Shown here: positions 1 to 36,562 of the stretch, one piece after another
How positions within the stretch are numbered: position 1 is the first letter of the stretch
How the letters are laid out: the number at the start of each line of letters is the position of its first letter
Assembly: GCA_905234705.1 (NCBI GenBank)
Contig: CAJOIB010000011.1
Span: forward strand, 1-36,562
Source of the DNA: an uncultured Selenomonadaceae bacterium
Lineage (GTDB): Bacteria > Bacillota > Negativicutes > Selenomonadales > Selenomonadaceae
DNA: 36,562 nucleotides
Direction of reading: 5' to 3'
Made by a program: the position numbers and the translations under genes
Notes under the pieces: model-generated
What the model was told of the DNA's origin: nothing
The model's database searches: none
Seen by the model: only the letters and a program-made list of their open reading frames with translations

Positions 1-365
1 TAGTACGTCACGCAAGATTTAGGCGATTCGTGAACTTTAACCGCTTTTAATTTTGTTGAATCGGTAAAAATTTTCGATTGTGAAAGTCTGTCAAAAATTT
101 CTTTGGCGAGATTTTCAGCGGTCGGATTTTTTTTTGCAAATATTTCCAGCTCATTCAAATATTGGTGGTCGAGCGCGTCAAGAATTTTATTCAGTTCTGC
201 TTTTAAAACTTTGAAGTCAATCAAAATTCCCAGTTCGTTTAATTCCGTGCCCTGCGCGACAGCCTCGACAATCCAATTATGCCCGTGAAGCCGAACGCAT
301 TTGCCAGGATAATTCTCAATGCGATGCGCCGCTTCAAATTCAGATTGAACAGTCAGCTCGTACAT
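1..365 (-). CDS. queD: 6-carboxytetrahydropterin synthase QueD (cut by or ending at window edge)
   Basis: Converts 7,8-dihydroneopterin triphosphate to 6-carboxy-tetrahydropterin in the queuosine / 7-deazaguanine pathway. I translated it from the minus strand, where it stays open for 121 codons to the window edge. The N-terminus reads MYELTVQSEFEAAHRI, with the first zinc-ligand histidine of the family in EAAHRI. CVRLHGHNW carries the catalytic cysteine and the HGH zinc motif. LDHQYLN and PTAENLA are also typical. The family is usually about 120 residues, and the last two bases of the window would begin a TA- codon, so the gene probably ends right at the edge. The ATG follows directly on the stop of the SGNH hydrolase, with its GGAGGTG ribosome site inside that gene's end, so the two are probably translationally coupled. 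Confidence 0.9.
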   Translation of the reverse strand, partial: MYELTVQSEFEAAHRIENYPGKCVRLHGHNWIVEAVAQGTELNELGILIDFKVLKAELNKILDALDHQYLNELEIFAKKNPTAENLAKEIFDRLSQSKIFTDSTKLKAVKVHESPKSCVTY

Positions 366-1313
366 TTACCACACCTCCGGACCAAAAATAAAATTAAAAT
401 AATGCTCGCTCAAAAAATTTTGTATCGCCCTGCCAATATACATTTTGCCGCGCAAATCCGGATGTAAACCGTCAATCGTCAAAGTTTCGCGCAGTTCGCC
501 GTCAAAATCGCTGAGCCTGTCTGAAATATCAGCGCCGCCATTTTCCAAAATCCAAGCATTAACTTTTTCCATTTCAGCGCGCCAATTTTTTTCTGTTAAA
601 TAAATTCCCTTGCCGCGCAAAATTTTTTCATTAATCGGCGTCAGTGTACAAAAAAACGAATCAATGTTATTCGCCTTGCACATTTCGCGCAGAGTTTTAA
701 GATTTGAAATAATTTCGTCCGCCGTCAAGCCCGCGCGAATGTCATTAACGCCGCCCATAATAATTAAAACTTTCGGCGCAAATGGCAAAACATCATTTTC
801 AAAGCGCGCAATCATCATTTCGGTAGTATCGCCGCTGCGCCCAATATTTTTTATCGGGAAATCGCAAAAAGTTTCCCACTGGCAGGAAATTTGCCCCGCC
901 GGTATAAACGCCGCGCCGCCGTGAGTTATGCTGTCGCCCAATGCCGCAAATGTAACCGGCGTTGTAACTTCAAAAAAACTTTTTTCCGACCAGGCGCTAA
1001 TCGGCTTTTTATTTTTGTCAAGAGCCCGCACTCGCCAATAATATTTGCCCGCATCAGTAAACGACCACCAATCCGTAACGCGGCTCAAAGATTCGCTGCT
1101 CATCAATTCGCTAACAATTTTTCCCTGCGCATTAACCACTTGCACTTGATAAAATTCTGCGCCCGCCACCGGTTCCCATGAATAAGTCGGATACACCGGC
1201 GCATATGACATCCGCTCAAATTCCGTCGTCGGGCTCGGCGCTTCAACTTGAAATTTCGCTTCGACCGGCGCGCAAAAAATTATCAGCCCAATTAATAAAA
1301 ATAAATATCGCAT
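366..1313 (-). CDS. Secreted SGNH/GDSL hydrolase with an N-terminal Fn3-like domain
   Basis: Predicted exported esterase or lipase-like hydrolase of 315 residues. A Sec signal peptide covers about residues 1-19 (hydrophobic stretch, then a VEA-K cleavage site). Residues ~40-118 look like a fibronectin III-type beta domain (YSWEPVAGAEFYQVQV, then YYWRVRALD). The SGNH fold follows, with the catalytic serine in GDSITHGG (Ser128), a conserved glycine in NIGRSGDTT, the oxyanion Asn in GGVNDIRAG (Asn190), and the Asp-x-x-His pair in DGLHPD (Asp281, His284). The substrate cannot be inferred; a sugar ester or cell-wall acyl group is plausible. I chose the ATG at 1313 because AGGTGG lies 5-10 bases ahead; an in-frame GTG at 1322 overlaps that site. 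A terminator hairpin ends just before the ribosome site. queD follows without a gap. Confidence 0.88.
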   Translation of the reverse strand: MRYLFLLIGLIIFCAPVEAKFQVEAPSPTTEFERMSYAPVYPTYSWEPVAGAEFYQVQVVNAQGKIVSELMSSESLSRVTDWWSFTDAGKYYWRVRALDKNKKPISAWSEKSFFEVTTPVTFAALGDSITHGGAAFIPAGQISCQWETFCDFPIKNIGRSGDTTEMMIARFENDVLPFAPKVLIIMGGVNDIRAGLTADEIISNLKTLREMCKANNIDSFFCTLTPINEKILRGKGIYLTEKNWRAEMEKVNAWILENGGADISDRLSDFDGELRETLTIDGLHPDLRGKMYIGRAIQNFLSEHYFNFIFGPEVW

Positions 1314-1327
1314 AAAAACCACCTAAC

Positions 1328-1355
1328 AAAAAAGCGAAGGCTCGAAAACCTCCGC
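1328..1355 (-). terminator. Rho-independent terminator after ilvE
   Basis: On the minus strand GCGGAGG pairs with CCTTCGC (7 bp, one G-U) around an 8-base loop and is followed by six T. It lies between the ilvE stop and the SGNH hydrolase ribosome site, with only a few bases between the T run and that site. Confidence 0.85.
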
Positions 1356-1380
1356 CGCAAATTTTAACACTACAAAAATT

Positions 1381-2451
1381 TTATTCAGCCGCTTCGACGT
1401 AGCCGAATTTGTCTTCAATCGTGCCCATGTGAATGCCTTCAATATAATCGTACATTTTCTGCGCGAAGTCGCCGGTTTTGCCGCCGTTAATGACGTATTC
1501 TTTGCCCTTGTATTCAAGCACGCCAACCGGAGAAATAACCGCCGCCGTACCAGAACCAAAAACTTCTTCGAGCGTGCCGTCATTGTGCGCTTGAATAATT
1601 TCGTCTATTGAAATTCTGCGCTCGACAACAGGATAGCCCCAATCTTTTGCAATTTCGTTGACAGTGCGGCGCGTTATACCGTCCAAAATCGAAGTCTGAA
1701 GTTTAGGCGACGGCGACACAATTTCGCCCTTAATCTTGAACAAAATATTCATAGAGCCGACTTCTTCAATATATTTGCGTTCAACGCCGTCAAGCCACAA
1801 AACCTGGTCGTAACCTTTATCGTGAGCAATCAAACCAGCGTGCAAACTAGCCGCGTAATTCGCAGGAGTCTTTGCCGCGCCCAAACCGCCACGCACTGCG
1901 CGAACGTATTCAGATTCAACCATAATCTTAACCGGCGAAAAACCATGCGCGTAATATGCGGCAACCGGCGAAAGAATTATCAAGAATTTGTAAGTTTGAG
2001 AAACGCGCACGCCCAAATATGGATCGTCAGCAAAAATAAACGGACGAATGTACAAGCTTTGTCCCTTGCCGGTCGGTATCCAGTCTTTTTCAATGGCGAT
2101 TAATTTTTTCAAGCCAGCCAGCGCAATATCCAATGGAACTTCGGGAATATCCAAAATCTTAGCAGAAACATTCAAGCGCTGCATATGAGTTGACGCGCGG
2201 AAAATCACCGGTTTGTCGCCGTGTTTGTAAGCTTTGAGCCCGTCAAAAATCGCCTGCCCGTAATGCAAAGTCGTATTCGCTGGACTGACAGAAATATTTT
2301 CGTAGGGAACAATGCGCGCGTCGTGCCAGCCGTCCGCCGTGTTGTAATCCATAACAAACATATAATCGGTAAAGTGCGTGCCAAATCCAATCTTCGACAC
2401 GTCCGGCTTCGCCTTGAGATTTTTAGTCTCGACGAATTTAATATCAGCCAT
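1381..2451 (-). CDS. ilvE: Branched-chain-amino-acid aminotransferase (long, Bacillus/eukaryote-type)
   Basis: PLP-dependent fold-type IV transaminase for the last step of leucine, isoleucine and valine synthesis, or the first step of their breakdown. At 356 residues it matches the longer BCAT class. Visible motifs: FGTHFTDYMFVMDY, LHYGQAIFDGLKAY, YIRPFIFADDPYLGV, the likely PLP lysine Lys194 in GGLGAAKTPANYAASL, and VLWLDGVERKYIEEVGSMN, whose Glu230 region contacts the cofactor. The C-terminal EVFGSGTAAVISPVG is the usual phosphate-binding loop. The ATG at 2451 has AGGAGATG about 8 bases upstream. It has its own near-consensus promoter, overlapping the end of the upstream NAD(P)HX repair gene, and its own terminator, so it is probably a monocistron. 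Confidence 0.95.
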   Translation of the reverse strand: MADIKFVETKNLKAKPDVSKIGFGTHFTDYMFVMDYNTADGWHDARIVPYENISVSPANTTLHYGQAIFDGLKAYKHGDKPVIFRASTHMQRLNVSAKILDIPEVPLDIALAGLKKLIAIEKDWIPTGKGQSLYIRPFIFADDPYLGVRVSQTYKFLIILSPVAAYYAHGFSPVKIMVESEYVRAVRGGLGAAKTPANYAASLHAGLIAHDKGYDQVLWLDGVERKYIEEVGSMNILFKIKGEIVSPSPKLQTSILDGITRRTVNEIAKDWGYPVVERRISIDEIIQAHNDGTLEEVFGSGTAAVISPVGVLEYKGKEYVINGGKTGDFAQKMYDYIEGIHMGTIEDKFGYVEAAE

Positions 2452-2482
2452 TATGAATCATCTCCTAATTAGTTTGCCGATA

Positions 2483-2511
2483 ATTTTATTTCCGCAAGCC
2501 GCGCCTGTCAA
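2483..2511 (-). promoter_or_regulatory. Sigma-A-type promoter of ilvE
   Basis: Minus strand: TTGACA (2506-2511), a 17-base spacer, then TAAAAT (2483-2488), about 32 bases upstream of the ilvE ATG. The -35 is a perfect consensus match. It lies immediately after the stop codon of the upstream gene. Confidence 0.8.
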
Positions 2512-2514
2512 GCG

Positions 2515-4068
2515 TCAATTTTTATTTTGAAGTTCGCGCAGTTTTTTAATCGCCACGGGCAAATTTTCCATAATGTCAGACGCAATGAGCCCTTCGCCTT
2601 TAAAAGCTGCGGAGATATTTCCGGCTGTACCGTGCAAATAAACTCCGGCAAGCGGCGCAAATGGCGTTTGTTTCATCAAACCGGCAATAGTACCGGCAAG
2701 CACATCGCCACTGCCAGCCGTCGCCATTCCGCTATTTCCCAACGCAGATATGAAAACTTCGCCGTTCGGATACGCAATAATCGTACATTCGCTTTTCGCA
2801 ACAATCATCGCCCGCAATTCCTGCGCAACCTTTCTGACATTGATAATCAAAAATTCGCGCAGTTCGTTAACCGTGGTATTCAACAGCGCGGCAAGTTCGC
2901 CCAAATGCGGCGTCAAAATCGGAATCTGTTTGCAGGATTTTAATTCTTCAAGCGCGCCATTAAAAGCAAAAATCGCGTCGGCATCCAAAATCAGCGGCTT
3001 GTCAACAGCGCTCACAAATTTTCTAACCAAATCGATTGTATCAGCGTCGCGCCCCAGCCCTGGTCCAATTAAAACCGCGTCCATTTTCCCAGCCAAATTC
3101 AACAGCGTATTCAAAGCATTTTCGCCCGCTATGATTCCGCTCTTAATCTCATAAAGCGGCGCAGTCATAACTTCAGTCAGCTTGACTTCGTACAAGTCGT
3201 TTAAACTTTCGGGAACAGCCAATGTCACAAGCCCCGCGCCCGCCTTCAGCGCGGACATTGACGCCAAAGTCGCCGCGCCCGTCATTCCGCGAGAGCCCGC
3301 GATAATTAAAATTTTCCCGCAACTGCCCTTGTGAACATCACGATTTCGCGCAGGCAACAAAGTTTTAGCAAGTTCATCGTCAATCAGCGTCTGGTGAATA
3401 TCTTCATTCAAAAGTTTCTGCGGAATACCAATATCGTCGATAATCAATTCGCCAACGTGATTAGCGCCAGGGCAAACGTAATGCCCAATTTTCGGCAAAC
3501 CAAGCGTAACGGTACAGCGCGCGTTAATCGCCTCGCCAGTCACAGCGCCAGTATCGGACGCCACGCCCGACGGTATGTCAATAGAAATAATCGGCTTGTT
3601 AGCGGAATTTGCCAAACGAATAAGCCGCAACGCCGACGGTCTCATTTCGCCGAAAAATCCTGTGCCCAAAATGCCGTCGATAATCGCGTCGCAAAATCTC
3701 AGCGTAATTTGCAAACGTTCCCAAGCGCGATCATTTTCCAGCTGTACAATTTCAATGCCCATTTCGCGCAGAATTTTTATTTGAACATTGAGCGAATCGG
3801 TGCGGTGATTTGGATTGCCAATGAGAAAAACTTTTATTCGCGCGCCTCTATTCGCCAAAAATCGCGCCGTCACAAGAGCGTCGCCGCCGTTGTTGCCGCT
3901 GCCGGACAATACGCAAATGCTTTTATTATTAACATTGCCCAAAATTTTTAACGCCGCTAAAAATACTCGATGCCCCGCATTTTCCATTAACGCAATTTCC
4001 GGCAAACCAAATATTTCATTTGCAAGTTCGTCAATTTCGTGCATTTGTTTAGCCAGTGCAACTTTCAT
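2515..4068 (-). CDS. nnrD: Bifunctional NAD(P)HX epimerase / ADP-dependent dehydratase
   Basis: Repairs hydrated NADH/NADPH (NAD(P)HX). The N-terminal YjeF_N half is the epimerase (AKQMHEIDELANE, then VLSGSGNNGGDALVTARFL, and IIDGILGTGF). The C-terminal ribokinase-like half is the dehydratase (GKILIIAGSRGMTGAA, ALKAGAGLVTLAVPES, DAVLIGPGLGRD, TPHLGELAALL, NSGMATAGSGDVLAGTIAG). The length of 517 residues is normal for the fused enzyme. I start at ATG 4068 (MKVALAKQ); the frame stays open another 27 codons upstream, but that extension (MTSAPRGRASVR...) is the translated edge of a repeat element and has no homology-like content. The ribosome site is weak (GTGGTGA). Pairing with acpS one gene away is a common Firmicutes arrangement. 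Confidence 0.93.
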   Translation of the reverse strand: MKVALAKQMHEIDELANEIFGLPEIALMENAGHRVFLAALKILGNVNNKSICVLSGSGNNGGDALVTARFLANRGARIKVFLIGNPNHRTDSLNVQIKILREMGIEIVQLENDRAWERLQITLRFCDAIIDGILGTGFFGEMRPSALRLIRLANSANKPIISIDIPSGVASDTGAVTGEAINARCTVTLGLPKIGHYVCPGANHVGELIIDDIGIPQKLLNEDIHQTLIDDELAKTLLPARNRDVHKGSCGKILIIAGSRGMTGAATLASMSALKAGAGLVTLAVPESLNDLYEVKLTEVMTAPLYEIKSGIIAGENALNTLLNLAGKMDAVLIGPGLGRDADTIDLVRKFVSAVDKPLILDADAIFAFNGALEELKSCKQIPILTPHLGELAALLNTTVNELREFLIINVRKVAQELRAMIVAKSECTIIAYPNGEVFISALGNSGMATAGSGDVLAGTIAGLMKQTPFAPLAGVYLHGTAGNISAAFKGEGLIASDIMENLPVAIKKLRELQNKN

Positions 4069-4110
4069 ACTGTCACCACTTTTCGGTAATAAATTTTTCA
4101 GCGTTTGAGA

Positions 4111-4216
4111 GGCGCGCACGGACGCGCGCCCCCGCGGCGCGCTAGTCACGTGATGTGACTATCCGCGCCGCTGTTTTTCTTTGCTAGGCGTTTCTTTTTG
4201 CGCCAAAAAGAAATGC
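4111..4216. repeat. Three-hairpin intergenic repeat, copy 1
   Basis: Hairpin 1: GGCGCGC (4111-4117), ACGGAC loop, GCGCGCC (4124-4130). Hairpin 2: GCGGCGCG (4134-4141), an inner AGTCAC/GTGACT stem around GTGAT, then CGCGCCGC (4164-4171), followed by a T-rich run. Hairpin 3: TTTCTTTTTG (4191-4200), CGC loop, CAAAAAGAAA (4204-4213). A second copy in the same orientation lies at 29098-29199. Here it fills the space between the methyltransferase-like gene and nnrD, both on the minus strand. Confidence 0.85.
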
Positions 4217-4221
4217 CGATA

Positions 4222-5157
4222 TTATTCTGCAGTTATGACCCACAAATATTTTTTCGCGGCGATTTGCTTAATTTTGTTCATTTGCTCGGTGGTAAGTTTT
4301 TTTGCGCAATAAAGTTTCGACGTGTCAGTTAAAAGTGGAATCTGCGTAACTTTCAAACCGTGCGCCTTCAAAAATTCTATCGCCTCGGCTTGTGTTTCAA
4401 ATGTATCATCAAAAATCGCGTCTGAAAAAAGTTCCTCGTACATAACCTTGGTTTCGTCATACAAAAGTTGCGCTTGATAATCGCCATACAGCGCCGCCGC
4501 CAATTCCTTGAAATAATCTTTCGTGACAAAATCGCTCGTGATATAACAGCCGCCGTGAGCCTTCAAAATCTGCCGAACCAGCGTAAACATCGCATCGGCG
4601 CGCTCTTTCGTCAGATAAATCATCAAGCCATTCTCGATAATGCAAATCTGCCCGTTAAATTTGTCAGCCGTGCCAATCATCGCCTCGCGGTCTTCAACAG
4701 GAACATTCTCATATGAAATATTTTTCGCGTATTTTTTACCGGCAATTTCGGGAACAATTTCAGCCGCACTAATCGCAACCGCCGTCAATTCCGCGCCAAT
4801 GTATTTGCGCCCATCTTTGGCAAAAACCACTGCGCGCGGACTGTAGCCGCCGCCAATGTCCATTACGTTCACGAAATTATTTTTCCGCACAAATTCAACC
4901 GTCGACGCATAACTCAATTCTTGGTAAACGCCGTTCAATTTTTCAAGCCGCTCATAATCCGGCAAATTCGTTTTGTCATAAATATTCGCCGTGCCAATCT
5001 GTTTCAAAATTTTTTTAGCTTCGGGAATGCCGATATTCGCCAGCCATTGCAATTTCACCTGCGCTGAATACGACACCATTTCAAATTCCGCCGCTGAAAC
5101 TTTTACATTGAAAAGCAATAGCGCCGCCATTACCGCCATACAAATTTTTTTCAACAT
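4222..5157 (-). CDS. Exported class I SAM-methyltransferase-like protein
   Basis: A Rossmann-fold methyltransferase-like protein of about 311 residues. Motif I is recognisable as VMDIGGGYSPRAVVFA, followed by KYIGAELTAVAIS, which would be the acidic ribose-binding strand. A later IENGLMIYLTKERAD recalls the LCMT/O-methyltransferase group. The target is unknown. The N-terminus MLKKICMAVMAALLLFNVKVSAAEF is a convincing signal peptide (AxA-type site near residue 22), which is odd because SAM is cytoplasmic; see findings. The start ATG at 5157 overlaps the acpS stop (TAATG) with GGAGGG about 9 bases upstream; an in-frame TTG two codons earlier is less well placed. It sits in a motA-motB-acpS-this gene-nnrD run. 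Confidence 0.7.
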   Translation of the reverse strand: MLKKICMAVMAALLLFNVKVSAAEFEMVSYSAQVKLQWLANIGIPEAKKILKQIGTANIYDKTNLPDYERLEKLNGVYQELSYASTVEFVRKNNFVNVMDIGGGYSPRAVVFAKDGRKYIGAELTAVAISAAEIVPEIAGKKYAKNISYENVPVEDREAMIGTADKFNGQICIIENGLMIYLTKERADAMFTLVRQILKAHGGCYITSDFVTKDYFKELAAALYGDYQAQLLYDETKVMYEELFSDAIFDDTFETQAEAIEFLKAHGLKVTQIPLLTDTSKLYCAKKLTTEQMNKIKQIAAKKYLWVITAE

Positions 5158-5531
5158 TAACAATTTCCCTCCAAAACAGCAACCGCCGTAGCAAATTCGC
5201 GCGAATGGCTCAAGCTTACAAAAATTTTTTCAACGTGATTATCTTCCGTTAAAATTTTCGCCGCGCCGTACAAAAAAATCTGCGGTTTACCGGCGGCGTC
5301 ATTCACAATTTCAACTTCAGTCAAATTCGTTACAATGCCAGTGCCGATAGCCTTAAAAAAAGCCTCCTTAGCGGCAAAACGCGCGGCATAGGAGGCAGCG
5401 GATTGAGCTCCGCGACTTTCGCAATAATTCTGTTCGATTTTTGTAAAAACCCGATTCTTGAAATGCTCGCGGCTGACTGCGCGACGAACTCTTTCAATTT
5501 CAATAATGTCAGTGCCAATCCCGATAATCAT
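5157..5531 (-). CDS. acpS: Holo-[acyl-carrier-protein] synthase
   Basis: Transfers 4'-phosphopantetheine from CoA to a serine of acyl carrier protein, activating fatty acid synthesis in the cytoplasm. At 124 residues it has normal AcpS length. The magnesium-binding residues are visible: Asp8 in MIIGIGTDIIEIERV and Glu56 in RFAAKEAFFKAIGTG. The later IFVSLSHSREFATAVAV is the conserved substrate-binding strand. The start overlaps the motB stop as ATGA, and its own stop overlaps the next start as TAATG, so it is translated within a tightly packed run. Confidence 0.95.
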   Translation of the reverse strand: MIIGIGTDIIEIERVRRAVSREHFKNRVFTKIEQNYCESRGAQSAASYAARFAAKEAFFKAIGTGIVTNLTEVEIVNDAAGKPQIFLYGAAKILTEDNHVEKIFVSLSHSREFATAVAVLEGNC

Positions 5532-6319
5532 TTTGCAACTAAATCGGTGTCAGATTGGCTGTAAAAACCTTCATTCGGATTGAACGACAGCGACCGCGCA
5601 ATGAGAATTTCGACGCGGCGATTTTTCTGTTTGTTTTCGGCAGTGTCATTCGGAGCAATCGGGCGATATTCGCCATAGCCGATAGCCGAAAATCGCGCAG
5701 GATTCAAATCGCTGTTAATCGCCAACAAATACTTCATAAAAGTCATAGCGCGGACGGAACTCAATTCCCAGTTCGACGGAAATTGAGCGTTGTTAATCGG
5801 ATCTGTGTCAGTGTGACCGGAAATCAAGACGCGCTCCGGCACTGCCGCCAAAAGCCCCGCAACAACCGGACCAATGCGCTCAGATTCCGGAACTAAATCA
5901 GCCGAGCCGGACGGGAAAAGCGCGCGCTCCTTAATGCGAATCATCAAACCTTCTTCTTCAAGCTGCGTCGAAAGTTGGTCTTCCAAATTATTCGCCGCTA
6001 TGTAAGCGTCAAGCTGTTCCTGTAAATCCTGCAGGTTTTCATTTTCCTGCAAATAAGCCGCGTTGCCTTCTTCTTCAGTGGACATAAGCGGGCGTTGCGG
6101 GCTGGCGGTAGGTCCTGCTTGTTCAAAAATTGAAGGACCGCCGATATTGAACGCCGCGGTAAACGCCTGCGCGAGGGCTTGCAATTTGGTTTGGTCAGTT
6201 TGCGAAATTGCAAATAGAGCGATAAACAACGCCAATAACAGCGTCATCAAATCTGAATAGGGTAGCAACCAAGCTTCGCTGGCTTCCTCTTCATGTTTCT
6301 TAGCACGCTTCTTAGCCAT
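5528..6319 (-). CDS. motB: Flagellar motor stator protein MotB
   Basis: Stator subunit that anchors the proton- or ion-driven motor to peptidoglycan. It has 263 residues. Following a lysine-rich cytoplasmic N-terminus, one membrane helix (about residues 17-40) carries the ion-binding aspartate Asp23 in LLPYSDLMTLLLALF. The C-terminal OmpA-like domain shows LISGHTDTDP, NWELSSVRAMTFMKYL and the terminal KNRRVEILI motif that bind peptidoglycan. The start is six bases past the motA stop, with GGAGTGA overlapping that stop. PYSDLM does not by itself distinguish proton from sodium coupling. Confidence 0.95.
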   Translation of the reverse strand: MAKKRAKKHEEEASEAWLLPYSDLMTLLLALFIALFAISQTDQTKLQALAQAFTAAFNIGGPSIFEQAGPTASPQRPLMSTEEEGNAAYLQENENLQDLQEQLDAYIAANNLEDQLSTQLEEEGLMIRIKERALFPSGSADLVPESERIGPVVAGLLAAVPERVLISGHTDTDPINNAQFPSNWELSSVRAMTFMKYLLAINSDLNPARFSAIGYGEYRPIAPNDTAENKQKNRRVEILIARSLSFNPNEGFYSQSDTDLVAK

Positions 6320-6325
6320 CGATTA

Positions 6326-7105
6326 TCACTCCTTGCCTTCTTCAAGGGATTCGCGCTCACTTTGCGGAATGAATACCATTAATTTAGATTCAATCGCAGT
6401 CGGAGAATCGCCGGCTTGCAATGAAAGAATGCCTTCAATAATCATGCGCTTGTGAGCAATTTCGTTAGCAGATTTAACTTTGAGTTTGTTTGCGAAGGGC
6501 AGCCAGATAACGTAACCGGTGAAGATACCAAGAATCGTAGCGACGAATGCCGCGGAAATAGCGTGACCAAGTTTGTTAACGTCCGACAAGTCAGCCAGCG
6601 CCGCGATAAGACCAACCACCGCGCCCAAAACGCCCAGCGTCGGAGCATAAGTACCAGCTTGCGTCAAAATCGCGCGGGCTTCAGCGTGGCGTTCTTCCAT
6701 AAGCGCCAATTCTGCGTCAAGAACATCGCTTACAAAATCGGGGTCCATACCGTCGATAACCATACTTAAGCCGTTTTTGAAAAATGGATCTTCAATTTCA
6801 GCAACTCTACCTTCGAGGGCGAGAATACCTTCACGGCGCGCCAGTTGCGATAAATCGACGAATAATCTAACCATTTCCATTTTGCCGCCTTCGTTTTCAG
6901 CTCTGAATAACAATTTGAAAAGCGTGGGCAACTTCGCAACGACTGCCATTGGAAATGCATTTAATAAACACGAAAAAGTACCGCCGATGATGATTAGGAA
7001 CGCCGCCGGATTATTTAAAGCTGTGAGCGGTGCGCCCTTCAAAATCATTCCAACAAAAACGGAAATAAATCCCGCGATTAAGCCGATAACCGTAGATTTT
7101 TCCAA
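6326..7105 (-). CDS. motA: Flagellar motor stator protein MotA
   Basis: Ion-channel stator subunit paired with MotB. It is about 259 residues long with four membrane segments: VIGLIAGFISVFVGM, AAFLIIIGGTFSCLL, then after the large cytoplasmic loop TLGVLGAVVGLIAAL and FVATILGIFTGYVIW. The conserved proline next to the third helix is in YAPTLGVLG. The cytoplasmic loop carries MEERHAEARAILT. I chose TTG at 7105 because GGGAGG lies 9 bases upstream; the longer frame from TTG 7114 would overlap that site. No convincing sigma-28 or sigma-A promoter was found in the 150 bases upstream. Confidence 0.94.
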   Translation of the reverse strand: MEKSTVIGLIAGFISVFVGMILKGAPLTALNNPAAFLIIIGGTFSCLLNAFPMAVVAKLPTLFKLLFRAENEGGKMEMVRLFVDLSQLARREGILALEGRVAEIEDPFFKNGLSMVIDGMDPDFVSDVLDAELALMEERHAEARAILTQAGTYAPTLGVLGAVVGLIAALADLSDVNKLGHAISAAFVATILGIFTGYVIWLPFANKLKVKSANEIAHKRMIIEGILSLQAGDSPTAIESKLMVFIPQSERESLEEGKE

Positions 7106-7255
7106 AATGAACAACCTCCCTTTCTGCCGAGGTTAAAATATTATTCCGCCGCCAATTACAGCTAATTTCTTATTCAATGCGAAAAAAAAAATTCCTACCG
7201 CACGAAAAATTTTTTCAAAATGCTGCAGAAATTTTTTGCTGATAATCAATCGGTT
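7106..7255. other. AT-rich spacer between trpA and motA
   Basis: About 150 bases separate the trpA stop from the motA start, both on the minus strand. It holds the motA ribosome site, a run of nine A and several A/T tracts. I see no GC-rich terminator hairpin after trpA and no promoter with two good boxes. Confidence 0.5.
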
Positions 7256-8080
7256 TTACTTATTAAAACTTTTGTCAAGAGCTGTGCGAATCTCCTTGAT
7301 AAGATTCATAGCGTCGTCGAATTTACCAGCGTGCAAAAGTTTGACAACCGCCGAACCGACAATCACCGCGTCGCTATTTTGCGCGGCTTGAACTGCAACT
7401 CCACCGCTACCAATGCCAAAACCAACCGCCATAGCAACATCAGTAAATTTGCGCGCGTCCAAAATTTTCGCGTTGATTCTGCTGTAGTCGATTTTTTTTA
7501 CGCCGGTCGTGCCGGTATTTGATACGCAATAGACAAAGCCGCTGGCGCTCGCGCAGGTTTCCTTCATACGTTCGGGCGTAGTTTCGGGCGTGATAAATTC
7601 AGTCAAATGCACTTCATATTTTTTGCAAACCGCGCGCATATTGGCGGATTCTTCATGCGGGACATCGGGAATAATAACGCCGTCCATACCTGCCGCCTTC
7701 GCGTCAACGATAAATTTTTCAAAGCCGTCATAAGCCGCACTGCCGCCGCTGTAGCCGTAGCTCATAAAATTATTAATGTAGCCCATACCAATCAGCGGCA
7801 TATCGGATTCTGCGCGAATTTTTTTGCACATATCAAGAATTTTTTCAAGCGTGATACCATTTTTCAGAGCAGTGACGCTTGAAGCTTGGATAACCGCGCC
7901 GTCAGCTAATGGATCGCTGAAAGGTATCCCAACTTCGACAACATCAGCACCAGCTTTTTCAGCAGTAATCATCGCGCGCAAACTTTCATCAATAGTAGGA
8001 GTGCCCGCCGTTATGTAAATGAATAAACCTTTGCGCCCTGCGGCTTTTAAATCGGCTAATTTTTTTTCAAGTCGAGTCAA
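7256..8080 (-). CDS. trpA: Tryptophan synthase alpha chain
   Basis: Cleaves indole-3-glycerol phosphate to indole and glyceraldehyde 3-phosphate and passes indole to TrpB. The 274 residues have the family TIM-barrel motifs: FIYITAGTPTIDESL, then VEVGIPFSDPLADGAVIQ with the catalytic Glu and Asp, GYINNFMSYG, DGVIIPDVPHEES, GFVYCVSNTGTTG and MAVGFGIGSG. The start is TTG directly after the trpB TAA, with GGGGTGA overlapping the trpB end, so it is translationally coupled to trpB. Only trpB and trpA of the pathway lie here. They trail ubiD and the tat genes rather than the rest of a trp operon. Confidence 0.96.
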   Translation of the reverse strand: MTRLEKKLADLKAAGRKGLFIYITAGTPTIDESLRAMITAEKAGADVVEVGIPFSDPLADGAVIQASSVTALKNGITLEKILDMCKKIRAESDMPLIGMGYINNFMSYGYSGGSAAYDGFEKFIVDAKAAGMDGVIIPDVPHEESANMRAVCKKYEVHLTEFITPETTPERMKETCASASGFVYCVSNTGTTGVKKIDYSRINAKILDARKFTDVAMAVGFGIGSGGVAVQAAQNSDAVIVGSAVVKLLHAGKFDDAMNLIKEIRTALDKSFNK

Positions 8081-9236
8081 TTAAATCACCCCCTCGCCCA
8101 AAATTTTCGCGACAGATTGAACATCTTTATCGCCGCGCCCGCTTAAGCAAACTACAACATTTTCATTCGGCGCGGTATTCGGCATGAGTTTCTCAAGATA
8201 AGCAAGTGCGTGGGAACTTTCCAGTGCAGGAATAATTCCTTCAGTTTTCGCCAAAAGTTGAAATGCGTCAAGCGCCTCATTGTCAGTCGCGGCAACGTAA
8301 TTCACAACGCCCGCGTCTTTGAAATATGAATGTTCCGGACCAACGCCAGGATAATCTAAACCGGCTGAAACTGAATAAGCCTCGACAACTTGACCCTGCG
8401 GCGTCTGCAAAACCAGGTCTGCCTGCGCCCGACAAAGTTTTAGCATTATCGCCGGTATCTTCGCCGCGCCCGCCAGCCTCAACGCCAAATTTTTTCACAG
8501 CCGCATCATCTTTGAAGTCGTAAAAAATACCCATAGCATTTGAGCCGCCGCCTACGCACGCCACAATATAATCTGGCAGTTTGCCAAATTCATTAAGCGA
8601 TTGTTCGCGCAGTTCGACGCCAATGCATTTTTGAAAATCACGAACAATTTCCGGATAAGGCGCAGGACCAACCACAGAGCCGATAATATAATAAGTATCA
8701 GTTATATTCGTCGACCAATAGCGAATCGCCTCGCTGGTGGCGTCTTTAAGCGTGCCAGTGCCGCAAGTAACCGGAACAACTTCAGCGCCCAAAAGTTTCA
8801 TGCGGAAAACGTTAAGCTTCTGCCGCTCAATATCTTCAACGCCCATGAAAATTTTACATTCCATACCGAAAAGCGCCGCCACAGTTGCAGTAGCTACGCC
8901 ATGTTGCCCCGCGCCAGTTTCAGCTATAACTCTGCGCTTGCCCATTCGCTTTGCCAATAATGCTTGACCAAGTGCGTTGTTAATTTTGTGCGCGCCGGTA
9001 TGAAGTAAATCTTCACGCTTGAGATAAATTTTAGCCCTGCCATAATGTTTAGTTAGATTTTCAGCGAAATATAAAAGCGTCGGACGCCCAGCGTATTTCT
9101 GCAGATAAGTTTTAAATTCAGCCAAAAAATTTGCGTCGTTCTTGTACTGCGCGAATGCCTGTTCCAATTCCATAAGCGCGGGCATAACCGTTTCCGGTAC
9201 AAATTGCCCGCCGTATTTACCAAATCGTTTGTTCAA
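8081..9236 (-). pseudogene. trpB: Tryptophan synthase beta chain, disrupted by an out-of-frame deletion
   Basis: PLP enzyme that condenses indole with serine. It is split into two overlapping frames: an N-terminal part (8283-9236) and a C-terminal part (8081-8488). The first carries [16 protein letters not shown], the PLP lysine in [28 protein letters not shown] and [12 protein letters not shown]. The second resumes at [19 protein letters not shown] and runs through [14 protein letters not shown] to the stop. At the junction (about 8409-8417) frame one ends in AGRPG, and the normal GVLHG-x-x-x-Y segment before VLQ is missing: about eight codons plus a frame change. The total of 1,156 bases is not a multiple of three. 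The start is TTG with AGGAG 8 bases upstream. It could be a real null allele or an assembly error. Confidence 0.88.
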
Positions 9237-9248
9237 ATTAATTCTCCT

Positions 9249-9407
9249 TTAGCCTAAATCTAGCGCTGCTATAAATAATCCATCCGCGAAAAACAAATTT
9301 TATAAAAAAACTTTTAGCCTAAATCTTGTAACCGATTAATTTATTTACAAAAAATATTTTGCCAGTTGAAAGTTTTAGCCCAAATCTAGCGACCGCCATA
9401 AATAATC
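9249..9407 (-). repeat. Three degenerate copies of the ubiD 3' end
   Basis: The last codons and stop of ubiD (plus-strand TTTAGCCCAAATCTAGCG at 9374-9391, running on to CATAAATAATC) recur downstream as TTTAGCCTAAATCTAGCG at 9248-9265, also followed by TATAAATAATC, and as a shorter TTTAGCCTAAATCTTG at 9313-9328. The copies are 60-65 bases apart and fill the ubiD-trpB spacer. The copy nearest trpB lies just upstream of the trpB ribosome site. Confidence 0.7.
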
Positions 9408-10832
9408 TACACGCGCCTTAACTTCCGGCGTCATCGAAATTTCGTCCGGCCAATCGCGCAGATGTCCTTCTTCGCGCCAAGTTTTAGTCGCGTCAATTCC
9501 CAATTTCGCGCCCCACTTTGCATAGGGAGACGAATGGTCAAGCACATCTAGCGGTCCGTGTACAATTTCTAAATCGTGTTCAGCGTCAATGTTATTGAAA
9601 ACGCGCCAGGCAACTTCGCTCAAATCCTGCACATTCACGTGGGCGTCAACAACGATAATCATTTTAACGTTCATCATTTGCCCCAATCCCCAGAGTGCGT
9701 GCATAACTTTTCGCGCCTGCATCGGGAAAGTTTTATTTATCGACACAATAACGCAATCATGAAAGACGCCCTCAAGCGGCATATTAATATCGATAATCTC
9801 CGGAATAATTTGCTGAAGTAACGGCAGGAAAATTCGCTCGGTTGCCTTTGCCATATAGCAATCTTCCATTGGCGGCTTGCCAACAACCGTCGCGGCGTAA
9901 ATCGGATTTTCGCGGTGCGTTATGCAGGTTATGTGAAAAACCGGATAATTATCAGCCAGCGAATAATAGCCGGTGTGGTCGCCGAAAGGTCCTTCACGCC
10001 GCATTTCGTTTGTATTGACGTAGCCTTCCAAAATAATCTCGGCAGTGGCGGGAACTTCCAAATCAACAGTTTTGCACTTGACAAGCTCAACCGATTTATG
10101 GCGCAGGAAACCCGCAAAAACCATTTCGTCAACATCGCGCGGCAAAGGCGCAGTCGCCGCATAAGTCGTTACTGGGTCAGTGCCAATCGCAACCGCCACT
10201 TCGATTTTGTCAGAGCCTTCAATTTGCGCGTCACGAAAATTATCAGCGCCGTTTTTGTGAATGTGCCAATGCATACCGGTTGTAGTCGAATCATATTTTT
10301 GCAGGCGGTACATTCCAACATTGCGCTTGCCGGTTTTCGGATTTTTAGTAAAAACCAGCGGCAAAGTTATAAAAGCGCCGCCGTCTTGAGGCCAGCATTT
10401 TAAAATCGGAATTTTATCCAGGCTGGGGCGTTCGTCAACAACTTCTTGACACGGCGCATTTTTCACGTACTTTGGAAAATTAATAACCTTGCTGCCGGTC
10501 GAAATGATATTGACAATGTTCATGCGATTTTTCATTGACAGGTAAGGCAACTTCAAAAGTTCGCGAATGTCATTAGCGGCGTCATCAAGTTTCTCAACGC
10601 CCAGCGCCAGAGACATTCTTTCGTAACTGCCAAATTGATTCATTAAAACCGGCATATCGTAGCCGCGCACATTTTCAAAGAGCAGCGCCACATTTCGCCC
10701 GTCACGAAATTTTGAAACGCGGTCGGTAATTTCAGTAATTTCTAATTCGGCGTTAACGGGAACTTTAATTCGCCGCAACAGCCCGCGCCGTTCCAATTCA
10801 GCAATAAATTCGCGTAAATCTTTATAAGCCAT
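9375..10832 (-). CDS. ubiD: UbiD-family decarboxylase, probably for menaquinone synthesis
   Basis: Prenyl-FMN-dependent non-oxidative decarboxylase of 485 residues, normal family length. Characteristic stretches are GRNVALLFENVRGYDMPVL near the N-terminus, then MYRLQKYDSTTTGMHWHIHK, ATAPLPRDVDEMVFAGFL, and the active-site region MRREGPFGDHTGYYS with its conserved Arg-Glu pair. The family decarboxylates polyprenyl-hydroxybenzoate or its menaquinone counterpart; in an anaerobe with a menaquinol-linked SdhCAB, a menaquinone role is the better guess. The substrate cannot be told from sequence. No UbiX partner (which makes the cofactor) is visible here. It starts four bases after the upstream nucleotidase stop. 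Confidence 0.88.
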   Translation of the reverse strand: MAYKDLREFIAELERRGLLRRIKVPVNAELEITEITDRVSKFRDGRNVALLFENVRGYDMPVLMNQFGSYERMSLALGVEKLDDAANDIRELLKLPYLSMKNRMNIVNIISTGSKVINFPKYVKNAPCQEVVDERPSLDKIPILKCWPQDGGAFITLPLVFTKNPKTGKRNVGMYRLQKYDSTTTGMHWHIHKNGADNFRDAQIEGSDKIEVAVAIGTDPVTTYAATAPLPRDVDEMVFAGFLRHKSVELVKCKTVDLEVPATAEIILEGYVNTNEMRREGPFGDHTGYYSLADNYPVFHITCITHRENPIYAATVVGKPPMEDCYMAKATERIFLPLLQQIIPEIIDINMPLEGVFHDCVIVSINKTFPMQARKVMHALWGLGQMMNVKMIIVVDAHVNVQDLSEVAWRVFNNIDAEHDLEIVHGPLDVLDHSSPYAKWGAKLGIDATKTWREEGHLRDWPDEISMTPEVKARVDYLWRSLDLG

Positions 10833-10835
10833 AAA

Positions 10836-12398
10836 TTAAGCCGCTTCTCTCTCGTCAATATCGGCGGGCATTTCAACGTCGCGCAGGACGTTAATTCTGC
10901 CGAGCCCAATTCCGCTCATACCAACTTCATTCAGATAATCGGTAAGCACGCCCTCGCAAGTATCGTATTCGCCGACGATTTTTAAATTTTTGAGCATATC
11001 ATAATCGTCGCCGCCCGCGAATTGAAAATCCGTCGCCGCCATAGTGTAAATTTTGTTATCGTCAACCGGTTTGCCATTGATGAAAATATCTTCGACGCGG
11101 TGTCCAACAGGTTTAGTCGGGTCGAAGCTAAAACTCATACCGCTAACATTCAAAAAGCCGCCAAATGACGCAGGATAGCCGTAAACCGAATGTTCGAGCA
11201 TAGCGCGAATAGTTTTGCCGTCAATTTCAGCCTTGCGAACGGTATTGCCGAACGGGAAAATCGCCATAACATTGCCGAGCGTAACATCGCCTGCGGGCAA
11301 ATCGGTTCTCATACCGCCGCCGTTCATAATCGCAATATCAGCGCCCGTACGCCAGCGCAGAGCGTCAGCGCAAAGATTACCAATTTCAGATTCGCCGCGA
11401 CGCAAAATCAATCTGTCAGCCGTCAAAAATCTGTCGCTGTGAGCAACTACTTCATTGAATAATTTTTCATTGCGCTCTTCCATTGCCGCCAATGCATAAG
11501 CAATTTTTTCGTCTGGAATCGGCGCAAGTTTTTTCACGTCGTCCGCGTCAAGCAATTCAGCTTTTTTGGAAATAATTTTGTGGTCGCGCAGGTCAATTTC
11601 AACGCAACCAAGTTTGTATTCGTGCCAGCCGGTTTGCACAATCAGCGTATTATTAACTGTCAAACCTTCCGGCAAAGTTGTATGGCTGTGCCCGTCGACA
11701 ATTAAATCAATTCCAGGAACTTCGCGCGCGATTCTTTCGCTGGTAAATTCCGAACTTTCGTCAACGCCCATATGCATTACCGCAATCACGACGTCGCATC
11801 TTTTGCGCAGTTTCCTAACCATTTCCCGCGCAGTGTCAATCGGATTCAAAAATTCAACATTCGTCACGTTTGAAGGATTTGTTTTATAGGCACATTCGGG
11901 CGTAGACAAACCAAAAACGCCAACCTTGACGCCGCTATCCAATTTGTAAATCCGGTACGCTCTGAAAAGTCTTTTTCCGGTGTTTTTGTCAACGATATTT
12001 GCACTGAGCACGGGGAACAACATTTTTTTAGAGAGCGCCTCAAGTTGCGCCGAGCCGTAATTAAAATCGTGGTTGCCAGGAACCATCGCGTCAATTCCAG
12101 CCGCATTTAACAGCGGAATAATATTTTCGCCGCGGCTGATATTGATTCTGGGCATGCCGTGCAGAGTGTCGCCCGCGTCAAACCAGAAAACTTTTGAACT
12201 GTTCGACTTGACAGCTTTAACAACTGCCGCCATTTCAGCCAGCCCAATACTTTGCCCGCCGTCATCTTCCGCCATAACTCGCGCGTGCATATCATTTGTA
12301 TGGAAAATTATTAATTTGTCCGTGCCATCAGCCGCACTGCCGATTTTTGGCAAAACTAAAATTATCAGTGTGATTAATAAAAATTTTAACTGCTTCAT
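10836..12398 (-). CDS. Exported 5'-nucleotidase / UshA-family metallophosphoesterase
   Basis: Two-domain extracytoplasmic phosphohydrolase of 520 residues that releases phosphate from nucleotides or related sugars. A Sec signal peptide covers residues 1-22 (MKQLKFLLITLIILVLPK, then GSAAD). It has no twin arginine, so the neighbouring Tat genes are not implied as its route. Metal-binding motifs of the calcineurin-like domain are HTNDMHARV, WFDAGDTLHG, VPGNHDFNYG, VIAVMHMG and VDGHSHTTLPEG. The C-terminal nucleotidase domain shows GNLCADALRW, NGGGMRTDLPAG and FPFGNTV. It begins nine bases after tatC and precedes ubiD closely, apparently within one transcript. Confidence 0.92.
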   Translation of the reverse strand: MKQLKFLLITLIILVLPKIGSAADGTDKLIIFHTNDMHARVMAEDDGGQSIGLAEMAAVVKAVKSNSSKVFWFDAGDTLHGMPRINISRGENIIPLLNAAGIDAMVPGNHDFNYGSAQLEALSKKMLFPVLSANIVDKNTGKRLFRAYRIYKLDSGVKVGVFGLSTPECAYKTNPSNVTNVEFLNPIDTAREMVRKLRKRCDVVIAVMHMGVDESSEFTSERIAREVPGIDLIVDGHSHTTLPEGLTVNNTLIVQTGWHEYKLGCVEIDLRDHKIISKKAELLDADDVKKLAPIPDEKIAYALAAMEERNEKLFNEVVAHSDRFLTADRLILRRGESEIGNLCADALRWRTGADIAIMNGGGMRTDLPAGDVTLGNVMAIFPFGNTVRKAEIDGKTIRAMLEHSVYGYPASFGGFLNVSGMSFSFDPTKPVGHRVEDIFINGKPVDDNKIYTMAATDFQFAGGDDYDMLKNLKIVGEYDTCEGVLTDYLNEVGMSGIGLGRINVLRDVEMPADIDEREAA

Positions 12399-12407
12399 AA
12401 AAATTAC

Positions 12408-13142
12408 TCACTTTCTCAAAATGTGTTTAACGATTCTGTAGGCTATTTCGTAAAGTAAACCGATTGGTATTGCCAGCGAAATTTGGCTGATAACGTCCGG
12501 CGGCGTGATTATCGCACCAATTACGAATGACACAAAAAATATTAAATGCCGGTACTTGCCGAGAAATTCGCTCGTTAAAAATCCTAACTGCGCCAAAACT
12601 ATTACGACCAGCGGCAACTCGAAGACGAATCCGAATGGCAGCATGAACATTATCACAAAATCGAAATAATTTTGGAACGAAAACATTGTTTGCAAATTTT
12701 CAGTGCTGAATCCCATAAAAAATTTCAGCGCGATTGGCAAGATTAGGAAAAACGAAAACGCCAGCCCTGCGAAAAATAAAATCACTGACGCCGGTACAAG
12801 TATTCCCAAAACTGCGCGCTCAGATTGCGTCAACGCGGGCAGGAAAAATTTCCAGACGTGAAAAAAAATTATCGGCAGGGCAATTAAAAACCCAGCGACA
12901 ATATCAATTTTTAAATATGTGAAAAACGCTTCGCCAGGCTGCATGTAATAAAGTTTGCCGACCGGCGCTGTTAAAAAATTTGTAATTTCGTCCAGAAAAA
13001 AATATGCGATACCACTACCGGCGACGATTGCCAATAAGGATTTGATGATTCGCGAGCGCAATTCTTCCAAATGCGCCGTTAATGACATTGTGCCGTCATC
13101 CGTGGGTTGCTCTTGTTTTAATTTATCAGCGGGCGCTGTCAT
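12408..13142 (-). CDS. tatC: Sec-independent protein translocase TatC
   Basis: Membrane receptor of the twin-arginine pathway, recognising signal peptides of folded exported proteins. It is 244 residues with six predicted membrane helices. TatC hallmarks are SLTAHLEELRSRIIKSL at the N-terminus, the LPIIFFHVWKFFLPALTQSER loop region with its conserved Phe and Pro, and FELPLVVIVLAQLGFLTSEF in the middle. The frame overlaps tatA by 17 bases. An internal ATG (MSLTAHLEELR) 18 codons on could also serve as the start; I keep the first ATG. A minimal TatA-TatC system fits the Firmicutes style. Confidence 0.95.
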   Translation of the reverse strand: MTAPADKLKQEQPTDDGTMSLTAHLEELRSRIIKSLLAIVAGSGIAYFFLDEITNFLTAPVGKLYYMQPGEAFFTYLKIDIVAGFLIALPIIFFHVWKFFLPALTQSERAVLGILVPASVILFFAGLAFSFFLILPIALKFFMGFSTENLQTMFSFQNYFDFVIMFMLPFGFVFELPLVVIVLAQLGFLTSEFLGKYRHLIFFVSFVIGAIITPPDVISQISLAIPIGLLYEIAYRIVKHILRK

Positions 13143-13317
13143 TTTTATCAGTCTTATTCGTTACGTCGATAGTTTTTGCATCTTCGGAGTTAGCCTGTTT
13201 AAATTCTTTGATACTTTGACCGAGTGCTTTGCCGACGCCAGGAAGTTTGCCTGGACCAAAAACCACTAAGCCAATAATCAAGATTAAAACGAGCTCCGGT
13301 ACACCAATTCCAAACAT
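13126..13317 (-). CDS. tatA: Twin-arginine translocase subunit TatA
   Basis: Pore-forming component of the Tat system. It is 63 residues from ATG 13317, which has AGGAGCG eight bases upstream; the frame continues eight codons further, but that part is ribosome site and spacer. A single membrane helix (FGIGVPELVLILIIGLVVFG) leads into the amphipathic hinge FGPGKLPGVGKALGQSIKEFK, the diagnostic TatA/E pattern, followed by a short charged tail. It is the first gene behind a good promoter, so tatA-tatC-nucleotidase-ubiD-trpB-trpA may be one transcript. Confidence 0.94.
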   Translation of the reverse strand: MFGIGVPELVLILIIGLVVFGPGKLPGVGKALGQSIKEFKQANSEDAKTIDVTNKTDKNDSAR

Positions 13318-13357
13318 AGTAACGCTCCTTTCCAAAAACAATTAAGCAATTTCGACA

Positions 13358-13385
13358 ATTATATCACAAAGTTTGTCGATAACAA
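13358..13385 (-). promoter_or_regulatory. Promoter of the tatA transcript, extended -10
   Basis: Minus strand: TTGTTA (13380-13385), 16-base spacer, TATAAT (13358-13363) preceded by TG-A, an extended -10. It lies about 40 bases before the tatA ATG. The -35 box overlaps the outer edge of the decayed duplicate described at 13381-13491. Confidence 0.75.
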
Positions 13386-13491
13386 TAGAAATTTTTGGAC
13401 AAATTAAAAACTCCCCGCCGCGTTGACGAGGAGCGGAAATTTATTTTCCGGAAAGATTTTATTCGATGTGCCGCCTGTAGTTTCTGCATAG
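13381..13491 (-). repeat. Decayed duplicate of the 3' end and terminator of the 237-residue gene
   Basis: Fifty-one bases (13398-13448) are identical to 13524-13574, and similarity continues to 13491 (matching 13620) with scattered single-base losses. The unit contains the last codons of the adjacent gene plus its terminator. The coding part here is shifted out of frame by the deletions, so it is a relic rather than a gene. Confidence 0.85.
13401..13433 (-). terminator. Rho-independent terminator, duplicated copy
   Basis: Minus strand CTCCTCG pairs with CGGGGAG (7 bp with one G-U) around a 9-base loop and is followed by TTTTTAATTTG. It is the duplicate of the terminator at 13527-13559 and lies just upstream of the tatA promoter, so it would act as a second stop for transcription coming from the flagellar genes. 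Confidence 0.7.
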
Positions 13492-13503
13492 TCACAAACT
13501 TTA

Positions 13504-13620
13504 ACAATAACAAAAAACTTTTTGACAAATTAAAAACTCCCCGCCGCGTTGACGAGGAGCGGAAATTTATTTTCTGGAAAAAATTTTATTCGATAGTGCC
13601 GCTTGTAAGTTTCTGCATAG
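13504..13620 (-). repeat. Parent copy of the duplicated 3' end and terminator
   Basis: This copy covers the final 11 codons of the 237-residue gene (13586-13620) and its terminator. It matches 13381-13491 with an offset of 126-129 bases. Confidence 0.85.
13527..13559 (-). terminator. Rho-independent terminator after the 237-residue gene
   Basis: Minus strand CTCCTCG/CGGGGAG stem, 9-base loop, then TTTTTAATTTG, about 26 bases beyond the stop codon. Its duplicate lies 126 bases downstream. Confidence 0.8.
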
Positions 13621-14299
13621 TTGTATCGAAACGGTGCATAAGTTCATTGTAAGTTTGGGAAGTGATGTCGGGCATTGAACTATTGCCAGTCATGCTGTTC
13701 CACTGAACGCCGGCTTGTTTGAAACCTTCCTGCACAGCCGCGCGCATTTCTTCAAGTTTTTCGGGGTCGCCGCCTGCGAATGCTTCAGCGAGTTTGAAAA
13801 TTCTATCGGAAACTGCGCCCACTGACCAATCGCCGCCGTCCGCAACAGCCTTAGCCGCGTCTTCGGGGTTTGTAGCAACTTCGGGAATTGAGAACAGCGA
13901 AGAATCAATTTGTTTGCCGCCGAAAGTCGAAATACCGCCGTTGTTAATCCAGCCTTGCAATTTGTCATTATGCTCAGTGAGAACTTGAATCATGAGGTTA
14001 AGCATAGTTTGTTCCTGCATAGCAATATCGTCTTTGAGCGATTGAACTTGATTTGCGGAAAGTCCCTTAGTTTCTGAAGTTTCTGATTGAACGGTTTCCT
14101 CGGCTTGAGCCGCCGCCTGTTTAGCTTCATCGGAAATGTCAACTTCAAAAGCGTTGCCGATTGAGGAAGTTGCAGATTCGGTTTGTTGAGCCGTGGTTGA
14201 GTAAGCGCCGTAAGCGGATTTAGCCGCCGCGTTTTTGTTTGTTGCAACGATTTGTCCCAAATTTTGAGTTGCCGCATTGGAAATTGTAGTTACATCCAT
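13586..14299 (-). CDS. Uncharacterised protein, probable member of the flagellar (sigma-28) regulon
   Basis: A 237-residue soluble protein with no signal peptide or membrane helix. The N-terminal ~110 residues are low in complexity and rich in Ala, Gln, Ser and Thr (TTISNAATQNLGQ..., AKQAAAQAEETVQSE), likely disordered or coiled. The C-terminal half is compact: GAVSDRIFKLAEAFAGGDPEKLEEMRAAV and EGFKQAGVQW, then PDITSQTYNELMHRFD. That part resembles, from memory, a domain found in hypothetical proteins of motile Firmicutes (DUF5610-like); I am not sure of the family. AAGGAGG lies 8 bases before the ATG. The gene follows the 128-residue gene and so probably shares its sigma-28 promoter, which suggests a role in or beside the flagellum. 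Confidence 0.75.
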   Translation of the reverse strand: MDVTTISNAATQNLGQIVATNKNAAAKSAYGAYSTTAQQTESATSSIGNAFEVDISDEAKQAAAQAEETVQSETSETKGLSANQVQSLKDDIAMQEQTMLNLMIQVLTEHNDKLQGWINNGGISTFGGKQIDSSLFSIPEVATNPEDAAKAVADGGDWSVGAVSDRIFKLAEAFAGGDPEKLEEMRAAVQEGFKQAGVQWNSMTGNSSMPDITSQTYNELMHRFDTTMQKLTSGTIE

Positions 14300-14359
14300 G
14301 TTAATACCCTCCTTAGGTAATAAAAAAACTCTATCGTCAAGGCGAATCGCCCCGATTTT

Positions 14360-14746
14360 TTAAATCATCAACAATTCCATTAAGCTCATATGCGGTACAT
14401 ATTTAATATCGAGTTTGCCTTCGGGCGTCAATGGAGCGTCAAAATCCGGCACTGGCACAAGGTGCGGCTTAATTCGGGTGCGGTCGGTGATTTTGCCGTC
14501 TTCGTACGTTGTAATGACAATCGAGCCGTCCGGTTTGAAATGTTTAATAGTTTCGATAGTTTTTGCGGCGGTACTTTGACTATCGGCAACGGAACTGACG
14601 CCGCCGCTCATCTGCGCGATTTGCTGTTGAAGAATTTTTGCGTAGTCGGAATTTGCGCCGACAACATTGCCGCTGTTAGAATTAGTTGAAACTTTTGCCA
14701 CGGTTGAAATTAATTCGGGCGAAGCGGTGATGTTCCACGCGCTCAT
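14360..14746 (-). CDS. Uncharacterised small protein behind a sigma-28 promoter
   Basis: A 128-residue protein I do not recognise. I take ATG 14746 (MSAWNITASPELIS) because AGGAGCG lies about 8 bases upstream; the frame extends 13 codons further without a ribosome site. Residues 1-60 are polar and Ser/Asn/Gln-rich (GANSDYAKILQQQIAQMSGG). A beta-rich segment follows (DGSIVITTYEDGKITDRTRIK), then a proline-rich tail ending KYVPHMSLMELLMI. There is no signal peptide. The promoter upstream fits the flagellar sigma factor, so a late flagellar, chemotaxis or motility-linked role is the best inference. Confidence 0.75.
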   Translation of the reverse strand: MSAWNITASPELISTVAKVSTNSNSGNVVGANSDYAKILQQQIAQMSGGVSSVADSQSTAAKTIETIKHFKPDGSIVITTYEDGKITDRTRIKPHLVPVPDFDAPLTPEGKLDIKYVPHMSLMELLMI

Positions 14747-14795
14747 ATTTTCAACGCTCCTTTCGCATAAATTTAGACAAACCAATTCAAATACT

Positions 14796-14822
14796 TTATC
14801 GGCATTTTTTGCGCACAGCTTA
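14796..14822 (-). promoter_or_regulatory. Sigma-28 (FliA/SigD) flagellar promoter
   Basis: Minus strand TAAG (14819-14822), exactly 15 bases, then GCCGATAA (14796-14803). This matches the consensus TAAA-N15-GCCGATAA in all but one base. It lies about 50 bases upstream of the 128-residue gene. Confidence 0.8.
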
Positions 14823-14834
14823 ACAATTTTTTTC

Positions 14835-14863
14835 TTGAAAATGCAAATTATGATTGCTATAAT
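14835..14863 (+). promoter_or_regulatory. Promoter of the pilin-like gene, extended -10
   Basis: TTGAAA (14835-14840), 17-base spacer, TATAAT (14858-14863) preceded by TGC. It sits about 30 bases before the pilin ATG and is divergent from the sigma-28 promoter only 13 bases away. Confidence 0.85.
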
Positions 14864-14894
14864 CGGAAAAGATTTTTTTAGAAAGGTGATATTA

Positions 14895-15284
14895 ATGAAT
14901 CAGAAAGGTTTTGCCACGCTGGAAGTTATTTTGATGGTCGTTGTAATTGGGATTTTGGCAACAATAGCCGTGCCTCGATTTACCGATATTACAACCAAAG
15001 CAAATACTGCAAAAGTTCAAGCAGATTTATCAACGCTGGACAGCGCCAGTCAAGTTTATTACATGGAAAAAGGCGAATATACTGATGTAGCCGGATTAAA
15101 ATCTGGCGGCTATTTGAATGCAGAACCTACAGCTCCAGAAGGTTCAATTTATCTTGGGAGTTCAACCGCTACGAAAATTACAAGCGCTGAATATGGTGTT
15201 GAGCAAACCGGCAATAACGCGGGGCGGGCATATATTACAATCGATTCTGCAAAAAAATATATTGAAGATATCGGCAAAAAATAA
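14895..15284 (+). CDS. Type IV pilin-like / pseudopilin protein (GspG-like)
   Basis: A 129-residue prepilin. The N-terminus MNQKG|FATLEVILMVVVIGILA is a class III leader: a short positive peptide, cleavage after Gly5 by prepilin peptidase, Phe at +1, Glu at +5 of the mature protein, then about 20 hydrophobic residues. After the helix comes AVPRFTDITTKANTAKVQADLSTLDSA, as in GspG and major pilins. The C-terminal part is small and beta-rich, with no cysteine pair. The ATG at 14895 has AAGGTGAT upstream; the frame runs far further 5' but only through promoter DNA. No pilus assembly ATPase, platform protein or prepilin peptidase lies nearby. It is a single-gene transcript with its own promoter and terminator. 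Confidence 0.9.
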   Translation: MNQKGFATLEVILMVVVIGILATIAVPRFTDITTKANTAKVQADLSTLDSASQVYYMEKGEYTDVAGLKSGGYLNAEPTAPEGSIYLGSSTATKITSAEYGVEQTGNNAGRAYITIDSAKKYIEDIGKK

Positions 15285-15299
15285 TTTGAAATTTTGTGG

Positions 15300-15333
15300 A
15301 CTGCGGCTGAAGTTTTTGGTCGCAGTTTTTTTT
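15300..15333 (+). terminator. Rho-independent terminator after the pilin-like gene
   Basis: ACTGCG (15300-15305) pairs with CGCAGT (15321-15326), extended inward by weaker pairs, and is followed by a run of eight T. It lies 15 bases after the pilin stop. Confidence 0.85.
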
Positions 15334-15342
15334 ATTGGCTTA

Positions 15343-15371
15343 TCGACGCTGTGAATTATTAATGTTATAAT
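15343..15371 (+). promoter_or_regulatory. Promoter of the lipid A cluster, extended -10
   Basis: TCGACG (15343-15348, 4 of 6 to consensus), 17-base spacer, TATAAT (15366-15371) preceded by TGT. It is about 33 bases before the lpxC start and directly after the pilin terminator. Confidence 0.65.
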
Positions 15372-15403
15372 GACTGAAATTTTGTTGAAAGGAGGCAGAG
15401 ATT

Positions 15404-16243
15404 TTGACGAAGCAAAGGACTTTAAAAAAATCGGTGAGCGTATTGGGCAAAGGCTTACATTCGGGCGTGGAAGTTCAGCTGAAATTGAATCCGGCGGGAA
15501 TTGACAGCGGAATAATTTTTGTACGAACGGATTTATCAGACGCGCCGAAAATTCACGCGACGGCGGCGAATGTAACTTCGACTGTTCGAGCGACGACTTT
15601 GGAAGAAAACGGCGTCAAAGTTTTCACGGTCGAACATTTAATGAGCGCGTTCAATGCTTGCGGCGTGGATAATTGCTTGGTGGAAATGGATTCTGAGGAG
15701 CCGCCGGTTTTGGACGGAAATTCAATCGGTTTCTGCGATATGATTAAAAGCGCCGGTACGATTGAACAAGACGCCGAGCGCCGTGAAATTCGCATTGAAA
15801 AAATTTATCGCGCAGATTCTGACGACGGCAAAAAATTTATTCTGGCGTTGCCGTATGACGGATTCAGAGTAAGTTTTACTTCGATTAATCCGCACCCGCT
15901 GATTGGCGTACAATTCGAGGATTTTGAAATTACCGAAGAAATTTACCGCGCTGAAATTGCTCCTGCGCGAACTATCGCTTACGAAAAAGAAGTTGACGCT
16001 TTGCGCGCAATGGGCTTAGGACGCGGCGGGAATTTGCAAAACGTGATTGTTTATAATGACAGCGGCTGGCTGAATGAACTTCGCTATGCTGATGAACTTG
16101 TGCGCCACAAAATTTTAGACGTTATCGGCGATATGCGGCTTGCCGGTTTTTTGAAATGTCATATAATCGCCGTTGCGTCCGGTCACGCGCTCAATACCGC
16201 ATTGGCTAAAAAAATTTTCGCGGATTTTCTAATCGAACCTTAA
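15404..16243 (+). CDS. lpxC: UDP-3-O-acyl-N-acetylglucosamine deacetylase
   Basis: Zinc enzyme for the committed step of lipid A synthesis. The 279 residues contain LGKGLHSGVEVQLKLNPA at the N-terminus, the zinc histidine region TVEHLMSAFNACGVDN, the EEPPVLDGNS motif typical of LpxC, RTIAYEKEVDALRAMGLGRGG, and the C-terminal zinc pair VRHKILDVIGDM (His and Asp), with the catalytic histidine in SGHALNTAL. The start is TTG with AAAGGAGG nine bases upstream. First gene of lpxC-fabZ-lpxA-lpxI-lpxB-msbA. In a Firmicutes-like background this marks an outer-membrane LPS maker. Confidence 0.97.
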   Translation: MTKQRTLKKSVSVLGKGLHSGVEVQLKLNPAGIDSGIIFVRTDLSDAPKIHATAANVTSTVRATTLEENGVKVFTVEHLMSAFNACGVDNCLVEMDSEEPPVLDGNSIGFCDMIKSAGTIEQDAERREIRIEKIYRADSDDGKKFILALPYDGFRVSFTSINPHPLIGVQFEDFEITEEIYRAEIAPARTIAYEKEVDALRAMGLGRGGNLQNVIVYNDSGWLNELRYADELVRHKILDVIGDMRLAGFLKCHIIAVASGHALNTALAKKIFADFLIEP

Positions 16244-16280
16244 TAATCATTAAATATAAATTCAGATGGGAGAGATATAA

Positions 16281-16742
16281 ATGGTATTGGAAATTGAAGA
16301 AATCATGAAGATACTTCCACACCGTCCGCCCATGCTCCTTGTTGATAGAATTTTGGAAATTGAGCCCTTCAAATCGGCAACCGGCTTAAAAAATATCACG
16401 ATGAATGAGCCGCAATTTGTAGGACATTTCCCTGGACATCCGATTATGCCTGGAGTTTTGCAGCTTGAGGCAATGGCGCAGGTTGGCGGCGTGGCAATGC
16501 TTTATCCGGAAGAACATCGCGGCAAAATTGCGCTTTTTGGCGGCATGGATAATATTAAATTCAAGCGCCCAATCGTTCCTGGCGATACGCTCATTACCAA
16601 AGCCGAAATCGTGAAAGTCCGCGGCGTTTTTGGTGTTCTTCATGCTGACGGTTACGTCGACGATAAACTTGTCTCGTCTGCAGATTTTAAATTCGCATTG
16701 AAGACTAACGACGAGCTTTTTGGTTTGAGGAATAAGGATTAA
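16281..16742 (+). CDS. fabZ: 3-hydroxyacyl-[acyl-carrier-protein] dehydratase FabZ
   Basis: Hot-dog-fold dehydratase that removes water from 3-hydroxyacyl-ACP in fatty acid elongation. It competes with LpxA for the 3-hydroxyacyl-ACP pool, which is why the two genes are often neighbours. The 153 residues show ILPHRPPMLLVDRILEIEP, the active-site histidine in FVGHFPGHPIMPGVL and glutamate in LQLEAMAQVGG, then KFKRPIVPGDTL. GGGAGAG precedes the ATG. It lies 37 bases after lpxC and 36 before lpxA. Confidence 0.97.
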   Translation: MVLEIEEIMKILPHRPPMLLVDRILEIEPFKSATGLKNITMNEPQFVGHFPGHPIMPGVLQLEAMAQVGGVAMLYPEEHRGKIALFGGMDNIKFKRPIVPGDTLITKAEIVKVRGVFGVLHADGYVDDKLVSSADFKFALKTNDELFGLRNKD

Positions 16743-16778
16743 AGCGCAATCGATTTCTTAAACAGGAGCTGAAATGAA

Positions 16779-17594
16779 ATGTTAAAATTGGAAAGCAAGG
16801 GCGAATCTTTTATTCACGAAAGCGCGGTAGTTTCGCCGAGCGCCAGAATTGGGCGCAATGTTACAATCGGTCCGTACAGCGTAATTGGCGATGACGTTGA
16901 AATTGGCGACGGCTCAGAGATTGGACCTAACGCGGTTATCGCGCAGTACACCAGCATTGGCAAAGACTGTAAAATTTTTCAATTCGCGTCGGTTGGTGAA
17001 GTGCCGCAGGATTTAAAATTCAAGGGCGAGCGCAGTTATACGTTTATTGGCGACAGGACTGTGATTCGCGAAGGCGCAACGATTCACCGCGCAACCGGCG
17101 AAGATAATGAGACGCGCGTTGGTACGGATTGTTTATTAATGGCGTATATTCACGTGGCGCATAATTGCGTTTTGGGCAACCACGTTATCATGTCGAATCT
17201 GGCAAGCTGTGCCGGTCACGCTACCGTTGAAGACAGGGTTGTAATTGGCGGTATGGCGGGCGTTCATCAGTTCGTGAAAATCGGCAGAAACGCAATGGTC
17301 GGCGGTATGAGTAAACTGGTTCAAGACGTCGTGCCATATACGATTGTTGACGGACATCCGGCTAAAGTTGTTGGTTTGAATAATGTTGGAATTTCTCGCG
17401 CAGGGATACCGCTTGAATCGCGTAGGCTTATTAAAAAGGCGTATAAAATTTTGTACCGTTCGGGCTTGAGTTTAGCTGAAGCTATCGCGGTGATTGAGCA
17501 GGAAGTTGATTCGTGCGAGGAAGTTGAACATTTTCTTAGATTTTTGAGGAATGCAGAGCGCGGGATTTGCCGAGAGCGCCGCGATTCTGAGTAG
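16779..17594 (+). CDS. lpxA: Acyl-[ACP]-UDP-N-acetylglucosamine O-acyltransferase
   Basis: First enzyme of lipid A synthesis, adding a 3-hydroxyacyl chain to UDP-GlcNAc. The 271 residues form a left-handed beta helix of hexapeptide repeats: IHESAVVSPSARIG, NVTIGPYSVIGDDVEIG, DGSEIGPNAVIAQYTSIG. The catalytic histidine lies in YIHVAHNCVLGNHVIM, followed by GHATVEDRVVIGGMAGVHQF, and an alpha-helical C-terminus (GISRAGIPLESRRLIKKAY). The first three codons after ATG 16779 leave no alternative in frame; CAGGAGC lies about ten bases upstream. Its stop codon is the first base triplet of a 7-nt periodic spacer. Confidence 0.97.
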   Translation: MLKLESKGESFIHESAVVSPSARIGRNVTIGPYSVIGDDVEIGDGSEIGPNAVIAQYTSIGKDCKIFQFASVGEVPQDLKFKGERSYTFIGDRTVIREGATIHRATGEDNETRVGTDCLLMAYIHVAHNCVLGNHVIMSNLASCAGHATVEDRVVIGGMAGVHQFVKIGRNAMVGGMSKLVQDVVPYTIVDGHPAKVVGLNNVGISRAGIPLESRRLIKKAYKILYRSGLSLAEAIAVIEQEVDSCEEVEHFLRFLRNAERGICRERRDSE

Positions 17595-17641
17595 GGTAGG
17601 GAAAAGGGTCTAGATTCTAATCACTAATCCCTAACCCCTAG
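17592..17641. repeat. 7-nt periodic intergenic repeat, locus 1 (lpxA-lpxI)
   Basis: The spacer reads in heptads: left G-rich arm TAGGGTA, GGGAAAA, GGGTCTA; right C-rich arm TTCTAAT, CACTAAT, CCCTAAC, CCCTAGA. The arms are roughly complementary. The repeat begins inside the lpxA stop and ends about 5 bases before the lpxI ribosome site. Confidence 0.75.
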
Positions 17642-17658
17642 AAAACGGAGGTAGTTAA

Positions 17659-18462
17659 ATGGAACGATTGGGACTTTTGGCGGGCGAAGGAAGATTGCCC
17701 GTCGAATTTGTAAGGGCGGCGAGTCAACTCGGCTATGAAGTTTACGCTATTGGACTTTTGCCGGAAACAGATCCGCAAATTGCCGATTTCGCCAAAGATT
17801 ATCAGCAAATCAGCGTCGCTCACCTTAACGCAATTATAAATTATCTTACCAGTAACCAGATTAAAAAAGTCACGATGATTGGCAAGGTTACCAAGGAATT
17901 ATTATTCAACGGCAAAGTACAGCCCGACGCGAAAATGTTGGAGCTGATTATGGCGTTGCCCGACCGCAGCGACGATACAATTATGATGGCGTTTGTTCAC
18001 GAATTGGCGATGAACGGGCTGACTGCATTTGACCAAACCGCGCTGATTAGAAAATTGATACCGAAACGCGGCACGATAACCGAGCGCCAGCCTACTAGCG
18101 TTGAGCGTCAAGATATGGAATACGGCTTATTGATTGCCAAAGAATTAGGGCGGCTGGATATTGGGCAAACGGTTGTTGTAAAAAATCGCGCAGTGATGGC
18201 GCTTGAGGCGATTGAAGGTACTGACGCCTGCATAATTCGCGGCGGAAAATTGGCGAATGGTGGCGCAGTTGTGGCGAAAGTTTCAAAGCCTAATCAAGAT
18301 AAACGTTTCGACGTGCCGACAGTTGGCAAGCGGACGGTTGAAGTTATGGCGGAAGTTGGGGCGACGGCGCTTGCGATTGAAGCTTATAAAACTTTGCTGG
18401 TTGACCGCGAAAGTACCGTCGCGTTTGCCGAAGAGCATGGTATAGCGATTGTTGCCATGTAA
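17659..18462 (+). CDS. lpxI: UDP-2,3-diacylglucosamine diphosphatase LpxI
   Basis: Hydrolyses UDP-2,3-diacylglucosamine to lipid X, the step done by LpxH in E. coli. The 267 residues match the LpxI family (formerly DUF1009): MERLGLLAGEGRLPVEF, VTMIGKVTKELLFN, PDRSDDTIMMAFVHEL, GLLIAKELGRLDIGQTVVVKN, ALEAIEGTDACIIRGG, and KRFDVPTVGKRTVEVM, which includes the conserved catalytic aspartate before PTVG. GGAGGTAG lies upstream of the ATG. Having LpxI rather than LpxH between lpxA and lpxB is usual in Negativicutes and alphaproteobacteria. Confidence 0.95.
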   Translation: MERLGLLAGEGRLPVEFVRAASQLGYEVYAIGLLPETDPQIADFAKDYQQISVAHLNAIINYLTSNQIKKVTMIGKVTKELLFNGKVQPDAKMLELIMALPDRSDDTIMMAFVHELAMNGLTAFDQTALIRKLIPKRGTITERQPTSVERQDMEYGLLIAKELGRLDIGQTVVVKNRAVMALEAIEGTDACIIRGGKLANGGAVVAKVSKPNQDKRFDVPTVGKRTVEVMAEVGATALAIEAYKTLLVDRESTVAFAEEHGIAIVAM

Positions 18463-18495
18463 AATTTTTTTGAGCATTGCGGAGGGGGTGAAGAT

Positions 18496-19626
18496 TTGAA
18501 GATAATGTTATCAGCCGGAGAGGCGTCGGGCGATATTCACGGCGCGAGTTTAGCCGCTGAAATGAAAAAACTTTCGCCGGAAGTTGAACTATTTGGAATG
18601 GGCGGCGACAAAATGCGCGAGGCGGGCGTTCGTATCGTCAAGGATTACAAAGAATACAATGTTATGGGCGTTGTCGAAGTGGTTAAAAATTTGCGGCGGA
18701 TTTTTAAATTACTGGACGAATTAGCTGAAATTGTGCGAATCGAAAAGCCGGATTTACTCGTGCTGATTGATTATCCAGATTTTAATTGGCGCTTGGCGGC
18801 GAAGGCTAAAAAATTTGGCGTAAAAATTTTGTCGTACATACCGCCGTCAGCCTGGGCTTGGCGAAAGGGACGTGCGGCTCAATGCGCAAAAATCGCCGAT
18901 GAATTTATCGCAATTTTCCCGTTCGAGTTGCCGGTTTATGAAGACGCCGGAGCGAAAATTTGTTTCCTGGGCAATCCATTAGTCGATACAGTCAAAGCAG
19001 AATTTTCACCGGCAGAGGCGCGTAAATATTTTGGCGTCAATGAAAATGAGCACGTTGTACTTTTAATGCCTGGCAGTCGTCACCAAGAAATAAAATTGCT
19101 ATTGCCTGAAATGTTGAAGGCGGCAAAAATTATCAGCGAAACGAAAACTGCGCGATTTTTCCTGCCGATAGCTGACAGCGTTGACGAATCGGAAATTTCA
19201 CGGCAAATAGCGGCGGCGGGCGTCGAAGTTACGCTGACAAAAAAATATCGCTACGATTTAATGAGCATAGCGGACGCGGCGGTGGCAACTTCCGGCACGG
19301 TAATTTTGGAAGCGGCGCTAATGGGTTTGCCGTGCGTCGTTGTTTACAAAATGGCTAAGGTTAATTTTTTAATCGGCAAATTTTTGGTGAAAATCGAACA
19401 CATCAGCTTGCCGAACCTTTTACTGAATAAGCGAATCCAGCCGGAACTTTTGCAGGACGAAGTTAAAGCCGAAACCATTGCTGAAGAAATTATCAAGCTG
19501 TACCGCGGCGAATTTCACCGTGAAAAAGTCGTTGACGAATTGAAAAATGCCTGCGCGAGATTGGGCGATAAGGGCGCGGCTACTCGCATTGCTAAAAAAA
19601 TTCTGCGCGTCGCTGAAAATCAATGA
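18496..19626 (+). CDS. lpxB: Lipid-A-disaccharide synthase
   Basis: Family 19 glycosyltransferase joining lipid X and UDP-diacylglucosamine into the lipid A disaccharide at the inner membrane. The 376 residues include SAGEASGDIHGASLAAEM at the start, FGMGGDKMREAGV, YNVMGVVEVVKNLR, LIDYPDFNWRLAAKAKKFG, SYIPPSAWAWRKGRA, LLMPGSRHQEI and SGTVILEAALMGLPCVVVYK. The start is TTG, with GGAGGGGG some ten bases ahead. The stop overlaps the msbA start as ATGA. Confidence 0.97.
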   Translation: MKIMLSAGEASGDIHGASLAAEMKKLSPEVELFGMGGDKMREAGVRIVKDYKEYNVMGVVEVVKNLRRIFKLLDELAEIVRIEKPDLLVLIDYPDFNWRLAAKAKKFGVKILSYIPPSAWAWRKGRAAQCAKIADEFIAIFPFELPVYEDAGAKICFLGNPLVDTVKAEFSPAEARKYFGVNENEHVVLLMPGSRHQEIKLLLPEMLKAAKIISETKTARFFLPIADSVDESEISRQIAAAGVEVTLTKKYRYDLMSIADAAVATSGTVILEAALMGLPCVVVYKMAKVNFLIGKFLVKIEHISLPNLLLNKRIQPELLQDEVKAETIAEEIIKLYRGEFHREKVVDELKNACARLGDKGAATRIAKKILRVAENQ

Positions 19627-21347
19627 AAAATTATCGCAGGCTCTTAGCGTATATCAAGCCGTACCTCGGCAGGTTGGGCTTGGCTGTCATTTGCATAATC
19701 ATTGCGTCCGGCGCGAATTTATATTTGCCGTGGATTATCAAGGATATGATTGACAAAGTTTTAGCCGAGCGCGATATGGCTATGCTGAATATAATTTCGG
19801 TGAGTATCGTCGTAGTTTTTGCCGTCCGCGGATTTTTTTACTATTGGCAGTCGTATTTGGTTTCATATATTGGTCAGCGCGTGGTTGTGGACGTGCGTGA
19901 AGTTATGTTTTGCAAATTTCAGCGAATGCCAATGGCTTATTTCGACAAACACCAAACCGGCGAAACTATGAGCTACGTTACAAATGACGTGACGGCGATT
20001 CAATCAGCGCTTGTTGACAATCTAATCGAATTTTTCACAGAAGCGGCAATATTGGTCGGCTCAATCGTCTTAATGCTGTACATCGATTGGAAATTGACGC
20101 TCTTAACAATGATAACAGTGCCGATGGTCGGCGCGGCGATGAAAATATTTGGGCGCAAAATCAAAGGCGCAAGCAAATTAATACAAGAGCGGCTCGCTGA
20201 CATAACGGCGCTGTTGCAGGAAAGTATTTCGTCAATCCGCGTGGTAAAATCTTTCGTGCGTGAAGATTATGAAGTGAAACGGTTTCGCGCAGAAAATGTT
20301 TTAAATTTCCAGGCGGTAATGAAAAATGTACAACTCACCAGTTTATTGACGCCGACGGTAGAATTTTTAGCGGCGCTGGCAGTAACTTTCATTGTGTGGT
20401 TCGGCGGCTACGAAGTTGTCAATGGAATAATGAGCGCGGGCTCATTGGTGGCGTTTTTGACGTACGCGGTAAATTTGGCAAATCCGGTAAAAAGACTTTC
20501 GCGAATTTACGGGCGAATGCAGCAGGCAATGGCGGCGATTGACAGAATTTTTTCGGTGCTGGATATGGAAGAAACAGTTAATGACAAACCGGACGCAATT
20601 AAAATGCCGAAAGTTCAAGGGCAAGTCAGCGTCGAGAATGTAACGTTTTCGTACGACGATAAACACAATGCGCTGGAAAATGTCAGCTTTGAAGTTGAGC
20701 CTGGGCAAATGATAGCGTTTGTTGGACCGAGCGGCGCGGGTAAATCCACCATTGCGAATTTAATTCCGCGGTTTTATGATGTAAATGAAGGCGTGATAAA
20801 AATTGATGGCATTGACATTCGCGACGTAACTTTAAATTCACTGCGCGAGCAAATTGGAATTGTGCCGCAGGAAACTTTGCTTTTCAGTACGACGGTTATG
20901 GAAAATATTCGCTACGGCAGATTGGACGCGACGGACGAGGAAGTTATCGCGGCGGCTAAGGCGGCTAATGCTGATAAATTTATTTGCGATTTGCCGAATG
21001 GTTATCAGACGCAAATTGGCGAGCGCGGCTTGAATTTGAGTGGCGGGCAACGTCAGCGAATGGCGATTGCGCGGGCGATGTTGAAGAATCCGCAGATTTT
21101 GATTTTGGACGAGGCAACCAGCGCGCTTGACACGGAGAGCGAAAAAATTGTACAGGCGGCGCTTGACGAACTGATGATTGGGCGCACGAGTTTTGTAATT
21201 GCGCACAGGTTGAGCACGATTTTTAATGCGGATCAGATTTTTGTTATCGACAAGGGCAGGATTTGCGAACACGGCACGCACGATGAACTTTTGAAAACGG
21301 GCGGCGTGTACAGCAACCTTTACAATATTCAATTCAGCAAAGTTTAA
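19623..21347 (+). CDS. msbA: Lipid A export ABC transporter, permease/ATP-binding protein MsbA
   Basis: Half-transporter that flips lipid A-core across the inner membrane as a homodimer. The 574 residues comprise six membrane helices in the first ~320 (for instance RLGLAVICIIIASGANLYL, VVVFAVRGFFYYWQSYLVSYI, EAAILVGSIVLMLYIDW) and then an ATPase domain. The latter has Walker A GPSGAGKST, Q-loop IGIVPQETLLF, signature LNLSGGQRQR, Walker B ILILDEATSALD and H-loop VIAHRLSTI. Position immediately after lpxB, overlapping by four bases, supports lipid A as substrate over other ABC exporters. Confidence 0.94.
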   Translation: MKNYRRLLAYIKPYLGRLGLAVICIIIASGANLYLPWIIKDMIDKVLAERDMAMLNIISVSIVVVFAVRGFFYYWQSYLVSYIGQRVVVDVREVMFCKFQRMPMAYFDKHQTGETMSYVTNDVTAIQSALVDNLIEFFTEAAILVGSIVLMLYIDWKLTLLTMITVPMVGAAMKIFGRKIKGASKLIQERLADITALLQESISSIRVVKSFVREDYEVKRFRAENVLNFQAVMKNVQLTSLLTPTVEFLAALAVTFIVWFGGYEVVNGIMSAGSLVAFLTYAVNLANPVKRLSRIYGRMQQAMAAIDRIFSVLDMEETVNDKPDAIKMPKVQGQVSVENVTFSYDDKHNALENVSFEVEPGQMIAFVGPSGAGKSTIANLIPRFYDVNEGVIKIDGIDIRDVTLNSLREQIGIVPQETLLFSTTVMENIRYGRLDATDEEVIAAAKAANADKFICDLPNGYQTQIGERGLNLSGGQRQRMAIARAMLKNPQILILDEATSALDTESEKIVQAALDELMIGRTSFVIAHRLSTIFNADQIFVIDKGRICEHGTHDELLKTGGVYSNLYNIQFSKV

Positions 21348-21349
21348 GT

Positions 21350-21376
21350 TAATAAAAAATTTATTTTTGCCGATTA
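21350..21376 (+). promoter_or_regulatory. Possible sigma-28-like promoter of the LPP20-family gene
   Basis: TAAT (21350-21353), 15 bases, GCCGATTA (21369-21376): 3 of 4 and 7 of 8 to the flagellar consensus at the right spacing. It starts just after the msbA stop. The region is AT-rich, so chance similarity is possible. Confidence 0.35.
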
Positions 21377-21447
21377 TTTTTAATGAGTGCTTAATGTTCA
21401 TAGTTTATTATTTAATTGCTTAAGGATAATTTAAGGAGGTATGGACA

Positions 21448-22266
21448 ATGAAAACAAAATTTGGTTTACTGGGGATGCTGTTAACGGCGCTGTTGCTGTT
21501 AACGGGCATTCGAGCGGAAGCCTCGCCGGCTAATATTGACTGGAACAAAAATGTTATCACGGTAACCGGCATGGGCGTTCCCGCTCAAGGTACTCACGCA
21601 GCGCAGGCAAGGATTACGGCAAGGCGCGCGGCTATGGTTGATGCTTATCGTCAATTAGCGGAAATTGTTGAAGGCGTGAATATCGACGCTGAAACAACCG
21701 TTGTTCAAGCTATGGCTAATGATATAGTCAAAGCAAAAGTTCAAGGCGTTATCAAGGGCGCTCAAATTATTGAAGAAAATGTTACTTCTGATGGCGGCTA
21801 TGAAGTTGTGATGCAGATGCCGCTTTTTGGCGCGGGCGGGCTTGCTGAAGCTGTTATCGAACGCCCAGAGCGCATTGAACCTTTTCCGCCGCCTAAACCT
21901 TCGCCCTCAACAACTGTAACTATTACCGTTCGCGGCGGCTATACCGGTCTTATCATTGACTGCCGCGGATTGCGCAAACACATTAACCCCGTTATGAGTC
22001 CTGTTATCAAAAATGCTGACGACGAAAAAATTTACGGCTACAAAAATATCGACCCCGATTTTGTGAATGAATATGGCATGGTCAGCTACGCAAAAAGTAT
22101 GAATGAAGCTTCTCGCGCAGGTTCTAATCCGCTGATTGTTACGGCGATTGACCTTGTTGACCACAATGCTAATCCGGTTGTCAGCGTCGAAGATGCGAAT
22201 TTGATTCTTAGCGAAAACCAAGTTTCACATTTCCTTGATGATACGGCAGTTGTTTTCCTCTACTAA
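21448..22266 (+). CDS. Secreted LPP20-family protein
   Basis: A 272-residue exported protein. The signal peptide is MKTKFGLLGMLLTALLLLTG followed by IRAEAS; there is no lipobox cysteine, so it is secreted or periplasmic rather than lipid-anchored. Residues ~30-130 show the LPP20/FlgP-type pattern: VITVTGMGVPAQGTHAAQAR, ITARRAAMVDAYRQLAEIVEGV, and YEVVMQMPLFG. A proline-rich linker (PFPPPKPSPSTT) leads to a C-terminal beta domain (TVTITVRGGYTGLIIDCRG ... PVMSPVIKNADDEKIYG). Relatives include surface or flagellar-associated proteins; the role is not known here. A very strong AAGGAGG precedes the ATG. Terminator follows. Confidence 0.8.
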   Translation: MKTKFGLLGMLLTALLLLTGIRAEASPANIDWNKNVITVTGMGVPAQGTHAAQARITARRAAMVDAYRQLAEIVEGVNIDAETTVVQAMANDIVKAKVQGVIKGAQIIEENVTSDGGYEVVMQMPLFGAGGLAEAVIERPERIEPFPPPKPSPSTTVTITVRGGYTGLIIDCRGLRKHINPVMSPVIKNADDEKIYGYKNIDPDFVNEYGMVSYAKSMNEASRAGSNPLIVTAIDLVDHNANPVVSVEDANLILSENQVSHFLDDTAVVFLY

Positions 22267-22284
22267 GATTTAAATTTTCCACAA

Positions 22285-22322
22285 AAAAATTAATCCCCAA
22301 CTCAGCGGCTGGGGATTTTTTA
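22285..22322. terminator. Bidirectional terminator between converging genes
   Basis: AATCCCCA (22292-22299) pairs with TGGGGATT (22310-22317), flanked by an A run on the left and a T run on the right, so it can end transcription from both sides. It lies between the LPP20-family gene and the glycosyltransferase. Confidence 0.88.
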
Positions 22323-22323
22323 T

Positions 22324-23676
22324 TTAGTGAATGTAGAGCGGCTCAATGATTTTTTGCGCGATGCGTTCTTTCAAAAGTTTAAAGCCCTTGAAAACAGTTT
22401 CGGGTTTTATTTGCGCGATGCAATGAGACTTTCCGATAACTTTGCAACCGTAAGCATTATGCGGAAGTTTAGGATTTGTGCATTCCGGCAGAGCGTGAGC
22501 AGGCTGAATGACAACGCTCGGCACGCCGTAAGGATAATATATCAAGTGAATATCATAAGGTTTGAGCGGCAAATCAGCAGGAAATGACGTAATTTCCAGG
22601 ACAGGACAATTAAACGCCGCGGATATATCTCGCGTGCCGGTATCGCCGCCAATGTACATATCGCAATTTTTTAAAATGGGCGCACTCTGCCGATAACTGA
22701 TTTTGTCTGTCGTGTCAATGATATGTTCGGCGTAAATTTCCGGCGCAAAATTTTTCAGCTTTTCCGCTTGCAGTAAATCTGATTGACCGCCACCCAAAAT
22801 TACAAAAGTTGCAGTGGGCTCTTCAGCTAAAATCATTTCAAAAACTTTGGCGTACATTTCCGGCGGATAACATTTACGCGGATGACTGCTTGCCATTGAA
22901 AAACCGAAAATTGGCTTTGTAGCTTTTTGAAGATAGGATTCAGCAACAGCGGCGTCGCGGGCGGTGTACCAAATTTCCATTTTCCGATTGGCAACGGGCG
23001 CGTGCAGAAAATAATCGACGACCGCCAAATGAGAATCCACTCTGTGACAGGGCAATGGATAACGCGGGACAATATGATTGGCAAGATTAATCAGATAATT
23101 GTATGGTATCCAGCGCGTGGCAGTCCAAGCGTATTCTTCTTCAGCGTCGTCGTAAATCGGCGTGGCGATTCTGTGAGCCGCACCGCTCAAATACATTGTG
23201 AAGAAAGTCAGCGGAAATAGCGCCAGCGCATAGCAAATATCAAAATGGCGCGGCAGCAAATTTTTTTCCGCAAAACTCAGCGATTGATGGTACATTTCGT
23301 TAAAATCGCCGTGGCGGTATTTAATATCGCTCAAAATAATTTTATCGACGTAAGGGCAGCATTCCGCCATATTCAGCAAAGATTTTGTGATTAGCAAAGT
23401 TATACTTGCGTCAGGATAGAGCCGCCGAATTTCGCGAATAGTAGCTGATTGAATTATGAAATCGCCCACTCCGGCGTCGCAGATAATCAAAATATTAATT
23501 TGTTTATCAATAAATCGGGGGGAGGTAGACGATTGTCGGTAACCGGCTTCAATAAATTTAGGTTCGATGTAGTTAACAAATTCCGCCAGATTAAAATTGC
23601 CGGTTTGAAGTATTCGATTGTAAAAATCTTTCAGCGCGTTAATCACAATGTCAACATTTTTCTGTTCGACTTGCAA
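22324..23676 (-). CDS. Family 9 glycosyltransferase-like (heptosyltransferase-type) protein
   Basis: A 450-residue GT-B protein resembling ADP-heptose:LPS heptosyltransferases. The N-terminal ~65 residues are an added helical segment. Then comes INILIICDAGVGDFIIQSATIREIRRLYPDA (split: NILIICDAGVGDFIIQSA), the nucleotide-sugar strand and 'G-D-x-I' loop. Residues ~240-300 have KPIFGFSMASSHPRKCYPPE, replacing the more usual GxSxxxKxWP. The C-terminal GGDTGTRDISAAFNCPVLEI corresponds to the family's GGDTG-x-x-H-x-A motif, with the histidine missing. The acceptor cannot be stated. The start is TTG with GGAGG ten bases upstream. Closeness to the lipid A cluster suggests a surface glycan role, but it is on the opposite strand. 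Confidence 0.75.
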   Translation of the reverse strand: MQVEQKNVDIVINALKDFYNRILQTGNFNLAEFVNYIEPKFIEAGYRQSSTSPRFIDKQINILIICDAGVGDFIIQSATIREIRRLYPDASITLLITKSLLNMAECCPYVDKIILSDIKYRHGDFNEMYHQSLSFAEKNLLPRHFDICYALALFPLTFFTMYLSGAAHRIATPIYDDAEEEYAWTATRWIPYNYLINLANHIVPRYPLPCHRVDSHLAVVDYFLHAPVANRKMEIWYTARDAAVAESYLQKATKPIFGFSMASSHPRKCYPPEMYAKVFEMILAEEPTATFVILGGGQSDLLQAEKLKNFAPEIYAEHIIDTTDKISYRQSAPILKNCDMYIGGDTGTRDISAAFNCPVLEITSFPADLPLKPYDIHLIYYPYGVPSVVIQPAHALPECTNPKLPHNAYGCKVIGKSHCIAQIKPETVFKGFKLLKERIAQKIIEPLYIH

Positions 23677-23715
23677 AAAATTTCAACCTCCTCAGCAAAA
23701 AATTTTATTGGAGCG

Positions 23716-23744
23716 ATTTTAGCATACAGAATTAAATTTGACAA
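23716..23744 (-). promoter_or_regulatory. Promoter of the glycosyltransferase, extended -10
   Basis: Minus strand TTGTCA (23739-23744), 17-base spacer, TAAAAT (23716-23721) preceded by TGC. The -35 lies within the last codons of tadA. Confidence 0.7.
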
Positions 23745-24196
23745 TTTCGGCGTTCGGAAAAAAATTTTATCAAAAGTTCGCGGCACTCATTTTCCAAAAT
23801 TCCGGCAGTGATTTTAAGCTGATGATTCAGCGCAGGATTATTTGTGATATTAAACAGCGATTCAACTGCCCCAAATTTCGCGTCTACAGCCCCGTAGACA
23901 AGCCTTTGAACTCGACTTAGTATCAAAGCCCCAGAGCACATTGGACAGGGCTCTAGCGTGGCGTACAGCGTTAAATCGGATAATCGTCGCCGCCCCAATT
24001 TTTTACTCGCCTCGCGCAGAACAAGCATTTCAGCATGAGCCGTTGCGTCATTTAGTTGCTCAATGCGATTGTGATTGCCGCAAATTAAAATGCCGCCCTC
24101 GTCAACAAGGACAGCACCTATCGGAACTTCGCCTTCTTCGTACGCCTTCATAGCTTCGTCAAGAGCCAGACGCATATTTTTTTCGTCCGCCAACAT
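23732..24196 (-). CDS. tadA: tRNA-specific adenosine deaminase
   Basis: Zinc enzyme that turns adenosine 34 of tRNA-Arg(ACG) into inosine. The 154 residues show the deaminase signature: EGEVPIGAVLVDEGGIL, the zinc histidine and proton-shuttle glutamate in DATAHAEMLVLREAS, and the two zinc cysteines in TLEPCPMCSGALILSRV, then VYGAVDAKFGAVESLF. AGGAGTGA precedes the ATG, overlapping the stop of the small upstream gene, so the two are likely co-transcribed. Confidence 0.95.
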   Translation of the reverse strand: MLADEKNMRLALDEAMKAYEEGEVPIGAVLVDEGGILICGNHNRIEQLNDATAHAEMLVLREASKKLGRRRLSDLTLYATLEPCPMCSGALILSRVQRLVYGAVDAKFGAVESLFNITNNPALNHQLKITAGILENECRELLIKFFSERRNCQI

Positions 24197-24206
24197 TCAA
24201 TCACTC

Positions 24207-24461
24207 CTATTGCAATAACGCTTCCAAACTTAACCCGCTGGTATAAAATAAAGATTGTGTGCCAATGCTCGTCAAATCCAGATTATAAGCTTCGGGAATT
24301 GGGCTAGCCTTGTTAGGTGTGGATTTTTTGCTCATAGCCCGCCGCAGTTCCTCAAGAAAAGAACTTTCCTTATCGCCGTGATTATTGCGGCTGTCGAATC
24401 TGCGTCCAACGTCATTATCGACTGGCTTTACTCTGGTAATAGGTTCAATGCGCTCAATCAT
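24207..24461 (-). CDS. Small uncharacterised protein upstream of tadA
   Basis: An 84-residue polar protein that I do not recognise. It begins MIERIEPITRVKPVDNDVG, contains a charged central part (ESSFLEELRRAMSKKST) and ends with TSIGTQSLFYTSGLSLEALLQ. There is no signal peptide, membrane helix or cysteine. I chose ATG 24461, which has GGGGG eight bases upstream, over a TTG two codons earlier. Its stop lies ten bases before the tadA ATG and includes part of the tadA ribosome site, so it appears to be a real translated gene. Codon use is like its neighbours. Confidence 0.6.
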   Translation of the reverse strand: MIERIEPITRVKPVDNDVGRRFDSRNNHGDKESSFLEELRRAMSKKSTPNKASPIPEAYNLDLTSIGTQSLFYTSGLSLEALLQ

Positions 24462-24525
24462 TTTCAAAACCCCCTTCCATTCAATTACTATATCGTTATA
24501 TTACGAAAAAAAATAAACCCCTTTT

Positions 24526-24601
24526 CAGGGGTCAGGGACAAGGGGCAAGGGGTCAGGGGTTTGAATCACTATTCCCTTTTCACTTTACACTGTTCACTTA
24601 C
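24526..24601. repeat. 7-nt periodic intergenic repeat, locus 2 (after mdh)
   Basis: Ten heptads and one 6-mer: CAGGGGT, CAGGGAC, AAGGGGC, AAGGGGT, CAGGGGT, then TTGAAT, then CACTATT, CCCTTTT, CACTTTA, CACTGTT, CACTTAC. The left arm is G-rich and the right arm C-rich. The right arm runs into the mdh stop codon (24598-24600). Confidence 0.85.
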
Positions 24602-25548
24602 TTAAGAGCGTCGCCGAGTTTGGAATTGGTATTGCGCGCCGCCTGAACGCTTTCGTCAAATTTAGCCTTTTCTTCGTCGGAGAATTGAATCTCAACGATT
24701 TTTTCACAGCCCTCTTTGCCGAGAATGACAGGAACGCCAATGCACAAATCCTTTTCGCCATATTCGCCATCAAGATAAACACAGCACGGAATAAGCTTTT
24801 TCGCGTCAAGAGCAATAGCTTCAACAAGAGCCGCCGCCGCTGCGCCAGGTGCATACCAAGCCGATGTTCCCAAAAGTTTCGTACAGGTCGCGCCGCCAAC
24901 TTTCGTAGCCTCAACAGCTTTGTCAAGCGCCTCTTTGCTCAAAAGTTGAGTTACCGGAATGCCGCGGTAAGTCGCAATGCTCGCAAGCGGTACCATTGTT
25001 TTATCGCTGTGTCCGCCAACTACCATGCCGTCAACGTCAGTCGGCGTCGCAGGATAACCAGCCTCATTGAGCGCTTCAGCAAGATAATAGCGGAAACGAC
25101 TGCTGTCCAACATGCCGCCTTGACCAATAACGCGATTTCTCGGAAGTTTGGAATCTTTCAGCGTCAAATAAGTCATTGCGTCCATCGGATTTGAAATGAT
25201 AATCAAAATTGCGTCCGGCGAAAATTCAAGAATCTGGTCGACAACGCTTTTAACGATTTTTGCGTTAGTGCCAATAAGATCTTCGCGGCTCATGCCAGGT
25301 TTGCGCGGAATGCCCGACGTAATAACGACAACTTGAGAGCCCGCCGTCGCCGCATAATTATTCGTTACGCCCTTAACCGTCGTGTCGAAATTGAGCATAT
25401 GCGAGGTTTGCATAATGTCCATAGCTTTGCCTTCGGACAAACCTTCTTTAATATCAATCAAAACAACTTCGCTCGCAAAGCCTTTCGTCGCCAAAACATT
25501 AGCAACGGTCGCGCCAACATTACCAGCACCAACTACTGTAACTTTCAT
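24598..25548 (-). CDS. mdh: Malate dehydrogenase
   Basis: NAD-dependent malate/oxaloacetate interconversion; 316 residues of the LDH-like MDH type. Visible: NAD-binding VVGAGNVGATVANVLA, the acidic VVLIDIKEG, substrate-binding loop SGIPRKPGMSREDL (two arginines in the malate-specific arrangement rather than the lactate glutamine), IISNPMDAMTYL, and the catalytic histidine in DVDGMVVGGHSDKTMVPL. GGAGG lies 9 bases before the ATG. It follows a rubredoxin gene by 21 bases. With the fumarase and SdhCAB genes ~4 kb away it completes the reductive route from oxaloacetate to succinate. Confidence 0.95.
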   Translation of the reverse strand: MKVTVVGAGNVGATVANVLATKGFASEVVLIDIKEGLSEGKAMDIMQTSHMLNFDTTVKGVTNNYAATAGSQVVVITSGIPRKPGMSREDLIGTNAKIVKSVVDQILEFSPDAILIIISNPMDAMTYLTLKDSKLPRNRVIGQGGMLDSSRFRYYLAEALNEAGYPATPTDVDGMVVGGHSDKTMVPLASIATYRGIPVTQLLSKEALDKAVEATKVGGATCTKLLGTSAWYAPGAAAAALVEAIALDAKKLIPCCVYLDGEYGEKDLCIGVPVILGKEGCEKIVEIQFSDEEKAKFDESVQAARNTNSKLGDALK

Positions 25549-25569
25549 TTAAAAAATCCTCCTCAAATT

Positions 25570-25728
25570 TTATTCTGCCGGTGAAAAATCCTCTTTGCCA
25601 ACGCCGCACAGCGGGCAAACAAAATCTTCCGGCAAATCTTCAAATTTAGTACCAGGCTCAATCCCATTATCGGGATCGCCCGCTTCTTCGTCGTATTCAT
25701 AGCCGCAAACATTACAAACGTACTTCAT
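25570..25728 (-). CDS. Rubredoxin
   Basis: A 52-residue iron protein, read directly from the minus strand: [19 protein letters not shown] at the start and [17 protein letters not shown] near the end. Cys5, Cys8, Cys38 and Cys41 (CxxCGY and CPxCG) hold the single Fe. It shuttles electrons, usually to peroxide- or oxygen-detoxifying enzymes in anaerobes. AGGAGGG lies seven bases before the ATG. It precedes mdh in the same transcript. Confidence 0.95.
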
Positions 25729-25759
25729 CTGCCAACCCTCCTAAAAAATCTTCAAACGA

Positions 25760-25787
25760 ATTTTAACACAACTTGCGAATTTGTCGA
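25760..25787 (-). promoter_or_regulatory. Promoter of rubredoxin-mdh, extended -10
   Basis: Minus strand TCGACA (25782-25787, 5 of 6), 16-base spacer, TAAAAT (25760-25765) preceded by TGT. It lies about 30 bases before the rubredoxin ATG. Confidence 0.7.
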
Positions 25788-25805
25788 TAGGAAATTTTAA
25801 AAAAC

Positions 25806-25834
25806 TTGATAGATAAATTTGCCTTTGCTATAAT
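25806..25834 (+). promoter_or_regulatory. Promoter of the 1,074-residue gene, extended -10
   Basis: TTGATA (25806-25811), 17-base spacer, TATAAT (25829-25834) preceded by TGC, 20 bases before the start codon and divergent from the rubredoxin promoter. Confidence 0.85.
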
Positions 25835-25854
25835 CTGCGCAGGAGAGGATATTT

Positions 25855-28800
25855 TTGGCTAATAGAAATATTTTTGAAATGCTCGGGTTGGAATTTGACC
25901 CGCCGGATAATTTGAAAAAAATTCGCGCGGCGCACGAAAATTGGAAAAAACGCCTAACCGCCGAATTGAATACAACCGTTGAACCGGAACGCTTAACTGC
26001 CATAAAAGCGGAACTGGCGATGGATAATTATATCACACAGGCGATTGAAAATCCGCGGTTGCGTCAACGCGAAGCTAAGGCTTTGAAAGACGCCCGCGTC
26101 GAACAATTGCGCCTGTACATCGACATTCAGCGCGGCGAAACTTCCGGCACTCTGCAGGTTAATCAATCTCAAATTAAACAAATCAAAGACAAATTGAAAC
26201 TTAGCGCCGAGACGATTGAAACTACGTACGTTGAGCAGGGCTTTGAAATCAAAAAGGCGCGCACGGATAAATCGATAACCGGAATTTTGAATGCGTTTTT
26301 CGTGGCGGATTCGATTATGGCGGAATTGCAGAAAAATTTTTCCGATTTTCAAACCGTGCCCGATGAAAAAAATTATCCTTGGTCGGCGAATGTTCATGAT
26401 TTGTATGAGCTGGCGTATTATTTGGAAGGGCAGATTGAGCCGTCAGCGGATTTTTACAAGCGCCGCGATACTGACGAACTGCGCGAAATTTTTAAGGCTG
26501 AGGCTAAGAAAGTTTCAGCGCCAATTCCCGCGTGGCAGTCGATTAAAGCGCTGTTGAATCTCGCGCAGACGCAAATCTTTAATTCGGACGAAAACCGCTT
26601 TAAGTACGACCATTCGCTGAAAATCGAAACGCTCAATGATTTTTTCGCAAAATTAAAAACCGCGCCCGAAGTTTTCAAACGTGATAAATATTTCGCCGAT
26701 AATTGTATAAATCGCATTCGCCGCACTTTCCAAAACTTTTTGAATTACGAATTGAGCGCCGCGCTGTACAACAAAGCCGCCGGTTTGCTCAAAGATCCGT
26801 ACGAATCAACCAGCGACGTTAGCGAAAATTTTTATTGCTTAACCTGCGTTAATTGCGGCGCGTTTGAAAGTTTTCGTACTCGCGAAGAAGCCGAGCAGGC
26901 TGTTTGCAAAGTTTGCGGCGAAAATTTTTATATCGAGTGTCCCAAGTGCGGCAAAAAAATTCCGTCCGCAGTTGACCATTGCCCATTTTGCGAATTTTCC
27001 TTGACGGAGCTCCGCCGCTATAATTATTACGTCGACCAGGCTAATGCTATGCTTGATTTGGTTGAACGCGGCGCTAAAAATTTTGCCGGTGACATCGAAT
27101 CGCTTATGTCCGAGGTCATTGAAATTTTCACCAAGGCTAAGCTGGTTAAGCCCGAAGCGCCCGAATTGAGCAAAATCGAATGGCGCATTAACAAAATCGC
27201 AACCGCTTTCAAAAATCGCGCGCTCAAAAAATGGGCTGAAGAAAAACTTCCCAGCCTCAGTACGCCGCCCGATACCGCCGTCAGCGATTGTATGGAAATT
27301 CTGCGCCGCATTAAAGATTATAAACCTGCGCGAGAGCGTTTGAGACTGATTCAGCCGAAACGCCCATTGAATATCGTTGCCGTGATTAGAAAAAATTTGC
27401 CCAAAAATCCTGCCGCCGCGTCGAATATCAGTAAAATTTCTGTCAATGCGAAATCTACCAGCGTAACCGATGCGGCGTCGAATCTGATTTGCACAATCAG
27501 CTGGCAGCCCGATAGCGATTTGGGCGTGGTTTATACGCTGATAAAAAAAATTAACGCCATTCCGCAAAATCCTCACGACGGCGAAATTGTCATTGAGAAT
27601 ACTGACAAAATCGAATTTGAAGACGCGAATGTTAAATCCGGCGTTATGTACGGCTACGCGGTTTTTGCGGTGCGGCTCGGCTCATTTTCTGAACCCGCCA
27701 CCTGCAAAGTTGTTTATTACAGCGACCTTGACGAAAATAAATTAATCGCCAAAACTGAAGACGGGCATTGTACGTTTATTTGGAAGTTGCCTTCAGAAAA
27801 TTGTTTAGGCGTGCGGATTCTGCGCAGCGACAGGGACGGCAACAATGTTGTCGTGGCGGATTGTGTACAGTCGCCGTTCGTTGACAGGCTCGTTAAAAAT
27901 CGCAAGCAGTATCAATATTGTTTGCAGTGCGTGTATTATTCGGCGGAAGAGGCGGTTTCAAATATGCAAAAATTTATCGCCGAAGCTAACAAGGAAAAGC
28001 TGAATCAAGTTTGGAAAGTCGAACAGGCGTTGCAATACAGCGAAGGTTTGACGGTTAACTTGACGCCAGAATTGCCGCCGCGTCTCATTAAAAATCTTGA
28101 CTTCAAAGTTATTGGCGGGCGCGTGCGTTTCACCTGGCAAAATTCCGGCGATTTTGTTGTTTGGTTTAAAGAAATTGTTGACGCCAAAAAAGTTCAGCTT
28201 CAGCCGAATACTACGTTTGAGCTTGATAAAATTGATGAATTGCTCGGCAACGGGCTGGTATTCCGGCGCGCTGAAAGTTCAGATCAGATTTGCGAATTTG
28301 ATTTGACGAGCGATTTGATGAAAATTGCGGTGATTAGCGCCACGCACAGCTTAGGTATTGTCAACGAAATTGTCAGCATTGCGGATATTGAGCCGTGCGA
28401 AATTGACGCTGATAAAACGAAAATTACGGCTAATCAGCTGAAACTGGTGCTGAAAACTTTGCCGAAAAATATTTACATGATTCATTACAAAGTCAGCAAC
28501 GAAGATGCGGACGAATTTTACGCGACGGTTGAAGACGCTAAGGAGCGCCACCTTAACCGAATTTACGCTACGAAATATGAGCATGATACTTCGATTACGC
28601 AGGCGCATTTGCCGCAAAAAAAGTTGTACATTACAGTTATCGGCGAATACAAACTTTCGGACGGTTCGACGGCGTATTCTGAGCCCAGCACGATGTTTTT
28701 GAATAATCGTCCGCGCGCCGAAATTTCTTATTGGTTGGAATGGGGTATGAGCGGGCTTTTTACCAAGACGCCGCAAGCTAAAAATTGCAAGCTGATAATT

Positions 28801-29079
28801 GAGAGCAAAGCTGATTTTATTCCGAGATTATTTTTGGCGTGTCGCAAGGACGGCTTGACTAACATTGACTTAAAAAATTCCGTGACGAAAGTTTTGGAAG
28901 AAATTCCCGAACAGAAAAAGGGCTTGAAAAACGGACATTTAGAAATTTTCTTATCAGATGAACTTTGGGACGAAGTATTATCGGGCGCGAATATAAAATT
29001 GTTGACGTTGCCGGAAGATGAACGCTACTTTTTTATGAAGGCGGCGAAGCCCGAAACTTTAACCGTACCGAAAAAATAA
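25855..29079 (+). CDS. Large uncharacterised protein: J-like N-terminus, two zinc ribbons, probable Fn3-like modules
   Basis: A 1,074-residue cytoplasmic protein (no signal peptide or membrane helix). Residues 1-80 (NIFEMLGLEFDPPDNLKKI ... AHENWKKRL) resemble the start of a J domain but lack HPD. Residues ~80-320 are helical. Cys331/334/351/354 and Cys362/365/376/379 make two zinc ribbons (CVNCG...CKVCG; CPKCG...CPFCE), with an extra Cys328. Residues ~385-500 are helical. From ~525 to the end are several beta-rich segments with Fn3-like features (LICTISWQPDSDLGVVYTLI; MYGYAVFAVRLGSFSEP; CTFIWKLPSENCLGVRILR; SYWLEWGMSG). The TTG start has AGGAGAGG ahead. I infer a scaffold or regulatory adaptor; no enzymatic domain is visible. 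It is a lone gene between oppositely oriented operons. I could not name a family. Confidence 0.85.
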   Translation: MANRNIFEMLGLEFDPPDNLKKIRAAHENWKKRLTAELNTTVEPERLTAIKAELAMDNYITQAIENPRLRQREAKALKDARVEQLRLYIDIQRGETSGTLQVNQSQIKQIKDKLKLSAETIETTYVEQGFEIKKARTDKSITGILNAFFVADSIMAELQKNFSDFQTVPDEKNYPWSANVHDLYELAYYLEGQIEPSADFYKRRDTDELREIFKAEAKKVSAPIPAWQSIKALLNLAQTQIFNSDENRFKYDHSLKIETLNDFFAKLKTAPEVFKRDKYFADNCINRIRRTFQNFLNYELSAALYNKAAGLLKDPYESTSDVSENFYCLTCVNCGAFESFRTREEAEQAVCKVCGENFYIECPKCGKKIPSAVDHCPFCEFSLTELRRYNYYVDQANAMLDLVERGAKNFAGDIESLMSEVIEIFTKAKLVKPEAPELSKIEWRINKIATAFKNRALKKWAEEKLPSLSTPPDTAVSDCMEILRRIKDYKPARERLRLIQPKRPLNIVAVIRKNLPKNPAAASNISKISVNAKSTSVTDAASNLICTISWQPDSDLGVVYTLIKKINAIPQNPHDGEIVIENTDKIEFEDANVKSGVMYGYAVFAVRLGSFSEPATCKVVYYSDLDENKLIAKTEDGHCTFIWKLPSENCLGVRILRSDRDGNNVVVADCVQSPFVDRLVKNRKQYQYCLQCVYYSAEEAVSNMQKFIAEANKEKLNQVWKVEQALQYSEGLTVNLTPELPPRLIKNLDFKVIGGRVRFTWQNSGDFVVWFKEIVDAKKVQLQPNTTFELDKIDELLGNGLVFRRAESSDQICEFDLTSDLMKIAVISATHSLGIVNEIVSIADIEPCEIDADKTKITANQLKLVLKTLPKNIYMIHYKVSNEDADEFYATVEDAKERHLNRIYATKYEHDTSITQAHLPQKKLYITVIGEYKLSDGSTAYSEPSTMFLNNRPRAEISYWLEWGMSGLFTKTPQAKNCKLIIESKADFIPRLFLACRKDGLTNIDLKNSVTKVLEEIPEQKKGLKNGHLEIFLSDELWDEVLSGANIKLLTLPEDERYFFMKAAKPETLTVPKK

Positions 29080-29097
29080 TACACACCAAAATAAAAA

Positions 29098-29199
29098 GGC
29101 GCTCACGGACGAGCGCCCCCGCGGCGCGCTAGTCACGTGATGTGACTATCCGCGCCGCCCTTTTCTTTGCCAGCGTTTCTTTTCGTGAAAAGAAATGCT
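29098..29199. repeat. Three-hairpin intergenic repeat, copy 2
   Basis: Hairpin 1: GGCGCTC (29098-29104), ACGGAC loop, GAGCGCC (29111-29117). Hairpin 2: GCGGCGCG (29121-29128), inner AGTCAC/GTGACT, CGCGCCGC (29151-29158), then a CCCTTTTCTTT run. Hairpin 3: TTTCTTTT/AAAAGAAA (29176-29195). It lies between the converging 1,074-residue gene and sdhB, where it could end transcription from the left. Copy 1 is at 4111-4216. Confidence 0.85.
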
Positions 29200-29208
29200 G
29201 AACTGTTT

Positions 29209-29955
29209 TTAGAAATTGAACATATTTTTCAGTGCTTGTTTATTGACGTCACGGTTCAACTGCGCAAGGTAAGTTGTAAGCTTAATGGATTTCGGGCAAA
29301 CTTCGACGCAGTTTTGACTGTTGCCGCAACTGGTAATGCCGCCCTTTTCCATGAGCGCATTTAAACGTTTAGGCGCATCGAATTTTCCGAGCGGGTGCAA
29401 ATTGAACAGATAAGCTTGAACAGTCGGCGCAGGTCCAATAAAATCTGACTGCGGACCAACATTCGGGCAAGCCTCTAAGCAGCAACCGCAAGTCATACAG
29501 TGCGAAATTTCGTAAGCGGTTTGTGCTGTGTACGGATTTTGAATCGGCGCGTCTTTAACGTCCCAAGAGCCGTCAAGTTCAACCCAGCCTTGAATTTTCT
29601 TCAAACTCTCAAACATAACGCTCCGGTCAATTAGCAAATCACGAATTACCGGAAATGTTCGCGCAGGTTGCAAATGTATTGGCTTTTTAATTTCGTCGAC
29701 AAGCGCGCAACAAGCCTGCCGCGCCCTGCCATTAATAACCATCATACACGCGCCGCAAACTTTTTCAAGGCAGTTACATTCCCACGTAACCGGCGGCACT
29801 CTCTTCCCGTCAACTGTCACGGGATTTTTTTGTATCTCCATCAAAGCGGCGACAACGTTTAAGCCAGGGCGATAGTCTACATCAAATTCTTGATTGTAGG
29901 GCTTTTCGTTTGGTCCGTCCTGCCGCTCGATTATAAATCTGACTTTATCTGGCAT
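29209..29955 (-). CDS. sdhB: Succinate dehydrogenase / fumarate reductase iron-sulfur subunit
   Basis: Electron-transfer subunit that relays electrons between the flavin subunit and the menaquinone-reactive membrane anchor. The 248 residues hold the [2Fe-2S] ligands in NCLEKVCGACMMV with a further cysteine in RQACC, and two clusters of the [4Fe-4S]/[3Fe-4S] type in SHCMTCGCCLEACPNVG and SCGNSQNCVEVCPKSI. The sequence style is that of the Bacillus-type complex. AAAGGAGC lies eight bases before the ATG. It is last in the fumarase-sdhCAB run. In an anaerobe it would work mainly in fumarate reduction, though direction is not decided by sequence. Confidence 0.95.
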   Translation of the reverse strand: MPDKVRFIIERQDGPNEKPYNQEFDVDYRPGLNVVAALMEIQKNPVTVDGKRVPPVTWECNCLEKVCGACMMVINGRARQACCALVDEIKKPIHLQPARTFPVIRDLLIDRSVMFESLKKIQGWVELDGSWDVKDAPIQNPYTAQTAYEISHCMTCGCCLEACPNVGPQSDFIGPAPTVQAYLFNLHPLGKFDAPKRLNALMEKGGITSCGNSQNCVEVCPKSIKLTTYLAQLNRDVNKQALKNMFNF

Positions 29956-29981
29956 GGAAAAAGCTCCTTTCAGTCGCTTTT

Positions 29982-30057
29982 TAGGGATTAGTGTAAAGGG
30001 ATTAGGGATTAGTGTTTAAAATCTAGCCCCTAGCCCCTTTTCCCTATACCCTATTCT
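29982..30057. repeat. 7-nt periodic intergenic repeat, locus 3 (sdhA-sdhB)
   Basis: Heptads TAGGGAT, TAGTGTA, AAGGGAT, TAGGGAT, TAGTGTT; 6-base TAAAAT centre; then CTAGCCC, CTAGCCC, CTTTTCC, CTATACC, CTATTCT. The last heptad contains the stop codon of the intact sdhA frame (CTA at 30051-30053, minus-strand TAG). Confidence 0.85.
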
Positions 30058-30217
30058 TTCTTGGCAACAGCGTAATTGCGGGCGCGCGGCTTAATCAAGG
30101 AATGGTCAAAATCGCGGTACGTAACAATCGGCTCTTCAGTTTTCGGGTCGTAATTGACGATTGTAATTTTCATAAAGCGTTCGTCGTCGCGCCCCATAAA
30201 TACCGTTTCTGCTTGCC
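30051..30217 (-). pseudogene. sdhA: Severed C-terminal end of SdhA (out of frame)
   Basis: In the frame not used by the upstream part, the minus strand reads QAETVFMGRDDERFMKI, then TYRDFDHSLIKPRARNYAVA and a stop at 30051. This is the expected C-terminal domain of a Bacillus-type SdhA, whose C-terminus has a similar run of basic residues. It joins the main frame if one base is restored next to the GG at 30216-30217. With that base the protein would be 597 residues, the normal length. Confidence 0.8.
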
Positions 30218-31843
30218 ATTTTCAAGAACAATTTTAGCATGAGCGCCGCGGCTCTCGTCACGCATTCTCGCGCCTTTGGTTATCGCCATCGCGTAAAGAA
30301 TCATATTGCGAAGTTGACGCACAAACATAGCCTCTTGATTGGCAACCGGCGAATGGTCGGTAATTCCAATGTCATTCCAACGCTTGAGCAATTTTTTCAA
30401 TTCAACCAGGCAAGCGTCCAAGCCGTTATTGTCGCGCTCAATCGCAACGTATTTGTACATTAAATCGCCCATTTCGTGGTGGAGCTTATGCGCATTTTCC
30501 GAGCCGTTCATTGTCAAAATTTTATCGTATTCATTTTGGACTTCGCGGCGCGCGGCTTCTAAATCAGCGTCAGAAAGTTCACTGCCCTTGTTGCCGGTTT
30601 TCGCCCACTTCATAGCTTCCGGACCGGAAACAGTTCCCGAATAAGCCGCACTTAAAAGCGAATTAGCGCCCAAGCGATTTGCGCCGTGATATTGATAATC
30701 GCATTCGCCGCTCGCCATTAAGCCAGGAATATTCGTATTGTGCACGCGGTCAACCCAAATGCCGCCCATCGAATAATGCACGCTTGGGAAAATTTCCATT
30801 GGAACTTTGCGCGGGTCTTGTCCAACAAATTCGCTGTACATTTCCAGAATGCCGCCGAGTTTACGCTCAAGATAGCCGCTGTCAATGTGCGACAAATCCA
30901 GATAAACGCGATTTTCGCCGTTAATGCCTAAGCCCATATGCACACAAACTTTGTAAATGGCGCGGCTGGCAACGTCACGCGGCACTAAATTTCCGTACGC
31001 AGGATACATTTCCTCAAGGAAATACCACGGCTTACCGTCTTTATAAACCCAAACGCGCCCGCCTTCACCGCGGCAAGCCTCGCTCATTAATCTATTTTTA
31101 TCTGAGCCTGGAATCGCCGTCGGGTGAATCTGAATAAATTCCGGATTGGCAATTTCCGCGCCCTGCTGATAAACCGCACTAACCGCTGAGCCGTTGCAAA
31201 TAGTTGACGCAGTACAGCGCCCAAAAACTTGACCAGGTCCGCCAGTTGCCAAAATTACCGTGTCAGCCCTAAACGCGCGAATTTCCATTGTATTCATATT
31301 CTGCGCGACTAAGCCGCGACAAATGCCTTCGCGATTTTTGATAATCTTAATAAATTCCCAGAATTCAAATTTATGGACAGAGCCTTTGACTTCCCAGCGT
31401 CTAACTTGTTCGTCGAGCGCGTATAAAATTTGTTGCCCCGTCGTCGAACCCGCAAAGCAAGTGCGTTTATGTTTTTGCCCGCCGAAATTTCTCAAATCTA
31501 AAACGCCTTCAGAAGTGCGCGTAAATGGTACGCCCATTCTGTCGAACATTTTAATAAGTTTCGGAGCCGCCTCTACCATACCCTTAACAGCAATTTGATC
31601 CGCTAAAAAGTCGCCGCCGTAAACCGTATCGTCGAAATGCTCATAAATGCTGTCGTGTTCGCCCTTGGTATCCATACAGGCGTTAATGCCGCCCTGCGCG
31701 CAAAGCGAATGTGAACGCTTAACGGGGCAGTATGAAAACAAGTCAACTTCGCCGCCCAATTCGCAAACTTTGATTGTGGCGAGCAAGCCCGAAATACCGC
31801 CGCCGACTATTGCAATTTTCTTTTTGCTCATATCTTTAGCCAT
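30170..31843 (-). CDS. sdhA: Succinate dehydrogenase / fumarate reductase flavoprotein subunit, frameshifted near the end
   Basis: FAD subunit interconverting succinate and fumarate. FAD binding is seen in KIAIVGGGISGLLATIKV; the flavin-linked histidine is in RSHSLCAQGGINAC; the substrate/active-site regions are FIQIHPTAIPGSDKN, RGEGGRVWV and PSVHYSMGGIWVD; HGANRLGANSLL is the FAD-capping segment. This open frame stops at 557 residues after the point where a one-base loss near 30216-30217 shifts it (…KIVLENG, then KQKRYLWGATTNAL, which is not SdhA-like). The correct ending continues in the other frame to 30051. GGAGG lies seven bases before the ATG. In a fermenting anaerobe it would act as fumarate reductase. 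Frameshift is either sequencing error or a recent mutation. Confidence 0.92.
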   Translation of the reverse strand: MAKDMSKKKIAIVGGGISGLLATIKVCELGGEVDLFSYCPVKRSHSLCAQGGINACMDTKGEHDSIYEHFDDTVYGGDFLADQIAVKGMVEAAPKLIKMFDRMGVPFTRTSEGVLDLRNFGGQKHKRTCFAGSTTGQQILYALDEQVRRWEVKGSVHKFEFWEFIKIIKNREGICRGLVAQNMNTMEIRAFRADTVILATGGPGQVFGRCTASTICNGSAVSAVYQQGAEIANPEFIQIHPTAIPGSDKNRLMSEACRGEGGRVWVYKDGKPWYFLEEMYPAYGNLVPRDVASRAIYKVCVHMGLGINGENRVYLDLSHIDSGYLERKLGGILEMYSEFVGQDPRKVPMEIFPSVHYSMGGIWVDRVHNTNIPGLMASGECDYQYHGANRLGANSLLSAAYSGTVSGPEAMKWAKTGNKGSELSDADLEAARREVQNEYDKILTMNGSENAHKLHHEMGDLMYKYVAIERDNNGLDACLVELKKLLKRWNDIGITDHSPVANQEAMFVRQLRNMILYAMAITKGARMRDESRGAHAKIVLENGKQKRYLWGATTNAL

Positions 31844-31860
31844 AAAAAAACCTCCGGTTT

Positions 31861-31923
31861 TTTAGTGATTATAGTGATTAGAACTATTCACTACTCACTA
31901 CTCACTACTCACTATCCACTAAC
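31861..31923. repeat. 7-nt periodic intergenic repeat, locus 4 (sdhC-sdhA)
   Basis: The right arm is CACTACT three times in succession (31889-31909), then CACTATC and CACTAAC. The left arm has TTAGTGATTATAGTGATTAG with looser spacing. It occupies nearly all of the spacer between the sdhC stop and the sdhA ribosome site. Confidence 0.85.
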
Positions 31924-31929
31924 TTTACC

Positions 31930-32553
31930 TCAATAAATGTAATAACTAGACATAAAGGCAACCGTGGCAAGGCAAAGCGCCGCGCAAAGTCCCATGCTAA
32001 TCAAGCTGATAACATTTTGGGAACGCGGACCTTTGGTAATGCCCCAAGTCATGCAGAATGTTGTAATGCCGTTGCAGAAATGGAAAATCGCCGCCCACAT
32101 TCCAAGGACGTACAAAATGGCGACAATCGGATTTGAGAACATATTTTGCAAAAGTTCAAATGAAATCGGGTTACCGAGAACGCCCTTAAGATAAATGCGC
32201 AGATAGCCAACGTGCCAAATCAAGAATACTACCAAGAACCAAGCCGTCCAACGTTGCAGTGTGAAATTCCAGTTGCGGAGATAGCCAAATCTCAGCGGAT
32301 TATTATTCGCCTGCAGTGCAATATAAATACCGTAAAGTCCATGGAATAAAAACGGTATGGCGTACATTCCAATTTCAATACTGTAAAAAATTGGCTTAGG
32401 AATTTCCTCAACCATGCCCATAACGCCATTGAAGAAAACCGGTCCTGCCAATGCCATTGAGTTTGTGCCGATGTGCTCCAGTATGAAAAAGCCCAGAATC
32501 AACAAACCGCACAGCGAATGCAGACGCCGCAAATAAAAAGTTGTGTGAAACAT
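31930..32553 (-). CDS. sdhC: Succinate dehydrogenase / fumarate reductase cytochrome b subunit (diheme type)
   Basis: Membrane anchor that exchanges electrons with menaquinone. The 207 residues form five hydrophobic helices. The histidines expected to bind two hemes in the Bacillus-type cytochrome b558 are at 12/27/71/114/158 (RLHSLCG, LEHIGT, LFHGLYG, IWHVGYL, IFHFCNG), close to the spacing in B. subtilis. AAGGAGG lies five bases before the ATG. There is one membrane subunit and no separate SdhD, as in the type B enzymes. It comes after fumarase beta and before sdhA. Confidence 0.94.
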   Translation of the reverse strand: MFHTTFYLRRLHSLCGLLILGFFILEHIGTNSMALAGPVFFNGVMGMVEEIPKPIFYSIEIGMYAIPFLFHGLYGIYIALQANNNPLRFGYLRNWNFTLQRWTAWFLVVFLIWHVGYLRIYLKGVLGNPISFELLQNMFSNPIVAILYVLGMWAAIFHFCNGITTFCMTWGITKGPRSQNVISLISMGLCAALCLATVAFMSSYYIY

Positions 32554-32570
32554 TTTTGCCTCCTTGTTTG

Positions 32571-32654
32571 TTTAGTGGTCAGTTATCGGTGGTCAGTGGT
32601 CGGGGTAAAAAATGCCAATCACTGACCACTTTTCACTGATAACTGGTCACTAGA
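32571..32654. repeat. 7-nt periodic intergenic repeat, locus 5 (fumarase beta-sdhC)
   Basis: Heptads TTTAGTG, GTCAGTT, ATCGGTG, GTCAGTG, GTCGGGG; a 14-base centre; then CACTGAC, CACTTTT, CACTGAT, AACTGGT, CACTAGA. The last heptad holds the stop codon of fumarase beta (CTA at 32650-32652). Confidence 0.85.
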
Positions 32655-33222
32655 TTTGATTGATATCGAAGTTGCGGAAAGGTTTTTGTCCAATTTCGTA
32701 AAAATTATTACCTTCGCAGTCAATGACAACGATAGCCGGAAAATCTACAACTTCCAGCGCCGCCACTGCCTCCGGACCAAGTTCAGGATACGCAAGCACG
32801 GTATAACTTTTAACAGATTTAGCAATTAACGCCGCCGCGCCGCCTACCGCTGCAAAATAAGTCGCGCCATTTTTCTTCATAGCCTCGACAACTTCAGGCG
32901 CACGTGAGCCTTTGCCGACCATACCTTTGATACCTTGCTCAAGCATTGTTGGAGTATAAGCGTCCATTCTGCCGGAAGTGGTTGGTCCGCACGAACCAAT
33001 CGGATCTCCAGGTTTCGCCGGTGTAGGTCCAAGATAATAAACAATCTGATTATTCCAGTCAACCGGCAATTTTTCACCGCGTGCAAGCGCCTCTGTCATA
33101 GCTTTATGCGCCGCGTCTCTTGCGCTGATAATCGTGCCGGTAATTAAAACGCTGTCGCCGGCTTTGAGTTTGCGCGACATTTCTTCGGTAAACGGCGTTG
33201 TAATTCTGATACTTTCAGCCAT
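32650..33222 (-). CDS. Class I (Fe-S) fumarate hydratase, beta subunit
   Basis: C-terminal half of a two-part, oxygen-sensitive fumarase, hydrating fumarate to malate or the reverse. The 190 residues show LKAGDSVLITGTIISARDAAHK, YYLGPTPAKPGDPIGSCGP, GRMDAYTPTMLEQGI, GKGSRAPEVVEAMKK, GGAAALIAKSVKS and the terminal CEGNNFYEIGQKPF. The same fold occurs in tartrate dehydratase; the neighbourhood with sdhCAB argues for fumarase. AAGGAAG precedes the ATG. Separated from the alpha gene by a 7-nt periodic spacer. Confidence 0.93.
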   Translation of the reverse strand: MAESIRITTPFTEEMSRKLKAGDSVLITGTIISARDAAHKAMTEALARGEKLPVDWNNQIVYYLGPTPAKPGDPIGSCGPTTSGRMDAYTPTMLEQGIKGMVGKGSRAPEVVEAMKKNGATYFAAVGGAAALIAKSVKSYTVLAYPELGPEAVAALEVVDFPAIVVIDCEGNNFYEIGQKPFRNFDINQI

Positions 33223-33249
33223 TGAAAAAACTTCCTTTCAGTCAGTTTT

Positions 33250-33297
33250 TTAGGGATTAGTGGAAAGGGGCTAGGGATTAGTGGAAAAATCATTCAC
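33250..33297. repeat. 7-nt periodic intergenic repeat, locus 6 (fumarase alpha-beta)
   Basis: Heptads TTAGGGA, TTAGTGG, AAAGGGG, CTAGGGA, TTAGTGG, then AAAAAT and a short right arm (CATTCAC, AAAACAC). The right arm is the shortest of the six loci and overlaps the alpha subunit stop codon (33294-33296). Confidence 0.75.
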
Positions 33298-34118
33298 AAA
33301 ACACGATGCGAATGACGCATAGCATGACAGCAAATCGTCACGGCAACCGGCAAGCCCGCAATGTGCGTTGGTCCCCATTCAACATTTACCGCCAAAGCTG
33401 AAGTCGTACCGCCAAGCTGTGGTCCAATTCCTGTCGAATTGATAAGTTCAAGCAATTCTTCTTCAAGTTTCGCGTATTCGGGCATAGGATTTCTTTCGTC
33501 AATCGAACGTGTCAAAGCTTTTTTGGAGAGCAACGCCGCTCTGTCCATAGTACCGCCAATTCCAATACCGACAACCATCGGCGGGCAAGGATTCATGCTC
33601 GCGTGCAAAATAATTTCCATAACAGCTTTTTTAACGCCACGTACGCCGTCAGCAGGCACGAGCATTTTCACGCCGGATTTATTTTCTGAACCAAAACCTT
33701 TCGGCGCAATGGTAATGTCAAGCTTATCGCCAGGAACAATTTCCGTATAAATTACGCCAGGCGTATTGTTTTTGGTATTCACGCGATTAAAAAGCGGTTC
33801 GCCCACCACGGATTTTCTAAGATAGCCTTCAGTGTAGCCCTTAGCAATTCCGGCATTAATGGCTTCGGTGAAATCGCCGCCGGTTATGTGCAAATCCTGC
33901 CCAATTTTCACAAAAACAATCGTCATACCGGTATCTTGACAGTACGGGCGATCTTCCGCCTTAGCAATCTCGGCATTTTTAATGATTTGGTCGAGAACGA
34001 TTTTGCCAACTTCGGATTTTTCAGTTTCGCGCCCGCGTTTCAAGCCGCGGTAAACATCATCCGGCAGATAATACGCCGCCTCTTTGCACATTTCAGCGAC
34101 GTTTTCAAGCTCTCTCAA
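33294..34118 (-). CDS. Class I (Fe-S) fumarate hydratase, alpha subunit
   Basis: N-terminal half of the two-subunit fumarase, carrying the [4Fe-4S] cluster. The 274 residues include the three cysteines expected to bind the cluster: PYCQDTGMTIVF, ASMNPCPPMVVGIG and VTICCHAMRHS. Other family stretches are SVVGEPLFNRVNTKNNTPGV, APKGFGSENKSGVKML and GIGPQLGGTTSALAVNVE. The start is TTG (MRELENVAEM) with AGGAGGG seven bases upstream. It is the first gene of the fumarase-sdhCAB run. No well-matched promoter was found in the 72 bases between it and the phosphatase gene upstream. Confidence 0.94.
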   Translation of the reverse strand: MRELENVAEMCKEAAYYLPDDVYRGLKRGRETEKSEVGKIVLDQIIKNAEIAKAEDRPYCQDTGMTIVFVKIGQDLHITGGDFTEAINAGIAKGYTEGYLRKSVVGEPLFNRVNTKNNTPGVIYTEIVPGDKLDITIAPKGFGSENKSGVKMLVPADGVRGVKKAVMEIILHASMNPCPPMVVGIGIGGTMDRAALLSKKALTRSIDERNPMPEYAKLEEELLELINSTGIGPQLGGTTSALAVNVEWGPTHIAGLPVAVTICCHAMRHSHRVL

Positions 34119-34190
34119 AGTTAATCCCTCCTAAATATTTATAGTGTTCGCTTTGTTATTAGCCGCGCCAATTAAAAATCCTGCAACAGC

Positions 34191-34622
34191 TTAAAATTTT
34201 AGCGAATCCAAAAGCGCCTTGCAGCCGCGCAGAATATCATCGTACGTTTTAGCAAAGCCATTTTTGTCCCAGGGAATGTCAGCATTTTCGCCGCAATACG
34301 ACAGCAGCAATTTAATTTTGTCATCGGGGTCGCCGCCGCAAATTTCTTTGACCTGCGCGATATTGCCAGAATCCATACAAATAATCTTGTCGAATTTCTG
34401 ATAATCAGCCGCGGTAATTTGGCGGGCGTTGTGCTTAGTATAGGGGATATTTTCTGCGCGAAGTTTAGCTGCAATTCCTTCGTGCAAATCGCCGCCGCTG
34501 GTTGGTTTCGATGCCGCCGATTCAATTACAAAATTTTCGTCACCGGCAACCAGTTTTTTAAAAACAAATTCAGCCATAGGCGAGCGACCGGTATTGCCGC
34601 TGCATACAAACAAAATTTTCAA
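34191..34622 (-). CDS. Low-molecular-weight protein phosphatase, possibly arginine-specific
   Basis: Cytoplasmic LMW tyrosine-phosphatase-fold enzyme, 143 residues from TTG 34622 (MKILFVCSGNTGRSP), which has GGAGGTGA five bases upstream; a GTG three codons earlier overlaps that site. The P-loop is Cys7-SGNTG-Arg13. The threonine at loop position 11 is the residue that in B. subtilis YwlE favours phospho-arginine over phospho-tyrosine (CTGNTCR there). The general acid loop is probably DIPWDKNGF near the C-terminus, one residue longer than the usual DPxG. Substrate not certain. It has its own divergent promoter. Confidence 0.85.
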   Translation of the reverse strand: MKILFVCSGNTGRSPMAEFVFKKLVAGDENFVIESAASKPTSGGDLHEGIAAKLRAENIPYTKHNARQITAADYQKFDKIICMDSGNIAQVKEICGGDPDDKIKLLLSYCGENADIPWDKNGFAKTYDDILRGCKALLDSLKF

Positions 34623-34641
34623 GTTAATCACCTCCGCCGCT

Positions 34642-34670
34642 ATTATAACTTCAAATGGAAAAATTTTCTA
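34642..34670 (-). promoter_or_regulatory. Promoter of the LMW phosphatase
   Basis: Minus strand TATAAT at 34642-34647 with TAGAAA 17 bases upstream (34665-34670), a 4-of-6 match. The -10 ends about 20 bases before the TTG start. It is back to back with the promoter of the repeat protein. Confidence 0.55.
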
Positions 34671-34684
34671 CAATGTGCTATAAT
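34656..34684 (+). promoter_or_regulatory. Promoter of the leucine-rich repeat gene, extended -10
   Basis: TGGAAA (34656-34661), 17-base spacer, TATAAT (34679-34684) preceded by TGC. It is followed by GAGGTGA and an ATG at 34704 that is out of frame with the gene. Confidence 0.65.
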
Positions 34685-34782
34685 TCCCGCGAGGTGAATT
34701 TTTATGGCAACAATACGGAATTAGCATTGAAAAATACACGGGTTCAGATACTAAGGTCGTCATTCCGGCGGAAATTGACGGC

Positions 34783-35376
34783 ATGCCGGTTACAGCGATT
34801 GGCGATAATGCTTTTGAAAATTGCAGGGAAGTTACGGAAATTTGTCTTCCAGATTCGTTAAAAAAAATTGGCAATATGGCTTTTGGCTATTGCTCAAGGT
34901 TAAAGGAAATAAATCTTCCGGATTCTGTGACGGAAATTGGCGCGTATGCTTTTTGGTATTGCGGTTTGCTCAAAAAAATTCGCATTCCGCGCCGCGTCAA
35001 AATTATTCAGGAGTGTACTTTTTGGTGTTGCGACGCTCTTGAAGATGTTGAAATTCCGGATTCGGTGGAAATTATTTGCAATAATGCTTTTAATTACTGC
35101 AATTTGAAAGAAATTTACATTCCCGATTCTGTTGGTGAAATTGAAAAAAATGCATTTGATTACTGTAAATATCTGGAGCGCGTGCACATAAACACCAATC
35201 AGTGGACTGAGCAGGAACTTAAAGAGATTTTCATCGGACACACGGAAATTATACCGAGCCAGAAAATTGAAACGCCGCCAATTGAAGAAGAATTTCAAGC
35301 GCGATGGGAAGAATACAAAGCTAAGTGGTGGAAAGAAAATTCTTCAGACTCCGCAGTTGAATCGACGACTAAATAA
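34783..35376 (+). CDS. BspA-type leucine-rich repeat protein with a disrupted start
   Basis: Five to six repeats of about 23 residues of the BspA / TpLRR kind: PDSLKKIGNMAFGYCSRLKEI, LPDSVTEIGAYAFWYC, IPRRVKIIQECTFWCC, IPDSVEIICNNAFNYC, IPDSVGEIEKNAFDYC. Residues after ~135 form a charged, Glu/Trp-rich tail. Such proteins mediate contact or adhesion, but this one has no signal peptide. Homology-like sequence starts before ATG 34783: the same frame upstream reads YGISIEKYTGSDTKVVIPAE (34714-34773) yet has no ATG, GTG or TTG. The ATG placed correctly after GAGGTGA (34704) is one frame off and stops after six codons, so one extra base near 34710-34715 probably broke the start. Translation from 34783 has no ribosome site. 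Confidence 0.7.
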   Translation: MPVTAIGDNAFENCREVTEICLPDSLKKIGNMAFGYCSRLKEINLPDSVTEIGAYAFWYCGLLKKIRIPRRVKIIQECTFWCCDALEDVEIPDSVEIICNNAFNYCNLKEIYIPDSVGEIEKNAFDYCKYLERVHINTNQWTEQELKEIFIGHTEIIPSQKIETPPIEEEFQARWEEYKAKWWKENSSDSAVESTTK

Positions 35377-35405
35377 AATTTTCCACGCGCCGAAATATAA
35401 AGTGC

Positions 35406-35432
35406 TATAATCACCGCCGAGGTGATTTTTTT
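35406..35432 (+). promoter_or_regulatory. -10 element and ribosome site of the CstA-family gene
   Basis: GTGC-TATAAT (-10 at 35406-35411, TGC-extended) followed by CCGCCGAGGTGA and then ATG at 35433. No good -35 is seen at 17 bases. The layout and bases resemble those at 34675-34706 before the repeat gene. Confidence 0.6.
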
Positions 35433-36562
35433 ATGACAACATTTTTAGTTGCATTAGTAGCTTTATTACTGGGATTTTTTATTTACAGCCGGATATTGGA
35501 AAATTTTTTCAAACCGACGGACAGACCAACGCCAGCGCTGACGAAAAAAGACGGCGTTGACTTTGTGCCGCTGCCGACGTGGAAAGTATTTTTGATACAG
35601 CTATTGAATATCGCCGGACTTGGACCAATTTTCGGCGCATTGGGCGGCGCGATTTGGGGAACGAGCGTTTATCTGTGGATAGTACTTGGAACGATATTTG
35701 CTGGCAGCGTCCACGATTATTTATCCGGAATGATTTCAATTCGTGAGGGCGGAAAATCTTTGCCGGAAATTGTCGGAAAATATTTAGGCGGCACTGCTTT
35801 AACGATAATGAGATTTTTCTTGGTTGCGCTGATGATTTTGGTCGGCGCAGTATTCACGGTAGGACCAGCGGGCTTATTAAAAATGTTAACCGGAATAAGC
35901 GTGCCGGTGTTGCTGGTGATAATTTTGCTGTACTATTTCTTAGCAACGCTCCTGCCGATTGACAAATTGATTGGCAGATTGTACCCGCTGTTTGGAATTT
36001 GCTTTATCATAATGGCGCTGGGCGTAATGGGCGGAATGCTTTTAATGAGCGGCGAAGAAATGCCCGAAATGCAACTGGCGAATTTACACCCGCAAGGTGA
36101 CGATATGCCGATATGGCCGTTAATGTTTATAACTGTGGCGTGCGGGGCGATAAGCGGCTTTCACGCTACTCAATCGCCAATGATGGCGCGTTGTCTGACG
36201 AACGAACATTTAGCGCGACCGGTATTTTACGGCGCTATGGTTTGTGAAGGAATAATCGCGCTGATTTGGGCGGCGGCCGGAATAACTTTTTACCACAACA
36301 CAGGAAATTTGGCGACGGCGTTATCGACGAATGGCGCGGGCGCTGTTGTCTACGAAATTTGTAACGGATTTATGGGCAGTGGTATTGGAATGGCGCTGGC
36401 GATGATTGGCGTTGTAGTTTGCCCGATAACTTCAGGCGATACCGCTCTCCGCAGTGCCAGATTAATTTTGGCTGACTGGGTAAGTTTCGCGCAGGACAAA
36501 TTACCGAAGAGATTAATGTTATCCGTTCCGATAATCATTGTGGCGGGCTTGATAACGCAGCT
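35433..36562 (+). CDS. cstA: CstA-family membrane transporter (incomplete at window edge)
   Basis: Carbon-starvation-family permease; members import peptides or pyruvate. I translated 376 codons without a stop to the window end; full-length members have roughly 480-700 residues, so the C-terminus is missing. Many hydrophobic helices alternate with short loops. Family-typical stretches are MTTFLVALVALLLGFFIYSR, KPTDRPTPALTKKDGVDFVP, the strongly conserved LNIAGLGPIFGALGGAIWG, GSVHDYLSGMISIREGGKS, CGAISGFHATQSPMMARCL and VVCPITSGDTALRSAR. GAGGTGA lies seven bases before the ATG. Which substrate it carries cannot be told. Confidence 0.92.
   Translation, partial: MTTFLVALVALLLGFFIYSRILENFFKPTDRPTPALTKKDGVDFVPLPTWKVFLIQLLNIAGLGPIFGALGGAIWGTSVYLWIVLGTIFAGSVHDYLSGMISIREGGKSLPEIVGKYLGGTALTIMRFFLVALMILVGAVFTVGPAGLLKMLTGISVPVLLVIILLYYFLATLLPIDKLIGRLYPLFGICFIIMALGVMGGMLLMSGEEMPEMQLANLHPQGDDMPIWPLMFITVACGAISGFHATQSPMMARCLTNEHLARPVFYGAMVCEGIIALIWAAAGITFYHNTGNLATALSTNGAGAVVYEICNGFMGSGIGMALAMIGVVVCPITSGDTALRSARLILADWVSFAQDKLPKRLMLSVPIIIVAGLITQ

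Follow-up and report, generated by a model that had tools for sequence, protein, structure and literature searches.

We tentatively read the spacers of the fumarase-sdh operon in the DNA analysed here (36,562 nucleotides, hereafter the window) as members of a class of rewritable heptad arrays found throughout the genome, and the heptad elements as mosaics produced by template switching among such arrays and tolerated at gene ends; we put the probability of this reading at roughly 0.4. Polarity, register and site of the elements hold while their content changes, and the two arms of one element were shown not to be detectably matched to each other. Fast-changing, unmatched arms look more like the trace of a DNA-rewriting process than like a switch of one operon. 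The features are listed in Table 1.

Table 1. Heptad elements and Shine-Dalgarno (SD) hairpin modules in the window.
Feature	Position	Strand	Details
Two-armed heptad element	17588..17640		overlaps stop codon of gene ending at 17594
Two-armed heptad element	24525..24601		3' end of minus-strand gene 24598-25548
SD hairpin module before sdhB	29958..29982	-	stem AAAAAGC..GCTTTTT
sdhA-sdhB two-armed heptad element	29981..30056		arm 29981-30018, centre 30019-30022, arm 30023-30056
SD hairpin module before sdhA	31844..31863	-	CCGGAGG form
sdhC-sdhA two-armed heptad element	31862..31923
fumB-sdhC two-armed heptad element	32569..32652		GTCAGTG-type vocabulary
SD hairpin module before fumB	33225..33251	-
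fumA-fumB one-armed heptad array	33250..33284		second arm missing here, present in G006

The initial annotation described all four spacers between fumA, fumB, sdhC, sdhA and sdhB as two-armed and built from 7-nt units. This is true of three of them (fumB-sdhC, sdhC-sdhA and sdhA-sdhB), whose self-identity at lag 7 was 0.52, 0.51 and 0.50, in each case above all 2000 mononucleotide shuffles of the spacer (maxima 0.43, 0.47 and 0.41). The fumA-fumB spacer carries one arm only, and its value of 0.33 lies inside the shuffle range (maximum 0.47). As had been described, the order in the three two-armed spacers runs from a G-type arm through a short centre to a C-type arm, and the heptads differ between loci under a constant period and two-arm plan. 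The spacers were also said to start at the upstream stop codon; judged by eye, the TAG codons of sdhA and fumB do lie inside heptads, and the stops of sdhC and fumA do not. The feature is not a property of this operon: two further elements occur in the window, one of them at the end of what is presumably a malate dehydrogenase-like gene (24598-25548), and others elsewhere in the genome.

Segments periodic at lag 7 numbered 15 over 322 kb of G000, the genome of the window, compared to none at lags 4, 5, 8, 10 and 11, one at lag 13, and none at lag 7 in local shuffles. In a simple window scan, lags divisible by 3 and lags 12-15 equalled or outnumbered lag 7 in windows; these were dropped from the segment comparison because of codon periodicity and because 14 is twice 7. 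A first pattern, ASTAGTGASTAGTG with two mismatches, had 14 matches in G000, fewer than the 33 of its reversed control. Scanning with an arm profile recovered two-armed elements in three sister genomes, G000 (12 in 322 kb), G004 (11 in 220 kb) and G006 (8 in 259 kb), counts that are not independent because these genomes have loci in common; their reversed sequences gave none. The profile was trained on the same elements whose bounds it sets, fits other vocabularies poorly and favours TAG. Across 800 kb of the three genomes, 31 pairs were NTAG-first vs. 1 C-first, with 0 in reversed sequence; an earlier profile had given 13 G-first and 4 C-first pairs in G000, and 1 in reversed sequence. The G-type arm leads on both strands, since the reverse complement of a G-first, C-last element is again G-first, C-last. 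Arms are about 35 nt long and the centre about 3 nt in each two-armed element. Genes were called with our own simple caller, and the sequences come mostly from metagenome assemblies, with one locus set centred on sdhA.

A search for intergenic 7-nt periods with arms elsewhere in the genome and in relatives had been suggested at the outset, and they were found both genome-wide and in the genus; many gene ends of these uncultured rumen bacteria bear such elements. Among distinct spacers in the genus, a lag-7 segment is present in 5/20 for fumA-fumB, 10/21 for fumB-sdhC, 3/20 for sdhC-sdhA and 6/21 for sdhA-sdhB; the corresponding counts for other Selenomonadales are 0/28, 2/32, 0/31 and 0/28. 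The threshold of this survey (lag-7 score 7.5 or more) passes over some spacers with a heptad-like look to the eye, such as fumB-sdhC in loci L020 and L023. In many congeners the spacers at these junctions are short or lack a period, and YTAGKGRNTAGKGR had no match in five of them (G007, G008, G031, G040 and G042). Since reversal only rotates the repeat, the reversed-pattern control ATTACGCATTACGC is not an independent one, and the counts of that search serve presence or absence only. A 21-nt TAGKGR pattern searched across the class occurred in 12/200 genomes and 7/81 genera. Six of these class-wide loci were inspected: the match coincided with a lag-7 array at five, a G-first pair was present at none, and one (L277) had two arrays in C-first order. 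Another family of the class holds a nearly pure (CCACTAA)n array (L279).

Most elements lie near a stop codon between co-directional genes. The stop is often TAG (19/27 cases at elements vs. 61/716 elsewhere), a count that is partly ascertainment because the arm profile favours TAG. Co-directional placement is in itself no preference (27/31 elements vs. 603/744 junctions overall). Divergent pairs, which make up 71/744 junctions, hold 0/29 intergenic elements (P = 0.055). Arms read inward contain stops in 2.52 of 3 frames, compared to 2.08 outward and 1.90 for shuffled arms. A function as stops in all frames was considered and rejected: in a co-directional pair, reading makes no use of the downstream arm, and the inward excess is therefore treated as a consequence.

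Each arm is a mosaic of N-T-A-G-N-N-N heptads from a vocabulary that is typical of the genome and common to unrelated loci. In the set examined the AG is nearly invariant (core A 96%, core G 98%; consensus TTAG(G/T)G(A/G)). In G015, TTAGNNNTTAGNNNTTAG had 527 matches vs. 19 for the reversed pattern, TTAG staying constant while the triplets change; TTAGNNN arrays in G037 numbered 13 vs. 10 in the control, so the excess is not found everywhere. Arms of different heptad families were joined, by eye, at 10/20 loci of G002, and families mix with register kept, as in TTAGGGA-TTAGCTT and ATTACGC-ATTCCTA. Block copying exceeded heptad shuffles in G002 (98 shared 17-mers vs. a shuffle maximum of 96). 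Sharing of heptad order was ordinary in G000 (17 shared 17-mers; shuffle mean 12.9, maximum 33), the 47 of G038 lay within the shuffle range (maximum 52), and shared 14-mers were inside that range in all three genomes.

Nine orthologous comparisons of sister genomes, with flanks at 78-95% identity in 17/18 cases and 55% in one, found neither arm recognisable in five, one arm kept in three and the element conserved in one. Where one arm was kept, the other had been replaced, shortened or altered; only sdhA-sdhB in G004 showed a whole arm cleanly replaced next to an unaltered one, the sdhA-side arm being kept and the sdhB-side arm different. Both arms of the element at 24525..24601 are different in G004. 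In G006 the sdhC-sdhA element is absent (spacer of 15 nt), the fumB-sdhC site has a different sequence, and the fumA-fumB spacer has both arms. In these comparisons with relatives, of the kind the initial annotation had proposed, sites persist, content turns over and some sites are empty. One element lies inside the murI coding region. The murI loop is also converted in three other congeners, and in 5/20 loci overall (ACTAACC-type heptads in four, GTCCCTT heptads in one), the target sequence being replaced, not split.

If template switching is responsible, the 3' end left by a break or a stalled fork, commonly TAG-like, would anneal to the TTAG/CTAA anchor of an existing array, copy a few heptads, switch template in 7-nt register and finally be sealed at the AT-rich centre; the same course of events on either side would give head-to-head arms. 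Arrays would survive where harm is small. At gene ends heptad arms could supply inward-reading stop codons, the SD module might restore initiation of the next gene, and the long mRNA hairpin would be a by-product. We counted for copying the lag-7 excess, polarity, arm independence, mixed families in register, the constant TTAG with changing triplets, the mosaic make-up of arms, block copying in G002, turnover, murI conversion and TAG stops. Counted against it were cis duplication, ordinary order sharing in G000, complementary one-family arms in some elements outside G000, the four C-first pairs of the earlier profile, the single locus with a clean arm replacement, and the fact that no copying was observed directly. 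A stop-codon primer would not explain why the arm towards the downstream gene has its polarity, and AG conservation could alternatively mean a binding site. Ku-type end joining is not available, since no Ku gene was found in 31/31 genomes.

A binding site is the core of a rather unlikely alternative, in which the elements are BIME-like arrays for a DNA- or RNA-binding protein, each heptad being a site, convergent polarity being required and the vocabulary drifting with the protein. The conserved core, the fixed polarity and the lack of intergenic elements in divergent pairs at P = 0.055 would fit, but the vocabulary varies within one genome and even within one arm, orthologous sites are often empty, and five congeners have no YTAGKGRNTAGKGR match.

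Exact adjacent duplicates make up 9%, 12% and 17% of neighbouring heptads in G000, G038 and G002, above the 2.7%, 7.5% and 13.1% expected from vocabulary, and neighbours resemble each other more than they do heptads of other arms (0.69 vs. 0.61, 0.77 vs. 0.65 and 0.83 vs. 0.73). Duplication in cis contributes, given this likeness and exact duplicates at three times expectation in G000. In-place slipped-strand expansion with later point mutation also gains from the nearly pure array L279 and from passages of PMC4679880, which cite Mrazek 2007 for heptads outnumbering other 5-11 nt repeats in most genomes rich in repeats. As an account of the elements it is nonetheless improbable: unrelated loci share vocabulary, families switch in register, both arms have the same polarity, and 5/9 orthologous sites are unrecognisable. 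We hold equally improbable a trans-acting process that adds TTAG-N3 units, drawn from a vocabulary particular to the genome, to both 3' break ends before joining these. If true, dozens of gene ends would carry interstitial arrays laid out like fused telomeres, 5'-(TTAGnnn)n-(nnnCTAA)m-3', which the process would rewrite within sister-species divergence.

The initial annotation saw in the arms long imperfect mRNA hairpins that tune translation or stability of the operon subunits, a role we consider quite improbable. Folding, which it had called for, favours the idea in part: the three two-armed operon spacers beat dinucleotide shuffles (z = -2.9 for sdhA-sdhB, -3.3 for sdhC-sdhA and -5.7 for fumB-sdhC), but fumA-fumB folds like its own shuffles (z = -0.13), as do the two other window elements (z = -1.0 and 0.08). 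Arm complementarity was 0.412 within elements vs. 0.414 between elements in G000 (p = 0.51), 0.370 vs. 0.455 in G038 (p = 0.99) and 0.345 vs. 0.417 in G002 (p = 0.87). The G038 and G002 samples are a biased choice of 40 loci taken from matches to two patterns, with arms long enough for the test at 13/20 and 12/20 loci, respectively. The 31 elements of the three sister genomes gave 0.416 vs. 0.394 (p = 0.14). Simulated templated arms with 15-45% mutation were detected every time (0/2000 permutations as high), whereas real arms were not. Own partners were slightly, not significantly, better than random ones in similarity (p = 0.21 in G004, 0.11 in G006) and in duplex energy in all three sister genomes (p = 0.27, 0.21 and 0.07).

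Complementary arms are found, though not as a general feature, and in some congeners they are clearly so. A strict detector that demanded complementary arms found 1 such element in the G000 sample, 11 outside it (G013, 1; G016, 3; named congeners, 5; other Selenomonadales, 2) and 0 in G006, G003, G010, G017, Bacilli and outgroup stretches. The lack of a significant excess of own-arm complementarity, the mixed-family arms and the turnover of content all argue against long hairpins as the function, and tuning of the operon is further undercut by the many congeners whose spacers there are short or non-periodic and by the element inside murI.

What covaries in hairpin fashion is a short SD stem beside the heptads, absent from the initial annotation. 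This module often follows a heptad element and is common to many copies. Column pair 6/20 of the stem reads UA, AU, CG or GC, and 100% of stem cells are paired vs. 76.7% for the best slid control (5 distinct rows, in an alignment that left out forms with other loop length). The search patterns were written from examples already seen. GGA stands in the loop, and CsrA was considered as a candidate; it is neither supported nor excluded, because it is present in 27/31 genomes, including all five without YTAGKGR matches.

We take the layout of an element to be that of a head-to-head telomere fusion, and a telomerase-like reverse transcriptase, or another polymerase with a heptad template, extending the two 3' ends that flank a break would agree with arm independence, fixed polarity and degenerate vocabulary. 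Its involvement is very unlikely: an RVT_1 match is absent from element-bearing G004 (93% complete) and G006 (99%), with 1 in G000, and several vocabularies per genome would need several templates. A MITE or REP-type element moved by a transposase, which would suit the dispersed copies, empty sites and common SD module, is hardly credible given termini that vary between copies, replacement rather than splitting of the murI target, and no Y1 (REP-associated) transposase PF01797 match in G000 (85% complete), G004 or G006 (any Y1 match in 5/31 genomes, 4 over the cut-off). Inspection by eye of murI, purN-purH and sdhC-sdhA showed no target-site duplication. RVT_1, Y1 transposase and Ku were all searched as candidate machinery, and none was supported.

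Because sister species of this genus display vocabularies, polarity, altered arms and empty sites together, countable predictions differ between slippage, template switching, trans templates and protein binding. Repeats have here rewritten operon junctions and even a loop of an enzyme, and the arrays are accompanied by stop codons and a Shine-Dalgarno hairpin. Many bacterial genomes have heptads in excess; the explanations given in passages of PMC4679880 and PMC4692102, such as polymerase slippage, are still hypotheses.

Convergent heptad pairs are already published for Xanthomonas: passages of Rehm et al. (2015; PMC4692102) describe 186 and 183 GGGAATC heptad arrays in X. campestris and X. 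axonopodis, mostly intergenic and nearer the upstream gene, with 70 and 75 cases of two convergent arrays on opposite strands, length and sequence varying between the two species. These share with our elements 7-nt units with a conserved G core, a dispersed, mainly intergenic distribution and convergent pairs. They have one vocabulary, with GGGAATC as the unit and G-quadruplexes as the focus, whereas ours have several, with TTAG(G/T)G(A/G) as consensus; the passages contain no arm-independence test, family mosaics, single-arm turnover or SD module.

The TAACTGA repeats of Beggiatoaceae and cyanobacteria, in passages of MacGregor (2015; PMC4679880), are likewise dispersed intergenic heptads with one-direction stop codons and a species-specific distribution. 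They form one unit in direct orientation (169 direct sets and one indirect in one genome), mostly just upstream of start codons, whereas the present arms are head-to-head; TAACTGA is not among the commonest heptads listed here. Geobacter metallireducens elements, as passages of PMC2700814 describe them, are also tandem and dispersed, with one family both within and between genes, and are set apart by a fixed consensus (GGACCGG; MTYCTGA) and a mostly fixed copy number of four or five heptads. In the Nostoc tRNA-Leu intron, according to passages of PMC4476775, the P6b stem carries one of two 7-nt motifs, TDNGATT or NNTGAGT, which replace each other with the architecture kept, as in the present elements; that is a single group I intron site where the motifs ensure stem pairing, whereas the arms described here need not pair.

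The source genome (G000; 2.05 Mb in 128 contigs) belongs to a group that we call Quinella-like, because its SdhA relatives at 90-97% identity are rumen Selenomonadaceae, including Quinella sp. 2Q5 at 93% (locus L018). A 7-nt period had initially been described at all four junctions of its fumarase-sdhCAB operon (fumA, fumB, sdhC, sdhA, and sdhB, all on the minus strand in the window); it exceeds 2000 shuffles in three of the four spacers, but the claim does not hold for fumA-fumB, where the period is not above the shuffles. The initial annotation also proposed a search for similar spacers elsewhere, and such spacers do occur: two-armed elements, i.e., two inward-pointing runs of 7-nt repeats (heptads) with a G-type arm first and a C-type arm second, were identified by heptad profile in G000 (12 in 322 kb) and the sister genomes G004 (11 in 220 kb) and G006 (8 in 259 kb); reversed sequence gave none, and a single pair had the opposite order. 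An earlier profile gave 13 elements in G000; its reversed-sequence control returned 1, and 4 pairs had the opposite order. Counting orthologous loci more than once, 27 of the 31 elements lie between co-directional genes, two between convergent genes, two inside murI, and none between divergent genes.

In 322 kb of G000, 15 segments have self-identity at a 7-nt shift (lag-7) over threshold, vs. none at lags 4, 5, 8, 10, and 11, one at lag 13 (multiples of 3 were excluded, being common in coding sequence), and no lag-7 segments in locally shuffled sequence. Around sdhA, their density per 100 kb is 11.8 in named congeners (L015-L027), 1.2 in other Selenomonadales, and 0.6 in more distant loci, mostly Bacilli; G006 has 2.5 (80 kb scanned). 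Whole-genome matches to YTAGKGRNTAGKGR on both strands, with overlapping matches in one array each counted, outnumber those to the reversed pattern in G000 (93 vs. 15), G004 (160 vs. 20), G006 (58 vs. 4), and a further genome, G038 (245 vs. 42); the search returned zero in the congeners G007, G008, G031, G040, and G042. G002, G015, and G037 are further array-rich genomes. In genome G003, 18 matches to the reversed control GATTNNNGATTNNNGATT stand against 0 for TTAGNNN, possibly reflecting another heptad vocabulary.

Median arm lengths are 35 and 36 nt around a median centre of 3 nt. Read inward, the heptads have the consensus TTAG(G/T)G(A/G), with the A and G of the core at 96% and 98%. Other congeners change the triplet behind TTAG (CTT, GTG, GGA, GTT, TAG, and others), with register held by TTAG, and further vocabularies include TAATGCG, GTAGTGA, TTAGGAA, and AAGCTTN; in two Selenomonadaceae assemblies, one of them Schwartzia (L049, L051), the fumB-sdhC spacer has two GAGAGTG-vocabulary arms. 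TAG is the stop codon in 19 of 27 cases at elements vs. 61 of 716 elsewhere, a difference that is partly ascertainment. In another family of the class (genome G116), the array at locus L279 has a single arm and is almost purely (CCACTAA)7, and a 21-nt pattern has 81 matches in that genome (control 0). Two heptad arrays at locus L277 (genome G112) are separated by about 70 nt and run C-first, the reverse of the rule in the window's genus.

Short stems bearing the Shine-Dalgarno sequence were found as 15 distinct modules among the loci examined, 13 of them directly after C-type heptads, one preceded by an apparent heptad remnant (L133), and one without heptads (L015). The 7-bp stem is kept via compensatory changes in five distinct forms of equal loop length, one pair occurring as UA, AU, CG, and GC.

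Sites of the elements are stable, and their content is not. Nine orthologous comparisons were made between G000 and either G004 or G006; 17 of 18 flanks have 78-95% identity, and the remaining one (55%) lies beside other inserted DNA. Five of the nine elements have a likeness (0.39-0.61) no greater than that of unrelated elements, one is conserved (0.90), and in three a single arm is retained (0.85-0.94) while its partner differs (0.42-0.63): one arm was replaced in G004 at sdhA-sdhB, shortened in G000 at murI, and altered and shortened in G006 in the 24.5-kb element. At purN-purH, G000 and G006 have different vocabularies, G038 and genome G002 have others again, and G004 has nothing; the sdhC-sdhA spacer is 89 nt in the window and 15 nt in G006. 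Where some genomes have heptad elements, others have 0.3-1.4 kb of other DNA at sdhA-sdhB (L096 of G006, L023, L025, L113) or, after purN, DNA that looks coding by eye (L188, L189, L191, L195).

The murI gene is present in 29 of 31 genomes. Of 20 loci compared, 15 have ordinary coding sequence at one loop, including L178 with its weak lag-7 score. This loop is replaced by two arms of in-frame heptads in G000 and G004, by one ACTAACC-type in-frame arm at L175 and L177, and by one GTCCCTT-type in-frame arm at L183; these sequences suggest at least two conversions.

Further features with coordinates are tabulated below. The two frameshifts are either real deletions or assembly errors.

Coordinates of individual features in the window and at locus L126, with their state in the sister genome G006
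Location	Coordinates	Feature	G006
Window	4110-4213	GC-rich intergenic repeat with long palindrome (second repeat family)	86% match to copy near sdhB
Window	29100-29200	Same family
Window	8393-8424	trpB-like gene frameshifted	Interval 26 nt longer
Window	13376-13618	Intergenic repeat units of ~110-130 nt	Arrangement unlike window
Window	30201-30209	sdhA frameshifted	Interval 19 nt longer
L126	17022-17091	Two convergent genes (presumably flavin reductase-like and precorrin reductase-like), both ending ..SE* within one element's two arms

Template switching among heptad arrays, anchored on TTAG, would write the arms by copying other arrays in register. We favor this reading tentatively (probability roughly 0.4). 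Mosaics, register, and content replacement at fixed sites fit it; the model alone does not explain the polarity of both arms. Shared 17-mers lie above all 200 heptad shuffles in G002; their number is high in G038 without leaving the shuffle range, and G000 has an ordinary number. For 14-mers, sharing falls inside the shuffle range in all three genomes. Under slippage in place every locus would amplify its own heptad, which the vocabulary common to unrelated loci argues against; still, exact neighboring duplicates exceed expectation in G000 (9 vs. 2.7%), G038 (12 vs. 7.5%), and G002 (17 vs. 13.1%); duplication in cis therefore plays a part, and G000 shows this best. Both the polarity of the arms and their independence would follow from a telomerase-like writer extending them, but searches of G004 and G006 turned up no reverse transcriptase. 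Ku was not found in any of 31 genomes, nor a REP-type transposase in G000, G004, or G006.

If the arms served as hairpins or were copied from one another, an element's own arms should match better than those of different elements. Own vs. foreign matches were 0.412 vs. 0.414 in G000 (12 elements, p = 0.51), 0.370 vs. 0.455 in G038 (13 of 20 loci, p = 0.99), 0.345 vs. 0.417 in G002 (12 of 20 loci, p = 0.87), and 0.416 vs. 0.394 for G000, G004, and G006 pooled (31 elements, p = 0.14; singly 0.52, 0.21, and 0.11), in a test that detected simulated templated arms even with 45% mutation. Own arms are thus not detectably better matched, which speaks against the long mRNA hairpins proposed initially. 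By eye, 10 of 20 G002 loci combine arms of unlike vocabulary, e.g., AGTAGTG with ATTACGC (L223, L226, L230) and TTAGCTT with ACTACTC (L216, L219, L220).

The open-access titles and abstracts covered yielded no report of such repeats for Quinella or Negativicutes, and a text search of the Quinella genome paper returned no passage on them (PMC9585023). Other papers report heptads in Geobacter (PMC2700814), TAACTGA arrays in Beggiatoaceae and others (PMC4679880), and exchangeable heptad motifs in Nostoc intron stems (PMC4476775). In Xanthomonas, GGGAATC arrays number 186 and 183 altogether, near the upstream gene, with convergent pairs in 70 and 75 cases (PMC4692102).
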